Shown: one piece after another, positions 1 to 64,000 of the stretch
How positions within the stretch are numbered: position 1 is the first letter of the stretch
How the letters are laid out: every line of letters starts with the position of its first letter
DNA from: Leadbetterella byssophila DSM 17132
Lineage (GTDB): Bacteria; Bacteroidota; Bacteroidia; Cytophagales; Spirosomataceae
Direction: 5' to 3'
NCBI RefSeq assembly: GCF_000166395.1
Contig: NC_014655.1
Span: 496,001-560,000, forward strand
DNA: 64,000 nucleotides
Notes under the pieces: model-generated
Database searches by the model: none
Seen by the model: only the letters and a program-made list of their open reading frames with translations
What the model was told of the DNA's origin: nothing
Position numbers and translations under genes: made by a program

Positions 1-1252
1 GGATAAACCTACAACCCTTTCTTAAAGAGATTTGCTTAAGCTTTGAAGAAACAGCGAAGTTGAATAGGATTCATTTTTCTTATCAATTGACCTCAGTTGA
101 GGCCGTGGTGGATCCCAGACAATTGGAAAAGGTCTTTTTTAATCTGATTTCAAACGCTATTAAGTTTACTCCTGCAGGTGGAAAGGTAGTTGTAGACATG
201 ATGCTTAAGCAGGAAGCCGTAGAAATTAGGGTTAAGGATAGTGGAAGGGGTATACCTGAGAAGGATTTGAATAACGTTTTTGCGCCCTTTTTTCAAGTAG
301 GAAATCATGGAAACGGGCACGGGATAGGACTGGTGCTTTCTAAGCAGATTGTAGAAGCACATCAAGGAGAGTTAGTCTTAGAAAGTGAAGAAGGAAAAGG
401 TACGAATGCGAAGGTTGCGTTTCCGTGTTTCGCTTTGACGGAGATCCTGGGTCCCGTTGAAGAGAAATCAAGCAAAAACAAGATCCATCTATTAGTGGTA
501 GAGGATCATTCAGAATTGAGGGACTTGGTAGCGGAAGCTCTAAAAGATCAGTACCGTGTTACAGCCTGCTCAAACGGAAGAGAAACCTTAGATTTAGCGG
601 TGGAAGTTGTGCCAGATTTGATTATTTCTGATGCCTATAATGGACGGATTTCAACTCTGTCAAGCCCTTAAAGAAGATGAACGATCATATTCCGGTGATC
701 CTTCTTACGGCTAAAAGCACTACGGCTGAACAGGTGGAGGGTTTAGGGCATGGAGCAGATCTGTATTTAACTAAGCCATTTAGTCAACATGTACTTCAAT
801 TAAGCGTGAGGAATATGCTTAGTCAGAAGGAGAAATTACGACAAAAACTTAATCGGGATCTGGCATTTTTGACGCTTGGTGGAGAAAACAAAACGGCTGA
901 GGTGGCGGATACCTCTTTTCTTCATAAACTGGCAGACGAAATTCGAGCCAATCTTGATGATCCTCATTTTAACGTAGATGTTCTGGCCCGAAAAGTAGGA
1001 ATGAGTACCCCCGTCCTTTATAAAAAAGTGAAGGCTTGAACACAGATGTCAGTGAATGAATTTGTGAAGATACAGAAGTTTAGAAAGGCTGCAGAACTAC
1101 TTACACAGACTTCTATGAGCGTATTTGAAGTTAATTTGGCTGTAGGGTTTGAAGACCGAAAGTATTTCAGTAAAGAATTTAAAAAGTACTTTGGTGTATC
1201 TCCTGCTGACTTTACTTCAACGAAGCTCGTAGATTCCGGAGCCTTTGAATAA
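1..1252 (+). pseudogene. Broken hybrid two-component regulator (HTCS type), 3' part
   Basis: The reading frame is already open at base 3, so the gene begins upstream of the window. In order one can read a histidine-kinase ATPase domain (N-box NLISNAIKFT, G-box GHGIGL), a receiver domain and an AraC-type HTH, the layout of hybrid regulators that control carbohydrate loci in Bacteroidota. The gene is broken in three places. A small deletion near 637-645 removes part of the expected DVMMP motif after LIISD. A second shift near 672-680 falls between QALKEDE and NDHIPVILL. An in-frame TGA lies at 1037-1039, inside the AraC domain between KKVKA and MSVNEF. The residual pieces are still well conserved, so decay looks recent. 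The last bases overlap the 3' end of the convergent membrane protein gene. Confidence 0.85.
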
Positions 1253-2632
1253 GTATTGTTTCTGTAAGCTAGGAATGTGTCTGAATACTTCAGGCATAAC
1301 TCCTTCTTCATCTATGATGATCTCCGGCATGTCTTTGCTGAAGTTATTATAGATATTAGCCAAACTGAGGTAATTTGAGGGGTTTTCGAAGTCTTTGCGA
1401 GCCAGGTTCCAACTCAAATATCCCGTCGCCATAGCATTGTATTGGTAGGCATCTATGTTTCTGCCTGTGATGTAAATTCTTTTTCCGGGAAATTGGGTAT
1501 TCACTTCTTTGACTCTATAATCTTGTAGTAGATCTGAAGATACTCCCAATATATTTTTAGCTCCTATGTATGAGATGAAGATCAACAAGCCAAAGAAGCT
1601 AAGGAACAGGGTTTCTAATATGAATAGTTTCTTTGCATGTACAAAGAACCCTGCACCGTAGAATGCTAAAGGAATGATAAAATAGACTAGATTAGACGGC
1701 AGGTATTTCCCGGAAATCAAAAAGGCGATCAAAGCAAAAATTCCTAAAATAATCAAGGACTGGTGTGAGCGGTTCTGAAAACTGTTGTAACGTTGTCCTG
1801 TAATTACCTTTAAAACCCCTACAAGTGAAAGAATAACAGGCAAGGTATATACAATCAAGATATCCCTAATATTTAATAAGGTCAAACGAACGAAGCTATT
1901 GAAGTTGAACAGCCAAACTTCCGTAAAATCGGCTCCTTTGTCATTGATATAGAAGAAGATATACATGAATAGCACCGGAAGGATGAAAGCCAAAGTCACC
2001 ATAAAGGCTTGTCGGATATTAATACCCGTATATAAAAACAGCACCAATAATGCCCAAACGATAAACACAAAAGTGGGATGATGGAATAATACCGCCAGCC
2101 CGAAGAAGATACCAGCTTCAAATACATCATCACCTACACTATCTCTTTTTTCAATTTGAGCCAATACGGCATTAGTACCTAGAAGTACAAAGGTGTTAGC
2201 CAGAAGGGCAGGGGATAATTTCATGAGATCAAAGGAAATACTCGTGAGTATCACATACATCAGTGCCCCAATGTAGTTCTTCTCATTGAAGAGGTTTCTT
2301 TTATTGATCATGAAATTGAAGATCAAGGCCTGCACATAGATCAGAGCTGAAGCAATGCCTTGGTATGCCCATTGGTTCTGGCCGAAGGTAGCATCTACCA
2401 ATTGATAGAAATAAGAGGAAAGAGGAGCCACCTGAGTTAGAACTTCGTTATACAGAAAGAGGTTCTCATTCAACTTTCTTCCCACCAGCATCCATTCCAG
2501 TTCGTTATACAACAAAGGGACTTGAAAGAAAAGGACCCGTAAAGCCACCACAATGGCTAGAATGGATAGGATCTGAAATACAGAGTATATTCGGAAAAAG
2601 GTTAGCAAGGTACTTTTCTCATTTTTATGCAA
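1217..2632 (-). CDS. Polytopic membrane protein, unknown function (GT-C-like)
   Basis: This 471-residue protein has roughly ten or more hydrophobic segments. A lumen-type loop after the first segment and a soluble C-terminal part of about 110 residues (residues ~360-471) give an overall shape like GT-C glycosyltransferases and the Bacteroidota DUF6427-type membrane proteins. No catalytic motif is recognised, so function is not assigned. The start is uncertain: the first start codon in this frame is a TTG at 2632, directly before HKNEKS. The gene is monocistronic, divergent from rbfA and convergent with the broken hybrid regulator, overlapping its end by 36 bp. Confidence 0.7.
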   Translation of the reverse strand: MHKNEKSTLLTFFRIYSVFQILSILAIVVALRVLFFQVPLLYNELEWMLVGRKLNENLFLYNEVLTQVAPLSSYFYQLVDATFGQNQWAYQGIASALIYVQALIFNFMINKRNLFNEKNYIGALMYVILTSISFDLMKLSPALLANTFVLLGTNAVLAQIEKRDSVGDDVFEAGIFFGLAVLFHHPTFVFIVWALLVLFLYTGINIRQAFMVTLAFILPVLFMYIFFYINDKGADFTEVWLFNFNSFVRLTLLNIRDILIVYTLPVILSLVGVLKVITGQRYNSFQNRSHQSLIILGIFALIAFLISGKYLPSNLVYFIIPLAFYGAGFFVHAKKLFILETLFLSFFGLLIFISYIGAKNILGVSSDLLQDYRVKEVNTQFPGKRIYITGRNIDAYQYNAMATGYLSWNLARKDFENPSNYLSLANIYNNFSKDMPEIIIDEEGVMPEVFRHIPSLQKQYLFKGSGIYELR

Positions 2633-2722
2633 AAATATGGTGGTGAAGATGCTTATCCCAAAAAATAGCCGGATATTTGTATATTAAAACCGTCCTTTAG
2701 TCTAGGACAAATTAGTAGTAGT

Positions 2723-3097
2723 ATGGAAAGTAAGCGGCAGAAGCAGGTGGCTCGCCTCATCCAAAAGGATTTAGGAGAGATTTTTCAAAGAGAGTTCCGC
2801 TCATTGTTTGCGGGAAATTTTGTAACCATCACGGATGTGAAGGTGTCTCCTGATTTGAGCGTAGCTAAAGTTTATTTGAGTTTTTTGAAGAACCATAATA
2901 GGGAAAGCCTATTGGAGGAAATTAAGGAGCAGACTAAAAAGATCAGAGGAATGTTTGGTATGAAAGCCGGTAAACAACTTCGGATCATTCCGCATTTTAG
3001 TTTCTTCATTGATGATACTGCAGAATATGCGCAGAAGATAGAAGAGTTATTTGCTAACATTCATATTCCGCCTGCTGAAGAAGAAGAAGATTCATGA
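2723..3097 (+). CDS. rbfA: Ribosome-binding factor A
   Basis: At 124 residues this is the usual length for RbfA, the small KH-fold protein that binds free 30S subunits and helps mature the 5' end of 16S rRNA, important in the cold. Visible family features are the N-terminal RQKQVARLIQKDLGEI helix, the VTITDVKVSPDLSVAKVYLS strands, and the C-terminal LRIIPHFSFFIDDTAEYAQKIEEL segment. The tail ends in an acidic run. The stop overlaps the next ATG (ATGA), so it is translationally coupled to the permease gene that follows, an arrangement seen in other Bacteroidota. Confidence 0.95.
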   Translation: MESKRQKQVARLIQKDLGEIFQREFRSLFAGNFVTITDVKVSPDLSVAKVYLSFLKNHNRESLLEEIKEQTKKIRGMFGMKAGKQLRIIPHFSFFIDDTAEYAQKIEELFANIHIPPAEEEEDS

Positions 3098-4308
3098 ATC
3101 TATCCTTTTTTATTGCGAAAAAATATTTTTTATCAAAGAAAAAGCGAAGTTTTATCCACTTCATTTCTTTGATTTCTATGTTAGGGGTAGGCATAGGTTT
3201 GGCTGCCCTTATCATCATTTTATCTGTCTTTAATGGCTTAGAAGATCTAAATAGAGAGATCTTTAAGTCCTTTGATCCAGATCTAAAAATCAGTGCCAAA
3301 ACCTCTAAAAGCTTTCATCCGGATGCTGATTTTCTGCAAAGAATTAGATCCACAGAAGGCGTTGCATACTGTACGGAGGTTTACCAAGACAAGGCCTTAG
3401 CCAAGAACCAAAGGGCTCAAACCATAGTAGACATCAAAGGAGTAGATACTACTTTCGCCTTGAATAAGGACTTTCAAAAAGCCTTAGTGGGTGGAGAAAT
3501 GAAGGTTTATGTAGGTCCCAGAGCCGCTGCCTTTATAGGTGCAGGAGTTTACAATACTTTGGAGTTAACCGTCAATGATTTCTTCAAACCTATTGAATTG
3601 TTGTATCCCAAAAATGAGAAACTAAATGCCCTAAATCCGGAGAGTAATGTGAACAGGGTATCCCTTGAGATCTCAGGCGTTTTTCTTTTGGAGCAACATT
3701 ATGATAATTTTGTCTACCTTCCCATTGAAGTTATGGAAGATTTAAACGAACAGGTAGGTAGAAGAACCTCTCTAGAAATTAATATACAGCAGGGCAAAGA
3801 TGTTCAAAGGATAAAGGCCGCATTGAAAAAGTTTCTTCCGGAAAACCTGCAAATTCAGGATAGAGACGAACAAAATGCGTCTCTTTTGCGTGCTATTCGT
3901 ATAGAAAAGCTGTTCATTTTCATTGCCTTGATCTTTGTGGTAGGAATTGCAGCGTTCAATATCTTTTATGGATTGAGCATGTTAGTTCTAGACAAAAAAG
4001 ATGATATAGCCACACTGTCAGCTATGGGGGCGAATCCCCAATTGATCAAAAAGATCTTCTACGTAGAAGGCTTTATAATTTCCGGGGTAGGAGTGCTCCT
4101 GGGTTTAGTTCTAGGTTTAGGTACTTGTTTTCTGCAGATGCAGTACGGGTTTATAGGCTTAGGAATGGACCATGCCATCACAGAAGCCTATCCCGTGAGA
4201 ATCATGCTTGCAGATATTGTAGGTTCAGTAGCCGGTATTATTTTGATTACTTTCTTAGCTTCTCTCATTCCGGCGAATAAGGCAGCTAGTTTTATGTTAA
4301 AATCATGA
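3094..4308 (+). CDS. LolC/LolE-type ABC transporter permease (FtsX-like)
   Basis: A 404-residue permease with one N-terminal membrane helix (~21-45), a long periplasmic domain (~46-265) and three C-terminal helices (~268-400), the MacB/FtsX permease topology. The N-terminus (IAKKYFLSKKKRSFIHFIS) and the cytoplasmic loop (LDKKDDIATLSAMGA) are typical of LolC/LolE, which with the ATPase LolD release lipoproteins from the inner membrane for transport to the outer membrane. No LolD gene is adjacent here; in Bacteroidota it is often elsewhere. ATGA overlaps exist at both ends, with rbfA upstream and the peptidase downstream. Confidence 0.85.
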   Translation: MNLSFFIAKKYFLSKKKRSFIHFISLISMLGVGIGLAALIIILSVFNGLEDLNREIFKSFDPDLKISAKTSKSFHPDADFLQRIRSTEGVAYCTEVYQDKALAKNQRAQTIVDIKGVDTTFALNKDFQKALVGGEMKVYVGPRAAAFIGAGVYNTLELTVNDFFKPIELLYPKNEKLNALNPESNVNRVSLEISGVFLLEQHYDNFVYLPIEVMEDLNEQVGRRTSLEINIQQGKDVQRIKAALKKFLPENLQIQDRDEQNASLLRAIRIEKLFIFIALIFVVGIAAFNIFYGLSMLVLDKKDDIATLSAMGANPQLIKKIFYVEGFIISGVGVLLGLVLGLGTCFLQMQYGFIGLGMDHAITEAYPVRIMLADIVGSVAGIILITFLASLIPANKAASFMLKS

Positions 4309-6758
4309 AAAAGTTATTTCTCTTCCTTTTTGTGCCAATACTTTCCTTTGCGCAGCAAAGGGAATCACAAGAAATTCTATTTAACCTGCTCCATACGGAG
4401 TTACATCTCGAGCCTAGATGGGAGGATCAAACCTTGAAAGGTAAAGCAATACTCACTTTGAAACCTCATTTCTATGCTCAAAGTACTTTGATACTAGATG
4501 CAAAGGAGATGCAGGTGAAGGCAGTGAAGCATGGAAATAATGCCCTAACCTTCAGAAATGATGGACGTAAACTAAGTATATCCTTAGGGAAGACATATAC
4601 ACCAAAGGATACTTTGAAGATAATTATTGATTATGTAGCCCAACCTGAAAAGATAAAACCTATTCCGGGTGAAGAGAATAAGAGTGAAAAAGGACTGTAT
4701 TTCATAAATCCTCTGGGTAAGGTCAAGGGGCTGCCTACCCAGTTATGGACCCAAGGAGAAACGCAATGTAACAGCGGATGGTTTCCGACCATTGATGCTC
4801 CCAATCAAAAACATACACAAGACATCTTCCTAAAGGTAGACAAGAAATATACTACCTTGTCTAACGGAGTGCTGGTTAGTAGCACGGATGCTGGTAACGG
4901 TTATAGGATTGATCATTGGAAGCAAAAGCTGCCTCATTCCGTCTATTTGACCATGATAGCGGTGGGGGATTTCGTAAAGGTCGTAGATCCAAATTTCAAA
5001 CGTTTCGAAGTTAGCTATTATTTGGAGCCGGAATATGCTCCACACGCATTGAAGATCTTTGGTAGAACACCTTCCATGATTGAATTTTTTGAGAAGATTT
5101 TGGGCGTTCCTTATCCTTGGGAAAAGTATGCTCAGATTCCTATCCGGAAGTTTATTTCCGGAGCTATGGAAAATACTACAGCAACCACTCACGCCATTTC
5201 TGTGATGAAGAATCCTAACCAACTGGTAGACGCGAACGATGACGCCGTTATAGCGCACGAGTTGTTTCACCATTGGTTTGGAGATCTGGTAACCTGTGAA
5301 TCCTGGGGACATTTGCCCTTAAATGAGGCTTTTGCTAACTATTCGGAATTCTTGTGGGCCACTCATTATTACGGGAAAGATGAAGGAGACTATACCTATT
5401 TAATGGATCTACACTCCTATCTGTCAGAATCCCAATCGAAAAAGGAATCTCTGATCCGTCACCATTATGGAAACAGCGAAGAGATGTTTGATGCTCATTC
5501 CTATCAAAAAGGAGGCAGAATTCTACATACTTTAAGGGAAGAGATAGGTGACGATGCATTCTTTGCCAGCCTTAACAAGTATTTAACCCAGCATGCCTTC
5601 CAAACCGTGGAAGTTGAAGACCTGCGAATCGCTTTTGAAAAGACCACAGGTAGAGATTTGAAATGGTTTTTTGATCAGTGGTTTAAGTCGCCCGGGCATC
5701 CTCAAGTAGTGATAACTCATCAAAAAGATACTAAGCAACTAAGATTAAAGGTGGACCAAATACCTGATTCCACCGGATTAGCTTACTTCAGAGTTAGGCT
5801 TCCTGTGCGGGTGTTTAGCGGAAGCTCAGTAAAAGATACGGTTCTGCACTTAGATGCCCCTAGTAATACCTATGATATTCCGCTCCAGGGAGAATTAGTA
5901 AATTTTATTCCTAACCCATCAGGTTACTTCCCTGGCATTGTGAAAGACGACAGGGGTCTAAGTCACTGGATTCATCAGTATGACAACTCCAAAGAGATGT
6001 TTGCGCGCCTATATGCTTTAGAAAGTGTAGGGATAGTTCAAGAAAATCCTTTGGAATCAGAAGAAATAAGAAAGGTATATATGAGAGCCTTGAATGATTC
6101 TTTTTGGAGGATCCGGCAAGTGGCAGTGAATGCTTTCAATGATTATGACGGAGACGATTTCCTTGCTATAGAAAAGGTATTGGAAGATAAGATACAGAAC
6201 GATCCTTCCTCTAATGTGAGGGCAGAGGCGTTCTTAAGTGTTAGAAATTTCCAAAATCCTAAGCATCTGGAAATGGCCCGTGCCGCTTTGAAAGACACTT
6301 CTTATGCTGTACAGGCTTCTGCTTTGGAACTGCTTTTTAATGCTGATGTAGAAGACGGGATGGAGATAGCTAAAGCCTACGAAAATGTTCATGATGGAGG
6401 GATATTTGGGGTTTTGGCCAGCTATTACATTGGTAAGCAAAAAGAGGGGGTAGGCGAATGGCTATTGCAGAGATTGAGTCTGATGGAAGGACTGGAATTG
6501 TATCAATATGTGGGTCTTTTGGCTTCCCATTTAGTTTCTGCAGGCGAAGAGGAGATGAATAAAGCTCTTCCTTTCCTGGAAGAAGTTGCGCTAAATGAAC
6601 CTGTTTGGTATGCAAGAATGAATGCAGTGAGGGTTCTAATGACTATTAAAGACCTTTCGCCTAAGGCCGCTAGTTTATTAGAAAAGGTTTTAAAAGAAGA
6701 GACAGACGAGAACTTGGTGCCTATTTACAAGCAATTCAATGTGGAGGGACAAAATTAA
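4305..6758 (+). CDS. Secreted M1-family aminopeptidase with HEAT-like tail
   Basis: An 817-residue zinc aminopeptidase. A signal peptide (residues 1-16, ending SFAQQ) sends it to the periplasm or beyond. The substrate-anchoring GAMEN motif is at 286-290. The zinc site is H318-E319-L-F-H322 with the third ligand E341 eighteen residues further on (HEXXH-X18-E), all intact. The M1 core ends near 530, and the last ~270 residues are helical HEAT-like repeats, as in some bacterial M1 enzymes. It should remove N-terminal amino acids from peptides. It is the third gene of the rbfA operon and overlaps the radical SAM gene by 20 bp. Confidence 0.93.
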   Translation: MKKLFLFLFVPILSFAQQRESQEILFNLLHTELHLEPRWEDQTLKGKAILTLKPHFYAQSTLILDAKEMQVKAVKHGNNALTFRNDGRKLSISLGKTYTPKDTLKIIIDYVAQPEKIKPIPGEENKSEKGLYFINPLGKVKGLPTQLWTQGETQCNSGWFPTIDAPNQKHTQDIFLKVDKKYTTLSNGVLVSSTDAGNGYRIDHWKQKLPHSVYLTMIAVGDFVKVVDPNFKRFEVSYYLEPEYAPHALKIFGRTPSMIEFFEKILGVPYPWEKYAQIPIRKFISGAMENTTATTHAISVMKNPNQLVDANDDAVIAHELFHHWFGDLVTCESWGHLPLNEAFANYSEFLWATHYYGKDEGDYTYLMDLHSYLSESQSKKESLIRHHYGNSEEMFDAHSYQKGGRILHTLREEIGDDAFFASLNKYLTQHAFQTVEVEDLRIAFEKTTGRDLKWFFDQWFKSPGHPQVVITHQKDTKQLRLKVDQIPDSTGLAYFRVRLPVRVFSGSSVKDTVLHLDAPSNTYDIPLQGELVNFIPNPSGYFPGIVKDDRGLSHWIHQYDNSKEMFARLYALESVGIVQENPLESEEIRKVYMRALNDSFWRIRQVAVNAFNDYDGDDFLAIEKVLEDKIQNDPSSNVRAEAFLSVRNFQNPKHLEMARAALKDTSYAVQASALELLFNADVEDGMEIAKAYENVHDGGIFGVLASYYIGKQKEGVGEWLLQRLSLMEGLELYQYVGLLASHLVSAGEEEMNKALPFLEEVALNEPVWYARMNAVRVLMTIKDLSPKAASLLEKVLKEETDENLVPIYKQFNVEGQN

Positions 6759-7752
6759 TTTTCTATCTAAGCTAACTCCCAAACGAGTAAGTAATGCTTT
6801 GGGTTTGGTTTCGTCTTTTGCCATGTCCAGATGGAACAAGTCGGCTCAGGCGAAGTACCTCCCTGTAGCTCTAGCGGTAGAACCTACCACTTCTTGTAAC
6901 CTAAGATGTCCAGAATGTCCAAGTGGCTTGAGATCTTTTACCCGTCCTACGGGTATGTTGCGCAAGGACATGTTTGAAAAGCTCATGGATGAGATAGGAG
7001 ATACTTTAATGTATCTTACCTTTTATTTTCAGGGCGAGCCTTACCTGCATAAGGATTTTCTAGGGATGGTAGAAAAGGCTACGAAGAAGGGGATCTATAC
7101 CTCCACTTCTACGAATGCTCACTATCTTCATTATGATAATGCCTTAGCTACGGTAAAATCCGGTTTAGATAGGCTGATCATCTCCATTGACGGCACAACA
7201 CAAGATGTCTATACCCAGTATAGGGTAGGAGGTAATCTGAATAAGGTATTAGAAGGAACAAAGAATATCATTCGAGCAAAAAAAGAGCTCAACAGTAGAA
7301 CTCCGCACGTCATCTTCCAATTTTTGGTAGTTAAACCAAACGAACACCAAATGGCCGAAGTGAAGGCACTAGCTAAAGACTTAGGTGTAGATGAACTAAG
7401 ATTCAAAACCGCTCAAATCTACGATTATGAGAATGGATCAGAACTCATTCCTGAGAACGACAGATTTTCTCGTTATCAGCGTGTAGGAGAGGGGAAATGG
7501 GCTATCAAGAACAAGCTGATAGATCATTGTTGGAAGATGTGGCATTCTGCCGTAGTGACCTGGGACGGGATAGTGGTTCCTTGTTGCTTTGATAAAGACG
7601 CGGAATACAGGATGGGTAATGTCTCAGAAAAATCCTTTAATGAAGTATGGTTTTCTAGTACCTACACCAAGTTCAGAGCCCAATTAATCAAAGGACGCAA
7701 GCATATCGAGATGTGCAAGAACTGTACGGAAGGGACTAAGATATGGGGATAA
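6739..7752 (+). CDS. Radical SAM protein with SPASM domain
   Basis: A 337-residue protein with the radical SAM cluster motif CX3CX2C at C53, C57 and C60 (TSCNLRCPECP). A C-terminal SPASM-type cysteine region follows: HCWKMW near 253, then PCCFDKD, then CKNC near the end, which would bind one or two auxiliary iron-sulfur clusters. Proteins of this kind modify peptides or act in cofactor and cell-wall chemistry; no precursor peptide gene is seen nearby, so the substrate is unknown. The ATG at 6739 lies inside the end of the peptidase gene (20 bp overlap), so it belongs to the same operon. A strong hairpin follows its stop. Confidence 0.88.
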   Translation: MWRDKINFLSKLTPKRVSNALGLVSSFAMSRWNKSAQAKYLPVALAVEPTTSCNLRCPECPSGLRSFTRPTGMLRKDMFEKLMDEIGDTLMYLTFYFQGEPYLHKDFLGMVEKATKKGIYTSTSTNAHYLHYDNALATVKSGLDRLIISIDGTTQDVYTQYRVGGNLNKVLEGTKNIIRAKKELNSRTPHVIFQFLVVKPNEHQMAEVKALAKDLGVDELRFKTAQIYDYENGSELIPENDRFSRYQRVGEGKWAIKNKLIDHCWKMWHSAVVTWDGIVVPCCFDKDAEYRMGNVSEKSFNEVWFSSTYTKFRAQLIKGRKHIEMCKNCTEGTKIWG

Positions 7753-7791
7753 TTTTCTATTTTGAATCCCTTTTTTTTTAAGGGGTTCCAA

Positions 7792-7828
7792 AAGAAAATC
7801 GGCTGCCTTTTGAGCAGCCGATTTTCTT
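7792..7828. terminator. Bidirectional intrinsic terminator
   Basis: A perfect 15-bp stem (7792-7806 with 7814-7828) closes a 7-base loop, with A-rich and T-rich arms that make U-tracts on either strand. It sits between the convergent radical SAM gene and recQ and can end both transcripts. A weaker hairpin (GAATCCCTT with AAGGGGTTC, one G-U pair) with an internal T run lies just upstream at about 7763-7789. Confidence 0.9.
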
Positions 7829-7829
7829 A

Positions 7830-10151
7830 TTAGTTAGCCATTTCGGAGATGAACTTGATTCTCATCAATCTCAATTCCTCTTCGGTGACTTCTTCTTCGT
7901 AATCTTCGAATTCCTTTAATGCGGCTCTGATATCATCAGATGAGGAGGTCATGAAGTATTCGTAGATGTCCTGTTGTTTCTCCTTATCTATGATCTGATT
8001 AATGTAATAATCTAAGTTCAATTTGGTGCCGGAGAAGCAAATGGATTCGATCTCAGAAATGATCTCTTCCGCTGACATTTCTTTGGCTTCTGCAATGTCT
8101 TCCAGGTCAATCTTACGGTCGATTTGTTGGATGATGAATATCTTCGTCTTAGACTTGTTCACGGTAGTTTTTACCATCAAGTCATGGGTAGTCTCGATCT
8201 CGTTATCTTCAACGTACTTGTTGATCAAGTCCAGGAAGGGCTTGCCGAATTTCTGCACTTTACCCATACCTACACCATTCACCTGTGCAAGTTCATTCGC
8301 ATTTGAAGGATAGGTAGTAGCCATTTCTTCCAGAGAAGGGTCTTGGAATACTACGTATGGAGGTACATTCTTTTCTTTGGCAATCTTCTTTCTAAGGGAT
8401 TTCAACAATTCCAATAGAGCCTGGTCAGCCGCGCCGGAACCGGATGCACTTCCTGGCGTTTGTTGAAGATCATCTTCTCCGCTTCCTTCGGTTTCATCTA
8501 AATCGTGATCCTCGTGGAAGGTGATGCTATACGGGTCATTCAGGTAGTTCATGCCCTTTTGGGACACTTTTACTACACCATAATTGTCTATGTCTTTTTC
8601 CAGGTATCCAAACACCATCAATTGTCTGATGATAGATACCCACTTGTCGGAAGCAGAAATCCGACCGTCAGCATTAATATCGGCCTTCGGTTTCTTGTTG
8701 ACTAAGATAGTATCTTCGTCATCCTCTTCTTCTTCTTCTTCGAATTTGTCTTCCAGATTGAAGTATTTCAATCCTTTTCCAAACATTTCAAGCTTGTTAT
8801 GCTCATAGCTAAGAATGGCAGGATTGTCTTTGGTATTACCGGTCAAAATATCGGCAATGTGGTTAGCGGAGAAGCGTTGTTCGGTCTTAAGAATGGTCTT
8901 GATCACCAATTCTACTTCCTCCTTACCTTTGAACGTTTTTGTAGGCTTTTTACAGTTGTCGCAGAAACCGCAGTCCTTTTCCATCTGTTCACCGAAATAG
9001 GAAAGCAACTGTCGTCTTCTACATACACCTAAAGAAGAATAAGCCACCATTTCCATCAGGAGGGCCTTTGCATTATCTCTTTCGGTTACGTTCTTATCTT
9101 TATTAAATTTTTCCAGTTTAGTGATATCGTCCAAAGCATAGAACATCAAGCAAGTTCCATCAATACCGTCTCTACCGGCTCTACCTGTTTCCTGGTAATA
9201 ACCTTCAAGTGATTTTGGAGCATCGTAGTGAACTACGAAACGAACGTCCGGTTTATCAATACCCATTCCAAAGGCGATGGTCGCCACCACGATGTCACAG
9301 TTTTCATTCAAAAAGGCATCCTGGTTTTTCATTCTTACCTCCGGATCTAGACCCGCATGGTAAGGAAGAGCTTTGAAGCCGTTTACATTCAAAAGTTCTG
9401 CAATCTCTTCTACTTTCTTTCTACTCAAACAGTACACAATACCGGATTTGCCACGGTTTTGAGAAACGAATTTGATCAGTTGCTTCTTAGCATTTTGCTT
9501 TGGTCTAACTTCATAATACAAGTTAGCACGGTTAAAAGAGGTTTTGAAGATGACTGAATCATCCATGTTCAAGCTCTTCTTGATGTCTAGCTGTACCTTT
9601 GGAGTAGCGGTAGCAGTAAGGGCTACTATAGGTAGAGCGGTGTCAATGTTTTCAATGATATCTTTGATCTTACGATATTCCGGACGGAAGTCATGTCCCC
9701 ATTCAGAAATACAGTGCGCTTCATCTACGGCTACGAATGAAATCTTAGCTTTCTTTAAGAACTCCAGATTATCTTCTTTAGTAAGAGATTCAGGGGCTAT
9801 GTACAAAAGTTTACAAACACCTGAGATGACATCATTTTTCACTCTGTTCATCTCTGATTTATTCAAGGTGCTGTTTAGAAACTGGGCATTTATTCCATAT
9901 GCAGTCAACTGATCCACCTGGTTTTTCATCAAGGCGATTAAAGGTGAGATCACGATAGCTGTTCCTTCTAGTACAGTGGCAGGCAACTGGTAGCATAAAG
10001 ACTTTCCGGCACCTGTCGGCATTATGACGAAAGTGTTCTTGCCAGAGATAACGCTTTTGATGATTTTCTCCTGTTCTCCTCTAAAGTTATCGAAGCCGAA
10101 AATCTCCTTAAGATTTTGCTTCAATCTTTGTTCTACTGATTCTGAAATCAT
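7830..10151 (-). CDS. recQ: ATP-dependent DNA helicase RecQ
   Basis: A 773-residue 3'-5' DNA helicase for recombination and repair at stalled forks. The order is: Walker A PTGAGKS (K50), DEAH box at 143-146 ([18 protein letters not shown]), second RecA lobe with [12 protein letters not shown], zinc-binding [19 protein letters not shown], an RQC winged-helix, and an HRDC domain ([20 protein letters not shown]). After HRDC come about 130 more residues of acidic, helical sequence typical of the longer Bacteroidota RecQ, resembling the HTH_40 tail. An acidic linker (EEEEEDDED) separates the Zn/RQC parts. It is monocistronic and convergent with the radical SAM gene. Confidence 0.97.
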
Positions 10152-10243
10152 GTTTTAAACTATGACTTTTATTCGATATCTGTTAAAGTATGGCTAATTT
10201 ACTAAAAATAAAACTTCCTAAATAAATTCTCAGAAAAATATTA

Positions 10244-10280
10244 TTTGCGAGAAGTTTTCGGATTTATAGAGCTAATTTTG
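10244..10280 (+). promoter_or_regulatory. Possible Bacteroidota promoter for kdsD-nadB
   Basis: A TTTG (10244-10247) and a perfect TAnnTTTG box (TAATTTTG, 10273-10280) match the -33/-7 elements of the Bacteroidota primary sigma factor. The 25-base spacing is slightly longer than the usual 17-23. The start codon lies 23 bases beyond the -7 box. Confidence 0.45.
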
Positions 10281-10303
10281 TGCTCATAAACGAGCTCTAA
10301 AAA

Positions 10304-11278
10304 GTGGAGACGAAAGTAGAAAAAAATATTATTGATACCGCCAAAAAAGTTTTGGCAGATGAATCAGAGGCTATTAAATCTTTGATAAGTACAATTGGTT
10401 CTGAATTTGAAGAGGTAGTAAATCTGATTTTGAATTCAAGAGGTAAAGTAGTGCTATCTGGAATAGGAAAAAGTGCTATTATCGCTCAAAAAATTTCAGC
10501 TACTTTAAACTCAACCGGACAAAAGGCGGTATTTATGCACGCAACTGATGCCGTTCATGGGGACTTGGGGATTATAGATGACGAAGACGTTATCGTGATT
10601 TTGTCCAAAAGTGGTAATACGCCCGAGTTAAAGGTGCTGATTCCTTTGATCAGAAGATTGCCTAATAAGTTAGTGGGAATGGTTTCAGATCTGGATTCTT
10701 TTTTGGCTCGTAATTCTGATTATGTACTGAATGCCCATGTGAATAGAGAGGCTTGCCCTATGAATTTGGCGCCTACTACCTCTACTACGGTTTCCTTGGC
10801 TTTGGGTGATGCTTTAGCTGTCTGTTTGTTAGAGGCCAGGGGTTTCACTAAAAGGGATTTTGCTAAGTATCATCCTGGTGGTTCACTCGGAAAGAAATTG
10901 TATTTAAAAGTATCTGATATATATCCTAATAATGAGGTTCCTATAGTGAAGGAGGAGGCCGGTATGGAGGAAGTTATACTGGAAATGACCTCCAAGCGTT
11001 TAGGTACTACGGCTGTAATCAATGAAGAAGGACATCTGACCGGTATTATCACGGATGGAGATTTAAGAAGAAAATTAAGGGAAAAGGTAGATGTTTTTTC
11101 TCTAAAAGCTTTAGATTTGATGAGTCGGAATCCCAAGGTTATCCGTAAGGATGACTTTGCGGTTAATGCCCTGAATCTTATGCAAGAGTTGAGTATTACT
11201 CAGTTAGTGGTGGCAGAAAACCAAAAGGTTCTGGGCTTTGTGCACTTGCACGATTTGCTTCGTGAAGGGCTAGTTTAA
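10304..11278 (+). CDS. kdsD: Arabinose-5-phosphate isomerase (KdsD/GutQ/KpsF family)
   Basis: A 324-residue protein with an N-terminal SIS sugar-isomerase domain (residues ~25-180; SGIGKSAIIAQKISATLNSTG, LSKSGNTPEL, PTTSTTVSLALGDALA) and two C-terminal CBS domains (~205-324). It interconverts ribulose-5-phosphate and arabinose-5-phosphate, the first step toward Kdo for lipopolysaccharide. The start is a GTG at 10304. The stop and the next start share bases (TAATG), so it is co-translated with nadB, a pairing without an obvious metabolic link. Confidence 0.94.
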   Translation: METKVEKNIIDTAKKVLADESEAIKSLISTIGSEFEEVVNLILNSRGKVVLSGIGKSAIIAQKISATLNSTGQKAVFMHATDAVHGDLGIIDDEDVIVILSKSGNTPELKVLIPLIRRLPNKLVGMVSDLDSFLARNSDYVLNAHVNREACPMNLAPTTSTTVSLALGDALAVCLLEARGFTKRDFAKYHPGGSLGKKLYLKVSDIYPNNEVPIVKEEAGMEEVILEMTSKRLGTTAVINEEGHLTGIITDGDLRRKLREKVDVFSLKALDLMSRNPKVIRKDDFAVNALNLMQELSITQLVVAENQKVLGFVHLHDLLREGLV

Positions 11279-12894
11279 TGAAGGAATTTATGCGAACAGT
11301 AGATTTTTTAGTCATTGGATCTGGAATTGCGGGGCTTAGTTTTGCCTTAAAGGCGGCCAAAAAAGGAAAGGTGTTGATCCTTACAAAAGTAAATGCAGAT
11401 GAGACCAACACGAAGTATGCTCAAGGAGGTATAGCTTCCGTTTTCGACCCGGCCACAGATTCTTTTGATAAACATATACAAGATACTCTTATAGCTGGAG
11501 ACGGCCTATGTGATAGAGAGATTGTTGAAATTGTAGTGTCTGAAGGCCCGGATAGAATTCGGGAACTGATAGATTATGGCACCAATTTCGATAAGATGGA
11601 AACCGGCGAGTATAATCTGACTCGAGAAGGTGGTCATTCGGAAAATCGCATCTTACACTACAAAGATATTACCGGTTGGGAAATCGAGCGTGCGCTTCTA
11701 GAGGAAGTGGCCAAGCATGAAAACATCGAGATTCTAACGCATTATTTTGCTGTAGAGGTGATTACTCAGCACCATTTGGGAGAAAAAACGAACGGTAATG
11801 CCGAATGTTACGGAGTTTATGCTTTGAATGTCAATACCATGGAAGTAGAAAAGATACTTTCAAAGGTGACCGTCATGGCTTCCGGAGGTGCAGGTCAGAT
11901 CTATTCTTCTACCACTAATCCTATCATTGCTACGGGTGATGGGATTGCTATGGTGTACAGGGCAGGAGGAGAAGTGAGAGATATGGAGATGATTCAGTTT
12001 CATCCTACTTCTCTTTACAATCCGGGTACCTTCCCAAGTTTCTTGATAACTGAAGCCGTGAGAGGCGAAGGTGGAGTGTTGAGAGATAAATTTGGAAGGG
12101 AGTTTATGTATGACTATGACGAGAGAGGTTCCCTTGCTCCCCGTGACATCGTAGCCCGCTCCATAGACGCAGAAATGAAGAAGTCAGGAGAGGAGCACGT
12201 ATGGCTGGATATTACACATAAACCTAAGGAGTTTATTCTACAGCATTTTCCTAACATATATGAAAAATGCCTGAGCATAGGGATAGATATAAGCAAAGAC
12301 TATATACCTGTTACCCCTGCGGCACATTATTTGTGTGGTGGTATTAAAGTAGATGAATTTGGTAGAACCACTATCAAGAATCTATATGCCTGTGGTGAGT
12401 GCTCTTCTACCGGACTACATGGCGCGAATAGACTGGCCTCCAATTCTTTATTAGAAGCGGCGGTTTTCGCGCATAGAATCGCAGGTTCTGCACTGGAGAT
12501 AGTGGATCAATTGGATTTTGAAACCAAAGTTCCGGAATGGAATGAGTTCGGAGCGGTACAAAGCAATGAAGAGATTTTGGTTTCCCATAATACCCGAGAG
12601 CTGCAGAAGATGATGTCAGATTACGTAGGTATAGTGCGTTCTGATTTCCGTTTAGACCGGGCTGAAACACGTATGAAGATGCTGAGGGACGAAACGGAGG
12701 AGTTTTATCGAAAGACTAAACTGTCTGTGAAACTTTGTGAGTTGAGAAACTTGATTCTTTGTGCGCAGATGGTGATACAGTCGGCTAAAAAGCGCAAAGA
12801 GTCCAGAGGATTACACTACAATACGGACTATCCTTATAAACTAGGAGGAAAGCCGGAGAATACCGTTTTGGGGAGGCATTTATCAGCCTCCTAA
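11278..12894 (+). CDS. nadB: L-aspartate oxidase
   Basis: A 538-residue flavoenzyme that oxidises L-aspartate to iminoaspartate, the first step of de novo NAD synthesis, together with NadA. The FAD-binding GSGIAGLSFALKAAKKG motif (residues ~13-30), the TKYAQGGIASVF segment, FHPTSLYNPG, and the C-terminal GANRLASNSLLEAAVFAHR signature of the succinate dehydrogenase/NadB family are all present, followed by the helical C-terminal domain. The ATG overlaps the kdsD stop. No nadA or nadC is in the window. Confidence 0.96.
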   Translation: MKEFMRTVDFLVIGSGIAGLSFALKAAKKGKVLILTKVNADETNTKYAQGGIASVFDPATDSFDKHIQDTLIAGDGLCDREIVEIVVSEGPDRIRELIDYGTNFDKMETGEYNLTREGGHSENRILHYKDITGWEIERALLEEVAKHENIEILTHYFAVEVITQHHLGEKTNGNAECYGVYALNVNTMEVEKILSKVTVMASGGAGQIYSSTTNPIIATGDGIAMVYRAGGEVRDMEMIQFHPTSLYNPGTFPSFLITEAVRGEGGVLRDKFGREFMYDYDERGSLAPRDIVARSIDAEMKKSGEEHVWLDITHKPKEFILQHFPNIYEKCLSIGIDISKDYIPVTPAAHYLCGGIKVDEFGRTTIKNLYACGECSSTGLHGANRLASNSLLEAAVFAHRIAGSALEIVDQLDFETKVPEWNEFGAVQSNEEILVSHNTRELQKMMSDYVGIVRSDFRLDRAETRMKMLRDETEEFYRKTKLSVKLCELRNLILCAQMVIQSAKKRKESRGLHYNTDYPYKLGGKPENTVLGRHLSAS

Positions 12895-12977
12895 GGTTTG
12901 AATTTTAGGAAATTTTATGATTTATTTGTTTCATTTTCAGGAATAATACTGAAATTTGTAGCAAGTTCTGTAAGGAT

Positions 12978-13202
12978 ATGGATAAGCTTAAGTTTCTATT
13001 GGAAAGTAATATGTTTGGCGTCTGCTCGAAAATAGGGCAGAAGCTTAACTTTTCAGCCTCTTCGATCAGGAAGTATTTTATCTATGCTTCATTCTTTACT
13101 CTGGGGTCTCCTGTGATTATCTATCTGGTTTTGGCTTTTTGGATGGAGATCAGGAAGACCATTAGGAATGCTAATCACCCGAGCGTTTGGGAATTAGAAT
13201 AA
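12978..13202 (+). CDS. Small PspC-domain membrane protein
   Basis: A 74-residue protein with the PspC pattern: a short amphipathic N-terminus (MDKLKFLLESNMFGVCSKIGQ), an S/T-R-K-Y segment and one membrane helix (~35-57, LGSPVIIYLVLAFWM). In enterobacteria PspC senses inner-membrane stress and works with PspA/B; small stand-alone PspC-like proteins are common in Bacteroidota and are mostly uncharacterised. No pspA or pspB is nearby. It is convergent with nuoD, whose stop lies directly next to its own. Confidence 0.75.
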   Translation: MDKLKFLLESNMFGVCSKIGQKLNFSASSIRKYFIYASFFTLGSPVIIYLVLAFWMEIRKTIRNANHPSVWELE

Positions 13203-14411
13203 TTACCTATCCACTTCTCCCATAACCAGGTCCAATGAACCTACAATTGCAATCAGGTCTGCCATCAATATGTTCTTCGAAAGAGCCGGCAGGACAGAAA
13301 GGTTATGGAAGGAGCACGCTCTACATTTCACCCTGAGGGGAGTATCACTTTTACCGTCTGTTCTGAAGAAGAATCCCAATTCACCCTTAGGGTTTTCTGC
13401 CCTGACATAGAAGTCCATGGCTTTAGGGCGGATTTTCTTTGGTACCAAAGCTTGAGGATCAAAGTCACGAGTCCTTTTGTGTTCTTTTAATAGCTTCTCT
13501 AGGCACTGATCTATTATTTTTAGGGATTCAAAACATTCCAGTAACCGAACATAATTACGGTCCCAAGAGTCGCCCACCTTTCCCATCTTACCTTCTCCTA
13601 CAGGAATATCAAAATCTAATTCCGGATAAACAGAGTATCCATCTACTTTTCTAAGGTCATAGCGAAGTCCCGAACCTCTGAGAACGGGTCCTGTACAGCC
13701 ATAATTGATGGCCAGATCTAAAGGTAAGACACCTACTCCGGCAGTCCTATTGATGAAAAGGTGGTTGTCTATGATAATTTGCTGCAATTCTACCAGTTTT
13801 GGGCGGACATAGGCTGTGAATTCCTTACACTTCTCTTCAAACCCCACCGGAAGATCATAGAAAAGTCCCCCAATCCAAATGTAATTGTATAGTAAACGTC
13901 CTCCCGAAACCCATTCTAACATACGTAAAATGGTTTCTCTGTCGCGGAAAAGCCATAAGAAGGGTGTTTGCGCTCCAATATCTAAGGCATAGCTACCAAT
14001 AGCCAGGAAATGAGAAGCGATTCTATTCAATTCTGCTACTAGCACTCGAATGTACTCTACACGCTGCGGCATTTGCAGATCCAGCATTTTTTCCACTCCC
14101 ATAACATAAGCATGTTCTGAGTTCATAGATGCTAGGTAATCCAGACGGTCTACAAACGGAATCACTTGAGGGAAAGGTAGAGATTCTGCATGCTTTTCAA
14201 AGCATCTGTGAAGGTAGCCTAAATGCGGAACTACTTCCTTAATCAGTTCACCGTCAGTTTTAACCTCCAAACGCAGTACACCATGGGTGGAAGGGTGCTG
14301 AGGACCTACGTTTAAGATCATTTCCTCCTCAGCCAAATCTTCCTCCTTAAATTTAAGGGGTTCGGATTCTGTTAAGTATTCCGTTTTATATTTGTACTGA
14401 ATTTTCTGCAT
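13203..14411 (-). CDS. nuoD: NADH-quinone oxidoreductase subunit D (isolated gene)
   Basis: A 402-residue protein, full length for the 49-kDa quinone-site subunit of complex I. Clear signatures are [15 protein letters not shown] near residue 35, [29 protein letters not shown], and the C-terminal [18 protein letters not shown]. In most Bacteroidota nuoD sits in the nuoA-N operon, but here no other nuo gene is adjacent: the neighbours are a PspC-like gene and an unknown gene. It may be a dispersed operon member or a second copy. A TAAATTTG box (minus strand, 14416-14423) lies directly before the ATG and would give an almost leaderless mRNA. Confidence 0.95.
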
Positions 14412-14440
14412 GTTACAAATTTAAATAAAATGCTGTCGGG

Positions 14441-15004
14441 ATGCATGAAATAGAGCCATTTTATAATTGGAACAAGTACTACCAACCGTATAAAGATCGA
14501 AAAGGACCTTTTTATGGCAAGGAACAGGCGGAGTACTATGAGAATGCGGTGTACGGGTATGTTATTCATCCTGATTGGGATTTTATTGGCTCAGAAACTC
14601 TGTACATCAAGGTTTTGATGGTGAATTATAGCTTGAAGTACGCGGTTATTGAACTGATGGGAGAGTGGAATGATACTTTGCATAATGATGTGATGTATCT
14701 GAAGAGAACGGTGGTAGATAAATTGGTGAAAGCAGGCATTCAGCATTTTATTTTGATTGGCGAAAATCTTTTTCAGTTTCACGGAGGGGAAGATGATTAT
14801 TACGAGGAGTGGTTTGAGGATGTAGAATCCGGTTGGATAGCCCTTTTGAATATCCGAAAATTCGTGATGGAAGAGCTGGAGAAGTATAAGTTAGATTATT
14901 ATTTGCATTTTGGTGGTACCTTGCAAATGGAAAATTGGCGCACATTAAAACCTGATGTCTTCTTTGGGCTGGTAGATAGCTTAATACAAAGGAGACTCAA
15001 CTAA
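14441..15004 (+). CDS. Conserved hypothetical protein, 187 residues
   Basis: I do not recognise this soluble protein. It is rich in Tyr, Trp and acidic residues (FYNWNKYYQPYKDRKGPFYGKEQAEYYENAVYGY at the N-terminus, read in pieces; EDDYYEEWFEDVESGW in the middle) with an alternating alpha/beta pattern and no signal peptide or membrane helix. It is divergent from nuoD with only 29 bases between starts and lies 4 bases before cysE, so it is probably co-transcribed with cysE and the methyltransferase. This does not reveal a function. Confidence 0.7.
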   Translation: MHEIEPFYNWNKYYQPYKDRKGPFYGKEQAEYYENAVYGYVIHPDWDFIGSETLYIKVLMVNYSLKYAVIELMGEWNDTLHNDVMYLKRTVVDKLVKAGIQHFILIGENLFQFHGGEDDYYEEWFEDVESGWIALLNIRKFVMEELEKYKLDYYLHFGGTLQMENWRTLKPDVFFGLVDSLIQRRLN

Positions 15005-15008
15005 TACC

Positions 15009-15821
15009 ATGGATAAGAAATTTATTGAATTCCTCTACAACAAGCATCAGAATGTTCCGGATATTCCGCCTTCTAAAGATATTACAGCCTGGGCATTACG
15101 CGTTTTTGATCTGCTTTTCCCGGAAAGGAGTAAGGACTTCTTCCGCAGTGCAGATGAGGTGGAAGGAGAATTTTGGAATATAGGGAATGATTTAAAGGCC
15201 ATATTGAATGCTACGGCAGAATGTAGGAATTGTGGTTCTGAAGAGAAATCCAGAGCATTTGTAGATGGAATTCCGGAATTGTATAGGATCTTAAGTACGG
15301 ATTTAGACGCCATTTTAAAAGGTGATCCTGCGGCTAAGTCTATGTATGAAGTGATACGAGTTTATCCAGGCTTTTTCGCCATCTTTTTCTATAGAGTTGC
15401 TCATGCTCTACATCAATTGGAGATAGGATTTATTCCAAGGATTTTAACGGAGTACGCGCATTCTAGGACAGGTATAGATATCCATCCTGGGGCGAAGATT
15501 GGTGAGCATTTCTACATTGATCACGGTACGGGTGTGGTGATCGGTGAAACCACATTTATAGGTAAAAATGTAAAGATTTACCAAGGGGTGACTCTGGGAG
15601 CGTTATTCGTGGAGAAATCTCTGGAAAATACGAAACGTCATCCTACGGTGGAGGATGATGTGATCATCTATGCCGGTGCTACGATACTTGGCGGAAATAC
15701 GGTCATCGGTGCAGGAAGTATCATTGGAGGTAATGTGTGGTTGACTAAAAGTGTGCCTGCCGGCTCTACGGTTTATCACAAGCCGGAAATTCAAGTGATT
15801 TCAAACGAAACGACAATATAA
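15009..15821 (+). CDS. cysE: Serine O-acetyltransferase
   Basis: A 270-residue enzyme that acetylates L-serine with acetyl-CoA to give O-acetylserine, the precursor of cysteine. The N-terminal helical domain (~1-135) is followed by a left-handed beta-helix of hexapeptide repeats (~140-255). The motifs HSRTGIDIHPGAKIGEHFYIDHGTGVVIGET (read in parts) and ILGGNTVIGAGSIIGGNVWL carry the catalytic His and CoA-site residues. The N-terminal length resembles the longer EpsC/SrpH-type enzymes. It is 4 bases after an unknown gene and 2 bases before a methyltransferase gene. No cysK is adjacent. Confidence 0.93.
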   Translation: MDKKFIEFLYNKHQNVPDIPPSKDITAWALRVFDLLFPERSKDFFRSADEVEGEFWNIGNDLKAILNATAECRNCGSEEKSRAFVDGIPELYRILSTDLDAILKGDPAAKSMYEVIRVYPGFFAIFFYRVAHALHQLEIGFIPRILTEYAHSRTGIDIHPGAKIGEHFYIDHGTGVVIGETTFIGKNVKIYQGVTLGALFVEKSLENTKRHPTVEDDVIIYAGATILGGNTVIGAGSIIGGNVWLTKSVPAGSTVYHKPEIQVISNETTI

Positions 15822-15823
15822 CC

Positions 15824-16570
15824 TTGTTTATAAATTACCAGGAGTACCAAGCCATGTATGAGGTAGAAGACAGCCTCTGGTGGTATAGGATTTTGCATGA
15901 TAGAGTAGTAGAGGAGTTGAAAGCCCTTCCTCATTTCACTCAATTAAAGATCTTAGATGCCGGGTGCGGAACGGGCGGATTGATGTCCCGACTTCTCAAG
16001 GAAGGCGTGCAGGATATTCAGGGTTTTGATTTTAATGAACATGCTGTAGCCTTTAGCGGAGATCGAGGCCTGAATGTTCAGCAGGGAGACATAACTCGTT
16101 TTTCCTTAGGGCAGTTTGATGTAGTTATCAGTAATGATGTTTTGTATCAAATGGACGATGAAGGACTAGAGCAAGCCTTTTACCGACTGTATGCTGCGCT
16201 TAAGCCGGGTGGGATATTGATTACGAATAACCAGGCTTTCCCGGTATTTCGTGGGATTCATGATTTAGCCGTAGGAAGTAAGCGGAGATTTGTGCTGAAA
16301 GACTTTGAAAAATTACTTGAAAAATATCCGGATTTAAAGTTGGAAAAGGCTACGTATTGGTCTCTGTTTTTGTCTCCCTTTATATTGATAGCCAGAACTA
16401 TACAAAGAATTCAATTGAAATTAAATTTGGTAAAGGAGGTTAAATCTGATGTTTCATTGCCTTCGCCTTGGCTGAATCAGTTCTTTTATACGCTTTGTAC
16501 CTGGGAAAGGAAAATATTAAAGGCTTCTCCTTTTGGCAGTTCCTTGTTTCTAAGAATCAGGAAAGCTTAG
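15824..16570 (+). CDS. Class I SAM-dependent methyltransferase
   Basis: A 248-residue protein with the SAM-binding motif I LKILDAGCGTGGLMSRLL (residues ~46-62), an acidic loop (IQGFDFNEHAV), motif IV FDVVISNDVLYQM and a post-motif LKPGGILITN. The N-terminus (YQAMYEVEDSLWWYRILHD) is typical of a Bacteroidota group of putative methyltransferases next to sugar or lipid genes. The substrate is unknown. The start is uncertain: a TTG at 15824 gives the conserved NYQEYQ lead, while the first ATG is at 15854. It follows cysE by 2 bases and probably shares its transcript. Confidence 0.82.
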   Translation: MFINYQEYQAMYEVEDSLWWYRILHDRVVEELKALPHFTQLKILDAGCGTGGLMSRLLKEGVQDIQGFDFNEHAVAFSGDRGLNVQQGDITRFSLGQFDVVISNDVLYQMDDEGLEQAFYRLYAALKPGGILITNNQAFPVFRGIHDLAVGSKRRFVLKDFEKLLEKYPDLKLEKATYWSLFLSPFILIARTIQRIQLKLNLVKEVKSDVSLPSPWLNQFFYTLCTWERKILKASPFGSSLFLRIRKA

Positions 16571-16573
16571 GTT

Positions 16574-16608
16574 TTTGGAACAATCTTCGTAAATAAAGCT
16601 TAATTTTG
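16574..16608 (+). promoter_or_regulatory. Bacteroidota-type promoter for gltX
   Basis: TTTG at 16574-16577 and TAATTTTG at 16601-16608 with a 23-base spacer match the -33/-7 consensus (TTTG, N17-23, TAnnTTTG). The gltX ATG at 16631 would lie about 18-20 bases after the predicted start of transcription. Confidence 0.75.
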
Positions 16609-16630
16609 CACTTTCTTTTAAAATTGCAAG

Positions 16631-18130
16631 ATGAGTGTTAGAGTGAGATTTGCACCGAGCCCCACAGGGCCTTTGCATATTGGCGGGGTACGCACCGCAT
16701 TATATAATTACCTCTTCGCCCGTAAGATGGGTGGGAAAATGTTGCTTCGTATAGAGGACACGGATCAAACTCGTTTCGTTCCCGGTGCTACAGATTATAT
16801 TCAGGAGGCATTACAATGGCTTGGGATAGAGATAGACGAAGGTGTAGGCGTAGGAGGAGATGCTGGTCCGTACGTACAGTCAGAGCGAAAGGACATCTAT
16901 GCAAAATATGCACAACAATTACTGGATGAGGGTAAAGCCTACTACGCTTTTGATACCCCCGAGGAGTTAGATCAGATGCGTAAGGAGTTAGAGGCTGCTA
17001 AAGTGGATAATATCTCTTACAATGCCTTCACCCGTATGAAGATGAAGAATTCTATCACCTTGCCTGCTGAAGAAGTTGAAGAGAGAATTTCTTCCGGTCA
17101 GCCTTATGTGATCCGTTTGAAGGTTCCATTGAAGGATGAGGTAAGGTTTAAAGATCTGGTTCGCGGATGGGTTTCCGTACATTCTTCTACCATAGATGAC
17201 AAGGTCTTAATGAAAAGTGATGGGATGCCTACTTATCACTTGGCGAATATTGTGGATGACCACATGATGGGAATTACCCATGTTATACGTGGAGAGGAAT
17301 GGTTGCCTTCAGCCCCTTTGCACATTTTATTGTATAAGGCTTTTGGATGGCAAGCACCTGAGTTTGCGCATTTGCCTTTACTTTTGAAACCGGAAGGAAA
17401 TGGAAAGTTAAGTAAGAGAGATGGCTTGTTGGGTGATTTCCCTGTATTCCCTTTGGAGTGGAAGGATCCAAACACCGCTGAGATTTCCAGAGGTTTTCGT
17501 GAAGATGGATATTATCCGGAGGCGGTGATGAACTTCCTGGCACTATTGGGGTGGAATCCGGGTAATGATCAGGAGATTCTTTCTAAAGAAGAATTGATCT
17601 CTCTCTTCGATATTCATAATATCCAAAAAGCCGGAGCTCGCTTTGACGTGCAGAAAGCCAAATGGTTCAATCAGCAATATCTAAGAAAGAAAGATAATGC
17701 CGTTTTAGCGGATGAGTTGAAGGCTAGTTTGCCTCAACCTGAATGGGCAGAAAAGATTGTGGCCTTGATGAAGGACCGAGTGGACTTCGTTAAGGAAATG
17801 ACTCAAGGTGTAACTTTCCTATTTGCATCTCCGGACACTTATGAGGAAGAGGTAGCTGCAAAGAAATGGGATGATTTAGCTAAGCAAGCCATGCCGGTGA
17901 TCATTTCCACTTTGGAAGGCGTTTCAAACTTCCAGTCTCAGGATTTGCATGATGCTTTATTCTCAGGTTTAGAAGCCGCATCTATTAAACCGGGTAAAGT
18001 GATGCAAGCTTTACGTTTGGCGGTTACAGGTCAAGGTAAAGGGCCTGATTTGATGCTGATTATGGAGATTATAGGTAAAGAAGAAACGTTGAAGCGACTG
18101 AATAAAGCTTTAGATGTTTTAGGAAGATAA
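16631..18130 (+). CDS. gltX: Glutamyl-tRNA synthetase
   Basis: A 499-residue class I aminoacyl-tRNA synthetase that charges tRNA-Glu. The HIGH-type signature is PSPTGPLHIGGVRTALYNYL at residues ~9-28. The KMSKS-type loop is KLSKRDG near residue 260. The glutamate-site and zinc-region-less layout and a helical anticodon-binding C-terminal third fit the bacterial GluRS family at normal length. It has its own promoter and a terminator right after its stop. Confidence 0.97.
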   Translation: MSVRVRFAPSPTGPLHIGGVRTALYNYLFARKMGGKMLLRIEDTDQTRFVPGATDYIQEALQWLGIEIDEGVGVGGDAGPYVQSERKDIYAKYAQQLLDEGKAYYAFDTPEELDQMRKELEAAKVDNISYNAFTRMKMKNSITLPAEEVEERISSGQPYVIRLKVPLKDEVRFKDLVRGWVSVHSSTIDDKVLMKSDGMPTYHLANIVDDHMMGITHVIRGEEWLPSAPLHILLYKAFGWQAPEFAHLPLLLKPEGNGKLSKRDGLLGDFPVFPLEWKDPNTAEISRGFREDGYYPEAVMNFLALLGWNPGNDQEILSKEELISLFDIHNIQKAGARFDVQKAKWFNQQYLRKKDNAVLADELKASLPQPEWAEKIVALMKDRVDFVKEMTQGVTFLFASPDTYEEEVAAKKWDDLAKQAMPVIISTLEGVSNFQSQDLHDALFSGLEAASIKPGKVMQALRLAVTGQGKGPDLMLIMEIIGKEETLKRLNKALDVLGR

Positions 18131-18134
18131 AAGA

Positions 18135-18171
18135 AGAGGCTGTCCAAAATGGTCAGCCTCTCATGTTTTTT
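18135..18171 (+). terminator. Intrinsic terminator after gltX
   Basis: The arms AGAGGCTG (18135-18142) and CAGCCTCT (18154-18161) pair perfectly, with two further G-C pairs past one mismatch, and a T6 run follows at 18166-18171. It lies 4 bases after the gltX stop. Confidence 0.88.
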
Positions 18172-18261
18172 GCTATTTTTATTCGTACCCCCCTACAGGC
18201 AGGGTGTCTAAATATTCAATTCTCAGACCACCCATCTACCTTTTTAGACGGCTCCTTTGTT

Positions 18262-20718
18262 TTAGCGTTTTAATGGGATTTCTTTATTGATCTCTACTAT
18301 ATCTACTTCATCCCTCTTAGATATTCCTAAAAGGTGTTCAGAGAAGTAATCCGCCATCTTCCAGAAGAAGTATTCAGTCATGTTGCCGAAGGCATGACGC
18401 TGCCCCGGTAATAAGACAATATCAAATCTCTTATTGGCTTTAATCAGTGCGTCAGCCATGCGAATGGTGTTAGCGGGATGGACATTATTGTCAATGTCTC
18501 CTGTGGCTAGAAGTAATTTGCCTTTTAGATTCTTAGCTAGTTCTGTATTCTTCTCAATAGCGTAAGAGAAGGTAGTATCTCCTTTGGCACTTACTTTTTC
18601 CGTTACGCCGTGATGACGTTCACTCCACCATCTGTTGTAAATATTGTTTTCATGGTTACCGGCAGCTGAAACGGCTACTTTAAAGAAGTCAGGATAAACT
18701 AGCATAGCAGCAGTACTCATGAATCCACCTCCGGAATGTCCGGTAATTCCTACTTTGTTGATATCTATGTATTTATGTCTTGCTGCTAATTGTTCTACGG
18801 TAACCTTTTTGTCTTCTAAACCATAATCCCTAAGGTTGCCATATCCATACGTATGGTACCATTTGGAGCGGGCAGGGTGCCCTCCTCTGTTGCCTACCGT
18901 AATCACTATGAAGCCCATTTGTGCCAAACGATCTACACGATCCATGCTTCTACCAAAAGATTTGTTAACGGCTTCCGTTTGTGGACCTGGATATACATAT
19001 TCTATGATAGGATAGGTTTTGGTAGAGTCAAAGTCGAATGGCTTGTACATCACTCCGTATAGGTCAGTGATTCCATCTCCGGCTTTTACTTTGAAAGGTT
19101 CAGGGAACTTGTAGCCTGCGGCAAATAGAAGGCTTAGGTCTGCTTCCTCTAATTTCAGTATAAGATTTCCTTTGTTATCATATAGATCTGAGATCGGTAT
19201 GGTGTTTACTCTAGAGGAGTTATTTACAAAGTACTTGCCGCTTTCACTAGTCATGATTTGGTGATCAAAGTTGCCTTTGTTCAATAATTTAGGTTCTCCT
19301 CCTAGAAGCGACTGTGCATAGTGGTGTAGGTAATAAGGGTCTTCACCTGTCTCTTTTCCGTTAGCCGTAAAGGTGTAGGTTTGGGTTTTAGGATCATATC
19401 CTGTTACGTCTTCTGTGTTATAATCTCCTTGTGTCAATTGACGTATTAAGGTGCCGTCCTTTTGGTATAGGTAGAAATGGCCCCATCCGTCTCTTTGCGA
19501 CCAGTGTATAAACTGTGTATTATTATTGACAAAATAAGGTTTCTTGATGTCTAGATAGACATTTGACCTTTCACTAACCACGTTTCTCACTGAGCCATCT
19601 ACTCCAACGGCTACGATATCAATTCTCTTCAGGTCTCTACTGGATCTGCTGATATAGAATTCTTTTTCGTCGCCCAACCAATAATTGATATACAGTTTGC
19701 CTTTGTAGCTGCTTTTGTCTCTGTTTTTGGTATAGATGCTTACCGTTTGGTTTTTAAAAGCATTGACGTGGATCTTTTTTGAAGTAAGGGTCTCTGCATT
19801 AAACAAGTGAAGTTCTACCTCTGTGGAGTCCGTTTCTCCGGGCATTTGATACTTGTAAGTTTCTAAAGTAGGGCGTTTTCCTCCTACGTTATTGATAACC
19901 CACATGGGATTAAGGTGACGATTGTCTTTGCGGGTAAGGACGAAGTATTTTGCGTCGGGCGACCAACTTATCCATACGTTTTTCCTTTTGGATTCTTCCT
20001 TTTCATCTCCGCCGGTGGTGGTGCTGTATTGGTCTCCACCCCAGGCATAATATTGAACTCCATCTTTAGTGATCTGGTGTTCTACTATAGTGGAGTCGTT
20101 TTCATCTTTGATGGCCTTTTCGAAGTTAGCTCTATCCATCCAGTATAGGTTGTAATTCTTCGCGAAGAAGATTTTCATGGTGTCTGGAGAATAAGAGGCC
20201 CAGGTAGGTCTGGGTTTAACCTTAAGAGATTCATTGATCTCTTTTACCTGTTTAGTGAGCAAGTCATATTCTAGGTAGAATGTTTTCTTTTTGAGAGAAT
20301 CAGCTTTGTTCTTGAGTTTAGCTAGTTCTTCTTTTGATTTTATAGTGTCTTTTGTGCTTTTTACTTCGAATCGAATGCTTCTTTCGTCTTCTGTAAATTC
20401 TAGGTTTTCAATAGGTAGGTGTTGGGCGTCAAAGGGGTTCTTTACTATGCGGGTGATCTGACGGGCCAAGTCGCTATTGTCGAACAGGGGCTGTTTGGTT
20501 TTGGCATTAGGATCTACGAGGTACCATTTCTTACCTGAGGAGGTTTGGTATTCGTACCAAAATTTATCTGAATGATTGATCCAGGAAGGCCTTACTTCAG
20601 TGGAGAAGATGAGGGTCCTAAGTTTGGTAGGGGAGAATTTTGCAGCCTGTTCGTAGTTAGGTTTTTGTGCCCAAGTGAGAGCGGAACTCAGCAGGATTAG
20701 GGTTAAAGTTTTTCGCAT
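18262..20718 (-). CDS. Secreted S9 (DPP-IV-like) prolyl oligopeptidase family peptidase
   Basis: An 818-residue serine peptidase with a signal peptide (residues 1-17, ending LTWAQ). An N-terminal beta-propeller (~40-560) narrows access to the C-terminal alpha/beta-hydrolase domain. The catalytic triad is visible: S662 in GHSGGGF, D743 in GDIDNNV and H775 in PGQRHAFGN. Family S9 enzymes cut after proline or alanine in short peptides, and the Bacteroidota DPP-IV branch is periplasmic or outer-membrane linked. It is transcribed alone, and together with the M1 peptidase it suggests peptide use as nutrient. Confidence 0.93.
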   Translation of the reverse strand: MRKTLTLILLSSALTWAQKPNYEQAAKFSPTKLRTLIFSTEVRPSWINHSDKFWYEYQTSSGKKWYLVDPNAKTKQPLFDNSDLARQITRIVKNPFDAQHLPIENLEFTEDERSIRFEVKSTKDTIKSKEELAKLKNKADSLKKKTFYLEYDLLTKQVKEINESLKVKPRPTWASYSPDTMKIFFAKNYNLYWMDRANFEKAIKDENDSTIVEHQITKDGVQYYAWGGDQYSTTTGGDEKEESKRKNVWISWSPDAKYFVLTRKDNRHLNPMWVINNVGGKRPTLETYKYQMPGETDSTEVELHLFNAETLTSKKIHVNAFKNQTVSIYTKNRDKSSYKGKLYINYWLGDEKEFYISRSSRDLKRIDIVAVGVDGSVRNVVSERSNVYLDIKKPYFVNNNTQFIHWSQRDGWGHFYLYQKDGTLIRQLTQGDYNTEDVTGYDPKTQTYTFTANGKETGEDPYYLHHYAQSLLGGEPKLLNKGNFDHQIMTSESGKYFVNNSSRVNTIPISDLYDNKGNLILKLEEADLSLLFAAGYKFPEPFKVKAGDGITDLYGVMYKPFDFDSTKTYPIIEYVYPGPQTEAVNKSFGRSMDRVDRLAQMGFIVITVGNRGGHPARSKWYHTYGYGNLRDYGLEDKKVTVEQLAARHKYIDINKVGITGHSGGGFMSTAAMLVYPDFFKVAVSAAGNHENNIYNRWWSERHHGVTEKVSAKGDTTFSYAIEKNTELAKNLKGKLLLATGDIDNNVHPANTIRMADALIKANKRFDIVLLPGQRHAFGNMTEYFFWKMADYFSEHLLGISKRDEVDIVEINKEIPLKR

Positions 20719-21048
20719 GATGTTAAAAAATGTTTCGAAGCGAAAGTATAAAAAAAAGGTGTTAAGCTGTGTGTAAGCAAATGAAAGTTTTTTATAAGGA
20801 TGTGAAACTTGTTGGTAGTTTATAGTTAAAAAAGACTATAAAAAGCGGGTTGAACCGACAAATGATAGTATAAAAAAAGTAAATAATTGTATTTTACTAA
20901 TTAGTATATATATTTTTTAAGGATGTTTTTTGGGGATGCAAGCGGTACCGTTAAATAAAAATACGAATGGTAATGTTTTAGGTTTTGAATTATTGTTTTA
21001 TTTTCAAATCGGAATTATTTCGTGTTATCCTATAAAGCTAGAAAACAA
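20719..21048. other. AT-rich intergenic region
   Basis: About 330 bases between the S9 peptidase start and a possible micro-ORF. It is AT-rich with several T runs. No RNA family, strong hairpin or repeat was recognised, and it presumably holds the S9 promoter. A TACTTTCG box (minus strand, about 20743-20750) is one base off the -7 consensus. Confidence 0.4.
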
Positions 21049-21126
21049 ATGCATAAGGTTATGAAAGAAAAGGTTGGAATTATTGTGGTGTTGCTTCTCC
21101 TATTACTGGGAATTTTAGGAATGTAA
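21049..21126 (+). CDS. Possible 25-residue membrane micropeptide
   Basis: ATG at 21049 (or the second ATG at 21061) opens a 25- or 21-residue frame: a short basic start (MHKVMKEKVG) then one strongly hydrophobic stretch (IIVVLLLLLLGILG) and a stop. The length and charge would suit a single-pass inner-membrane peptide. It lies in an otherwise gene-free stretch. There is no homology evidence and such a frame can occur by chance. Confidence 0.3.
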   Translation: MHKVMKEKVGIIVVLLLLLLGILGM

Positions 21127-21197
21127 GTGACGGTCGCCGGTTGAGGTTTGGGAGCTTTAACGGGTGGTGTTAAGAGGGAGTTAGAAACTCCCTGGTA

Positions 21198-21614
21198 TTA
21201 ATTTTGGGGAAGTAATTTCTCCAGTTTATTGATCATATCTTCTTTTTCACGCAACATTCTCTCGTAGAGTTGAATTTTTTCTTCGTGAAGCTGAACTATC
21301 TTATCGATAGGATTAAAGATGGGTTGATAATTGAATAATGAGTTGCCAGTGGCGTGGTCATTATTATTTACGGTATTTGCGATTATGGTGATCGCTTTTT
21401 CTTCATCAAAATTCTTGATGGCCATATCTGGTATATTTAGGGCTTTTGAAACCTTGTAGAGCACTTCGGGTTCAAGTACGGCTTTTTGTTCCATCAATGA
21501 AACCTTTTTCTGGGTCCAGTCTTCGCCCAGTTCTTGTGCTAAGGCTTCTTGTTTAATGCCTAGCATTTCCCGAAATCTTTTAACATTTTTTCCTTCGTGT
21601 ATTTTTGGTTCCAT
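21198..21614 (-). CDS. XRE-family HTH regulator with coiled-coil tail
   Basis: About 138 residues from the preferred ATG at 21614 (a longer frame starts at a TTG at 21635). The helix-turn-helix region covers KIHEGKNVKRFREMLGIKQ and ALAQELGEDWTQKKVSLMEQK, then a linker and a charged C-terminal helix (VQLHEEKIQLYERMLREKEDMINKLEKLL) that probably forms a dimer coiled coil. It resembles small chromosomal XRE proteins of Bacteroidota. It lies near, and on the opposite strand to, the sigma-dCas12f operon. Whether it regulates that operon is not known. Confidence 0.8.
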   Translation of the reverse strand: MEPKIHEGKNVKRFREMLGIKQEALAQELGEDWTQKKVSLMEQKAVLEPEVLYKVSKALNIPDMAIKNFDEEKAITIIANTVNNNDHATGNSLFNYQPIFNPIDKIVQLHEEKIQLYERMLREKEDMINKLEKLLPQN

Positions 21615-21760
21615 GAGCATACATTTACTATTCAAACTTACTTAAAATTTTTGAGAAAATATAGAAGGATTTCGACATCTATTTTATCCCATTTTTTGAC
21701 TTTTTTATTCTCTTATTTTCTAGCGTAGAATTTTTCTTCCTATTTCATTTGCAATGGTTA

Positions 21761-21982
21761 TCAGCTTTTGATTTCTGCAAGCAGGTAGTCCAGCAATGTG
21801 CCCGGACGTTCACCTAAAGCTTTTGCAAGTAGGTATATCTCATCAGCTCTCATTTTCAAACAATCTTGTGTAGCGAATTCGCTTATGCGGTTAGGTCTAA
21901 TTCCTGTGGTTCTAGCTAAAGCAGCTTGATTTATAGATTTGGATTCCAGGTATTTTCCGAAAGGTGTCTTTTTCTTGGTCAT
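21761..21982 (-). CDS. Small XRE/Cro-type HTH protein
   Basis: A 73-residue protein consisting of almost nothing but an HTH: FGKYLESKSINQAALARTT, then GIRPNRISEFAT, then a Cro-like end LAKALGERPGTLLDYLLAE. Its start at 21982 faces the sigma-dCas12f operon, with about 70 bases between the two starts, so it is well placed to be a local repressor of that operon or of itself. The shared spacer is AT-rich and holds the palindrome ATTGCAAT. Confidence 0.8.
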   Translation of the reverse strand: MTKKKTPFGKYLESKSINQAALARTTGIRPNRISEFATQDCLKMRADEIYLLAKALGERPGTLLDYLLAEIKS

Positions 21983-22053
21983 ACTCTTATGTATTGCAAT
22001 ATAAATATATTAGAAAACGATATAAATTTTTGCTTGGTGTATTGAAAAACGTT

Positions 22054-22254
22054 ATGTTTATAGCGAAAAAAGATAACATAGTTTTTATGAGACTAGTTCT
22101 TCCTCAACCTGAATATTACAAGATAGCCCTTCTGAATTTGCTTAAGTTGTTGCAGCTTAAAGGAATACCAAAAGAAAGTATTGAAGACGTAAAGCGTGTT
22201 TACGAATTGTTGGAAATTTTAGATGCTAACATTAATGAGCAAAACATTTCTTAA
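22054..22254 (+). CDS. Small protein leading the sigma-dCas12f operon
   Basis: A 66-residue frame from the ATG at 22054; a second ATG at 22087 would give 55 residues. The frame is open further upstream, but those starts lie inside the divergent XRE gene. The sequence is mostly helical and Leu/Ile-rich (YYKIALLNLLKLLQLKGI, DVKRVYELLEIL). I recognise no domain. It ends 5 bases before the sigma gene, so it is almost surely co-transcribed and may be an accessory or regulatory part of the RNA-guided module. It could also be a leader peptide. Confidence 0.6.
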   Translation: MFIAKKDNIVFMRLVLPQPEYYKIALLNLLKLLQLKGIPKESIEDVKRVYELLEILDANINEQNIS

Positions 22255-22259
22255 GACCC

Positions 22260-23072
22260 ATGAACATTGAAAACATCAACCTCATCAAACTGAAAAACGG
22301 TAATGAAGCCGGACTGTCCTATTTCTATCGTAGATTTTTCCCCTGGTATACCTTTCGTGCATTTAGGTATATGAGGGATGATTTAGATGCGCAGTGTGCT
22401 GTACAGGAAGCGTTTTTACGTCTTTGGCTTAATCGGGCACAGGTGGATTCAGTAGAGAGTATGCATGAGTTTCTTAAGCGCCAAGTGCAAGAGGCCGCGA
22501 AAGCCTTCCATAGGAAACGAAGTAATGAGTTTAGGAAAAGTATGCTTTATTATTTTGATTATGATGACCCTGATATCCTAATAGGTCATAGGGCGGTGGA
22601 AGAGGAGGTTACAGAAGAACTTCAACCGGATGCATCAGATCAAGAGAAGCTAGATTCTATCCATCGTTTGTTGCCGCATTTAGGGAGAGAGCAGGAGTTG
22701 TTCATTCGTCTTTGTCTTCGTTTTAATTTCAATTATGAGCGTATAGCCTTCTACTTAGGGGGGATTCGGGATTATGAAGTTGCTAATAAGGTGAACAAAT
22801 GTATAGTTCAGCTGAAGACCTTAGTAGCTGATAGTAGCAAGTTAAGTAGTGCTTCGAAGATGGAAACGATAAGGGTAGATGAGCGCTTAACGCCTGAGCA
22901 AGCGGAGGTCTTAAAGCTGAGATATGAATTAGGTGCTTCCTTTGATGATATTGGTCAAGCCTTACAAATGCCTGTTTCGCGGGTAAGGGAAATCTTTATA
23001 CAAGCTTTTACTGTTTTTAAACATGGAAAAAATCATTCTTACTCGAAAAATACAGTTAGTTATTCCTTGTAA
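22260..23072 (+). CDS. Atypical ECF-like sigma factor, partner of dCas12f
   Basis: A 270-residue protein. Residues ~13-90 look like sigma region 2 (AGLSYFYRRFFPWY, DAQCAVQEAFLRLW, EFLKRQVQEAAKAFHRKR). Residues ~131-190 look like a divergent sigma4 (LLPHLGREQELFIRLCLRFNF..ERIAFYLG). Residues ~208-256 are a better sigma4 (LTPEQAEVLKLRYELGASF, DDIGQAL, PVSRVREIFIQAF). Two sigma4-like units make it longer than ordinary ECF factors (~180-200). No FecR-type anti-sigma gene follows; instead the last 50 bp overlap the dCas12f-like gene. This genetic fusion suggests the two proteins act together, with sigma recruited by the RNA-guided protein rather than by a promoter. Confidence 0.85.
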   Translation: MNIENINLIKLKNGNEAGLSYFYRRFFPWYTFRAFRYMRDDLDAQCAVQEAFLRLWLNRAQVDSVESMHEFLKRQVQEAAKAFHRKRSNEFRKSMLYYFDYDDPDILIGHRAVEEEVTEELQPDASDQEKLDSIHRLLPHLGREQELFIRLCLRFNFNYERIAFYLGGIRDYEVANKVNKCIVQLKTLVADSSKLSSASKMETIRVDERLTPEQAEVLKLRYELGASFDDIGQALQMPVSRVREIFIQAFTVFKHGKNHSYSKNTVSYSL

Positions 23073-24111
23073 GGATAGAGAAATTTTGAAATCCTATTAT
23101 GACCGTCTATATGAGTTCCAAAGGCATACATGTAAAGCTGCGAACTTGATTCATACCCATTTATTTATACAAGACAGGTGGAAAGAGATGGTATACCTGG
23201 CGGAAGACGCTAAGATATCTTTGGCGGATCATAAAAAGAAAGAAGGAGGGGTGCTGAATACTTCAAGGATGAACTCTACTTATAGGCAGTTAAGTGCACA
23301 TTTTCTGAAGGTTCTTCCTTCCAATACCATGAGTAATCTAAATCAAGCGGTATACAGGACTTATCAAGCGAATAGAGACCTGTATTGGAGAGGAGAGAAG
23401 TCATTGCCTAACTATAGGAGGGATATACCCATTCCATTTTCCAGTAGAGAGATGAGATGGGAGGAGGCAGGAGACGGAAAGAATTTCCTACTATATCTCT
23501 TTCGAATCCCCTTCAAGACCTATTTAGGTAGAGATAGATCAGAATTAAAGTCTCTTTTGAAGAAGATAGTCAAAGGTGAGATTGCTTTACGCCAGAGTGC
23601 ATTGCAGATTAAGAACAATAAGATCTATCTCCTTGCCAGTGTGGAAGTGGAGAAGGCTAAACATAGTTTGGATAAAACCCTGATAGCGGAAGTTGCCCTT
23701 TCATTAGAATATCCTTTGGTCATTAAAATTGGTAAAGATGAATTTCAAATTGGATCCAAAGAGGAATTCCTTTATAGAAGGTTATCTATCCAAGCTGCCC
23801 GGAGAAGACTTCAGCAAGCTTGCGCCTACAGATCAGGAGGGAAAGGGAAAGAAGAGAGGTATAAGTGTTTAAAGCACTATAAAGAAAAGGAGAAGAATTA
23901 CATTGAAGAGAAACTACATCTCTACAGCAGGAGGTTAATAGACTATTGTGTTAAGGCTGGTGCCGGAACCATTCTTTTGGTCAACCAATCCTATAAGGAA
24001 GAATTAGCAAAGGAAGATCCTATGCTTTTGAGGAATTGGAGTTATTATGGACTTAAGGAGAAGATTGCTTATAAGGCAAAGATGGCCGGTATACATGTGC
24101 TAGTAGAATAA
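23023..24111 (+). CDS. Nuclease-dead Cas12f/TnpB-like RNA-guided DNA-binding protein
   Basis: A 362-residue protein with the TnpB/Cas12f plan: a WED/REC-like N-terminal half with LPSNTMSNLNQAVYRTYQAN (~98-117) and the SLPNYRRDIPIPF block (~127-139), then a RuvC-like half. The nuclease is lost. By motif alignment the RuvC-I Asp falls at A225 (AEVALSLEYP against the family pattern GVDLGIKY). The RuvC-II Glu falls at V320 (TILLVNQ against TIVIEDL). The protein stops at GIHVLVE, just where active relatives continue with the CxxC zinc ribbon and RuvC-III Asp. The bridge helix (RRLSIQAARRRLQQA) and the post-RuvC-II helix (NWSYYGLKEKIAYKAKMAGI) remain. It overlaps the sigma gene by 50 bp and is followed by a folded RNA-like region and susCD. 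No TnpA or transposon ends are present. Confidence 0.88.
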   Translation: MEKIILTRKIQLVIPCKDREILKSYYDRLYEFQRHTCKAANLIHTHLFIQDRWKEMVYLAEDAKISLADHKKKEGGVLNTSRMNSTYRQLSAHFLKVLPSNTMSNLNQAVYRTYQANRDLYWRGEKSLPNYRRDIPIPFSSREMRWEEAGDGKNFLLYLFRIPFKTYLGRDRSELKSLLKKIVKGEIALRQSALQIKNNKIYLLASVEVEKAKHSLDKTLIAEVALSLEYPLVIKIGKDEFQIGSKEEFLYRRLSIQAARRRLQQACAYRSGGKGKEERYKCLKHYKEKEKNYIEEKLHLYSRRLIDYCVKAGAGTILLVNQSYKEELAKEDPMLLRNWSYYGLKEKIAYKAKMAGIHVLVE

Positions 24112-24117
24112 AAAGAT

Positions 24118-24223
24118 TTTTTTAGGGGCTGTCCGCACAGCCTTAGGTTGGGGCTATTCGCACTCAATAAGTGAAAGCATGCGGTTAAGGCGTGAGAAAC
24201 CTACATCTAAGCTTGTAATTCCA
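24118..24223 (+). ncRNA. Probable guide RNA of the dCas12f-sigma system (scaffold plus guide)
   Basis: The segment begins about 7 bases after the dCas12f-like stop and codes for no credible protein. It can fold: GGCTGT/ACAGCC (24127-24132 with 24137-24142, loop CCGC, extended by two G-U pairs); CACT/AGTG (24161-24164 with 24170-24173) inside GCT/AGC (24153-24155 with 24176-24178); and a long-range TAGGTT/AACCTA pairing (24144-24149 with 24198-24203), as expected for a TnpB/Cas12f-type RNA whose 3' end closes on its scaffold. The guide would then start around 24204. Boundaries are inferred; no known family alignment was possible. Confidence 0.6.
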
Positions 24224-24250
24224 GTTTTTGTGGCGTTTAACTGGACTTTT
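24220..24250 (+). terminator. Possible terminator hairpin of the guide RNA
   Basis: TCCAGTT (24220-24226) pairs with AACTGGA (24239-24245) around a 12-base loop, followed by CTTTT. It would end a transcript carrying the guide RNA before the susC upstream region. It is weak as a terminator, with a long loop and only four T. Confidence 0.4.
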
Positions 24251-24369
24251 GGGATTATTTCGGGGATTTATTTTCTTTTTCAAATGAATTTTCATTTTCC
24301 ATTTGCGCTGATAAAAGTACACGTCTACATTTGAAACTATAGTTAACCTATAGAATAAATATATTAAAT
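24251..24369 (+). promoter_or_regulatory. susC upstream region, candidate RNA-guided target
   Basis: No TAnnTTTG -7 box is present at a proper distance upstream of susC, although a TTTG occurs at 24330-24333. A CTATAG-TTAAC-CTATAG element lies at 24337-24353. The bases from G24323 onward share CTACAT with the presumed guide start (24201-24206), and 13 of 23 positions agree over 24324-24346 against 24200-24222. That is a weak match that chance could give, so the target assignment is only a lead. Confidence 0.35.
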
Positions 24370-27300
24370 ATGAAGCACGTCTATTTTTATCGTCATTGCC
24401 TCCTGGCCTTGCCATTATTGCTGATATTTGGCAGTGCATGGGCAAACAGGAATTTAGAAGGTCTAGTGAAGGATGCAAACGGTCCTCTGCCCGGAGTGTC
24501 TATAGCCATTAAGGGTCAACTCGCTGCTGCCATTTCAGATGCCGATGGTAGGTTCAGTTTGCAGATTCCAGATGCTAAGGTGGTACTCGTTTTTACCAGC
24601 GTGGGGTATAAATCCAAAGAAGTAGAAGTCCTACCTGGTTTTAATACCCAGCTTGTAGTGGAATTAGAGGAAGATAACCAGCAGTTGACGGAACTCTTGG
24701 TAGTAGGTTACGGCACTAGAAACAAGAATGAATTCACAGGGTCTGCCGTACAGATCAAAGGAGATGCCATTAAAGAACAACCTGTTCAGTCTTTTGATCA
24801 AGCCTTACAAGGGCGAGCAGCCGGTGTAAGTATTGCACAACCTAACGGAGTACTTAACAACCCTCCTGTGATAAGAATCCGTGGGGTCAATTCCATTTCC
24901 TTAAGCTCTTATCCACTCATCGTAGTAGACGGTATACCTGTAAATACAGGTAATGTTTCCGGGGATTCAAACGTGCCGAATAACCCTTTAGGTGACATTA
25001 ACCCTGCGGATATTGAATCTATAGATATCCTTAAAGATGCAGCATCTACGGCCATCTACGGTTCTAGAGCCGCAGCAGGGGTTCTTTTGATCACCACTAA
25101 AAGAGGAAAAGAAGGAAAGGCCAAAGTTAGTTATGAAGGTTGGGTAGGAGCTTCTGAAGCTGTTCGACTGCCAAAACTTCTCAATGCGGAACAGTTTGTG
25201 GCCATCAAAAATGAAGCAGTTTTGAATTCTAGGATTTTAGCAGGACAATCCGTTGAAAATTACGAACAGTTCTTCGCTGATCAGCACCCTGATGGCACAC
25301 CTGTAGATACGCGATGGTATGACTACATTTATAGAACCGGTGTGTCCCACCATCATGGACTAAATATCTCCGGAGGAACTGCTGCAACTTCCTATTTCTT
25401 CTCCGCCAATTATTCCGACCAAAAAGGCTTCTTACAAGACAATGATTTCCGCAGAGCAGGGGTAAGATTTAATATAGACCATAGAGTAAGCGAAAGACTA
25501 AAACTTAGAGGTAACTTTAGTTTTAACAATACTTTTAACCAGTCTCCTAACTCCGGTTCTTTGCCTAATAATGCTCAGTTGATCATAGGAGCAGCGAGGA
25601 TGTCATTTATCCTTCCGCCAAACGTGGATCCATACCTTCCTGACGGGTCTTGGAACGTCACCTCTACAGGCCAGATAGGAAATGGAAAGAATAAGATAGT
25701 TAGTGCCTATTATAATCCTGTGGCTCTTTTTGCTTTGTCAAAATATACTTCGGAGAACGACAGGATTCTAGGTAACCTTGGGGCAACATTGAACCTAGCA
25801 AAAGGATTAGATTTGAATACTACCTATTCCATTGACCGCTTAAAGGTTGAAAATATAGGCTTTAACAGCTCCAAAGTAGGAAGTTCCTCAACGACAACCG
25901 GAGGTAATGCTTATCAAATAGCGGCTTTGAGGAACAACTGGAACTGGACCACCACTTTGCAGTATGACCTACGAAGGTCTACAAGTCACTTAGGTTTATT
26001 GGCCGGATATGATGTACAGAAATTTGAAAACTCGTCATGGGGTGCCTCTGTTACTCAGGCGGCTGATACGTATTTCGAAAACTACCAAGGCACTTGGGGA
26101 AATATCACACCGACCGGTAATTCTTTGGAAGAAAAAGCTTATATCTCCTATTTTGGTAGGATCACCTATGATTATTTGGATAAATACTTCCTTACACTCA
26201 ATTATCGGAGAGACGGAAGTTCACCTCTAGGTGCGAATTACAAATTTGGGGATTTTGGAGGAGCTTCCCTGGGATGGTTGATTTCTGAAGAAGCTTTCTT
26301 CCCTAAAGGTGATATACTTAGTTCCGCCAAAGTAAAGGCTAGTTGGGGTAGAGTAGGGAATGGTAATATAAATAATGCCTATGGTTCCTTAGAACTGTAT
26401 GGAGCATCTTTATACGGCACAGTGCCTACATGGGGTTTGGCTCAAGCCGGAAATCCGGATTTAGGTTGGGAAACCAGTGATCAGACAAACGTAGGTCTGG
26501 AGTTTGGCTTACTTAAGAACCGTATACAAGGAGAAGTAACCTGGTTCAATAATGATGTGAATGGTCTCATTCTCAGTTCTCCCCAAGCACCTTCTAAAGG
26601 GATACCGGGTGATGCCATTTTAGCAAATGTAGGCTCTTTGTATAATAGGGGTTTAGAAATTAGCCTTAGTGGAGATGTGGTGAAAAAAGGCAAGTTTTCA
26701 TGGAATGCCAATCTAAACTTTACCATCGTAAAGAACCGGGTAACTGCGCTAGCAGAAGGAAACGCTGATATCATTGGCACCACGCATGTAGCGGCTAATG
26801 CTTTTAATATAACGCGAGTGGGATTTTCAGTAGGTAGTTTATATGGTGCTGTGGTGGATGGTGTTAATCCGGAGAACGGTAGACAAATTTTCATCAATAA
26901 GAATGGTGAGAAGGTACAATTTACTCATGTAGCAGGACCTGGAGATTATAGATGGTCTTATTTGGATGGACGTGAGGCACCAGCTATCACTGCCGCAGAT
27001 TATCAAATTTTGGGGAATGCATTGCCTATCTTCTACGGTGGATTTAATCATAGTTTCTCTTATAGCTCCTGGGATGCCGGTTTGAATTTCACATTTGCTG
27101 GAGGGAATTACATCATGAACGGTACACGAGCTACCCTTTTGGATCAGAGATATTTTAATAATAGCACCGAGATTTTGAAACGTTGGCAAAAACCGGGAGA
27201 TATCACAGATATTCCTAGGCTAGTTTATAATGATCAATTATCAAATGGAAACAATGGACCAGTGTCAACCAATGTAGAGAAAGGAGATTTTGTACGCTTA

Positions 27301-27528
27301 CAAAACATTTCTTTAGGATATAGGGTGCCATTTACGCTAGTGAATAGGTTAGGGGCGAATAGTATTAGGGTTTATGCTCAAGTATCCAATGCTTTCTTAT
27401 GGACCAAATACAGCGGCTTAGATCCGGAATCATCTTCAAATAGCAACTCAAATACTTCTCCCGGGGTAGAATTGAATGCTATTGGCCAAGCTAGAACGTA
27501 CACTTTTGGAATTAATCTAGGATTATAA
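24370..27528 (+). CDS. SusC-family TonB-dependent outer-membrane transporter
   Basis: A 1052-residue receptor. A signal peptide (to about SAWAN, residue 26) is followed by a carboxypeptidase-regulatory-like beta domain (~28-110, GLVKDANGPLPGVSIAIKG), a plug (~118-240; VGYGTRNKNEFTGSAVQI, PLIVVDGIPV, ILKDAASTAIYGSRAAAGV) and a 22-strand barrel. It imports a ligand captured by the SusD partner using TonB energy. It has no N-terminal STN signalling domain, so it is not expected to signal through an anti-sigma factor. It lies 258 bases after the dCas12f-like gene with the putative guide RNA between. The substrate is unknown. Confidence 0.95.
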   Translation: MKHVYFYRHCLLALPLLLIFGSAWANRNLEGLVKDANGPLPGVSIAIKGQLAAAISDADGRFSLQIPDAKVVLVFTSVGYKSKEVEVLPGFNTQLVVELEEDNQQLTELLVVGYGTRNKNEFTGSAVQIKGDAIKEQPVQSFDQALQGRAAGVSIAQPNGVLNNPPVIRIRGVNSISLSSYPLIVVDGIPVNTGNVSGDSNVPNNPLGDINPADIESIDILKDAASTAIYGSRAAAGVLLITTKRGKEGKAKVSYEGWVGASEAVRLPKLLNAEQFVAIKNEAVLNSRILAGQSVENYEQFFADQHPDGTPVDTRWYDYIYRTGVSHHHGLNISGGTAATSYFFSANYSDQKGFLQDNDFRRAGVRFNIDHRVSERLKLRGNFSFNNTFNQSPNSGSLPNNAQLIIGAARMSFILPPNVDPYLPDGSWNVTSTGQIGNGKNKIVSAYYNPVALFALSKYTSENDRILGNLGATLNLAKGLDLNTTYSIDRLKVENIGFNSSKVGSSSTTTGGNAYQIAALRNNWNWTTTLQYDLRRSTSHLGLLAGYDVQKFENSSWGASVTQAADTYFENYQGTWGNITPTGNSLEEKAYISYFGRITYDYLDKYFLTLNYRRDGSSPLGANYKFGDFGGASLGWLISEEAFFPKGDILSSAKVKASWGRVGNGNINNAYGSLELYGASLYGTVPTWGLAQAGNPDLGWETSDQTNVGLEFGLLKNRIQGEVTWFNNDVNGLILSSPQAPSKGIPGDAILANVGSLYNRGLEISLSGDVVKKGKFSWNANLNFTIVKNRVTALAEGNADIIGTTHVAANAFNITRVGFSVGSLYGAVVDGVNPENGRQIFINKNGEKVQFTHVAGPGDYRWSYLDGREAPAITAADYQILGNALPIFYGGFNHSFSYSSWDAGLNFTFAGGNYIMNGTRATLLDQRYFNNSTEILKRWQKPGDITDIPRLVYNDQLSNGNNGPVSTNVEKGDFVRLQNISLGYRVPFTLVNRLGANSIRVYAQVSNAFLWTKYSGLDPESSSNSNSNTSPGVELNAIGQARTYTFGINLGL

Positions 27529-27539
27529 TTAATAGACAC

Positions 27540-28952
27540 ATGAAAAAGATATTCATTGCTATATCACTTTTAGGATTTACAGCTTGTGATCAAGATAAGC
27601 TTCTCCATACCGTTCCTCCTACTCAGCTTAGTTCTGCTGATGTGTTTAATACTCCAGAAAGAATAGAGGCTCTGGTCAACGGGATCTACAAAGCCATTAA
27701 AAATTCAAGTCTTTACGGTGGCAGATACCTTCTTTATAATGACGTGAGAGGGGAGGATTTTATCAATATCACGGGGAATACATTTACCGGATATGAAAGT
27801 TGGAATAACTCCTATTCCTCTGGTTCAAATGATATTATCAATCTGTGGTCGGCAGGCTATACAACCATAAACCAAGCCAATATTTTGATAGATGGTTTGG
27901 GTCGAAGTAAGGGAGTGATTAGTGAATCTCAGGCTGCAGCATACATAGGAGAGGCTAAGTTTCTGAGGGCTTTAACCTACTATAGTTTAGTTACTGTATA
28001 TGCGCGGCCTTATGCTGATAAGGAAGGACAAAATCCGGGTCTTCCTTTGCGACTATTAGCAGAAACTACTCCCGCGAACAATGATCTGGCGCGTAGTTCT
28101 GTAGCAGAAGTTTATCAGCAAATCATCAAAGATTTGGATGATGCAGAGGCATCTTTACCGGCTAATTATAGTACCGCACTCTTAAATACTACCAGAGCTC
28201 ATAGGAATACAGCTATCGCCCTTAAAACAAGAGTGTATTTAACCTTAGGGAAATGGGATAAGGTAGTGGAAGAAGCTAGAAAGATTGTACCGCAAATCCA
28301 GTCGCCATTCAAAGCTACAAGCGGTGTAAATCATGAGCTACAAGACGTGGTACAGATTTTTCAGAATAATTTTACTACTACGGAGTCCATTTTCTCCATG
28401 CCGTTCTCCTCTTTGGATAATCTCGGGGGGCAGAGCGCAATAGCGTACATTTATAATACGAATTCAGAATATCACCTCAATCCTACAGGTATTTTTGGTG
28501 ATCCTCAATGGGGGGAAAGGGATGCTAGGAGGCAATGGTTAAGAATCAATAATGGAAGAGCCTTCTTGGCTAAATTTGGCTCTACAGCTCCCTTCTTGAA
28601 CTATATTCCAGTCATTCGGTATTCAGAAGTACTTTTGAACTATGCGGAGGCCTTGGTGAGGAAAGGTGAATGGAGTTTATCTAAGACCTTGGTAGAGGCA
28701 GTGCATCACCGCTCAGATCCTAATTATTCTTTTCAAAGCACTACAGGCCAAGGATTATTAGAAAGCATTTGGAAAGAGAGAAGGATTGAACTTCTAGGCG
28801 AAGGTTTTAGATCCAATGATCTATTGAGAAATCTTTTGCCAATTCCTCAGAAGGGTTCGGCTTCTTTAACGGCCGGAAGGGTAGATCCTCATGATGAGAA
28901 TTATATCTTCCCCTTGTCAAATGCGGAAATAGCAACTAATAAAGCGCTATGA
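27540..28952 (+). CDS. SusD-family nutrient-binding lipoprotein
   Basis: A 470-residue surface lipoprotein with a lipobox ending at C16 (LLGFTAC) followed by DQDK, an acidic start like the export signal of surface lipoproteins. TPR-like helices with ALVNGIYKAIKN, EAKFLRALTYYSLVTVYARPY and the C-terminal LLNYAEALVRKG and WKERRIELLGEG motifs are typical of SusD/RagB. It caps the SusC barrel and binds substrate. It starts 11 bases after susC. No glycoside hydrolase follows, so the pair stands alone, and the ligand may not be a glycan at all. Confidence 0.93.
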   Translation: MKKIFIAISLLGFTACDQDKLLHTVPPTQLSSADVFNTPERIEALVNGIYKAIKNSSLYGGRYLLYNDVRGEDFINITGNTFTGYESWNNSYSSGSNDIINLWSAGYTTINQANILIDGLGRSKGVISESQAAAYIGEAKFLRALTYYSLVTVYARPYADKEGQNPGLPLRLLAETTPANNDLARSSVAEVYQQIIKDLDDAEASLPANYSTALLNTTRAHRNTAIALKTRVYLTLGKWDKVVEEARKIVPQIQSPFKATSGVNHELQDVVQIFQNNFTTTESIFSMPFSSLDNLGGQSAIAYIYNTNSEYHLNPTGIFGDPQWGERDARRQWLRINNGRAFLAKFGSTAPFLNYIPVIRYSEVLLNYAEALVRKGEWSLSKTLVEAVHHRSDPNYSFQSTTGQGLLESIWKERRIELLGEGFRSNDLLRNLLPIPQKGSASLTAGRVDPHDENYIFPLSNAEIATNKAL

Positions 28953-28958
28953 TTATCT

Positions 28959-28982
28959 GGGCCTCATCATTGGGGCCCTTTT
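28959..28982 (+). terminator. Terminator after susD
   Basis: GGGCCTC (28959-28965) pairs with GGGGCCC (28972-28978), with one G-U pair and a 6-base loop, and T4 follows. The right arm lies within the end of the convergent outer-membrane deacylase gene. Confidence 0.7.
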
Positions 28983-30064
28983 AATGTATACCCAATGGTC
29001 CATTCTATATAATCTGCCTTTCCTGCATGTGCCTTGATGGAAACGCCGGCATTAAAGGGATGAGAGAAGTAGTATCTGGCACCAGCTCTTAAAAAGATCC
29101 TCTTAAGTTCTCCATTGAAAGACTGTTTGTGTAAATAGTATCCCACGTTTCCATTCAGGGTTAGATCTGAAGTTAGATGATGTACAATGTATAAGGAAGG
29201 TCCACCGGTTAGCACGGCACCTAAGCTACCAGCTTTTTGTCCGGCAATTCTCTCTTCTTTCCCCGACTGAGAATAGAAAAAGTCATATCCTCCTCCCAGT
29301 CGCCATTTATGTGAAACGTATTTGCTGGCGTACAGAGAAACCGTACTTTTCCAAAACCTCTCTTTGGAGGTTTTTTGAAGTTGTTTTACTCCACTTCCGT
29401 ATGAAAAGTCGAAGATCAAGTTTTTAGGATAATCCGGAATTGTTGGCCTTACATAAGGTTCGATTTTTTTCGGTTCGTAAATCACAGTTACAGCAAAGGG
29501 CACCAGATTAATACCCTTGTTGGGCAAAGACAAGGATCCGTTAGAAAAGTGATGAAAAGAAAATCCCGCTCCCACCTTCCATTTCTCATGCCATCTATAT
29601 GTAGTTCTTAAGCCGAAGTCTATGAAAACGTTCGTTTTTGAGCCTATAACTAGATTCAAAGGGTTTTTATCCTCATCATATGGGTTGAAATTCCCGGACA
29701 GACCAAGCCCTATTCTATAATCAAAGCCCCATTTGGAATTAGATTTTGGAGAAATGGGAGTGTCTACAAAACCATATAAGGCGAAAGGATTTCCTATGAT
29801 GTCAGAATTGAAGGTACTTGAGTAAAAACCTATACCGTATACGGGATAGTTGTAAATTTGATGGTAATGATCCTTTTTTCCGGATGATTTCCATCCCACA
29901 CGGGCATTTATGCCATTGTAGTACGCATCTTCATAGGTAGTACTTTTGACACTTTTTTGCGTTAGCATCCCACCATTTTCCGTTTCAACTTCTATGCTTA
30001 GTTGAGCAAATATGAACTGTGGTAAAAGTATTAGCAGTAATAATTTCTTATAGCACATGGTCAT
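28967..30064 (-). CDS. PagL-like acyloxyacyl hydrolase (outer-membrane lipid deacylase)
   Basis: A 365-residue outer-membrane beta-barrel with a signal peptide (to about FIFAQ, residue 21; the ATG at 30058 may be the real start). The motif H172-F-S174-N-G in a HHFSNGSLSLPNKGIN context matches the acyloxyacyl hydrolase/PagL family, whose His-Ser pair removes an acyl chain from lipid A. It is the last gene of the presumed glycosphingolipid operon and overlaps the glycosyltransferase gene by 11-17 bp, so its lipid substrate here could be lipid A or a sphingolipid. This is inference. Confidence 0.75.
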   Translation of the reverse strand: MTMCYKKLLLLILLPQFIFAQLSIEVETENGGMLTQKSVKSTTYEDAYYNGINARVGWKSSGKKDHYHQIYNYPVYGIGFYSSTFNSDIIGNPFALYGFVDTPISPKSNSKWGFDYRIGLGLSGNFNPYDEDKNPLNLVIGSKTNVFIDFGLRTTYRWHEKWKVGAGFSFHHFSNGSLSLPNKGINLVPFAVTVIYEPKKIEPYVRPTIPDYPKNLIFDFSYGSGVKQLQKTSKERFWKSTVSLYASKYVSHKWRLGGGYDFFYSQSGKEERIAGQKAGSLGAVLTGGPSLYIVHHLTSDLTLNGNVGYYLHKQSFNGELKRIFLRAGARYYFSHPFNAGVSIKAHAGKADYIEWTIGYTLKGPQ

Positions 30065-31166
30065 TTTGAAAGACCTTCAGGTAAGCTTTTACCATGCGGT
30101 CCCATGAAAAATTTTCTTTAGTATATAGAGTAAATGCTTCTTTCTTATTCTGATACTTTTCCAGATCCATTAGGGTTTTAGCCCAGGCATTGGGATCATC
30201 AGCAGGTAATAATATCCCATTTTTGTAGGAATGAATGGCGGAAGGAATTCCATCGACTTGAGAGGCCAGAACTAGGGCACCGTTCACTGACGCTTCTAAA
30301 CATACTAAGCCAAACCCTTCCATGTCACCCTCCTGATGTATGTTTGGCATTATGAAAGCCGCTGATCTTCTAAAAAGTTGTACAATGGTAGTATAGGGCA
30401 AATGACCCAAATGTTTCACATCAGGATTACCTGGTAGAAGCTTTCTTAGGTTTACTGAATCAGAAGGGAAACCTAGAAAGAGCATAATTCTAGTTCTCAG
30501 TTTTTTGGGCAAAATGTGCAATATCCTTTCCAAAAGGTTTGGTACTTCTTTATATGGCCCGACGATTATGAGTTGGTATTTTTTTCTAACCAAAGGAAGT
30601 ACGTGATTTATGAACCAAGAGAAACCTTTTCTTTCCACCGGTCTTCCTAGCATAAGAAGGAAGGGTCTGGGGTCTATAATGGGGAGTTCCTCTGCAGAAT
30701 AAGCATTTTCCTTTGTATCTACACCATTAGCTACAACCACTACTTTTTCAGGATCCAAACCTGATTTAATGGCTTCTTTTGCTGTGGCATCACTTACCGC
30801 AATGATCTTGTCATAGCGGTTCATTCGTGTAAGTAATCTAATCCTGTAAAAAGAGCTGGGGAAGGTTACATCTAATCCATGTAGGGTTACGGAACGAGCT
30901 ATATGAGCATAGGATTTATGGAAACTACAGAAAGTGCCTATCAGTCCATCGTTAAAATGGACCATTTGAATTCCAGGATTTTCTTTGATGATTTGTGTTA
31001 TCCTTTTTTGTAAATGGATGAAGAAGCTGAGAAGGGACTCTTGGCCTTCATACACAAGCATGTGTACCTTGGCATAGCGTTTCATTCCATTAATGAGTTC
31101 AAAGCTTTGCTTCTCCATTCCACCGGTACTAGGCGGATATTTATGACTTACAAAAAGTATTTCCAT
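30048..31166 (-). CDS. GT4-family glycosyltransferase
   Basis: A 372-residue GT-B enzyme. The N-terminal Rossmann half starts LFVSHKYPPSTGGMEKQSFELI, and the C-terminal half has LMLGRPVERKGFSWFI, HLGHLPYTTIVQLFRRSAAFIMPN and the E-X7-E region EGFGLVCLEASVNGALVLASQ that binds the sugar nucleotide. It has no signal peptide and acts at the cytoplasmic face. It lies between a flippase-like membrane protein (2 bases) and the PagL-like gene (overlap), in an operon that begins with ceramide genes, so a lipid acceptor is likely. Confidence 0.85.
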   Translation of the reverse strand: MEILFVSHKYPPSTGGMEKQSFELINGMKRYAKVHMLVYEGQESLLSFFIHLQKRITQIIKENPGIQMVHFNDGLIGTFCSFHKSYAHIARSVTLHGLDVTFPSSFYRIRLLTRMNRYDKIIAVSDATAKEAIKSGLDPEKVVVVANGVDTKENAYSAEELPIIDPRPFLLMLGRPVERKGFSWFINHVLPLVRKKYQLIIVGPYKEVPNLLERILHILPKKLRTRIMLFLGFPSDSVNLRKLLPGNPDVKHLGHLPYTTIVQLFRRSAAFIMPNIHQEGDMEGFGLVCLEASVNGALVLASQVDGIPSAIHSYKNGILLPADDPNAWAKTLMDLEKYQNKKEAFTLYTKENFSWDRMVKAYLKVFQNDHVL

Positions 31167-31168
31167 TG

Positions 31169-32101
31169 TTAGATTTCTTTCCTGTATAGCAGATATAAAA
31201 TTCCTCCTATAGCTGACCAGAACATTTGTCTACTTCTTTTTAATATGGATACCGAGACCCACAAACTGGCAGAACTTATCCCTATAAGCAGAATGACTGT
31301 TTTGTTTGCTATTTCTTCAAGGCCCAATTGACCGGGGATAAAGGCACCTATAGATTTAATGAGGATCACCCCCATGTCCATCAAGAGCCCGTGAAATACG
31401 CTTAGATCATAGCCCAAAAAGCTGAGGATGAAGTACATTTCCAGAGAGCCTGCTATCCAATGCAACATCAGAAACAATGCCGCAAGTATGGAATATTTGG
31501 GGTATTGGAGTACATAATTTCTCAAGGCATTTTTGTAGGATTTTAAGGTGGTCCACCATTTATACGATGAAGATTCATCCACATCTTTGAACAGAAGAAT
31601 GAGTAATACCGTAAGGGTTATCAAAAGGATTCCAAGCAGTATGCCTACTCCTAATCTCCATTTCTCCTCAAGATTACCTCCTAAATACATCCAACTTAAA
31701 GCGCATATCAATAAGAACATCTGGGTTAAGATCATCAGTATCCTAGAGAGAATGACAGAATTATTCGCCACCTCCGGGTTTATCCCTGCCTTTTGTAAAC
31801 CGTGGCTCTTTAGCCAGTCCCCTGCAAGTATGCTGGTAGGATTAAATAAAGCCAGGGTTTCTCCCACATGTCTGAGGACAAATAACCTCCCAAAGGAAAG
31901 GGTATTAGCGTTCTCTCCCAGGCAGTACTTCCATCCCCAGGTTCCTAAAAGATATGCTGCACAGGTGCTTAATAGTATAATGAAGGCTTTGGCACCTATT
32001 TTCTTAAGTATCTCAAAAACCTCTTGAAAATCCGTTGCTTTGAGAAACAGTCCCAAGCTAATAATCACAGAAATGATCAGCCCCCAGCGAAGTATTTTCA
32101 T
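31169..32101 (-). CDS. Lysylphosphatidylglycerol-synthase-TM-like (UPF0104) membrane protein
   Basis: A 310-residue protein with about eight membrane helices and the family motifs LALFNPTSILAGDWLKSHGLQK, RILMILTQ and FIPGQLGLEEI. The family (PF03706) forms the flippase half of MprF and also stand-alone lipid transporters or accessory proteins near glycosyltransferases. Here it is coupled by an ATGA overlap to a glycosyltransferase and sits between two GT4 genes, which suggests it moves the glycolipid made by them or helps their membrane acceptor. No aminoacyl-transfer domain is attached. Confidence 0.82.
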   Translation of the reverse strand: MKILRWGLIISVIISLGLFLKATDFQEVFEILKKIGAKAFIILLSTCAAYLLGTWGWKYCLGENANTLSFGRLFVLRHVGETLALFNPTSILAGDWLKSHGLQKAGINPEVANNSVILSRILMILTQMFLLICALSWMYLGGNLEEKWRLGVGILLGILLITLTVLLILLFKDVDESSSYKWWTTLKSYKNALRNYVLQYPKYSILAALFLMLHWIAGSLEMYFILSFLGYDLSVFHGLLMDMGVILIKSIGAFIPGQLGLEEIANKTVILLIGISSASLWVSVSILKRSRQMFWSAIGGILYLLYRKEI

Positions 32102-33213
32102 GGCTTTAGCGATTTAAGGTCCTCGAAATAAGTAGCAGCTAGCGCTTCCCAGTCGTAAGATTTCGCCATTTGAACTGCCTTTAGACTGAGTTTTTTGTGG
32201 AGTTCCTCGTCAGAGAGTATTTCTTTTATAAAGAATAAGTATTCCTTAGCGTCATTTGGCTCCACTAGATAACCATTTTCCCCCGGAATGATGAAGTCTT
32301 TAGATCCACCACCACGGGCTACAACAGAAGGCAGTCCGGAGGCCATGGCTTCTAATACTACGTTACCGAAGGTCTCCGTGACGGATGGGAAAATAAACAC
32401 ATCTGAGGAAGCGTAGTATTTGGATAGTAGATCATGAGATATATGCCCTAGGAATGTAGCCTGAGGCATAGCTTTCTTCGTCTCTTCTTCTGCCACTCCT
32501 GATCCTGCTATCAAAAGATGATATGGCATCCCTTCTTTTTCAAGAAGTACATATAGGTCTATCAAGGTCTTCAGATTCTTTTCCCATACTAACCTGCTGG
32601 AAAACAGAATGGTTTTCTTCGAATTTTGCGGCAGGAGAGAGGGATTTCTTTTCTCGGGACTGAAAAGGGATAGATCAATACCTCTTTGCCATAATTTCAT
32701 TCTGGATTTCTGAATACCCAGATGACTAAGTTCCTCTATCATCGAGATGGATGGAACATAAATCAAATCACAGTGATTGTAGAAGTTTTGGTAGGACCTT
32801 CTGATATACCATTTCCCTAAAGGAATAAAGATCTTTGCTTTTTTAAGATAGTAATCCATATAGCTGATGAAATGGGTATGGTAAATGCTGATCACCGGTA
32901 TTCCCTTCTTTCTGGCATATTTGAGAGCAGCGTTTCCAAGCAGAGAAGGGGTAGCAATATGTATAACGTCCGGTTGGAAACCATCTAACTCCTTTTCAAG
33001 TTTTCCTCCCCAAGGTACTACAAATCTATAGGTTTCGTTTCCTGGTACCTTCAAGGTGGGTAGGGTGACAGCCTCCAAATTCTCTTGAGCCATACCACAG
33101 AAAAAGCGGAAATCCATCCCTTCAGATGGAATACGCTCTATGAGTTGGAACATGGTGCGGGAAGCTCCATCAAATTCCTTGATTAATATTTCGGCAATGA
33201 AAGCTACCCGCAT
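32098..33213 (-). CDS. GT4-family glycosyltransferase (lipid acceptor likely)
   Basis: A 371-residue GT-B enzyme. The N-terminal half has FIAEILIKEFDGASRTMF, VIHIATPSLLGNAALKYA and SIYHTHFISYM. The C-terminal half has LFSSRLVWEKNLKTLIDLY and the donor site DVFIFPSVTETFGNVVLEAMASGLPSVVA. The overall pattern recalls SQD2-like and diacylglycerol glycosyltransferases. Its start overlaps the DUF5686 stop (TAATG) and its stop overlaps the next ATG, so it is tightly coupled in the operon. It probably adds the first sugar to ceramide or another lipid; this is an inference from context. Confidence 0.85.
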   Translation of the reverse strand: MRVAFIAEILIKEFDGASRTMFQLIERIPSEGMDFRFFCGMAQENLEAVTLPTLKVPGNETYRFVVPWGGKLEKELDGFQPDVIHIATPSLLGNAALKYARKKGIPVISIYHTHFISYMDYYLKKAKIFIPLGKWYIRRSYQNFYNHCDLIYVPSISMIEELSHLGIQKSRMKLWQRGIDLSLFSPEKRNPSLLPQNSKKTILFSSRLVWEKNLKTLIDLYVLLEKEGMPYHLLIAGSGVAEEETKKAMPQATFLGHISHDLLSKYYASSDVFIFPSVTETFGNVVLEAMASGLPSVVARGGGSKDFIIPGENGYLVEPNDAKEYLFFIKEILSDEELHKKLSLKAVQMAKSYDWEALAATYFEDLKSLKP

Positions 33214-35723
33214 TAGAAATCTAATTTAAACCTAGCACGTACACCCCACTTCGGAGCATCCGGATGATCCAGGTAATTCAATCTTCGAATAATATCCACC
33301 CGAAATAACTTAAAGATGTTCGCAATACCCGCTGAAGCCTCCATGTAGGGACCATTATTTAAGGTATACGTAATAGGAACTCCGTCTTGTTCCTGGAATA
33401 TCAGAACATTTGCATTCTTTTGAGGATTATTTTCATCTCTCAACCCACCCCATAGTCCTTTAAAGCTAAAGACTTCTCTCCATTTCAACTTCTTGAATAA
33501 TGGGATTTTATTGAAAATAAATCCGTTCATGTAGTATTGTACATTCATGCCTGCAGAGTGATCACTTACAAATTCCATGAAGTTCATCAGGTTATAGGCA
33601 TTCAACTGGTAGGCGTAGGTTTGATTCGCACGGTGAACGTTTAGTAAAGGAAAAGGTATGCCATTCCCAAAGATATAAGTCCCTTCTGCGGTAATATCTG
33701 CATAGCCCAATTGGGATAGGTAGAACCGTTTAAATATATTGGCACTGACATTATGGTAATTGTATTCACCGTCTAAGAAGCCCTTCATGCCTGCCATATA
33801 GGTCAGGTTAAAGACAGGATATTTGTTGTATAGAGGAGACCTATAGAGTTTGCCCTGCATGAATTTTTCATTAGGCGCATATCTCAGAGCCAAACTTAGT
33901 TCAGTGGTATTAAGCTCAGGATGATCTACCAGGACGCCTTCCTGATTTCTATGTTGGTAGGTCAAAATTCCGGCAGGTAACTGTCTCCATTTGGACAATT
34001 TCAATTGATAAGAGAAATGGTTTTGCCATTCGTGCATGTATTCCAATGTATAGGTGTCATTGTAAAGCCATCTATAATTATCTCCCCTTTTGAAGGAAAG
34101 CAGGAAATTGTCTTCCTGTACAAATTGCAGAGATTCTCCGGGTATTTTAGTGTCTTTCTGGTAACTCGCCTTGATGTAATGCAATGGAAAATTATAAATG
34201 GATTTATTGTTGAGGGCATAAGTTCCACTTAAGTAGTACTTCCATTTTTCGTCTTTGAAACCATAGGCAGCATAAGTTTCTGCATAGAAACGTTTACTCA
34301 TTTCAGGGGTAGTTCTACCTCCAAACCTAAGCCGAAATCCTTCCACAGGGTTGAAGCTATAGAAGGTATTGATAGGACCTACTTCTAAGGGGCCGGCTAC
34401 TTTATAACCTGCTATCAGCATGGTGCCAATGTCCATCGCCCTTCTGAAAGAGGTGATGGTTTGTAAGGTGTCAACGTTCCTATATATGTTAGCTTCCTGT
34501 TTTGCCAGGGGTCTATGACGTAGCTCTTCCCAATTCAAGTCATTTAACGGTTGTACTTTAGCATGAAAAGCGGCGTCAGGTATAGGAACTCCCGCTATAT
34601 AATCTTTGTAGGAGACACTTCTTTTACCTTGGAAACCACTACCATTATCAGTAAGGGCGAATTCCATGGTGATCTCAGAATTCTCAAGATAATATCTTCC
34701 ATTTCCGTCTTGAGCAAAGTCTAAAGTAGTTTGCATACTCCGGATAAAGTTGATATTAATGTTCTTGTCTAAGGTCAAATTAGCTGACTTGACTGCATAT
34801 TTTCCATCAAGAGTGATGTACAACTTTCCCCTGAATAAAAGATCTGTCTTGTTCCTTGGTACAAAACTTAGTTCTATCAGTTGGGGTTCAACATTTTTTA
34901 AGGTATCCGTGATGAAGAACTTATAGAATGTAGGTGCTGAGCCGGCAATGGGACTCAGGAACATGTTCGTCAGGAGATTGATATTATTGGAATAGATATC
35001 TACATTTTCATACAGGTGAGAAGTATATTCACTGATACTCTCATTGCTGATGAATTTCTTGTCGAACTCCACCTGCTTTTCAGCGATGACATTTCTCTGC
35101 AGTTTTTGAGGCGACTTTCTATAGTACACCTGAGTGATCTTCTCCCGCATGTAAGCCGGTAGGAGGTATTTGTGGTCTTCACCTTCTACGAATAGGAACT
35201 GATAATCTTTAAATATCCTTCTGTTCCTAAACTTTTCTGAAAGGTTACTGAGGGAGAGAGATACTTTTTCATATTCCTCGTATTGGGCATATTCTTGACC
35301 GGAAAGGCGGTTTTCGTCTTTGTGATCAATTACCTTTCTGATGAGCTGAACGGCAGGATTGTCCCTATTTCTGTAGCGATAACCTTTAGGTTTTACTACC
35401 ACTTCCCCTAGAAGTGAAGCATCTAGATCCAGTTCCACATTTAATTTAAAGGATTTTCCGTGGGTGATAGTCTTGATTTGTGTAGCATATCCTACATATC
35501 TGAATTGAAGTTGGTTAAACTTTTCATCCACACTTATAGAATAGTTTCCGTCCTCGTCTGTAGGCACAGCTTTATTATCTCCTACTATACTTACTGTAAC
35601 AAACGGTAAAGTCTCCTTTGTCACTGCATCTATTACTTTACCACTTACAATGGTAGATTGTGCTAATGCAGTAGCTATTCTTCCGAACAGAAGAATAAAT
35701 AGTATTCCTTTCTTATAAGTCAT
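33213..35723 (-). CDS. DUF5686 outer-membrane protein with carboxypeptidase-regulatory-like domain
   Basis: About 836 residues from the ATG at 35723, which directly precedes the signal peptide (MTYKKGILFILLFGRIATALAQS) and lies 2 bases after the epimerase stop; a frame start eight codons earlier is also possible. A beta-sandwich domain (~25-110, VSGKVIDAVTKETLPFVTV) is followed by the DUF5686 region with NPAVQLIRKVI and YEEYEKVSLSL, then a barrel ending in GVRARFKLDF. DUF5686 proteins are common outer-membrane proteins of Bacteroidota without known function. Its place between ceramide and glycosyltransferase genes hints at a role in lipid transfer to the outer membrane. Confidence 0.85.
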   Translation of the reverse strand: MTYKKGILFILLFGRIATALAQSTIVSGKVIDAVTKETLPFVTVSIVGDNKAVPTDEDGNYSISVDEKFNQLQFRYVGYATQIKTITHGKSFKLNVELDLDASLLGEVVVKPKGYRYRNRDNPAVQLIRKVIDHKDENRLSGQEYAQYEEYEKVSLSLSNLSEKFRNRRIFKDYQFLFVEGEDHKYLLPAYMREKITQVYYRKSPQKLQRNVIAEKQVEFDKKFISNESISEYTSHLYENVDIYSNNINLLTNMFLSPIAGSAPTFYKFFITDTLKNVEPQLIELSFVPRNKTDLLFRGKLYITLDGKYAVKSANLTLDKNININFIRSMQTTLDFAQDGNGRYYLENSEITMEFALTDNGSGFQGKRSVSYKDYIAGVPIPDAAFHAKVQPLNDLNWEELRHRPLAKQEANIYRNVDTLQTITSFRRAMDIGTMLIAGYKVAGPLEVGPINTFYSFNPVEGFRLRFGGRTTPEMSKRFYAETYAAYGFKDEKWKYYLSGTYALNNKSIYNFPLHYIKASYQKDTKIPGESLQFVQEDNFLLSFKRGDNYRWLYNDTYTLEYMHEWQNHFSYQLKLSKWRQLPAGILTYQHRNQEGVLVDHPELNTTELSLALRYAPNEKFMQGKLYRSPLYNKYPVFNLTYMAGMKGFLDGEYNYHNVSANIFKRFYLSQLGYADITAEGTYIFGNGIPFPLLNVHRANQTYAYQLNAYNLMNFMEFVSDHSAGMNVQYYMNGFIFNKIPLFKKLKWREVFSFKGLWGGLRDENNPQKNANVLIFQEQDGVPITYTLNNGPYMEASAGIANIFKLFRVDIIRRLNYLDHPDAPKWGVRARFKLDF

Positions 35724-35725
35724 AG

Positions 35726-36700
35726 CTATTGCCCTTTTTGTTTCCATTTGAGGGTGTCTTCTAAGCCAGATATAAGATCATATTTGGGCTCAAAAGCAGT
35801 GTGTTCTCTTAATCTACTGATATCCACTTCCCAACTTTCAGCTGTTAGTTCATGAAGTCTTTCTTTGTAGAGTACTGGTAATTTTTCAGAGTTTTTATAT
35901 AGAAATTCTAGTAATCCCGCAGTGAGTTTTACTAAGCCTGTGGGAAGATGAAGTCGGATGGCTTTTTTTCCTGTTATCTTCTTGATGGCATCAGCAAAGT
36001 CATATCTGGTGTAAACGTTGCCATCAGTCAAGTTAAAGTCTACAGGCCCTTTGCCTTCTAATTCGGACAAGTCCCAAATGGCTCTGGCAGCATCTCTGCC
36101 ATGGATAAAACTTAGTTTTTGCGGCTTGTGGCCTATGTAAGCATCCCATCCGGAAAGAATGGTATTTACTAATACTTCCAGATCCTTTTCCCTTGGGCCG
36201 TAAATGGCTGTAGGTCTGACAATCTTCAATGGAAGGGATGGAATCTTTATCAGCTCTTCTTCTGCTTCTCTCTTGCTTCGTCCGTATCCAGTAACCGGAT
36301 TTTTGGGGAAGTTTTCTGTGATAGGAGCAGAAGAGTATCCTACCGGACCTATTGCCGCAAGGCTACCTACGAAGAGGAAGCTTTTGGTGGCAGAACAAAG
36401 GGAAGCTGCCTTTGCCAGGCTTAAGGAGTATTGAACATTAACTTTGTAATAATCCTCCGGCCTTTTAGCACGCGTCATTGCAGCCGCATGTACGATATAG
36501 TCGAATCGCTTTTCCTGAAGAAGACTCTGTAACGCCTGCTCGTCTTCGTAAGGAAGAGAGATTAACTTACATGGTAAATGTTCCGTGTGACTATTTTGAC
36601 GTACTGCTCCATACACCTCATAGCCTCTCTCCATGGCTTCTTGTATCAGGTGGAAACCTAGAAATCCACTGGCACCGGTAATCAGAACTTTCTTTTTCAT
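35726..36700 (-). CDS. NAD(P)-dependent epimerase/reductase, probable ceramide reductase (CerR-like)
   Basis: A 324-residue extended short-chain dehydrogenase. The dinucleotide motif TGASGFLG is at 8-15 and the catalytic Y139-X3-K143 in GYGRSK, with VGSLAAIGP supplying the Ser region. In Caulobacter and Bacteroides an enzyme of this family reduces 3-ketoceramide (established for CerR). Here it follows a serine palmitoyltransferase and a GNAT-family gene, with an ATGA overlap, the same trio as in bacterial ceramide synthesis. The assignment rests on context and family. A sugar epimerase is the alternative. Confidence 0.78.
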   Translation of the reverse strand: MKKKVLITGASGFLGFHLIQEAMERGYEVYGAVRQNSHTEHLPCKLISLPYEDEQALQSLLQEKRFDYIVHAAAMTRAKRPEDYYKVNVQYSLSLAKAASLCSATKSFLFVGSLAAIGPVGYSSAPITENFPKNPVTGYGRSKREAEEELIKIPSLPLKIVRPTAIYGPREKDLEVLVNTILSGWDAYIGHKPQKLSFIHGRDAARAIWDLSELEGKGPVDFNLTDGNVYTRYDFADAIKKITGKKAIRLHLPTGLVKLTAGLLEFLYKNSEKLPVLYKERLHELTAESWEVDISRLREHTAFEPKYDLISGLEDTLKWKQKGQ

Positions 36701-37814
36701 ATTGCTTTTTCATAGATCCTGTATCTTTTGTACAGGCGACCATTGATCTGTTCTATAGCATGATTCATCAGATAATTATGCTCTAACATCCATGAGCATT
36801 CTGCTTTGGTTATGTTTGTGCCCTCAGCATTTCGAATTATTTTGCCATATAAACAGGCTTCAATGCCTAATTTTCTATATTCTTCTAGTACACCTAGCAT
36901 CATTACCCTAAGGGTGCTAACTTTATTCTTGCGGAATAAAAGTTTAAATATACCGGTAGGGAAAAGACGGCCTTTGGGCATATCTATTTGGATTTCATTG
37001 ATGTCTGGTATGCCAATAGCAAATCCGATGATCTTACCTTCTTTCTCAGCTACAATTCCGAACCTGGGATCAAGAATCATCTTCAACTCCTTCGCCGTTA
37101 CTTTGAATTCATTTTCCGTCATTGGTACAAAACCTAGGTTTTTATCCCAGGCAGTATTGTACACCTCACGGATCTTGGCCACTTCATTCTTGAAGTCCTT
37201 GGTATTAATGCTGCGGATAACAATTCCTTTACTTTCCAGACGGGAAATTAACCTATCTAAAAGGTTCAAGGCCTTGCTTTGAGTACTGTCCTTGCTTACT
37301 TCGTAGGCCAGAAGGTCAGTTTTCTTTTGAAGTCCCCAGTTTTCTAGTAATTCGGAATAGTAAGGAGCATTGTAGGGCATCATGACTACTGGAGGGGTAT
37401 TGAATCCCTCCACTAAGAGCCCACAGGTATTATTAGTAGATTGATTTACGGGGCCTATGATGTTCTTTAATTGATATCCTTTAAGCCATTTTGCTGCCTC
37501 GTTAAGCAGGGCATTCGCCGTTACTTGTTGGTTTTCACAATCGAAGAAACCAAAGAAACCTTCCGGTTGGCGCGTATATTCAATGTGGTTGTTATTTAGA
37601 ATAGCAGCTATCCTACCTACGACTTTATTGTCTCGTTTAGCCAGGAACAAGCGCATGTCTGAATGATCAAAGAAAGGGTGGTTATCCGCTTTCCATAATA
37701 GTTCCTTTTGTCCTATATATAATTCAGGGACATAGCAGGGATCATTCTTATACAGCTCATGTGGAAAGTCTATGAATTCCTTAAGCTGTTTCTTATTTTC
37801 TACTACTTCTATCA

Positions 37815-37815
<1 letters not shown>
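36697..37815 (-). CDS. GNAT-fold N-acyltransferase, probable bacterial ceramide synthase (bCerS-like)
   Basis: A 372-residue cytosolic protein with an N-terminal FPHELYKNDPCYVPELYIGQ motif, a first GNAT-like half (FLAKRDNKVVGRIAAILN), a second (IVAEKEGKIIGFAIGIPD) and VMMLGVLEEYRKLGIEACLY, the acyl-CoA loop region. In Caulobacter the ceramide synthase is likewise a GNAT-type acyltransferase unrelated to eukaryotic CerS. The position directly after serine palmitoyltransferase (TAATG overlap) and before a CerR-like reductase makes N-acylation of 3-ketosphinganine the best guess. Confidence 0.75.
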
Positions 37816-39053
<1,238 letters not shown>

Positions 39054-39106
39054 TTAGCTGATTTATCTTATGGGAGCTCAAAATTCGAAGAAAAGGGAAT
39101 CTCATT

Positions 39107-39274
39107 CAATGCTATTTTAGGTTAAACAGACATTTAGGGGTCTGAATAAGACAATTATTTTTAGATTTCTTGAAATTGTACAATGTTGTAGTGCAAATGA
39201 TCAATTTGATAGCTGTTGTTGTCTTAAAATAGTGCTAATGTATAATTGTACAATGTATGTCTAAAATAGCATTG
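39107..39274. repeat. Repeat-rich regulatory region between the ceramide operon and a divergent gene
   Basis: This lies in the 335-base gene-free stretch 39024-39358. AATTGTACAATGT occurs twice without mismatch (39174-39186 and 39244-39256) and contains the palindrome ATTGTACAAT. CAATGCTATTTTAG (39107-39120) has an exact inverted copy at 39261-39274, with a third partial copy near 39225. These are likely binding sites for a dimeric regulator of the divergent genes. The regulator is unknown. Confidence 0.6.
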
Positions 39275-39311
39275 GAGTAGGAAATGTAAAGGCTTATAAA
39301 TGAAGGTATTT

Positions 39312-39328
39312 GCACTTTATATAAGTGC
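39312..39328 (+). other. Small hairpin upstream of the 107-residue gene
   Basis: GCACTT and AAGTGC pair perfectly around TATAT, 31 bases before the ATG at 39359. It may be a 5'-UTR structure or an operator palindrome. Confidence 0.35.
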
Positions 39329-39358
39329 TTTACGTTAATATTTATAAACAACTTTACT

Positions 39359-39682
39359 ATGGCCACACCTGACTTTCTTCCTACCTCTATGAGTACACTA
39401 AGCGAAGTAATGGAATTGCTTGCTGACAGAGGTTTTGATCATGAGCTGACGTTTTCTCCAGAAGGAAAATTAGTGGGTAATAACAAAGCGTATGTACCTG
39501 AAGATCTTCTTTTGATAAGAACCTATAGGTTTGAGGGTATTTCGGATCCTAGTGATAATGCTGCCTTGTATTTATTCACTGATAAAGAGGAGAACATAGG
39601 CTTTGTGGTTGATATTTATGGGAGGGAGTCAAATTTCCCTGCTTCGTTTGCAGATTTCTTGCGGAACGTTCCCTCTATATAA
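39359..39682 (+). CDS. Conserved hypothetical protein, 107 residues
   Basis: A small soluble acidic protein that starts MATPDFLPTSMSTLSEVMELLADRG and contains GYDHE-like FDHELTFSPEG and YRFEGISDPSDNAALYLF. Homologues of this kind are common in Bacteroidota and are often labelled phosphoribosylpyrophosphate synthetase in databases. That label is doubtful, because nothing of PRPP synthetase is visible and the protein is far too short. The function is unknown. It is divergent from the ceramide operon and followed by a hairpin. Confidence 0.75.
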   Translation: MATPDFLPTSMSTLSEVMELLADRGFDHELTFSPEGKLVGNNKAYVPEDLLLIRTYRFEGISDPSDNAALYLFTDKEENIGFVVDIYGRESNFPASFADFLRNVPSI

Positions 39683-39687
39683 ATAAA

Positions 39688-39707
39688 GTGAGTCCTTCTG
39701 GACTCAC
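39688..39707. terminator. Hairpin between convergent genes
   Basis: GTGAGTCC (39688-39695) pairs perfectly with GGACTCAC (39700-39707) around TTCT. On the minus strand it is followed by a T-rich stretch, so it mainly fits as terminator of the ABC permease gene, whose stop codon lies inside it. Confidence 0.75.
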
Positions 39708-42067
39708 TCTGTTCTAAGACTTTTTACAGGATTAGATGTGGCTGCACGTATGGCTTGTAAGCTGACTGTGGCCACCGCTATTATGAAACATAAGAGACCG
39801 GTCAGTACATACACGTCAACAGACATGTCTATCTTGTAGGTATATTCTTTTAGCCATTCTCTCATGATATACCAGGCTATAGGGCTAGCGATCAGGAAGG
39901 AGATTCCTACTAATTTAAGGAAATCTTTGGTCAATAATATAACAATATCTTTAACGCTGGCACCTAATACTTTTCTAACGCCAATCTCCTTCACTCTATT
40001 CGTTGCCATGTAAGCAGATAAACCAAAGAGGCCTAAACATGAAATTATGATCGCCAATGCAGTAAACAAAGAGGAAAGAGTAGCAGTCCTTCGTGTATTT
40101 TCAAATTTCTTAGCATACTGCTCGTCAACAAACCTGTACTCAAATGGATAGTTGGGGTTAAATTCCTTAAGAATGTTTTCTATTTGCTGTAGGTTATCAG
40201 AAAGAGCTCTATCCGGATTGAGCTTGATGTGCATCATATTAAACCAGGATCCAGGTCCCATTACCATCATAGGTCTTATAGGTTCATATGGGGATCCGAT
40301 GATGAAGTCCTTAATTACTCCTACAACAGTATATTTTGTGTCCTCATCGCTGATCACTAGTCCGATAGGATCTTTGATGCGCATCTTCTTAACGGCAGCT
40401 TCATTTAGCAGCACGGAGTTAGAATCAGTAGGGTAAGTGTAGATATCAATATCCCTACCCTGAATTAGGTTCACACCCATGACCTTGGTAAAGTCTGCGT
40501 CAGCACTAAAGCGGATGAAGTCAAGCTTTTCATCATCAGGTTCAGATCCCGGCCAAGAGTAACCCCAACCGTCCGACCATTGCTCCGTGATAGGGCTAAG
40601 GGATTTTGTAACTCCTACACCTGCGCCAGACTTCAGGATAGCTTGCTTGATATAGGTGAATTGTCTAGGCATGCTACCTGTCAAGGGAACATAGATTAGT
40701 TTCTCCTGATCATATCCTAATTCTCTATTCTGCGCGAATTTGATCTGTTTCTGAATGATCAAAGTGGAGATGATCAATATGATGGCAAAGGTGAATTGTA
40801 AGACAACCAATACTTTTCTGATGGTAAAGCCCGAAGGCGAGACTCTGAAAGTTCCTTTTAAGGCCGTAACAGGAGGAAACGAAGAAAGTAAAAAGGCTGG
40901 ATAGGAGCCGGCCAAGATGCCTGTGAATAATACAAATCCCAAGAAATTGATCCAGAAAAAAGGATGGCTCAGATCCATTTGCAGGTGATTGTCAATAAGA
41001 GAATTAAATGCCGGTAAGCTTACGAATACTAAGACCAATGCAAGTAACCCTGCTATAAGGGAAAGCAAAATGCATTCTCCCAGAAATTGAACGATTAATA
41101 CCCCTCTGCTTGCACCTGCCACCTTACGAACTCCCACTTCTTTTGCTCTTTTTTCACTTCTGGCGGTAGTTAGGTTCATAAAGTTAATACAAGCTATGAT
41201 TACTATAAAGGTTACTATAGCTCCAAACATTCTTACAGTAACCAATTTCCCTGCCACTAATTTCCCATCTTCACTCTTGCCGTATAGGTATGCTTGGGTG
41301 ATAGGATAGGCAAATACCTCTGTAGTAGTAGGACTTCCAGGAGTATTTCTAATGGTAATATCTCTTACTTTTTCATTGAACGCATTTATATCCGCATTCT
41401 CTCTAAGAAGTATATAATTAGAGATAGAGTTATTCGTCCAGTTGCCATTGTCCCAATCGCGTTTTTTGATAATTTCCCACGGAAGGAAATAGGAAGTTTT
41501 AAACCTTGAGTTATTAGGCATGTCCTTTAAGACAGCGGAGATCTTGAATAAATCAGAGCTATCAACTTTAACCGTACGGCCTAATACATCTGTAGTACTA
41601 AATAGCTGCAAGGCTAATTCTTCAGTAACAACGATATGGTTAGGATTATTAAGTGAGGTGATAAGGTCTCCACTAATGGCTTCGAAGTCAAATACTTTAA
41701 AGAAGACAGAATCTACAATTAATCCACGGCTGTACAGTTGCTTATCACCTACTGTTAAGAGAAGTCGGTCATTACTAACTCGCACAGTCTCTTCCACCTC
41801 AGCATAGTCTTTTTTGATAGCCGGTCCCATCACAGTAGGGGTAGTTGACCAAGCCCATTTTTCTCCACTGAAAGTATCGCGGTTATACATGACATATATG
41901 CGGTCTGCCAATGCATATTCTCTATCCACGCTCGTCTCAAATTTGATCCAAAGGAGAATAAGTATAGCAGCAGCCATCCCTATGGCTAAGCCGAAAATAT
42001 TAATAAAGGAAAATCCTCTGTTCCTTAGGAGGTTTCTCCAGGCTACCAGGAAATAATTCTTGATCAT
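39704..42067 (-). CDS. MacB-like ABC transporter permease (two FtsX domains)
   Basis: A 787-residue membrane protein that starts MIKNYFLVAWRNLLRNRGFSFINIFGLAIGMAAA, with two MacB-periplasmic plus FtsX permease halves (~1-410 and ~415-787). The second carries the CLGLFGLSAYMATNRVKEIGVRKVLGAS motif of Bacteroidota permeases. Such proteins do not carry substrates through a pore but drive efflux or lipoprotein/lipid extraction mechanically. It overlaps the ATPase gene by 4 bp and is the last gene of the adaptor-ATPase-permease operon. Confidence 0.92.
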   Translation of the reverse strand: MIKNYFLVAWRNLLRNRGFSFINIFGLAIGMAAAILILLWIKFETSVDREYALADRIYVMYNRDTFSGEKWAWSTTPTVMGPAIKKDYAEVEETVRVSNDRLLLTVGDKQLYSRGLIVDSVFFKVFDFEAISGDLITSLNNPNHIVVTEELALQLFSTTDVLGRTVKVDSSDLFKISAVLKDMPNNSRFKTSYFLPWEIIKKRDWDNGNWTNNSISNYILLRENADINAFNEKVRDITIRNTPGSPTTTEVFAYPITQAYLYGKSEDGKLVAGKLVTVRMFGAIVTFIVIIACINFMNLTTARSEKRAKEVGVRKVAGASRGVLIVQFLGECILLSLIAGLLALVLVFVSLPAFNSLIDNHLQMDLSHPFFWINFLGFVLFTGILAGSYPAFLLSSFPPVTALKGTFRVSPSGFTIRKVLVVLQFTFAIILIISTLIIQKQIKFAQNRELGYDQEKLIYVPLTGSMPRQFTYIKQAILKSGAGVGVTKSLSPITEQWSDGWGYSWPGSEPDDEKLDFIRFSADADFTKVMGVNLIQGRDIDIYTYPTDSNSVLLNEAAVKKMRIKDPIGLVISDEDTKYTVVGVIKDFIIGSPYEPIRPMMVMGPGSWFNMMHIKLNPDRALSDNLQQIENILKEFNPNYPFEYRFVDEQYAKKFENTRRTATLSSLFTALAIIISCLGLFGLSAYMATNRVKEIGVRKVLGASVKDIVILLTKDFLKLVGISFLIASPIAWYIMREWLKEYTYKIDMSVDVYVLTGLLCFIIAVATVSLQAIRAATSNPVKSLRTE

Positions 42068-42741
42068 CTCAGTATGTTTTCGGTTACGGTTTGACCATCT
42101 AACATTCTAATGATTCTGTGGCTATAGCGCGCGTCATGTTCACTGTGTGTAACCATGATGACCGTAGTGCCTGAAGCGTTAAGGTCACTTAATAGCTGCA
42201 TTACTTCATTTCCGTTATTACTATCCAAGTTACCTGTAGGCTCATCAGCAAGAATTAGTTTCGGGGAGTGAACTACGGCACGGGCAAAGGCTACTCTTTG
42301 CTGTTGTCCTCCGGACAATTGTTGAGGGAAGTGATTTCTTCTGTGCATGATCTGCATTTTTTCCAAAACCTCTTCTACACGTTTCTTACGTTCTGAAGCT
42401 CCTATTTTCAAGTAAATCAGAGGGAGTTCCACATTTTCGAACACCGTTAATTCATCAATAAGGTTAAAACTTTGGAAAACAAAACCTAGGGTTTGCTTCC
42501 TTAGTTCGGCTCTCTTCTTTTCGTTAAAATGAGTGACATCTGTTCCGTTGAAGATGAATTCTCCTCCATCCGGATCATCCAATAGTCCCAGGATGTTTAA
42601 GAGGGTAGATTTCCCGCAACCGCTTGGTCCCATGATGGCCACAAATTCTCCCGGTTCCACTTTAAGATTTAATTTGTTTAAGGCTATGGTTTCTACCTCT
42701 TCTGTACGGTAGTATTTTTCTAGGTTTTTAATCTTGATCAT
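42064..42741 (-). CDS. ABC transporter ATP-binding protein (LolD/MacB type)
   Basis: A 225-residue ATPase with Walker A GPSGCGKSTLLN, Q-loop FVFQSFNLIDELT, the signature LSGGQQQRVAFARA, Walker B LILADEPTGNLD and the switch H in VTHSEHDARYSHRI. It powers the permease encoded next to it (ATGA overlap). It starts 4 bases after the adaptor gene. Confidence 0.95.
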   Translation of the reverse strand: MIKIKNLEKYYRTEEVETIALNKLNLKVEPGEFVAIMGPSGCGKSTLLNILGLLDDPDGGEFIFNGTDVTHFNEKKRAELRKQTLGFVFQSFNLIDELTVFENVELPLIYLKIGASERKKRVEEVLEKMQIMHRRNHFPQQLSGGQQQRVAFARAVVHSPKLILADEPTGNLDSNNGNEVMQLLSDLNASGTTVIMVTHSEHDARYSHRIIRMLDGQTVTENILR

Positions 42742-42745
42742 TGTC

Positions 42746-43990
42746 TTAAGGTTTTAACAGTAAATCGCTTTCATAATTATCATAACTAGAGGTGATGACC
42801 TTGTCACCAGCTTGAAGTCCTGCCGTTACTTCATAATATTTGGGGTTATTTCTATTGATTTTAATATCTGTTTTATAGGCTGTTTTCCCATCTTTAGATA
42901 CTTTATAGATCCATGTACCACCGGTTTTTTGGTAGAAGGCTCCACGAGGTAAAAGTAAGGCTTGGGTCTCATCACTTAAGGCCAAGATGACCTGCAAGGT
43001 TTGACCTCTCCTTAGCTCGTCCGGGCGGTCAACTTCAAATTCCAAATCCACTTGGAATTTGCCATTTTTCACCTGGCTGTATACCTTTTTGATGATCAGT
43101 TTATAGGTGTTTCCTGCAATCAATACGGTAGCAGGAAGACCCGGGAATATTCTGTTGATATAGTGTTCGTCAATGTCAGCCCGGATTTTGTAACCATCTG
43201 TCACATCGATTTGACCTAATCTCTCACCTTTGTTTTTTAATTGACCTATTTCAGCATCTAAAGAAGTTAGTCGACCGTCAATAGGTGCACGCACGATCAA
43301 GTCAGATACCTTTTTGCGCATCAATGCTAATGTGTTCTGCATTTTTTGTAGGGATTCTTTGTCCTGCTTTTGCATCAGATCAATGACCTCTTTGTCTTGT
43401 GACAGGATCTCATCGGTCAATTTCTTTCTGCGCAGTTGATACTGGTAAAGGTTTTCCGATTGTTGGAAATCTTGTTGAGAAATGAGGCGATCTTGATGTA
43501 ATTTCTTGTTCAGTAGATATACTCTTTCAGCTTCTTTGAGAGCATTATCTACCTCCGCCATTTGGTTCAATTTGAGTATGGTGTTTTGGGTAGCATTGTT
43601 CTTTGAGATATTCATTTGTGTGAGAACATTGTACACCTGAGTTTCCTGACTGGCCAGACTAAGCTCCAGGTCAGTATTCCCTAAACGAAGGATAGGATCT
43701 CCTTTTTTCATGATAGCTCCGTCTTCCACAAATTTTTCTTCCACTCTACCTCCTTCCAGAACATCTAGATAGATGGTAGTTAAGGGAAGGATGACTCCGT
43801 TTACCGGTAAGGTTTCCTGAAAGGTTCCGAGCTTAACTTCTTCTATAGTGATTCTTTCCATCTGTACTTCTTGGGTAGGATTAGAGGTAGCAAGGTAGAT
43901 ACCTAACCCTGCTACTGCTAAAATCCCAGCTCCGGTGAATCCCCATTTAAAAATCTTCTTGGTGTACTTCTTTTCGAGCTTTCTGTCCAT
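42746..43990 (-). CDS. HlyD/MacA-family periplasmic adaptor
   Basis: A 414-residue membrane-fusion protein with one N-terminal membrane helix (~14-33, WGFTGAGILAVAGLGIYLAT), a lipoyl-like half (~60-110), a long alpha-helical hairpin (~110-225, read from the Gln/Lys-rich coiled-coil pattern), the second lipoyl half with VRAPIDGRLTSLDAEIG, and beta-barrel/proximal domains. It links the MacB-like pump to an outer-membrane channel, which is not encoded here. It is the first gene of the operon, with a sigma54-like promoter and upstream repeats before it. Confidence 0.92.
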   Translation of the reverse strand: MDRKLEKKYTKKIFKWGFTGAGILAVAGLGIYLATSNPTQEVQMERITIEEVKLGTFQETLPVNGVILPLTTIYLDVLEGGRVEEKFVEDGAIMKKGDPILRLGNTDLELSLASQETQVYNVLTQMNISKNNATQNTILKLNQMAEVDNALKEAERVYLLNKKLHQDRLISQQDFQQSENLYQYQLRRKKLTDEILSQDKEVIDLMQKQDKESLQKMQNTLALMRKKVSDLIVRAPIDGRLTSLDAEIGQLKNKGERLGQIDVTDGYKIRADIDEHYINRIFPGLPATVLIAGNTYKLIIKKVYSQVKNGKFQVDLEFEVDRPDELRRGQTLQVILALSDETQALLLPRGAFYQKTGGTWIYKVSKDGKTAYKTDIKINRNNPKYYEVTAGLQAGDKVITSSYDNYESDLLLKP

Positions 43991-44023
43991 TATAGCTTCT
44001 TCATAATTTTTATACTTCTATAG

Positions 44024-44042
44024 TATGAAAATTTGTGCCAAA
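44024..44042 (-). promoter_or_regulatory. Possible sigma54 promoter of the efflux operon
   Basis: On the minus strand TTGGCAC (44041-44035) matches the -24 element exactly. The -12 position has TTTTCAT rather than TTGCA, so GG-N10-GC is only half met. The predicted start site would be about 25 bases before the adaptor ATG. The adjacent NtrC-type activator supports it. Confidence 0.45.
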
Positions 44043-44093
44043 ATATTAACTAATTGTAAATGAGGGAGTTCTGCAATTCGTTGCTATGCAAAG

Positions 44094-44133
44094 TGTTCGG
44101 TTTTGATACAAACACTGTTCGGAAGTGATACAA
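44094..44133. promoter_or_regulatory. Tandem activator sites (two 18-bp direct repeats)
   Basis: TGTTCGG-N3-TGATACAA occurs at 44094-44111 and 44116-44133, with all 15 fixed bases identical and a 22-bp period, which puts both on the same face of DNA. They lie between the efflux operon and the sigma54-regulator gene, about 55-95 bases upstream of the -24 box, as expected for enhancer sites of an NtrC-type activator. Confidence 0.65.
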
Positions 44134-44191
44134 TGTTTTTATGGTACAGATGCATTTTTAGATAGATGTTCTAATTTTGAGAAAAAAAAGT

Positions 44192-45520
44192 ATGCTTTTA
44201 AGGAACGCCTCCGTACTTATCGTAGACGATGATCCTGACGTACTAACCGCTGTAAACCTATTTTTAAAGACGGAGGTAAAGTCTGTCATCACAGAAAACA
44301 ACCCTGAAAACCTAAAAAAACTGTTTCGGGAAAATACCTTTCATTTGGTCCTTTTGGATATGAATTACAAAAGCCCCATACATACGGGGAATGAGGGTCT
44401 GTATTGGTTAAAGGAGATCAAAAAGTTAAGTCCGGAAACGGAGGTCATTATGATTACTGCCTATGGGAATATTGATCTGGCAGTACGCTCATTAAAAGAA
44501 GGTGCTACGGATTTTCTGCTGAAACCATGGTATAATGATAAGCTTTTGGAGCACTTAAAAGAAGCCCTTGGTAGTAAAAAATCTTCTTCTCCCAAAGTAG
44601 AAGATCATGGCCTCTTAGGAGAATCAGACGAAATGCAGAAACTCCAAGTCAAGATTCGCAAGATTGCACCCACTGACGCAAACGTTCTGATCCTGGGAGA
44701 AAACGGAACCGGTAAGGATTTGGTAGCTCGCGCTCTCCATCAACAATCCTTGAGGGCAGGAAAACCCTTCATCAAGGTGGATGTGGGTGCTTTGACCGAG
44801 TCCTTGTTTGAAAGTGAACTTTTTGGTTATAAAAAAGGCGCATTCACTGACGCCAAAGAGGATAGAGAAGGGAGATTTGAAGCTGCTAATGGAGGAACTC
44901 TTTTCCTGGATGAGATTGGGAATATTTCTCTGCATCTACAATCTAAACTCTTGAGTGTATTACAGAACAGGCAGGTTATGAGACTAGGCAGTAATGTGCC
45001 TATTCCTGTGGATATTCGACTGATATGCGCTACCAATATTCCTATGAAGGAGTTAGCTAACGAACAAAGATTCCGTAAAGACTTTGTCTATAGAATTCAT
45101 ACCGTGGACGTGGTTTTGCCACCCTTGAGGAGAAGGGGCGATGATATGCTGCTTTTGGCTGAACATTTTGTGGCAGAATATGCAGAGAAATACTTCAAGG
45201 CTGGTCTAAGGATCAGCCCTCAAGCACTTGAAAAGCTGAAGGCGTACTCTTTCCCGGGAAATGTTAGAGAGCTACAGTTTAGCATGGAGAGAGCGGTGAT
45301 CATGTCAGAAGGTGATGAGATTACGGCTGAAGACTTGATCTTTCTCCCTTTGGAAAATGTGGAACCTGAAGAGAATGAGTTAAGCCTCAGTTCAGTAGAA
45401 AAGAATACTATTCTCAGGGTTATAGAAAAGAATAACGGTAATATCAGTAAAGCTGCTAAGGAACTGGGAATCACTCGTACGGCCCTATACAGAAGATTGA
45501 ATAAATATGACATCGATTAA
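44192..45520 (+). CDS. NtrC-family sigma54-dependent response regulator
   Basis: About 442 residues from the preferred ATG at 44192 (a TTG at 44177 lies inside a TAATTTTG box and is less likely). The receiver domain (~1-125, VLIVDDDPDVL) has its phospho-acceptor at D56. The AAA+ domain has Walker A GENGTGKD, the sigma54 loop GAFTDA (a common variant of GAFTGA), Walker B GGTLFLDEIGN and the arginine-finger region. A Fis-type HTH ends the protein (NISKAAKELGITRTALYRRL). It overlaps the kinase gene by 14 bp and likely activates the divergent ABC operon through the tandem repeats. Confidence 0.94.
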   Translation: MLLRNASVLIVDDDPDVLTAVNLFLKTEVKSVITENNPENLKKLFRENTFHLVLLDMNYKSPIHTGNEGLYWLKEIKKLSPETEVIMITAYGNIDLAVRSLKEGATDFLLKPWYNDKLLEHLKEALGSKKSSSPKVEDHGLLGESDEMQKLQVKIRKIAPTDANVLILGENGTGKDLVARALHQQSLRAGKPFIKVDVGALTESLFESELFGYKKGAFTDAKEDREGRFEAANGGTLFLDEIGNISLHLQSKLLSVLQNRQVMRLGSNVPIPVDIRLICATNIPMKELANEQRFRKDFVYRIHTVDVVLPPLRRRGDDMLLLAEHFVAEYAEKYFKAGLRISPQALEKLKAYSFPGNVRELQFSMERAVIMSEGDEITAEDLIFLPLENVEPEENELSLSSVEKNTILRVIEKNNGNISKAAKELGITRTALYRRLNKYDID

Positions 45521-46793
45521 GTGGCTGCTTCGGCTCTTGCTGACCAGTTTTTGTCTGGTAGGTTTAGGCTATGCCTTGGTTTCCGGGCCGCCTTGGTTAA
45601 TTATTGGCTTAGCATGCCTTAGTTTGTATTTTTTATATACTCTTTTCCAAATTCCTATGCAGGTATTGTACGAAGTGAAAGACTTTGCTTTGTCTATAAA
45701 ATATAAGGATTTTGCCAGACACTTTGCTACCAAAAAACAAAGAGAAGAGATCAAGATTTTAAGGAGTTCCTTCAATGAAATCCATGACGCCATTAAGGAG
45801 ATTACCAGGGAGAAGGAGGCACAGTACCACTATCTTCAGAAGATGCTCGACTGGATAGATACAGGTATACTTTTGTATAAGCCTGAATCAGGGGAGGTGG
45901 TCTGGATGAACGAGGCTCTCAAGAAATTATGGGGCATACCTTATTTGAAGACCATAGATTTTTTAGAGAAGAGGAACCCGAAACTATTTGACAAGCTAGT
46001 GCATTTAGGTAATCACTCGGAGATTTATCAGGAGGAAAACAAAATGCTTTTGACAGGAACATCATTTTCTACAGATGGAATAATGTTTAAACTAATAGCG
46101 GTCAAGAATGTGAATGAAGTATTGGCGGAGAATGAAGTGCAATCCTGGCAGAAACTCCTTAGCGTACTTACCCATGAAATCATGAATTCTGTTGCCCCCA
46201 TTTCTTCCCTAGCTGATACCTTGAAGAAGAGATTAGGTGATTCTGAAGATGATTTGGCTCAAGGAATAGATACTATCAAAAGTAGGAGTGAGGGGCTGTT
46301 GAAGTTTACGGCCATATATAGAAACTTAAATAAGATTACTAGCCTAAATACAGAGTCTATATTGGTGAGGGAGTTATTTGAAAACATTTACCGACTAATG
46401 GATCCTACTCTTTCCCACAAAAGCATTGAGCTTCAAGTGCTTTTACGTCAACCTAACATGTGTGTGATAGCAGATAAGGCCCTTTTGGAACAGGTATTGA
46501 TCAATTTGATCTTAAATGCGGTGGAAGCTGTAAAGGAAGTACCAGAACCAAAGATCTCTTTAAGTGCAAGTCTGACTGATCACTTGGAGATTATGGTCTC
46601 TGATAATGGCACGGGCATTGAAGACGAAGTCCTGGATAAGATCTTTGTTCCATTTTTTACTACCAAAAAGAAAGGTTCCGGGATAGGTCTGAGTTTATGC
46701 AAACAGATAGTATCCCTTCATAAAGGTAGCTTGTTAGTTAGAAGCAAAGTGGGACAGGGATCTGTATTTACCATCGTTCTGCCCGCTTTTTAG
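45507..46793 (+). CDS. Membrane histidine kinase (NtrB/NtrY-like)
   Basis: A 428-residue sensor kinase with two N-terminal membrane helices (~5-50) and almost no periplasmic loop, a PAS-like region (~105-200, [23 protein letters not shown] read in parts), the phospho-His H223 in [15 protein letters not shown], the N-box [12 protein letters not shown] and the G-boxes [15 protein letters not shown] and [10 protein letters not shown]. It should phosphorylate the sigma54 regulator encoded just before it. The lack of an outside domain suggests it senses membrane or internal signals, for example envelope stress or the pump's substrate. Confidence 0.93.
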
Positions 46794-48004
46794 AATCTAT
46801 TATGTGCACCTGACAGGGCGTTTTCATGAAGTTGGATAGCTATCCATGCTAATAAGGCGAAGAGTAGGAGTATACCCAAGATCCCTTTGATCCAAAACGC
46901 ATTACTTATCTTTTTATTCTGGAAAGTTGCTGACCTGCTTTTTAATAAGAGATAAACCAAAAGCAAGTTCACCAGATAGAGGTATTGTTCAGGCCTATGC
47001 GTACTGAAGAATGCTCCCGTAATGAAAAGACTTAAGGATATATATAGCCCAAAGAATTGGAAATAGAAATGACGAACATTTTGCATTTTTCTCCAATTCA
47101 AACCCAATATTAATATTAGAACGGCAGGTAGATATTGAATTAAGTAGGCAAAATGGCTAGGGAAATCCTCTCTTAAGCTAAGAATTTTCTTGCTTATTTT
47201 TTCCAAAGTGGCATTTTGCTCCCACATGACTAAGGGAATAAATATGCATAGGAAAAACCAGGAGAGGTTTCTACCTCTGTCCTCTTTTGAAAGCTCTGGC
47301 CATTCACTGGTAATAAGGCCATAATACATCCCTATTCCACCGCAGAAGCCCAAAGTATATTCCATTACATTCCACATGTTGAATGGGACTTCATATATAT
47401 TTCCCAAAACTTGAAAGAAGTTTCCCAGGCCAAAGCCCAAACCTGCGCCAAGGGCTGTAAATCCACCTAGTTTTAGAGCTGCAATATGTTCGTTTCTGTA
47501 TAGATACCAGGCTGTAGCTAGTGAAATTCCCAGACATGCGGACCAGAGTTCAGATCGGGGGGGAGTCATAAGGTATCCAAATTGCTCCACCAGAAAAAAA
47601 TAGCTCAGAATAGCCCCTACTGTGCTTTCTACAATAACCTGCGGCCAAGGATTTTTAGCTCTGCTAAGACTCAGACCCATCCATGCCCCACCCGTAAAAC
47701 CATATAGCGCACCCACCACTCCCAGCATGGTCAAGCCATAGTAAACATTTCCCCAATCTGTTCCTTTTCCATAGCCTACTAATATTCCATAGCTCATCAT
47801 TCCGCCCAGACCCCAGCCTACTCCCCCGGCTAGAGCAATGGGAAGAGCAAACTTCTTCCAGTCTTCTCTTCCTGATATAAGGATTAAAGTCAGGGCCCCA
47901 ATGGCTCCTGCCCAGGCTGCTCCGTGTTCGTGCCCGAACTGACCTCTGACCGCCCATGCAGTACCTAAGGCTAAACCTGCAGTTAGGAGATGTTGAATGC
48001 GCAT
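46790..48004 (-). CDS. Polytopic membrane protein of unknown function
   Basis: A 404-residue protein with about ten to twelve hydrophobic segments. The N-terminal half is Gly-rich (GHEHGAAWAGAIGAL, GGVGWGLGGMMSYG, GAGLGFGLGNFF) and could form glycine-zipper packing; the C-terminal half is ordinary helical membrane sequence. I recognise no family by name. It ends on the kinase gene (4 bp overlap, convergent) and is divergent from the hybrid kinase gene. No function can be given. Confidence 0.7.
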   Translation of the reverse strand: MRIQHLLTAGLALGTAWAVRGQFGHEHGAAWAGAIGALTLILISGREDWKKFALPIALAGGVGWGLGGMMSYGILVGYGKGTDWGNVYYGLTMLGVVGALYGFTGGAWMGLSLSRAKNPWPQVIVESTVGAILSYFFLVEQFGYLMTPPRSELWSACLGISLATAWYLYRNEHIAALKLGGFTALGAGLGFGLGNFFQVLGNIYEVPFNMWNVMEYTLGFCGGIGMYYGLITSEWPELSKEDRGRNLSWFFLCIFIPLVMWEQNATLEKISKKILSLREDFPSHFAYLIQYLPAVLILILGLNWRKMQNVRHFYFQFFGLYISLSLFITGAFFSTHRPEQYLYLVNLLLVYLLLKSRSATFQNKKISNAFWIKGILGILLLFALLAWIAIQLHENALSGAHNRF

Positions 48005-48107
48005 TTTTTAACATGTTTTTTTATAGTACTGATAAGTCATTCATACTGACTATTCAGTTTGCATTTTTTAAGATAAATTCAAAAATTTTATTCGCATTTT
48101 CAATGGA

Positions 48108-51100
48108 ATGCAGAGAAGGGAGTGTAAATTTCCATTTGTTTTTAAGAACTCTATGGCTGAGTTACCTAATAATGAAGAGGAGAGGATAGAACGTCTCCAT
48201 CTTCTTAATTTGATTGAAGTGGGTTTTGATCCGGAATTTGATTCTTGTGTTCAAGCGGCTTGCGCTATGGCACAAACTCCCGCAGGTTATATTTCGGTGA
48301 TGACACAGGATACGCAAAAAGTTCAAAGCTGTATAGGACTGTATTGGGATAAGGCCAAAAGGGAAGAGACTGTGTGTCAATATGCGATCCTTGAAGGTAA
48401 ACCTTTGATAATAAATGATACCTTAGAAGATGAGCGTACCCAAAATAATGACTTCCTGATACGCAATGGAATCAGGTTCTATGCAGGTTTTCCTATTCTC
48501 ACAGATGATGGATTAGCTTTAGGTACATTATGCGTTCTGGATTATGTTCCCAGGAAATTAGAACACGAACAGATCTTGGCATTAGAAGGTTTTAGTAAGA
48601 CCATAAGTCTCTTGTATCTGCAAAAGCAAAGCCGTGTACATGCTGATTACTACCATAAGATTCTTAGTATTACGAATAACTTAGTTTTAGTACTAGATAC
48701 AGATTTACAGATCAAAAAGGTTAACCCTGCGTTCGAAAGTCTGTTTAATATGGGGCAAAAAGTAGCCAGAGGCAAAGATTTTAAAGCCTTGTTTAAGGAA
48801 TCTGAAAACTGGCCCAATGATTATCCTTTAAAATTAGCTTCCGAAGACGGTTTCTACTTTACTTCCACAACTGATCAGCCTAAGACCATCATTCAGTGGC
48901 GATTGAAGAGAGAAGAGCAATTTAACGAGATCTTCTGCTTTGGTAGAAATGTTACTCAGGAAGTGGAAGAAAAAAAGAAGTTGGAAAATTCTGAACGTAG
49001 GTTCAGGAAGTTCTTTGAAAAGGCCATAGGTTATATGAGTATGCACGATATGACCGGCAAGATCCTGGCAGTGAATGAAAAAGGTAGACAACAATTGGGC
49101 TATGAAGCTTTGGATTTGAGTCAAATGAAGTTACAAGACCTTCTTCCTGAGAAGCATTTGCCGGAATACAACGAGTATATTAAAAGGATATATAAGAATA
49201 AAGAAGATTCCGGTATGATGGTCTTGAAGACCAAATCCGGAGATGAGACCTATTGGCTTTATAACAATATTTTGGAACGAGATTCTCAACAGAATCCCTA
49301 TGTTATCAGCACTGCGCTGAATTTGACAGAGAGAATAAACTTGGAAAAGGATCTACTTTACACAAAAGAAATTCTAGAAAGAACCAGTCAGGTGGCTAGA
49401 GTAGGGGGCTGGGAATTAGATTGTCAAACCGGTAAGATGTTTTGGTCCAAAACTACTCGCATCATCCATGGTGTAGGCCCTGATTTTGAAGTTAACGAAG
49501 AAAATGCTCTGGATTTCTTTGAGGAGGAGGATAGAGAGAAATTTTTAAATATTGTAAGCAAAGCCAAAGAGGAAGGTACCCCTTATGACGTGGAGCTTCG
49601 CATATTGAGGACGAATGGCGAAAAGATTTGGGTTAGGTTACAGGGTTATCCGGATATTGAAAAAGGCAAATGCAGGCGGATTTATGGAATTTTGCAGGAT
49701 ATAGACTCCCTTAAAAGAATGTTACTTGAAATTCAAGAAAAGGAGGCCATGCTGAGTTCCTTTGTCAAGCACGTACCTGCTGCTGTGGCCATGCTGGATC
49801 TGAATCTCAATTATATTTCTACGAGTAAAAGATGGAGAGAGGAGTTTTTCGGAGGAGGAGAAAATCCGGTTTCACAGTCGCTTTTTAGCTTATTCCCCGG
49901 AATGCCAGATTATTTAAAGGAGATATACTACAAAGCGGTAGAGGGTACTCCCTATAAAAACTATGATGAAGTAGTGGTAGTGCAGGGAAAAGATGAACCG
50001 CAGCACTATTATTGGGAAGTTAGGCCTTGGAAATATGCAGATGATAGAATAGGTGGAGTGATCGTTTCCGCATTAAATAATACGGAATCAATAGCCATTC
50101 AGAAAGAGTTGAAGGAGGCCATGAAGTCAGCGGAGCAGGCCAATGCGGCTAAATCTCAGTTTCTGGCTAATATGAGTCATGAAATACGGACACCCTTAAA
50201 CGGTGTGATAGGTTTCTCGGATTTGCTTTTAAAAACGCCTCTTAACGCTACCCAAAGACAATACCTGAATTATATCAATGAATCAGGAAGCAGCTTGATG
50301 CAGATCATCAATGATATCTTGGACTTTTCAAAAGTGGAGGCCGGAAAGATGGAGTTAGATGAGGCATTTCATAGCATTTATGACTTGAGTGATCAAGTGA
50401 TAAACGTGGTGATGTATCAGGCTCAAGTTAAGAATATAGAATTACTTCTGGACGTGCAGCATGGACTGCCTGCAGCTGTTCTTCTTGATGAAGCCCGGGT
50501 GAAGCAGGTCTTGGTGAACTTGTTGGGTAATGCAGTGAAGTTTACGGAAGAGGGTGAAGTGGAATTAGCCGTCAGGCAGATTTCTCGTACCGACAAAGAA
50601 ATAGGTTTACGCTTTTTGGTCCGCGATACGGGGATAGGAATTCCGGAGGAAAAGAAAGAGCGCATTTTTGATGCCTTCACCCAAGAGGATTCTTCCATTA
50701 GTAAGCGCTACGGTGGAACAGGTTTAGGACTTACCATCTCCAATTCCATCCTTAAACATATGGGATCAAAGCTTTATCTAGAGAGTGAGGTAGGTTGGGG
50801 GTCTACTTTTTACTTTGATCTCGTGTTGGAATATACAGAAGAATTAAAAGACGAGATAGAAGTGCCGCTAAAGCGCGTACTGATAGTAGATGACAATGAG
50901 AAAAACAGGGTCATTCTCAAGGATATGCTGCAGTATAAAAATGTAGAAACTGTACTTGCAGAAGACGGAATGCGAGCATTGAAAATTCTTGAAAATGATC
51001 TGAATTTTGACGCCATCCTTATGGACTTCCATATGCCGGGTAAGTCAGGATTAGATACCATTGCTGAAGTAAGAAACCTCTTCCAGATACAGAAGAAAGA

Positions 51101-52019
51101 GACGCCTTTAGTGGTCCTGCACACCTCTTCTGATCAGCCGGATCTGTTTGCTGAATTTAAAAAGTTAGATAATTCCTACTTCTTATTAAAACCTATTCGT
51201 TCAGAAGAACTATACCGTACTTTAAGGAATGCCGCAAACAGGATTCAGGAAAGTGTCCAACTAACCCTACCGGATGCCCAAGAGCAATCTGCAGTTAATG
51301 AAGTGAAGATTCTGATTGCGGATGATAATCCGGTGAACATGGCGCTAAATCTTCGAGTTCTAAAGATAGCTTTACCAAACGCTGAGATTTATCAAGCAAA
51401 AGACGGTTTAGAGGCATTAGAGATATGTAAAAAGGTTCATTTTGATATCATCTTAATGGACGTCCAAATGCCAAAAATGGACGGACTAGAAGCTACTAGG
51501 ACCATCCGGACCTTACCAGGATATGAAAGTATACCTATCATTGGTGTTTCAGCAGGTACTACGGAAGGAGAGAAGGAAAATGGACTTAAGGCAGGAATGA
51601 CAGACTTCTTACCGAAACCCTTCAAACAGCAAGCTCTCTGGGAGAAGATTAAACCCTATCTATCAGAGGAAGAAGGTCCTTCCAAAGAAATTGAAAGATG
51701 GGATATGTCCATATTAGAAGAACAAACGGGAGGGGATGAAGAGTTCAAAATGATCTTTTTGGAAACCTTAAAGCAGGAATTGGAAAAATCTTTTGAGGAT
51801 CTTGAAAAGAACCCGTATTTTGAAGACAGAATTTCCGCAAAACAAGTTTTACATAAACTAAAAGGGACTGCAGGTACAGCAGGTCTGACACTTCTATACG
51901 AAAAAGTGAAGTGTGCAGAATCATTATGTGTAGAAGGCAACCCCGAGCCAGAGCTTTATCATGAAGTGCGTGAAGAGCTCAGCAAGTCTTTACAATTAAT
52001 TACATTATTTTTTGGATAG
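48108..52019 (+). CDS. Hybrid histidine kinase: GAF-PAS(x4)-HisKA-ATPase-REC-REC-Hpt
   Basis: A 1303-residue cytosolic sensor without a membrane helix. A GAF domain (~30-170) is followed by four PAS-like units (~175-655), the dimerisation domain with phospho-His H691 in MSHEIRTPLNG, the ATPase domain (N-box NLLGNAVKFTEEG, G-box GGTGLGLTI), two receiver domains with D973 and D1118, and an Hpt domain with H1249 (LHKLKGTAGTAG). All relay residues are intact. The start could also be the ATG at 48153. It leads the operon with a response regulator (2-base gap), HEAT protein and glycosyltransferase fusion, so it probably controls polysaccharide output. Confidence 0.93.
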   Translation: MQRRECKFPFVFKNSMAELPNNEEERIERLHLLNLIEVGFDPEFDSCVQAACAMAQTPAGYISVMTQDTQKVQSCIGLYWDKAKREETVCQYAILEGKPLIINDTLEDERTQNNDFLIRNGIRFYAGFPILTDDGLALGTLCVLDYVPRKLEHEQILALEGFSKTISLLYLQKQSRVHADYYHKILSITNNLVLVLDTDLQIKKVNPAFESLFNMGQKVARGKDFKALFKESENWPNDYPLKLASEDGFYFTSTTDQPKTIIQWRLKREEQFNEIFCFGRNVTQEVEEKKKLENSERRFRKFFEKAIGYMSMHDMTGKILAVNEKGRQQLGYEALDLSQMKLQDLLPEKHLPEYNEYIKRIYKNKEDSGMMVLKTKSGDETYWLYNNILERDSQQNPYVISTALNLTERINLEKDLLYTKEILERTSQVARVGGWELDCQTGKMFWSKTTRIIHGVGPDFEVNEENALDFFEEEDREKFLNIVSKAKEEGTPYDVELRILRTNGEKIWVRLQGYPDIEKGKCRRIYGILQDIDSLKRMLLEIQEKEAMLSSFVKHVPAAVAMLDLNLNYISTSKRWREEFFGGGENPVSQSLFSLFPGMPDYLKEIYYKAVEGTPYKNYDEVVVVQGKDEPQHYYWEVRPWKYADDRIGGVIVSALNNTESIAIQKELKEAMKSAEQANAAKSQFLANMSHEIRTPLNGVIGFSDLLLKTPLNATQRQYLNYINESGSSLMQIINDILDFSKVEAGKMELDEAFHSIYDLSDQVINVVMYQAQVKNIELLLDVQHGLPAAVLLDEARVKQVLVNLLGNAVKFTEEGEVELAVRQISRTDKEIGLRFLVRDTGIGIPEEKKERIFDAFTQEDSSISKRYGGTGLGLTISNSILKHMGSKLYLESEVGWGSTFYFDLVLEYTEELKDEIEVPLKRVLIVDDNEKNRVILKDMLQYKNVETVLAEDGMRALKILENDLNFDAILMDFHMPGKSGLDTIAEVRNLFQIQKKETPLVVLHTSSDQPDLFAEFKKLDNSYFLLKPIRSEELYRTLRNAANRIQESVQLTLPDAQEQSAVNEVKILIADDNPVNMALNLRVLKIALPNAEIYQAKDGLEALEICKKVHFDIILMDVQMPKMDGLEATRTIRTLPGYESIPIIGVSAGTTEGEKENGLKAGMTDFLPKPFKQQALWEKIKPYLSEEEGPSKEIERWDMSILEEQTGGDEEFKMIFLETLKQELEKSFEDLEKNPYFEDRISAKQVLHKLKGTAGTAGLTLLYEKVKCAESLCVEGNPEPELYHEVREELSKSLQLITLFFG

Positions 52020-52021
52020 TC

Positions 52022-52375
52022 ATGCTCATTTTAGTAGCGGAAGACGACGAACTTATCTTAAAGACCGTCGAATTCAAATTAAAAAAAGAAGGCCATGAAG
52101 TTATGCTTACCCGAAACGGAAAAGATGCTATAGATGCCGTCAAGGTATTGGACTTTGATTTGGTGATCACGGACATCATGATGCCTTTTGCTTCAGGAAT
52201 AGAGATCCTTTCTGCCCTACGATCTATAGGGAAAGATACCCCTGTTATTGTGCTCTCCAGTTTAGGTCAAGAGGAAGTCGTTACGGAGGCATTTGACATG
52301 GGAGCAGCTGATTTTATGGTAAAACCTTTCAGTCCGAATGAATTAATGCTAAGGATTAAGCGCTTAGTTCGGTAA
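52022..52375 (+). CDS. Single-domain response regulator (CheY-like)
   Basis: A 117-residue stand-alone receiver. The acidic pocket EDDE at 7-10, phospho-acceptor D51 (LVITDIMMP), the switch Ser (IVLSSLG) and the conserved Lys in MVKPFSP are intact. It has no output domain. It probably accepts phosphate from the Hpt domain of the hybrid kinase 2 bases upstream and acts by protein contact, perhaps on the HEAT protein or the glycosyltransferase encoded next. Confidence 0.93.
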   Translation: MLILVAEDDELILKTVEFKLKKEGHEVMLTRNGKDAIDAVKVLDFDLVITDIMMPFASGIEILSALRSIGKDTPVIVLSSLGQEEVVTEAFDMGAADFMVKPFSPNELMLRIKRLVR

Positions 52376-52377
52376 CA

Positions 52378-53430
52378 ATGGATATTTTTACCCTAAGGAA
52401 CCTCTATATAGCTTTAATAGTAGTTTTAGCTCTCGTACTCGTATTGAGTGTGGTGGTCTTGGCTATTAGCTTTTTCAAGTACAACCGAATCATAAACCGG
52501 AAAAGATGGAGGGTGAAAATTGACGAAATTATTTCCAAAGCCATCGTTACTAGTGAAATAGAAATAGATGAAGTGATTTGCGAAAGCAGACCGCTGAGGA
52601 ATCAATTCCTTTCGGCCCTGGTGGATGCCAGTAGGCGCTTTAGCGGTCATGCACGAGAGGAAATCGCCGCCCTTTTTCAGGCTTACGATCTAAAGGAAGA
52701 AGTGCTGGGGAAATTAAAAGACAGAAGGACGCATTGGATAGCAGGTGGAATTCAGGAGGCTGCTGTGATGGAACTAGAGGATTTGGTGCCAACTATTCAT
52801 GATTTACTTTCTCATCCTTCTCCTATAGTATATCAGGAAGCTCAATTTGCCATCGTTTCCTTCCAGGGCTTTGACGGTCTGGACTTTTTGGATGATCTCA
52901 GCTTTCCCTTGTCGGAATGGCAGAACCTTCGTCTGCTCTCTATCATCAAAAAGATCCCTGAAAACGGAGAGGAAAAACTTCGATTTTGGCTAAAAAGCCC
53001 TAATCCTACTGTAGTCATTTTCGTGATGAGGTTAATCGCTAAGATGCAATTATTATCCCTCTATGATGAAGTAGAAGCAGTGGAGGGTGAAGATAGGGTG
53101 AAAATTCAGCAGGTAAAAACGCTGGAGGCCTTAGAGAATGAGAAAACAGTGCCGTCATTTATGGAGAGATTCCCTGATGAATCAGAGGAGGTCCAAAAGG
53201 CCATTTTGCAGGCCTTGAAATATTCCAGACATCCGGAGGCTGTGCATTTTTTATCTTTACAGCTCAAGAATCACGAGCAGGGAGCCATTAGAATGCAAGC
53301 GGCTGAGGCTCTCCACCATTTGGGCAAGATTGATGAAATGAAAGCCCTCTTGACTGAAGGAGACCCCGTTTTAAAACAAATCATATACCACGTATTAAGA
53401 GAAAAAGATGCTAGCGCAAACGATATATGA
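52378..53430 (+). CDS. Membrane-anchored HEAT-repeat protein
   Basis: A 350-residue protein with one N-terminal membrane helix (~9-33, IALIVVLALVLVLSVVVLAI) and a cytoplasmic solenoid of HEAT-like repeats (~60-345; for example VPSFMERFPDESEEVQKAIL and EAVHFLSLQLKNHEQGAIRMQAAEAL read in parts). HEAT proteins of this kind accompany GT2 polysaccharide synthases in Bacteroidota and may scaffold or regulate them. It starts 2 bases after the response regulator and overlaps the glycosyltransferase by 23 bp. Confidence 0.82.
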   Translation: MDIFTLRNLYIALIVVLALVLVLSVVVLAISFFKYNRIINRKRWRVKIDEIISKAIVTSEIEIDEVICESRPLRNQFLSALVDASRRFSGHAREEIAALFQAYDLKEEVLGKLKDRRTHWIAGGIQEAAVMELEDLVPTIHDLLSHPSPIVYQEAQFAIVSFQGFDGLDFLDDLSFPLSEWQNLRLLSIIKKIPENGEEKLRFWLKSPNPTVVIFVMRLIAKMQLLSLYDEVEAVEGEDRVKIQQVKTLEALENEKTVPSFMERFPDESEEVQKAILQALKYSRHPEAVHFLSLQLKNHEQGAIRMQAAEALHHLGKIDEMKALLTEGDPVLKQIIYHVLREKDASANDI

Positions 53431-56400
53431 AGTCAGCATTTGGGTCTTCTTGATCTATTCCATCCTGATCTTTATTATCTACGGGTGGATAGGTTATTAT
53501 GCTTTTGGTGCGCTTAAACTGTATAAGCAGAGAAATCTCTTTACGGATTATAACCTGGTGGCTTCAAATCCCAATGCTCCACGTTTCTCTATAGTGGCAC
53601 CGGCATACAATGAGGGGAAGACCATAGTGGAAAACGTAAGGTCTTTGCTTTCTCTATTCTACAATAATCTGGAAATCATTATTGTGAATGATGGAAGTAA
53701 GGATGATTCCATTGACCGACTCATAGCAGCTTATGACTTGGAAGCCACTTCTTTCTTCGTGCAGGGACATCTTCCTACCCAAGACATCAAAGCCGTTTAC
53801 CGTAGTAAAAATTTGGCCTTTAAAAAGCTTGTGGTGGTAGATAAAGTGAACGGAGGGAAAGCTGACGCACTGAACGCCGGAATAAATGTTTCCAGTGGAG
53901 ATTATCTGGTTTGTATAGATGTAGACTGTATTCTGGAACAAGATGCCATTTTGAAACTCGCTAAGCCTTTCCTTGAACAAACGGATAAAAAGGTTATTGC
54001 CTGCGGAGGGGTGATCCGACTAGCCAATAATTGTATTGTAGAAAACGGTAAGGTAGTAGACGTCAACTTGCCCAAAACCTGGCTAGGTAAAAGTCAAGCT
54101 TTAGAATATATACGTGCTTTTGTATTAGGTAGAATGGCCTGGTCAAGAGCTTCTGCACTTATTCTTATTTCCGGTGCCTTTGGAGCATTTGACCGTAAGA
54201 TTGTTTTAGAATGTGGAGGATATGATCCGGAAACCGTGGGGGAGGACATGGAATTAGTGGTCAGAATGCGCCGCTATATGGAGGAGAAGAATGAGCCATA
54301 CAAAGTGGTAAATATACCTGATCCTCTATGCTGGACAGAGGTACCGGAAAAAGAGGAGGTTTTAAAGCGACAAAGAAACCGCTGGATGAGGGGAACCATG
54401 GAGACTCTTTGGAAACATAGGAAGCTCATTTTTAATCCTAAATATGGTAAATTAGGGATGATGAGTATGCCGTATTGGCTGTTCTTTGAGTTTTTAGGAC
54501 CTATAGTGGAAAGCCTTGGATATGTCTTCTTTGCCATGCTATGGATCTTTGGCTTGATTAACTGGCAGTTCTTCCTGGCCTTGTACGGTTTGGTCATCTG
54601 TACCGGCATAACCTATTCCGTTTATGGAATACTGGTAGACTTAGCCAGTCACCAGGTTTATACCAAAAGGAAGGATTTCTGGAAACTCATAGCTACGGCT
54701 AATTTAGAACCCTTGTATTTCCATCCCTTGGTAGTGAGGGCCAGTGTAAGTGGTGTTCTGGATTATTTCCGCAACAAACAAGGGTGGGGAGAGATGACCC
54801 GACAAGGCTTCCGTAAGGGAGAAGAGGATTTACCACTCTGGAAATGGGTTTTGAATAGTTTGGAGCGAAGTTTCATGGCTTGGTTTTGGCCTTCCATGGC
54901 GTTTATTGGCATAACTTGTATCCTAGCAGGAGTGGAAGCATTCTGGTATAGATATCAGGAGATTGAATTTGATGGTATCAGTTTGTTCCGAAATAACCTG
55001 GAAATCGCCTTTCAATGTGTCATGTTTGGAGCGGTTTTCTATCTCCTGTTGAGATTATTGAATGTACGTAGAGGACAAATCTTCTTGGTCATCTATTATA
55101 CCTTTCTCTCCGTACTGTATTTTGTACTGTTCCTGTATTTTTCTGAAGGTAAAAGTCTTCTAGGTGCTGACGCCTTTATCTATTCGAAAGAAGAGGTGTG
55201 GCAGATTGTGAAAAGCTCCGGCGTGATGAATCCTCTAAACATAGGTATACTGGTGTTTATGATAAGTGCAGTAGCCTGTTTGATCTACGTTTCTTTATTC
55301 CAAAAGACCCGCTCTTGGATTCCTGGCTTTGTACTCTTTTTAGTGGGTTTCATGTTATGGGGAGTAAATTTCGAAAGTGAACACGAGAGTGAAATGACGC
55401 GAATGTCTTCCAGTTCCAAATGGGCCTTTTTCTTCGAAGCAAATTATAAGCATTTGAAGGATAAGTGGTGGCCTGAAAACGAATTAGCTAACGCAGAATT
55501 TCCTTTTTTACACCAGAAGAATACTACTAACTTCTTAAAGGAATACCTGAATTCAAGTGCAGAGAAACCTAATATCGTGCTGATTATCGTGGAGGGTCTG
55601 GGCTCAGCCTATACTAGATCTGAGGGATATATAGGTAATTTCACTCCGTTTTTTGATTCTTTGACTACTCAATCTCTGTATTGGAAAAATGCCTTAAGTA
55701 GTAGTGGTAGGACCTTTGCAGCCTTGCCTACGTTAACGGGATCACTGCCTTTTGCTCAGTCGGGATTTCTTGAATTAAATGAATACCCGTCTCATTTCTC
55801 GCTTTGGAATATATTAAAGAAGAATGGATATCAAACCGGCTTTTTCTATGGCGGGCATGCCAGCTTTGACCGTATGAAAGATTTCTTGGTATTTAATGAA
55901 GTAGATCAGATCATTGAGAGAAATAATTTCCCGGACGGATACCGACTTTTGCCTAATAATAATGGGGAGACTTGGGGGTACGAAGATGCTTCGGTCTTAA
56001 GTGTTCTTTCTCAAGCTGAAAGTTCAAAACCCTATTTTCACGTGGCTCTCACTCTTTCCACTCATAATCCATTTATCATTAACGATAAATCTGTCTACGA
56101 AGAGAAGTTTGAGCAGCGTGTGAAAGAATTGAAATATGAAGGAGCAAAATTAAAGCAAGTACGCGACCAGAAAAAAGCACTGACTACAGTTCTGGAGCTG
56201 GATGACAATCTCCGTCATTTTATGCAAGTTTATTCCCAAAGGGATGACTTCCACCGTACCATTTTTATTATTACCGGAGACCATGCCATGCCTGAGATTC
56301 CCTTTGAAACGAAATTAGATAGGTATAGAGTACCTTTACTGATCTATTCTCCTTTGATTAAAACTCCTAGGACCTTTAAGCAGATGGTATCCCATTTTGA

Positions 56401-56737
56401 TCTCGTTCCTAGTTTGTTGTCCTATTTAGAAAACGCGAATAACTTAATAGTTCCTCAGCAAGTAACGTGGATTGGAGAGGGTTTACAAGGGAGCAAGGCC
56501 TATCCTTTGATGCAATCCAAAACCTTGCTTCAGGAATATATCACTCCAAAGTATCATTGGGTAGGTGGAGAGACCTATGTGATAAGTGCAGATTTACAAG
56601 AAGAGAGGGTGCCTGAAGATAGGGATGGACTTGGAGAGAAATTCAAGCTATTTAAACAAAGGAATCAGACACTGATTCAAGGTAAACCTTTGATGCCTGA
56701 TTCCGTATATACTAATTTTCTTAGAAGGTTCGATTAA
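53408..56737 (+). CDS. Fusion of processive GT2 glycosyltransferase and LtaS-like sulfatase/phosphoglycerol-transferase domain
   Basis: A 1109-residue membrane protein. The N-terminal GT2 synthase (~1-460) has all catalytic motifs: D95 (VNDGSKDD), D171-X-D173, E279-D280 and Q322-X2-R325-W326 (QRNRW). It is flanked by membrane helices (~10-33, ~355-410). More helices follow (~490-515, ~535-580, ~610-655). The outer C-terminal domain (~720-1090) is of the alkaline-phosphatase/sulfatase fold as in lipoteichoic acid synthase: metal ligand E729 (VLIIVEGLG), nucleophile T769 (SSSGRTFAALPT) and an ITGDHAMPE motif. The layout suggests a polymer made inside, exported, and modified outside with a phospho- or phosphoglycerol-type group. 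The product is unknown. Confidence 0.88.
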   Translation: MLAQTIYEVSIWVFLIYSILIFIIYGWIGYYAFGALKLYKQRNLFTDYNLVASNPNAPRFSIVAPAYNEGKTIVENVRSLLSLFYNNLEIIIVNDGSKDDSIDRLIAAYDLEATSFFVQGHLPTQDIKAVYRSKNLAFKKLVVVDKVNGGKADALNAGINVSSGDYLVCIDVDCILEQDAILKLAKPFLEQTDKKVIACGGVIRLANNCIVENGKVVDVNLPKTWLGKSQALEYIRAFVLGRMAWSRASALILISGAFGAFDRKIVLECGGYDPETVGEDMELVVRMRRYMEEKNEPYKVVNIPDPLCWTEVPEKEEVLKRQRNRWMRGTMETLWKHRKLIFNPKYGKLGMMSMPYWLFFEFLGPIVESLGYVFFAMLWIFGLINWQFFLALYGLVICTGITYSVYGILVDLASHQVYTKRKDFWKLIATANLEPLYFHPLVVRASVSGVLDYFRNKQGWGEMTRQGFRKGEEDLPLWKWVLNSLERSFMAWFWPSMAFIGITCILAGVEAFWYRYQEIEFDGISLFRNNLEIAFQCVMFGAVFYLLLRLLNVRRGQIFLVIYYTFLSVLYFVLFLYFSEGKSLLGADAFIYSKEEVWQIVKSSGVMNPLNIGILVFMISAVACLIYVSLFQKTRSWIPGFVLFLVGFMLWGVNFESEHESEMTRMSSSSKWAFFFEANYKHLKDKWWPENELANAEFPFLHQKNTTNFLKEYLNSSAEKPNIVLIIVEGLGSAYTRSEGYIGNFTPFFDSLTTQSLYWKNALSSSGRTFAALPTLTGSLPFAQSGFLELNEYPSHFSLWNILKKNGYQTGFFYGGHASFDRMKDFLVFNEVDQIIERNNFPDGYRLLPNNNGETWGYEDASVLSVLSQAESSKPYFHVALTLSTHNPFIINDKSVYEEKFEQRVKELKYEGAKLKQVRDQKKALTTVLELDDNLRHFMQVYSQRDDFHRTIFIITGDHAMPEIPFETKLDRYRVPLLIYSPLIKTPRTFKQMVSHFDLVPSLLSYLENANNLIVPQQVTWIGEGLQGSKAYPLMQSKTLLQEYITPKYHWVGGETYVISADLQEERVPEDRDGLGEKFKLFKQRNQTLIQGKPLMPDSVYTNFLRRFD

Positions 56738-57944
56738 ATCCTAAAGTTAAATCGTATTGGTTACCTCTGGTTTCTCGTTGATATTCTTGATTAAAGTAAG
56801 TGCCCTGAATCCAAAATATATTACGTTTACCAAGGGTGAAATTGTAGTCGAGACCTATTTTGTAGGTTTTCATCTTATAAATCTGAGGTTCCAATAGATT
56901 ACTCCTGTTTTCATCCGGACTAATACCTGTACCTATCTGGAAGCCTAAATAATCATTAGCTCCTTTGGTATAGTATCTAACCGTTCCTGTATAAGAATGG
57001 GATAGATTGCTATTTCCAGGCGTTAAGTAGGTTCTCAGATTAAACCAAAGATTCTGATAGTACTTGCCCACGGAAGCGGTGTACATCCATACGTCATCGT
57101 TAAAATGCAGCTGCCTATAACCTATCTCCCCTTCGAAACTCTGAGGAAGGTTAGCATAAAGAGAAACACCTGTACGATACTTAGGGAAAATGCCTACTTG
57201 ATTAGAGTACCCTACTCCGGTATACAAATAGAACATTTTAGATAGGCGTGGGTAGCCTTCCACTTCAAACTGAATCCCATTATCTCCGAATTTCTGAGCC
57301 AGATTTGTGCGGAAAATAAAGGAACCTATGGAGGTAGCCCGTCTATAACTTAGACCTACAATATGCCAGTTGTCTGCAAACTGTTTATCAAAGTGCACGA
57401 AGTTATACGTTACTCCTATTGCATTTTTTGCCGTTAAATCTCTAATTCTGACCAATAATTCCCTCCCTTCTGTATGTTTAGGGTTTTGGCTTAATAAGGT
57501 ATTTAGACTTTCTTCCGCCTTTTCATATTGGTCCAAAGAATTATATATTCTTGCTTGTAAGTACAAAAGATCTTCACTTTTTGGATTAAATTCTAATCCT
57601 TGTTGCAGAATCTCTAATGCACGGTCCTCTTCGTCATTCCAATATTCCAATGAGGCATAGGCCAAATAGAAGTCCTCAGTATCTACCTTCTTTTCAAACC
57701 AAGGTTTGAAGACATTTCTCGCTTCTTCCACTTGATCTGACCAAGTATAAATCCTTCCCAGGAAGATGTGTAAATCCAGATAATCCGGGGACTTTTCTAT
57801 GGCTTGTTTCAAGGTCTTGATGGCTTCAGGATAGTTTTTTTGATCAAATGCCTGAGTCTTTGCCTGAGCTAATAAATCATCACTACTCTGCCCAAACGTA
57901 TAAGTGGAAAGAGTAAGGAGGAATAGGGTTATTAATCGTTTCAT
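56721..57944 (-). CDS. TPR plus YaiO-type outer-membrane beta-barrel protein
   Basis: A 407-residue protein with a signal peptide (to about YTFGQ, residue 19), TPR repeats (~25-165; AIKTLKQAIEKSPDYLDLHIFLGR, ALEILQQGLEFNPKSEDLLYLQ read in parts) and a C-terminal barrel (~180-407) ending in F. The combination recalls PgaA/BcsC-like exporters of polysaccharide, although smaller. It is convergent with the GT2-sulfatase gene, overlapping by 17 bp. The two may form one exopolysaccharide path, with synthase inside and porin outside. Confidence 0.83.
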   Translation of the reverse strand: MKRLITLFLLTLSTYTFGQSSDDLLAQAKTQAFDQKNYPEAIKTLKQAIEKSPDYLDLHIFLGRIYTWSDQVEEARNVFKPWFEKKVDTEDFYLAYASLEYWNDEEDRALEILQQGLEFNPKSEDLLYLQARIYNSLDQYEKAEESLNTLLSQNPKHTEGRELLVRIRDLTAKNAIGVTYNFVHFDKQFADNWHIVGLSYRRATSIGSFIFRTNLAQKFGDNGIQFEVEGYPRLSKMFYLYTGVGYSNQVGIFPKYRTGVSLYANLPQSFEGEIGYRQLHFNDDVWMYTASVGKYYQNLWFNLRTYLTPGNSNLSHSYTGTVRYYTKGANDYLGFQIGTGISPDENRSNLLEPQIYKMKTYKIGLDYNFTLGKRNIFWIQGTYFNQEYQRETRGNQYDLTLGFNRTF

Positions 57945-57996
57945 TCCAATCGTAATCTGATGGGAAAGTTACGAAAAAAATGAGCTGTTTAAGTTA

Positions 57997-58866
57997 CTAT
58001 TTCTGCAATATCTGACGAGGATCAGCATATGCAAAGGGGAAATTTAAGTTTTTTAGAATCTCCGGTTTAGCCTCTATGCTGTCTAACAGAAGGGTAGCCC
58101 TTTGACCCAAGATTCCTTTGACCACAAAACTAGGAGCAGGAGGAAGCAAAGTATATTTACCTTCTTGTAGCACTGTAGCAAATTCTCTCATTTCCATAAT
58201 TTGAGGCGAGCAGGCATTTATAGCCTTGTTTTGCGGATTTTCTAGTAGGAACAAAAAGATGGAAGCCAGATCCTGAACATGAATCCAAGAGAGCTTCTGA
58301 TTCCCCCTTCCTACAGATAGGTTGATTCCTAACCTAGCTAAGGGCAACAGTTTTCGAATTATGGGTGCATCAGGGCTTAGAACCAGACCAAATCTTAAAA
58401 TATCCGTTATCACTCCTTTTCCCCTCCATTCCTTAGCTGCATTTTCCCATTGTACACAGACATTACTTAGAAAGCCCTGACCCGGGAGGCTGCTTTCATC
58501 ATGTTTACCTTCGGGGTAATAGCCCACGGCAGAACTAGAAATGATATGTCTAACCCCCGCTGCCAGTGCCGGAGTGAGTAAGCTTTTCAAAGGTAGGATT
58601 CTGCTGTGTAGAATTTCCGTTTTACGAAGATCCGTCCATCTTTTCTCCGCTAAAGGAGTACCACATAGATTAATAAGAGTAGTGACCCCTTTGAAAGCCT
58701 GAGCAGGGGCTTGGAAGTCTTTCCATACGAAGTACCTGATTTGAGGATGATCAGACGTTTGAGGTTTACGGGTCAAGATATGCACCTGATATCCGGCATT
58801 TATCAGTGCAGAAATCAGATGAGTACCCACATAACCGGTACCTCCGGAGATTAAAATTGTTTTCAT
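57997..58866 (-). CDS. TIGR01777-type NAD-dependent epimerase (YfcH-like)
   Basis: A 289-residue atypical short-chain dehydrogenase with the motif ISGGTGYVGTHL (residues 5-16), NLCGTPLAEKRWTDLRK (the NL-GxPxxxxRW family signature), ISSSAVGYYPEG (active-site Ser/Tyr region), LRFGLVLSP and the SWIHVQDLASIF segment. Family members have no settled substrate. It is monocistronic, with arr 45 bases upstream on the same strand. Confidence 0.88.
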   Translation of the reverse strand: MKTILISGGTGYVGTHLISALINAGYQVHILTRKPQTSDHPQIRYFVWKDFQAPAQAFKGVTTLINLCGTPLAEKRWTDLRKTEILHSRILPLKSLLTPALAAGVRHIISSSAVGYYPEGKHDESSLPGQGFLSNVCVQWENAAKEWRGKGVITDILRFGLVLSPDAPIIRKLLPLARLGINLSVGRGNQKLSWIHVQDLASIFLFLLENPQNKAINACSPQIMEMREFATVLQEGKYTLLPPAPSFVVKGILGQRATLLLDSIEAKPEILKNLNFPFAYADPRQILQK

Positions 58867-58911
58867 CTTTGTTGTGTGGGATATTAACGAAAAATGGTGT
58901 AAAATCGTATT

Positions 58912-59310
58912 CTACAAGATATCATCGTCTGTCTTAGAGGATATGGTCGCTTTCATGGCTTGGACTTGCTCAGCAGGATGAGGTAGCCAATCCCCCACTT
59001 CCCCAACTACAAGAAAAGGGGATGTAGACCTGTATGAAAGGGTGGGATTTCCAGAGAATCTCTTGTTGGTGACATTAGGATCATCTTCCAGTTCTCCCGT
59101 AGCTTCCACCAAATAGATTCTTTCTTTTCCCTCTCCTTTGGCTAACTCCGCTCCCCAGATGGCCGCATCTAATGTTCCCGAAAGGTAGATATAACTTGCT
59201 TCTTTACCCGTTCCATAATTGGAGTTATGGCCTGGCGTAATGTAGTCTCCAATACTTAATTGTGCTTTTGTCCCGTGAAAGTAGGTGGGTTCCAATGGAG
59301 TTGCATTCAT
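58912..59310 (-). CDS. arr: Rifampin ADP-ribosyltransferase
   Basis: A 132-residue protein from the ATG at 59310; an earlier in-frame ATG at 59337 is possible but lies inside the preceding pseudogene. It has the Arr signatures TYFHGTKAQLSIGDYITPGHNSNYG (read in parts), LDAAIWGAELAKGEGKERIYLVEATG, EDDPNVTNKRFSGNPTLSYRS and VVGEVGDWLPHPAEQ. It transfers ADP-ribose from NAD to the 23-hydroxyl of rifamycins, which inactivates them. Chromosomal arr genes are widespread in environmental bacteria, and nothing mobile is seen here. Its ATG overlaps the TGA of the broken gene upstream (ATGA), suggesting a former operon. Confidence 0.92.
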   Translation of the reverse strand: MNATPLEPTYFHGTKAQLSIGDYITPGHNSNYGTGKEASYIYLSGTLDAAIWGAELAKGEGKERIYLVEATGELEDDPNVTNKRFSGNPTLSYRSTSPFLVVGEVGDWLPHPAEQVQAMKATISSKTDDDIL

Positions 59311-59776
59311 TTTGGTAAGGATTTTCTTCCCAGCCATGGTCCTTTGCCTTATAGGAAATCCAAGGCCTTCTCTAGGTTTTTTTATACGCTGGCTGGAGTC
59401 TTTGAACTTTGAAAATATTTATAGAATTCTTTTTGAAGCGATGGCGCTAGACGGTAAAATGTTTCTAAATCTTCAGGATACAGGCTTAAAAGTTCTAACC
59501 AGGGTTCAAAAGGCTGGACGGTTCGCTTATCGTGATCTTCGGTGAGTGAAATTTCCAGTTTTTTACCTATACGTTTAGGAGAATGGTCTAATATTCGATG
59601 ATTAAGTGGCCAATCCCCTTTGTAGCCTACTAAGGTCTGCCGGAATTCCTTTTCATTCACCTTGCCTTTGACGGGGATAGGGCCTTACCCCATTCGCCAA
59701 AGATCTGATTCAGGATATCTTCCGGAATCTCAACGTAAGGATTAATTCCTATGATCTTTAGATCAGCTACATACAT
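59307..59776 (-). pseudogene. Broken DUF1905/YdeI-family gene
   Basis: Read on the minus strand from an ATG at 59776: MYVADLKIIGINPYVEIPED, then ILNQIFGEWGKA, then a one-base loss near 59690 shifts the frame before PVKGKVNEKEFRQTLVGYKG. The DUF1905-like part is followed by the YdeI-like tail (LEISLTEDHDKRTVQPFEPW, FYRLAPSLQKEFYKYFQSSKT). A second lesion near 59380 turns the expected RIKKNLEKALDFL into V-stop-KNLEKALDFL, and another stop follows. The original frame would end in a TGA that overlaps the arr start. Intact YdeI/DUF1905 proteins are about 150-190 residues long and of uncertain function. Confidence 0.8.
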
Positions 59777-59811
59777 ATCCTTGCGAAATTAATTGGTTTT
59801 TGGATATATTC

Positions 59812-61041
59812 CTATTCGATATGCAGTAAGTAATGGCTGTAAGCAAGTCCTTGGGTGACGGAAATGAAGTTGTCGCCCGACTGCACCTCTCCAAATTTCT
59901 CTTTAAACATCCTTTGAACAGCTGGAACTAGGGATGTTCCTCCTGTTAAGAACACACTGTCTGCATGATGATCACCTATGAATTGATTCAAATAATTCTG
60001 TATCTTTTGTAGGTCTCCCGAAATGATTTCATCGTATTCAGATGACCTAATGGGCTCTTTTATTCCAGAAGGTTCAAAGTCAAAAGTGGTGGACGTGTTC
60101 TGTGATAGATCCACCTTTACTCTCTCTATTTCCCTGAAAATGCTATAGCCCAAATTACCTTCAATCAGGTCTATAAGATTTTTTAGTTTGGGATGGTTCT
60201 TGGATTGAAAATAGTAACGCTTCAGATCTTGTAAAACCTTGGTACTGTTGAAGAATATCATCTTTTCCCATGTGGTAATGTTGAGGAAAAGCGATAAAGG
60301 CAAGTCTAACCACTGTTCCGGACGTGTGCTGTATTTCACTCCTCGTCCGAAATGCGGGGTGCCTTTCTCCCACATGAAAGCTGAATCAAAGGCATCTCCC
60401 CCCAGGTAGATACCTCCTGTGCTGATGATATCCTGACGTCTGTCTAACTGATCGTGTTTGGCCGGATCCAGTGAAATAAGGGTGAAGTCTGTAGTCCCCC
60501 CGCCTAAGTCGGCTACCAGAACCTTTTGAGGCGAGCTTAAAGTTTTCTCATAAGCAAAGGCTGCCGCTATGGGTTCTAACTGAAAATGTATCTTTTGAAA
60601 TCCTGCTTGTTTCGCTGCTATCTCCAAACGCTTTTGAGCTAAGGTATCTCTATCCTGATCATCGTCGTCAAAGAATACCGGTCGGCCCAGGATAACTTGG
60701 TCTACGTTTGTTCCCACAAAATCATCTGCTTGTGCTTTTAATTTCTTTAGTATGAGGCTAACCAGGTCTGAAAGATCATATCTAACTCCGTTTATGAGCG
60801 TATGCTGGAAACTTTTGTTAGAGAGTACTCTTTTGATGGATTTTATGAATCTACCTTTCATCCCATCACCTACATAGCTTTCTACGGCTTCATTTCCCAC
60901 CAATACCCTTTTTTCTCCTTTTGGAAAATATAGAACAGAAGGTAAAATAAAGGTCTTAATGATTTGATGAGATTGCAGATCTAATATAGATAGTGCGGAA
61001 TTAGAGGTACCAAAGTCTACCCCGTAAAGGAAATTTTGCAT
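59812..61041 (-). CDS. Hsp70-like ATPase (YegD type, no substrate domain)
   Basis: A 409-residue protein with the actin/Hsp70 ATPase fold: phosphate-1 YGVDFGTSNSALSI (residues 6-19), EPIAAAFAYEK, phosphate-2 VADLGGGTTDFTL (~175-187), and an adenosine motif FLTGGTSLVPAVQRMF near the end. It lacks the beta-sandwich substrate-binding domain of DnaK, as in the YegD group of unknown role. A TAATTTTG box (minus strand, 61061-61068) lies about 20 bases before the ATG. It is monocistronic, with a pseudogene on each side. Confidence 0.9.
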   Translation of the reverse strand: MQNFLYGVDFGTSNSALSILDLQSHQIIKTFILPSVLYFPKGEKRVLVGNEAVESYVGDGMKGRFIKSIKRVLSNKSFQHTLINGVRYDLSDLVSLILKKLKAQADDFVGTNVDQVILGRPVFFDDDDQDRDTLAQKRLEIAAKQAGFQKIHFQLEPIAAAFAYEKTLSSPQKVLVADLGGGTTDFTLISLDPAKHDQLDRRQDIISTGGIYLGGDAFDSAFMWEKGTPHFGRGVKYSTRPEQWLDLPLSLFLNITTWEKMIFFNSTKVLQDLKRYYFQSKNHPKLKNLIDLIEGNLGYSIFREIERVKVDLSQNTSTTFDFEPSGIKEPIRSSEYDEIISGDLQKIQNYLNQFIGDHHADSVFLTGGTSLVPAVQRMFKEKFGEVQSGDNFISVTQGLAYSHYLLHIE

Positions 61042-61060
61042 ACAGAATTTTTGAGGGGTG

Positions 61061-61068
61061 CAAAATTA
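61061..61068 (-). promoter_or_regulatory. Candidate -7 box for the Hsp70-like gene
   Basis: On the minus strand this reads TAATTTTG, a perfect TAnnTTTG, placed 20 bases before the ATG at 61041. No TTTG was found at the -33 spacing. Confidence 0.4.
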
Positions 61069-61137
61069 GTGAAGTTTTCCCGTTGGCACTTCGGATTTGG
61101 AACATTAATATTGCGCACCAAACCTTATACCATTATT

Positions 61138-61648
61138 ATGAAAGATTTAATTAGCCTCAGAGAAGATTTATCAGTTCGTTGTAAAAACGGCATAGATTTC
61201 ATTAGCTCAGCTGGGCTGTCATTACCTTTATTTGGACCTTAGACCTGAGTGATCAGTACAAGTGCATCTTAACATTTTTCACCAGAGGATTAATGTTTCC
61301 TTTGGCTCTACTTTTTTCTAAAGTATATAAGAGGGAATGGAAGATTGCACTTCAACCTTTTGGCCGAACGTTTCCCAACTCTTTTATTTCCCGCTCTTGG
61401 TTTATGCCTTTCTGCATGCAAAGGAGCACTTTGTATTCTTTTATATCGTGATTACCGGGGCACATTTTTTTCCTTTTAGTGGGCTATATAAAACACCGTG
61501 GTATGCCGTGGTTGCAGGGATATCTGTTGCAAGTGCGACTTTAAGTTACAAATCCTTATCTCCAACTTTTTTGGCAGCCCTTTTTGACATTTGCTTAGTA
61601 GTATGGGTGGTTCTTTTGAAAAGGGATGCGAAAGTTAAATCCTCTTAA
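61138..61648 (+). pseudogene. Broken DUF7010-like membrane protein gene
   Basis: Starts ATG at 61138 (MKDLISLREDLSVRCKNGIDF). Near 61205 the frame shifts: VITFIWTLDLSDQYKCILTF and GLMFPLALLFSKVYKREWK continue in another frame. Near 61355 it shifts again into LFYFPLLVYAFLHAKEHFVF, then YIVITGAHFFPFSGLYKTPW to the stop at 61648. Joined, the pieces give about 165 residues with five or six membrane helices, resembling DUF7010 proteins (recognised from memory). Only the last 103 residues form an open frame, from an ATG at 61337. Confidence 0.7.
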
Positions 61649-62034
61649 GCAGAGGATTTAACAGAAGGATATTTAGAAAGAAACAAAGAAAGTATACCAA
61701 ATGTACTTTCTATTCCTAGCCAGGTGGTGCCAAATTCTCCCAGTGGGCCATGGGATTTCCAGGTCACTACCCTGGCCAGGGCATACAATAGCCAAAATAG
61801 CGCCAAGAACCTCAAGGATAGTGCTAGATCCTGTTTCCACAAGTAGCCTAAAACAAAGCATACGAAAAGACCAACACTTCCATACACTCCCCTAATGGAG
61901 CTGGCTGCGTCTGGATTGGGAATTTCTAAATGTACTAAATCCATGACCTGCTGAGGACTCCACCAGGCAAGTAGGGCAACATATGCAAGACCTAAAAGAC
62001 TAATAATAACGATACCGTTTGCAAGTTTTCTCAT
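61645..62034 (-). CDS. DUF4345-like small membrane protein
   Basis: A 129-residue protein with four hydrophobic helices and the NPDAASSIRGVYGSVGLFV motif typical of DUF4345-type four-helix proteins, then FWLLYALARVVTW and a hydrophobic end. The function is unknown. It overlaps the convergent pseudogene by 4 bp and is divergent from no partner; the Crp-like gene lies upstream on the same strand, 63 bases away. Confidence 0.72.
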   Translation of the reverse strand: MRKLANGIVIISLLGLAYVALLAWWSPQQVMDLVHLEIPNPDAASSIRGVYGSVGLFVCFVLGYLWKQDLALSLRFLALFWLLYALARVVTWKSHGPLGEFGTTWLGIESTFGILSLFLSKYPSVKSSA

Positions 62035-62097
62035 ACTTTTTTTTTAGCAAAAGTATCGCTATTCAGAAGCACAGATCTTGGTGAAAACCAAGATAAA

Positions 62098-62688
62098 TCA
62101 GATGCTGACTTTATTCATTAATTTGCTGAAATTCGTAGGGTCAATGCCTAAGTAATTCGCTAAGTAGCGCTGTGGAACCTTGTGCAACATGTGCGGGCTT
62201 CTTTGCATAAACCGAATGAATTTTTCTTCTGATTTCAGACTTTGTACCTCCACCATTTTCTCCAATAAGCCTTTGATGTTTTGTGCCAAAGCATTTTGAA
62301 CAAAACCGCTTAGTGCAGGAATGGTTCTACTTAATTCCAAGAACTTTTGTGCCGGTGCCTTTAAGAAAGTACTGGAGCTTAAGGTTTCAAAGAAATAGCG
62401 GGAAGGTGTACCGGTAAGTGCTGCATCAATCACTCCACTAAAGGAATAAGGATAAGAAAAGATAATGGTGGCTTCCTTGCCGTCTTCGTAAGAATGGTAG
62501 ATGCGTTGAATACCTTCTACGACAAAGTAAATGTAGTTCTCAGGATCTCCCTGCATGGTCAAAAGGGAGCCTTTCGGGTAGGTCTTTTTTGTCCAGATTT
62601 CAGAAAAAGTGTCCCATTCTTCTTCTGAGAGTCCCTTCATCATGTTTTTTAGGTTCAGGAATTCTTCTGTAATAGCTATAGTTTTCAT
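62098..62688 (-). CDS. Crp/Fnr-family transcription regulator
   Basis: A 196-residue protein with an N-terminal cyclic-nucleotide-binding-type beta-roll (~30-120; PKGSLLTMQGDPENYIYFVVEG read in parts) and a C-terminal winged HTH (~150-196; VPQRYLANYLGIDPTNFSKLMN). No Fnr-type cysteine cluster is visible, and the cAMP-contact residues are not conserved, so the ligand is unknown, as usual for this Bacteroidota group. It is divergent from the DinB-like gene with 54 bases between starts and may regulate it. Confidence 0.9.
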   Translation of the reverse strand: MKTIAITEEFLNLKNMMKGLSEEEWDTFSEIWTKKTYPKGSLLTMQGDPENYIYFVVEGIQRIYHSYEDGKEATIIFSYPYSFSGVIDAALTGTPSRYFFETLSSSTFLKAPAQKFLELSRTIPALSGFVQNALAQNIKGLLEKMVEVQSLKSEEKFIRFMQRSPHMLHKVPQRYLANYLGIDPTNFSKLMNKVSI

Positions 62689-62742
62689 AATTGGTGTAAA
62701 TATACATAGTATTGGTTTATTTTGTAAAAAATGTAGAAAGCT

Positions 62743-63261
62743 ATGCTACTTAACGATCTTGTAAATCAATGGATTGCGCAGAAAGAAAATATTTATTATC
62801 TGGTCAATTTGCCTACCCACCTATTGCGGAAAAGGAGGGAAGATGGTGGATGGTCAGCCCTAGAATGTATAGAACATCTTAATATTTATGCACGTATGTA
62901 TCTGGATTCGGTGGAGGAAGCCATCTCTGCCTCGCCGGATGACGACAACAGTACTTTTAAATCAGGACTACTAGGTGGATATTTTGCCCGCACCATGGCC
63001 CCTGCTGGTACGAAAATGAAGACATTTAAATCTACAGATCCGCAGCTTGTTAGCTTCCATCACGATGTGATTGATGAGTTCCAAAAGCACTTGGAGCGCT
63101 GGGGCATCCTACTAGAAATGGCTAGACACAAGGATTTAAATAAAAAAAGAGTGGCCATGGTTAAGCTGCCACTCCTTAGGTTTAAATTAGGGGATATGCT
63201 GCATATTTTGATCAATCATCAGTCCCGGCATTTGCAGCAAGCCATGCGGGTTGTAGGTTAA
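62743..63261 (+). CDS. DinB-family (DUF664/YfiT-like) protein
   Basis: A 172-residue four-helix-bundle protein with WSALECIEHLNIYARMYL in the first half and a C-terminal H-X3-H-type region (ILINHQSRHLQQAMRV) that fits the metal-binding DinB_2 pattern. Members are putative thiol-dependent transferases or DNA-damage-induced proteins, without a settled activity. It is divergent from the Crp-like gene and convergent with the YceI gene (4 bp overlap). Confidence 0.85.
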   Translation: MLLNDLVNQWIAQKENIYYLVNLPTHLLRKRREDGGWSALECIEHLNIYARMYLDSVEEAISASPDDDNSTFKSGLLGGYFARTMAPAGTKMKTFKSTDPQLVSFHHDVIDEFQKHLERWGILLEMARHKDLNKKRVAMVKLPLLRFKLGDMLHILINHQSRHLQQAMRVVG

Positions 63262-63848
63262 GCGTCTTTTGTACCTTTGATATTTAAGTCAATCTCTACT
63301 TCCGGTAAGACGTATAGCATTTCATCAGGATCCGTATAACTTACCATTCCGTATTCTGTCCTGTTCAAAGTGAATTGAGCTTTTACTTCGATTTTCTTCT
63401 TATCTACTATCACGCGAGCCGGGAAGGTGATCATCTTAGTAGTTCCTAATAAGGTAAATTCTCCGGAAATCAATTGGTTTAATCCTTGAGAATTTTCAGT
63501 GTTAGGCACGGAACGGATCAATTTGAAGCTGGCTTTAGGATACTTCAAAGCGTTGAAAAAATCCGGACTTTTTAGATGTTCCAAAAGTTGGATCTTAACA
63601 TCGCCAGTTAGATCATAATTGTCAATGGATGAGATAGGTATGCTGAATTCCCCTTCCGTCAGATTACCTTCTAAGTCAGCCTTTGCGTAGCCATCTACTT
63701 CGAATGAACCGGTGTGCGAATGATCTGTGGTTGAACCTTTCCATAGTACTTTTGCGTTTTCTCCATCGATACGATACGAAGTAATTTTGTCAGAGTCGCT
63801 GCAGGATGTTAAAATTAAAGTGATTAAAAATAGCTTTTTCATGGTCAT
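63258..63848 (-). CDS. YceI-family lipoprotein
   Basis: A 196-residue protein with a lipobox ending at C16 (LILTSC) and the YceI lipocalin-like barrel: YRIDGENAKVLWKGS, HTGSFEVDGYAKADLEGN, LLEHLKSPDFFNALKYPKA and the C-terminal VEIDLNIKGTKD. YceI proteins bind isoprenoid or amphiphilic molecules in a hydrophobic pocket. The lipid anchor would fix it to the inner or outer membrane. A TAAATTTG box (minus strand, 63868-63875) precedes the gene. Confidence 0.9.
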   Translation of the reverse strand: MTMKKLFLITLILTSCSDSDKITSYRIDGENAKVLWKGSTTDHSHTGSFEVDGYAKADLEGNLTEGEFSIPISSIDNYDLTGDVKIQLLEHLKSPDFFNALKYPKASFKLIRSVPNTENSQGLNQLISGEFTLLGTTKMITFPARVIVDKKKIEVKAQFTLNRTEYGMVSYTDPDEMLYVLPEVEIDLNIKGTKDA

Positions 63849-63867
63849 TGTGTTTTGATTTAAGATG

Positions 63868-63875
63868 CAAATTTA
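63868..63875 (-). promoter_or_regulatory. Candidate -7 box for the YceI gene
   Basis: On the minus strand this reads TAAATTTG, a perfect TAnnTTTG, 20 bases before the start at 63848. No clear TTTG at -33. Confidence 0.4.
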
Positions 63876-64000
63876 CGGAGCTGGAAAAAGGTAATTCTTG
63901 GTAAATACCAACATTTGTATATATGCATAAATTCTGTTCCAAATTCATTTGGAATTGTCAAAAAATCTTCGTAATTTTCTTAATGGATTTGAGGTAAAAT

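Follow-up and report, generated by a model that had tools for sequence, protein, structure and literature searches.

The 64-kb window analysed here, positions 496001-560000 of the complete 4,059,653-bp genome of Leadbetterella, contains an operon (22087 to ~24250) that, judged from its sequence, genuinely belongs to the dCas12f-sigma-E family as a new member. The operon is probably an RNA-guided transcription system that acts elsewhere and is supplied under a divergent HTH_26 gene, with the neighbouring susCD pair transcribed from a promoter of its own. The features are listed in Table 1. Sigma-dCas12f pairs of Bacteroidota were recently reported to carry out RNA-guided transcription with a 5'-G target-adjacent motif. 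By analogy, the inactive Cas12f would carry the guide RNA (gRNA) and bind DNA that matches the guide; by holding its partner sigma factor there, it would allow RNA polymerase to initiate at the bound, promoter-less site. This picture of initiation is taken over from the published family. Its conserved position suggests that the divergent HTH_26 protein, rather than a FecR/STN relay, probably governs the supply of the system.

Table 1. Features of the dCas12f-sigma locus and its surroundings (window coordinates)
Feature	Position	Strand	Basis
Cro/C1-type HTH protein, 73 aa, head-to-head with the sigma operon	21761..21982	-	Pfam HTH_26, E 3.8e-8
Shared intergenic region with conserved ATATAAATATATTAGAANNCGATA, candidate operator/promoter	21983..22086	.	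L045 alignment; putative function
Small ORF 5' of sigma	22054..22254	+	33% identity to L045 counterpart
Sigma-E-like ECF sigma factor, dCas12f-associated, 270 aa	22260..23072	+	Pfam, PDB match
Nuclease-dead Cas12f, 362 aa	23023..24111	+	PDB match, alignment with active Cas12f
gRNA scaffold: stem-loops 1 and 2, short stem 3, linker ATGCGGT	24125..24185	+	R1, fold, covariation in relatives
Guide, preferred (putative) boundary, TAAGGCGTGAGAAACC	24186..24201	+	Mesonia/Salegentibacter gRNA alignment, L045 comparison
Weak terminator-like hairpin 3' of gRNA, TCCAGTT-N12-AACTGGA-CTTTT	24220..24250	+	Sequence
Candidate susC housekeeping promoter, TTTG-N20-TACATTTG	24302..24333	+	Pattern search
SusC-type TonB-dependent transporter	24370..27528	+	Pfam; TIGR04056, 772.8 bits
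SusD-type lipoprotein	27540..28952	+	Pfam SusD-like_3, SusD_RagB

Sigma factor and nuclease-dead Cas12f

The small ORF, the sigma gene, the dCas12f gene, a non-coding segment, susC and susD follow one another on the plus strand of the window, with an overlap of 50 nt between sigma and dCas12f, just as a preliminary description of this DNA had stated. The small gene it named is also present, as an ORF of ~55-66 aa ending at 22254 and conserved in the same genus; homology to the closest relative found, a Leadbetterella MAG (L045), begins at the ATG at 22087 (55 aa). No Pfam family was found for it. The sigma factor comprises regions 2 and 4 (Pfam Sigma70_r2 and Sigma70_r4) and matches RpoE of PDB 9n9q (chain C) over residues 11-258 (E 1.4e-31). 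The Cas12f-like protein has no significant Pfam match; in a phmmer search of the PDB it matches the "Nuclease-deactivated Cas12f" of 9n9c over residues 6-361 (E 2.1e-105). It also matches 9n9m, 9n9o and 9n9q, and chains of active Cas12f and TnpB score weaker. Going by the PDB names, we take these four entries to be the dCas12f-sigma-E system of Bacteroidota.

Alignment to active Cas12f (9nzo) places A225 at the position of the RuvC aspartate and V320 at that of the glutamate. The protein terminates ahead of the third RuvC aspartate and the zinc finger, so that the C-terminal part is missing. The active RuvC nuclease that marks CRISPR-Cas type V-F is thus absent, its catalytic residues being gone, and no repeat array lies beside the gene in 20700-29000. 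This is the only dCas12f gene in the complete genome. Comparison with the L045 orthologue (68% identity) gives a pN/pS of 0.22, with synonymous sites saturated (pS 0.97), which argues that the dead Cas12f is under purifying selection.

L045 also has the upstream neighbours seen in the window, namely the HTH gene, an XRE gene and a dipeptidyl-peptidase gene. In the tree, the sequences of the window and of L045 are united in a single clade (100/100), which groups with Sphingobacteriaceae/Parapedobacter inside a 100/97 branch and apart from Dyadobacter of the same family. Since the clade sits apart from these same-family sequences, the tree suggests lateral acquisition of the system in Leadbetterella.

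Guide RNA

Relatives of the dCas12f gene were fetched at 80 loci for comparison. Their gRNAs share one scaffold, made up of GAGGSTGCTTGTACASCC, a stem of GTGAG and CTCAC, a further (third) stem and AT[AG]CAAC, after which comes the guide. The three stems covary; they are paired in 95% of cells, versus 31-47% when slid, and double changes occupy 68 cells versus 25 in shuffles. A covariance model (R1) was built from 31 of these gRNAs, with Leadbetterella excluded. Its sole match in the window lies at 24125-24207 (28.4 bits, E 3.7e-5 for 64 kb) and is the top-scoring one in the whole genome. R1 finds two gRNAs in L045 and, at E <=0.05, 154 matches across the 80 loci. The folded non-coding segment of the preliminary description is thus a gRNA gene, although folding energy alone is uninformative for it (z -0.2 to -0.9), and the proposed membership of the dCas12f-sigma group with its own gRNA is upheld by this match together with the PDB matches of both proteins and the lost catalytic residues.

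The preferred guide reads TAAGGCGTGAGAAAC(C), and its first 15 nt are identical in L045. Only 40 of 67 scaffold columns are identical between the two, and the 3' flanks are unrelated. An alternative boundary suggested by the fold takes CATGC-GGTTAAG-GCGTG as stem 3 and leaves CTACATCTAAGC, from 24201, as the guide; the start at 24186 is our preferred, putative choice. The hairpin 3' of the gRNA was not called by the terminator scan.

It is very unlikely, in our estimation, that the system is decaying, with a drifted scaffold and no target left. In favour of decay are the low R1 score (28 bits, where many relatives reach 60-87 bits) and the lack of a genomic target in the searches. Against this, the reading frames are intact, dCas12f bears the mark of purifying selection, and the 15 nt at the gRNA 3' end are identical in the sister species where the rest has diverged.

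The adjacent susCD pair

In the preliminary description, the guide was proposed to recruit the complex to the region upstream of susC, where transcription would then start. Behind a 5'-G, the preferred guide matches the susC leader at best at 7 of 16 positions and the alternative guide at 8 of 16, and 72-74% of shuffled guides do as well; the susC leader was rejected as a target. The expectation that susC lacks normal promoter boxes did not hold either. A TTTG-N20-TACATTTG sequence, the textbook pattern of the Bacteroidota sigma-70 housekeeping promoter, lies 37 nt 5' of the susC start. Both strands of the 64 kb contain four matches to this pattern against 1.9 expected by chance, and only the one ahead of susC sits in the promoter position of a gene. 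The sigma-dCas12f-RNA-susCD order, which was to be compared in orthologous loci, is not kept even within the genus. L045 keeps the operon with no susCD adjoining, and of the 75 other loci, 5 have a susC no more than 3 kb downstream, four in Sphingobacterium and one in Puia.

In view of the leader without a guide match, the promoter, L045 and the five loci, the adjacency is best read as incidental, or susCD as a transcription unit distinct from the operon. The susCD pair most likely depends on its own housekeeping promoter. The data do not support its control by the guide. We regard direct targeting of the susC leader as unlikely: the match is no better than that of shuffled guides, a canonical promoter is present and the gene order is not kept within the genus. 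These points stand against the immediate adjacency on the same strand, the susC leaders that are apparent remote targets in Flavobacteriia and the few other loci that have susC 0.8-1.8 kb downstream. The guide boundary is moreover uncertain, targeting may tolerate mismatches, and the promoter consensus has ~1.9 chance matches per window.

A further reading, in which read-through joins sigma, dCas12f, gRNA and susCD into one operon and susCD is co-expressed rather than targeted, likewise has little probability. It draws on the common strand, the short intergenic spaces and the weakness of the hairpin 3' of the gRNA, and conflicts with the susC promoter motif and with L045, where susCD is absent. 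The operon most likely acts at a site other than the susCD leader.

We also note that SusC has the Pfam domains CarbopepD_reg_2, Plug and barrel and no STN domain, and that Pfam finds no FecR among the scanned neighbour genes. The lack of both, pointed out in the preliminary description, is borne out, and the trans-envelope switch formed by an ECF sigma factor, an adjoining FecR and an STN-bearing SusC is not found here.

Search for targets

Whole-genome guide searches were made at 2-3 mismatches with both guide boundaries. At <=3 mismatches, the window holds no second copy of the guide; the preferred guide shows no excess over a reversed-pattern control, with 28 sites in the whole genome versus 26 for the control, and 36 versus 34 in the sister genome. 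The best genomic site behind a 5'-G (1283952, minus strand) was rejected, as it points into susD from a 54-bp gap that separates two convergent genes; the other sites checked fall inside coding sequence. Upstream of the 38 other susC genes, 16-mers near the guide reach at best 12 of 16, as shuffles do, and a single 13 of 16 occurs at an A/T-rich offset and is likewise shuffle-like. A target 5' of the system's own sigma gene, G|TAAAGCGTG at 22190, was discarded: it matches at 9 of 16 positions, a score that 28% of shuffles reach, and it is not conserved in L045. Self-targeting of the gRNA gene was also set aside, the base preceding the guide being T and not the 5'-G motif. The second gRNA of L045 led to no target, and the Dyadobacter guide TGGGTTAGCTTAATT has no clear one.

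With the guide taken from 24201 (CTACATCTAAGCTTGT), a candidate target, G|CTACATTTAAGTTTGT, appears at genome position 3266324, 582 nt 5' of a TonB-dependent receptor gene. It matches at 14 of 16 positions behind a 5'-G on the same strand, at a distance that resembles the flavobacterial one described below, and the scaffold would then end in AGAAAC, similar to the ACAAC of the family. However, the site falls among the opening codons of a small gene, chance alone would by our estimate yield about 0.45 such sites in the genome, and a guide start at 24201 fits the stem-3/linker anatomy of L045 less well. We consider this target quite unlikely.

The flavobacterial systems provide a positive control. 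In 11 genomes their guide, GCGTGGGCTCTCTTAT, recurs at 0-2 mismatches behind a 5'-G. Of the matches read, several are located 546-960 nt ahead of a susC-type gene, and three others 165-215 nt ahead of the system's own sigma gene. Because no convincing guide target was found in the complete genome of Leadbetterella, it is from these relatives that we infer action in trans.

Possible inputs to the operon

A profile of the divergent HTH protein was searched against all ORFs of the window and the 80 loci with their flanks (~1.5 Mb). The family has ten members, in the window and nine other loci of Leadbetterella, Mesonia, Salegentibacter, Pedobacter and Dyadobacter, one of them (L112) being a weak match at 3e-4. 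Each is encoded on the opposite strand just 5' of sigma, and none was found outside this divergent position in the ~1.5 Mb. The restriction of this gene to the divergent position at dCas12f loci appears to be new, and the HTH_26 protein is a candidate for a dedicated regulator of the sigma operon.

In Flavobacteriia, the guide matches fall within a conserved element of ~120 nt found upstream of susC and of sigma, which has no Rfam match. The element can adopt two folds. In the first, a terminator-like hairpin, the guide match forms the 5' arm (98% of cells paired, with double changes at 4 pairs), and the second is a bulged stem with an inner hairpin (95% paired). The left and right arms of the same leader pair at a mean of -12.2 kcal/mol, compared with -8.5 when arms are swapped between sequences. 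As mutually exclusive structures together with a T-run mark an attenuator, the leader is termed attenuator-like. It also occurs 5' of sigma in Yeosuana, Sinomicrobium, Galbibacter, Mesonia algae and two Echinicola, six loci that do not overlap with those bearing the HTH gene. Neither the 64-kb window nor the susC leaders of this genome contain it.

That a flavobacterial guide copies part of an attenuator-like leader also looks new. If the guide copies one strand of the attenuator, guided initiation downstream of the 5' arm would bypass the terminator, and so would pairing of the guide with the leader as it is transcribed. We put forward only tentatively, and with more doubt than belief, the scheme in which the divergent HTH_26 gene and the ~120-nt attenuator/riboswitch-like leader are exchangeable input modules and flavobacterial guidance serves to bypass the terminator.

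Significance and comparison with known systems

The operon enlarges a very recent class of RNA-guided activators by a member from a complete, probably cultivable genome, and it cautions against taking proximity to susCD as targeting. The comparative set of 80 loci and their gRNA matches yields a scaffold model that has been tested and a positive control for the search for targets. The set also suggests how such systems may be switched on, in one subset by an HTH regulator devoted to them and in another by an attenuator-like leader.

Both proteins are homologous over almost their full length to those of the dCas12f-sigma-E systems (9n9c, 9n9m, 9n9o and 9n9q). As in those systems, sigma lies 5' of dCas12f, the gRNA lies 3' and has a three-stem scaffold, and the Cas12f is RuvC-dead and C-terminally shortened. 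This is in contrast to the scaffold linker, which is AT[AG]CGG[TG] here and AT[AG]CAAC there, and to the divergent HTH_26 gene and the lack of a recognisable target in Leadbetterella. The dCas12f here also branches with Parapedobacter, not with Dyadobacter of its own family. SusCD loci with an ECF sigma/FecR pair likewise have an ECF-type sigma factor adjoining susCD; here STN and FecR are missing and the sigma factor is of the dCas12f-linked type. TldRs are TnpB-like nuclease-dead repressors (cited through PMC13418256). They resemble the present system in that a RuvC-dead protein of TnpB/Cas12 type serves as an RNA-guided transcription factor, and differ in subfamily and hosts; TldR represses by binding, whereas the sigma partner found here implies activation.

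Divergent HTH_26 gene

A small gene for an HTH_26 protein lies directly upstream of the sigma-dCas12f operon of the window and is transcribed divergently from it. The gene is also found in L045, L079, L085, L094, L100, L106, L109, L112 and L122 (L numbers denote fetched sequences, from relatives unless stated otherwise), which brings the arrangement, immediately 5' of sigma-dCas12f, to ten loci of five genera, the window included. A search of about 1.5 Mb gave no copy outside this divergent pre-sigma position, and the gene and the leader element described below do not co-occur among the loci.

Features and their positions
Feature	Position	Strand	Remark
HTH_26 gene	window 21761-21982	minus	
Tandem gRNA array	L096:11092-11732		guides differ
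Tandem gRNA array	L100:5732-6504		same guide four times
Tandem gRNA array	L081:11127-11966		
CGATAATAGGCATTCCA-containing repeats	e.g. L050:11365 and 11452		downstream of dCas12f
Leader element	L132, L135, L136, L138, L142, L146, L150-L155, L159: about 1435-1582		
Leader element	L097:8937-9058		
Leader element	L102:8992-9113		
Leader element	L110:1998-2120		
Leader element	L111:8928-9050		
Leader element	L107:8482-8603		
Leader element	L098:1697-1822		

gRNA arrays and repeated sequences

A single dCas12f is followed by a tandem array of 4-6 complete gRNA genes in three loci. In Sphingobacterium (L049, L050, L064), CGATAATAGGCATTCCA-containing repeats spaced by about 87 nt lie between dCas12f and a downstream susC. 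A Sphingobacterium-type dCas12f locus, L053, is situated on a contig assigned to a Neobacillus MAG; this contig is probably misbinned.

CACGCTTGTAATTCCAT is repeated in the window's own genome (302568, 344766, 836087, 1938098 and others, among the places listed; stretches L280-L282 and L286). The copies read lie inside ORFs of 139-196 aa on the opposite strand, and the repeats are probably a repeated mobile gene.

Leader element

A conserved leader element of ~120 nt is situated upstream of susC genes and of sigma-dCas12f operons, and 16 nt of it are identical to the flavobacterial dCas12f guide. In Echinicola (L110, L111), the sigma leader contains this 16-nt target and the local gRNAs carry a different guide, AAAAATCCGATCTAAT; thus, guide and leader element are not strictly coupled. 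The element has no match in Rfam. It can adopt two covarying structures, which are mutually exclusive, and is attenuator- or riboswitch-like.
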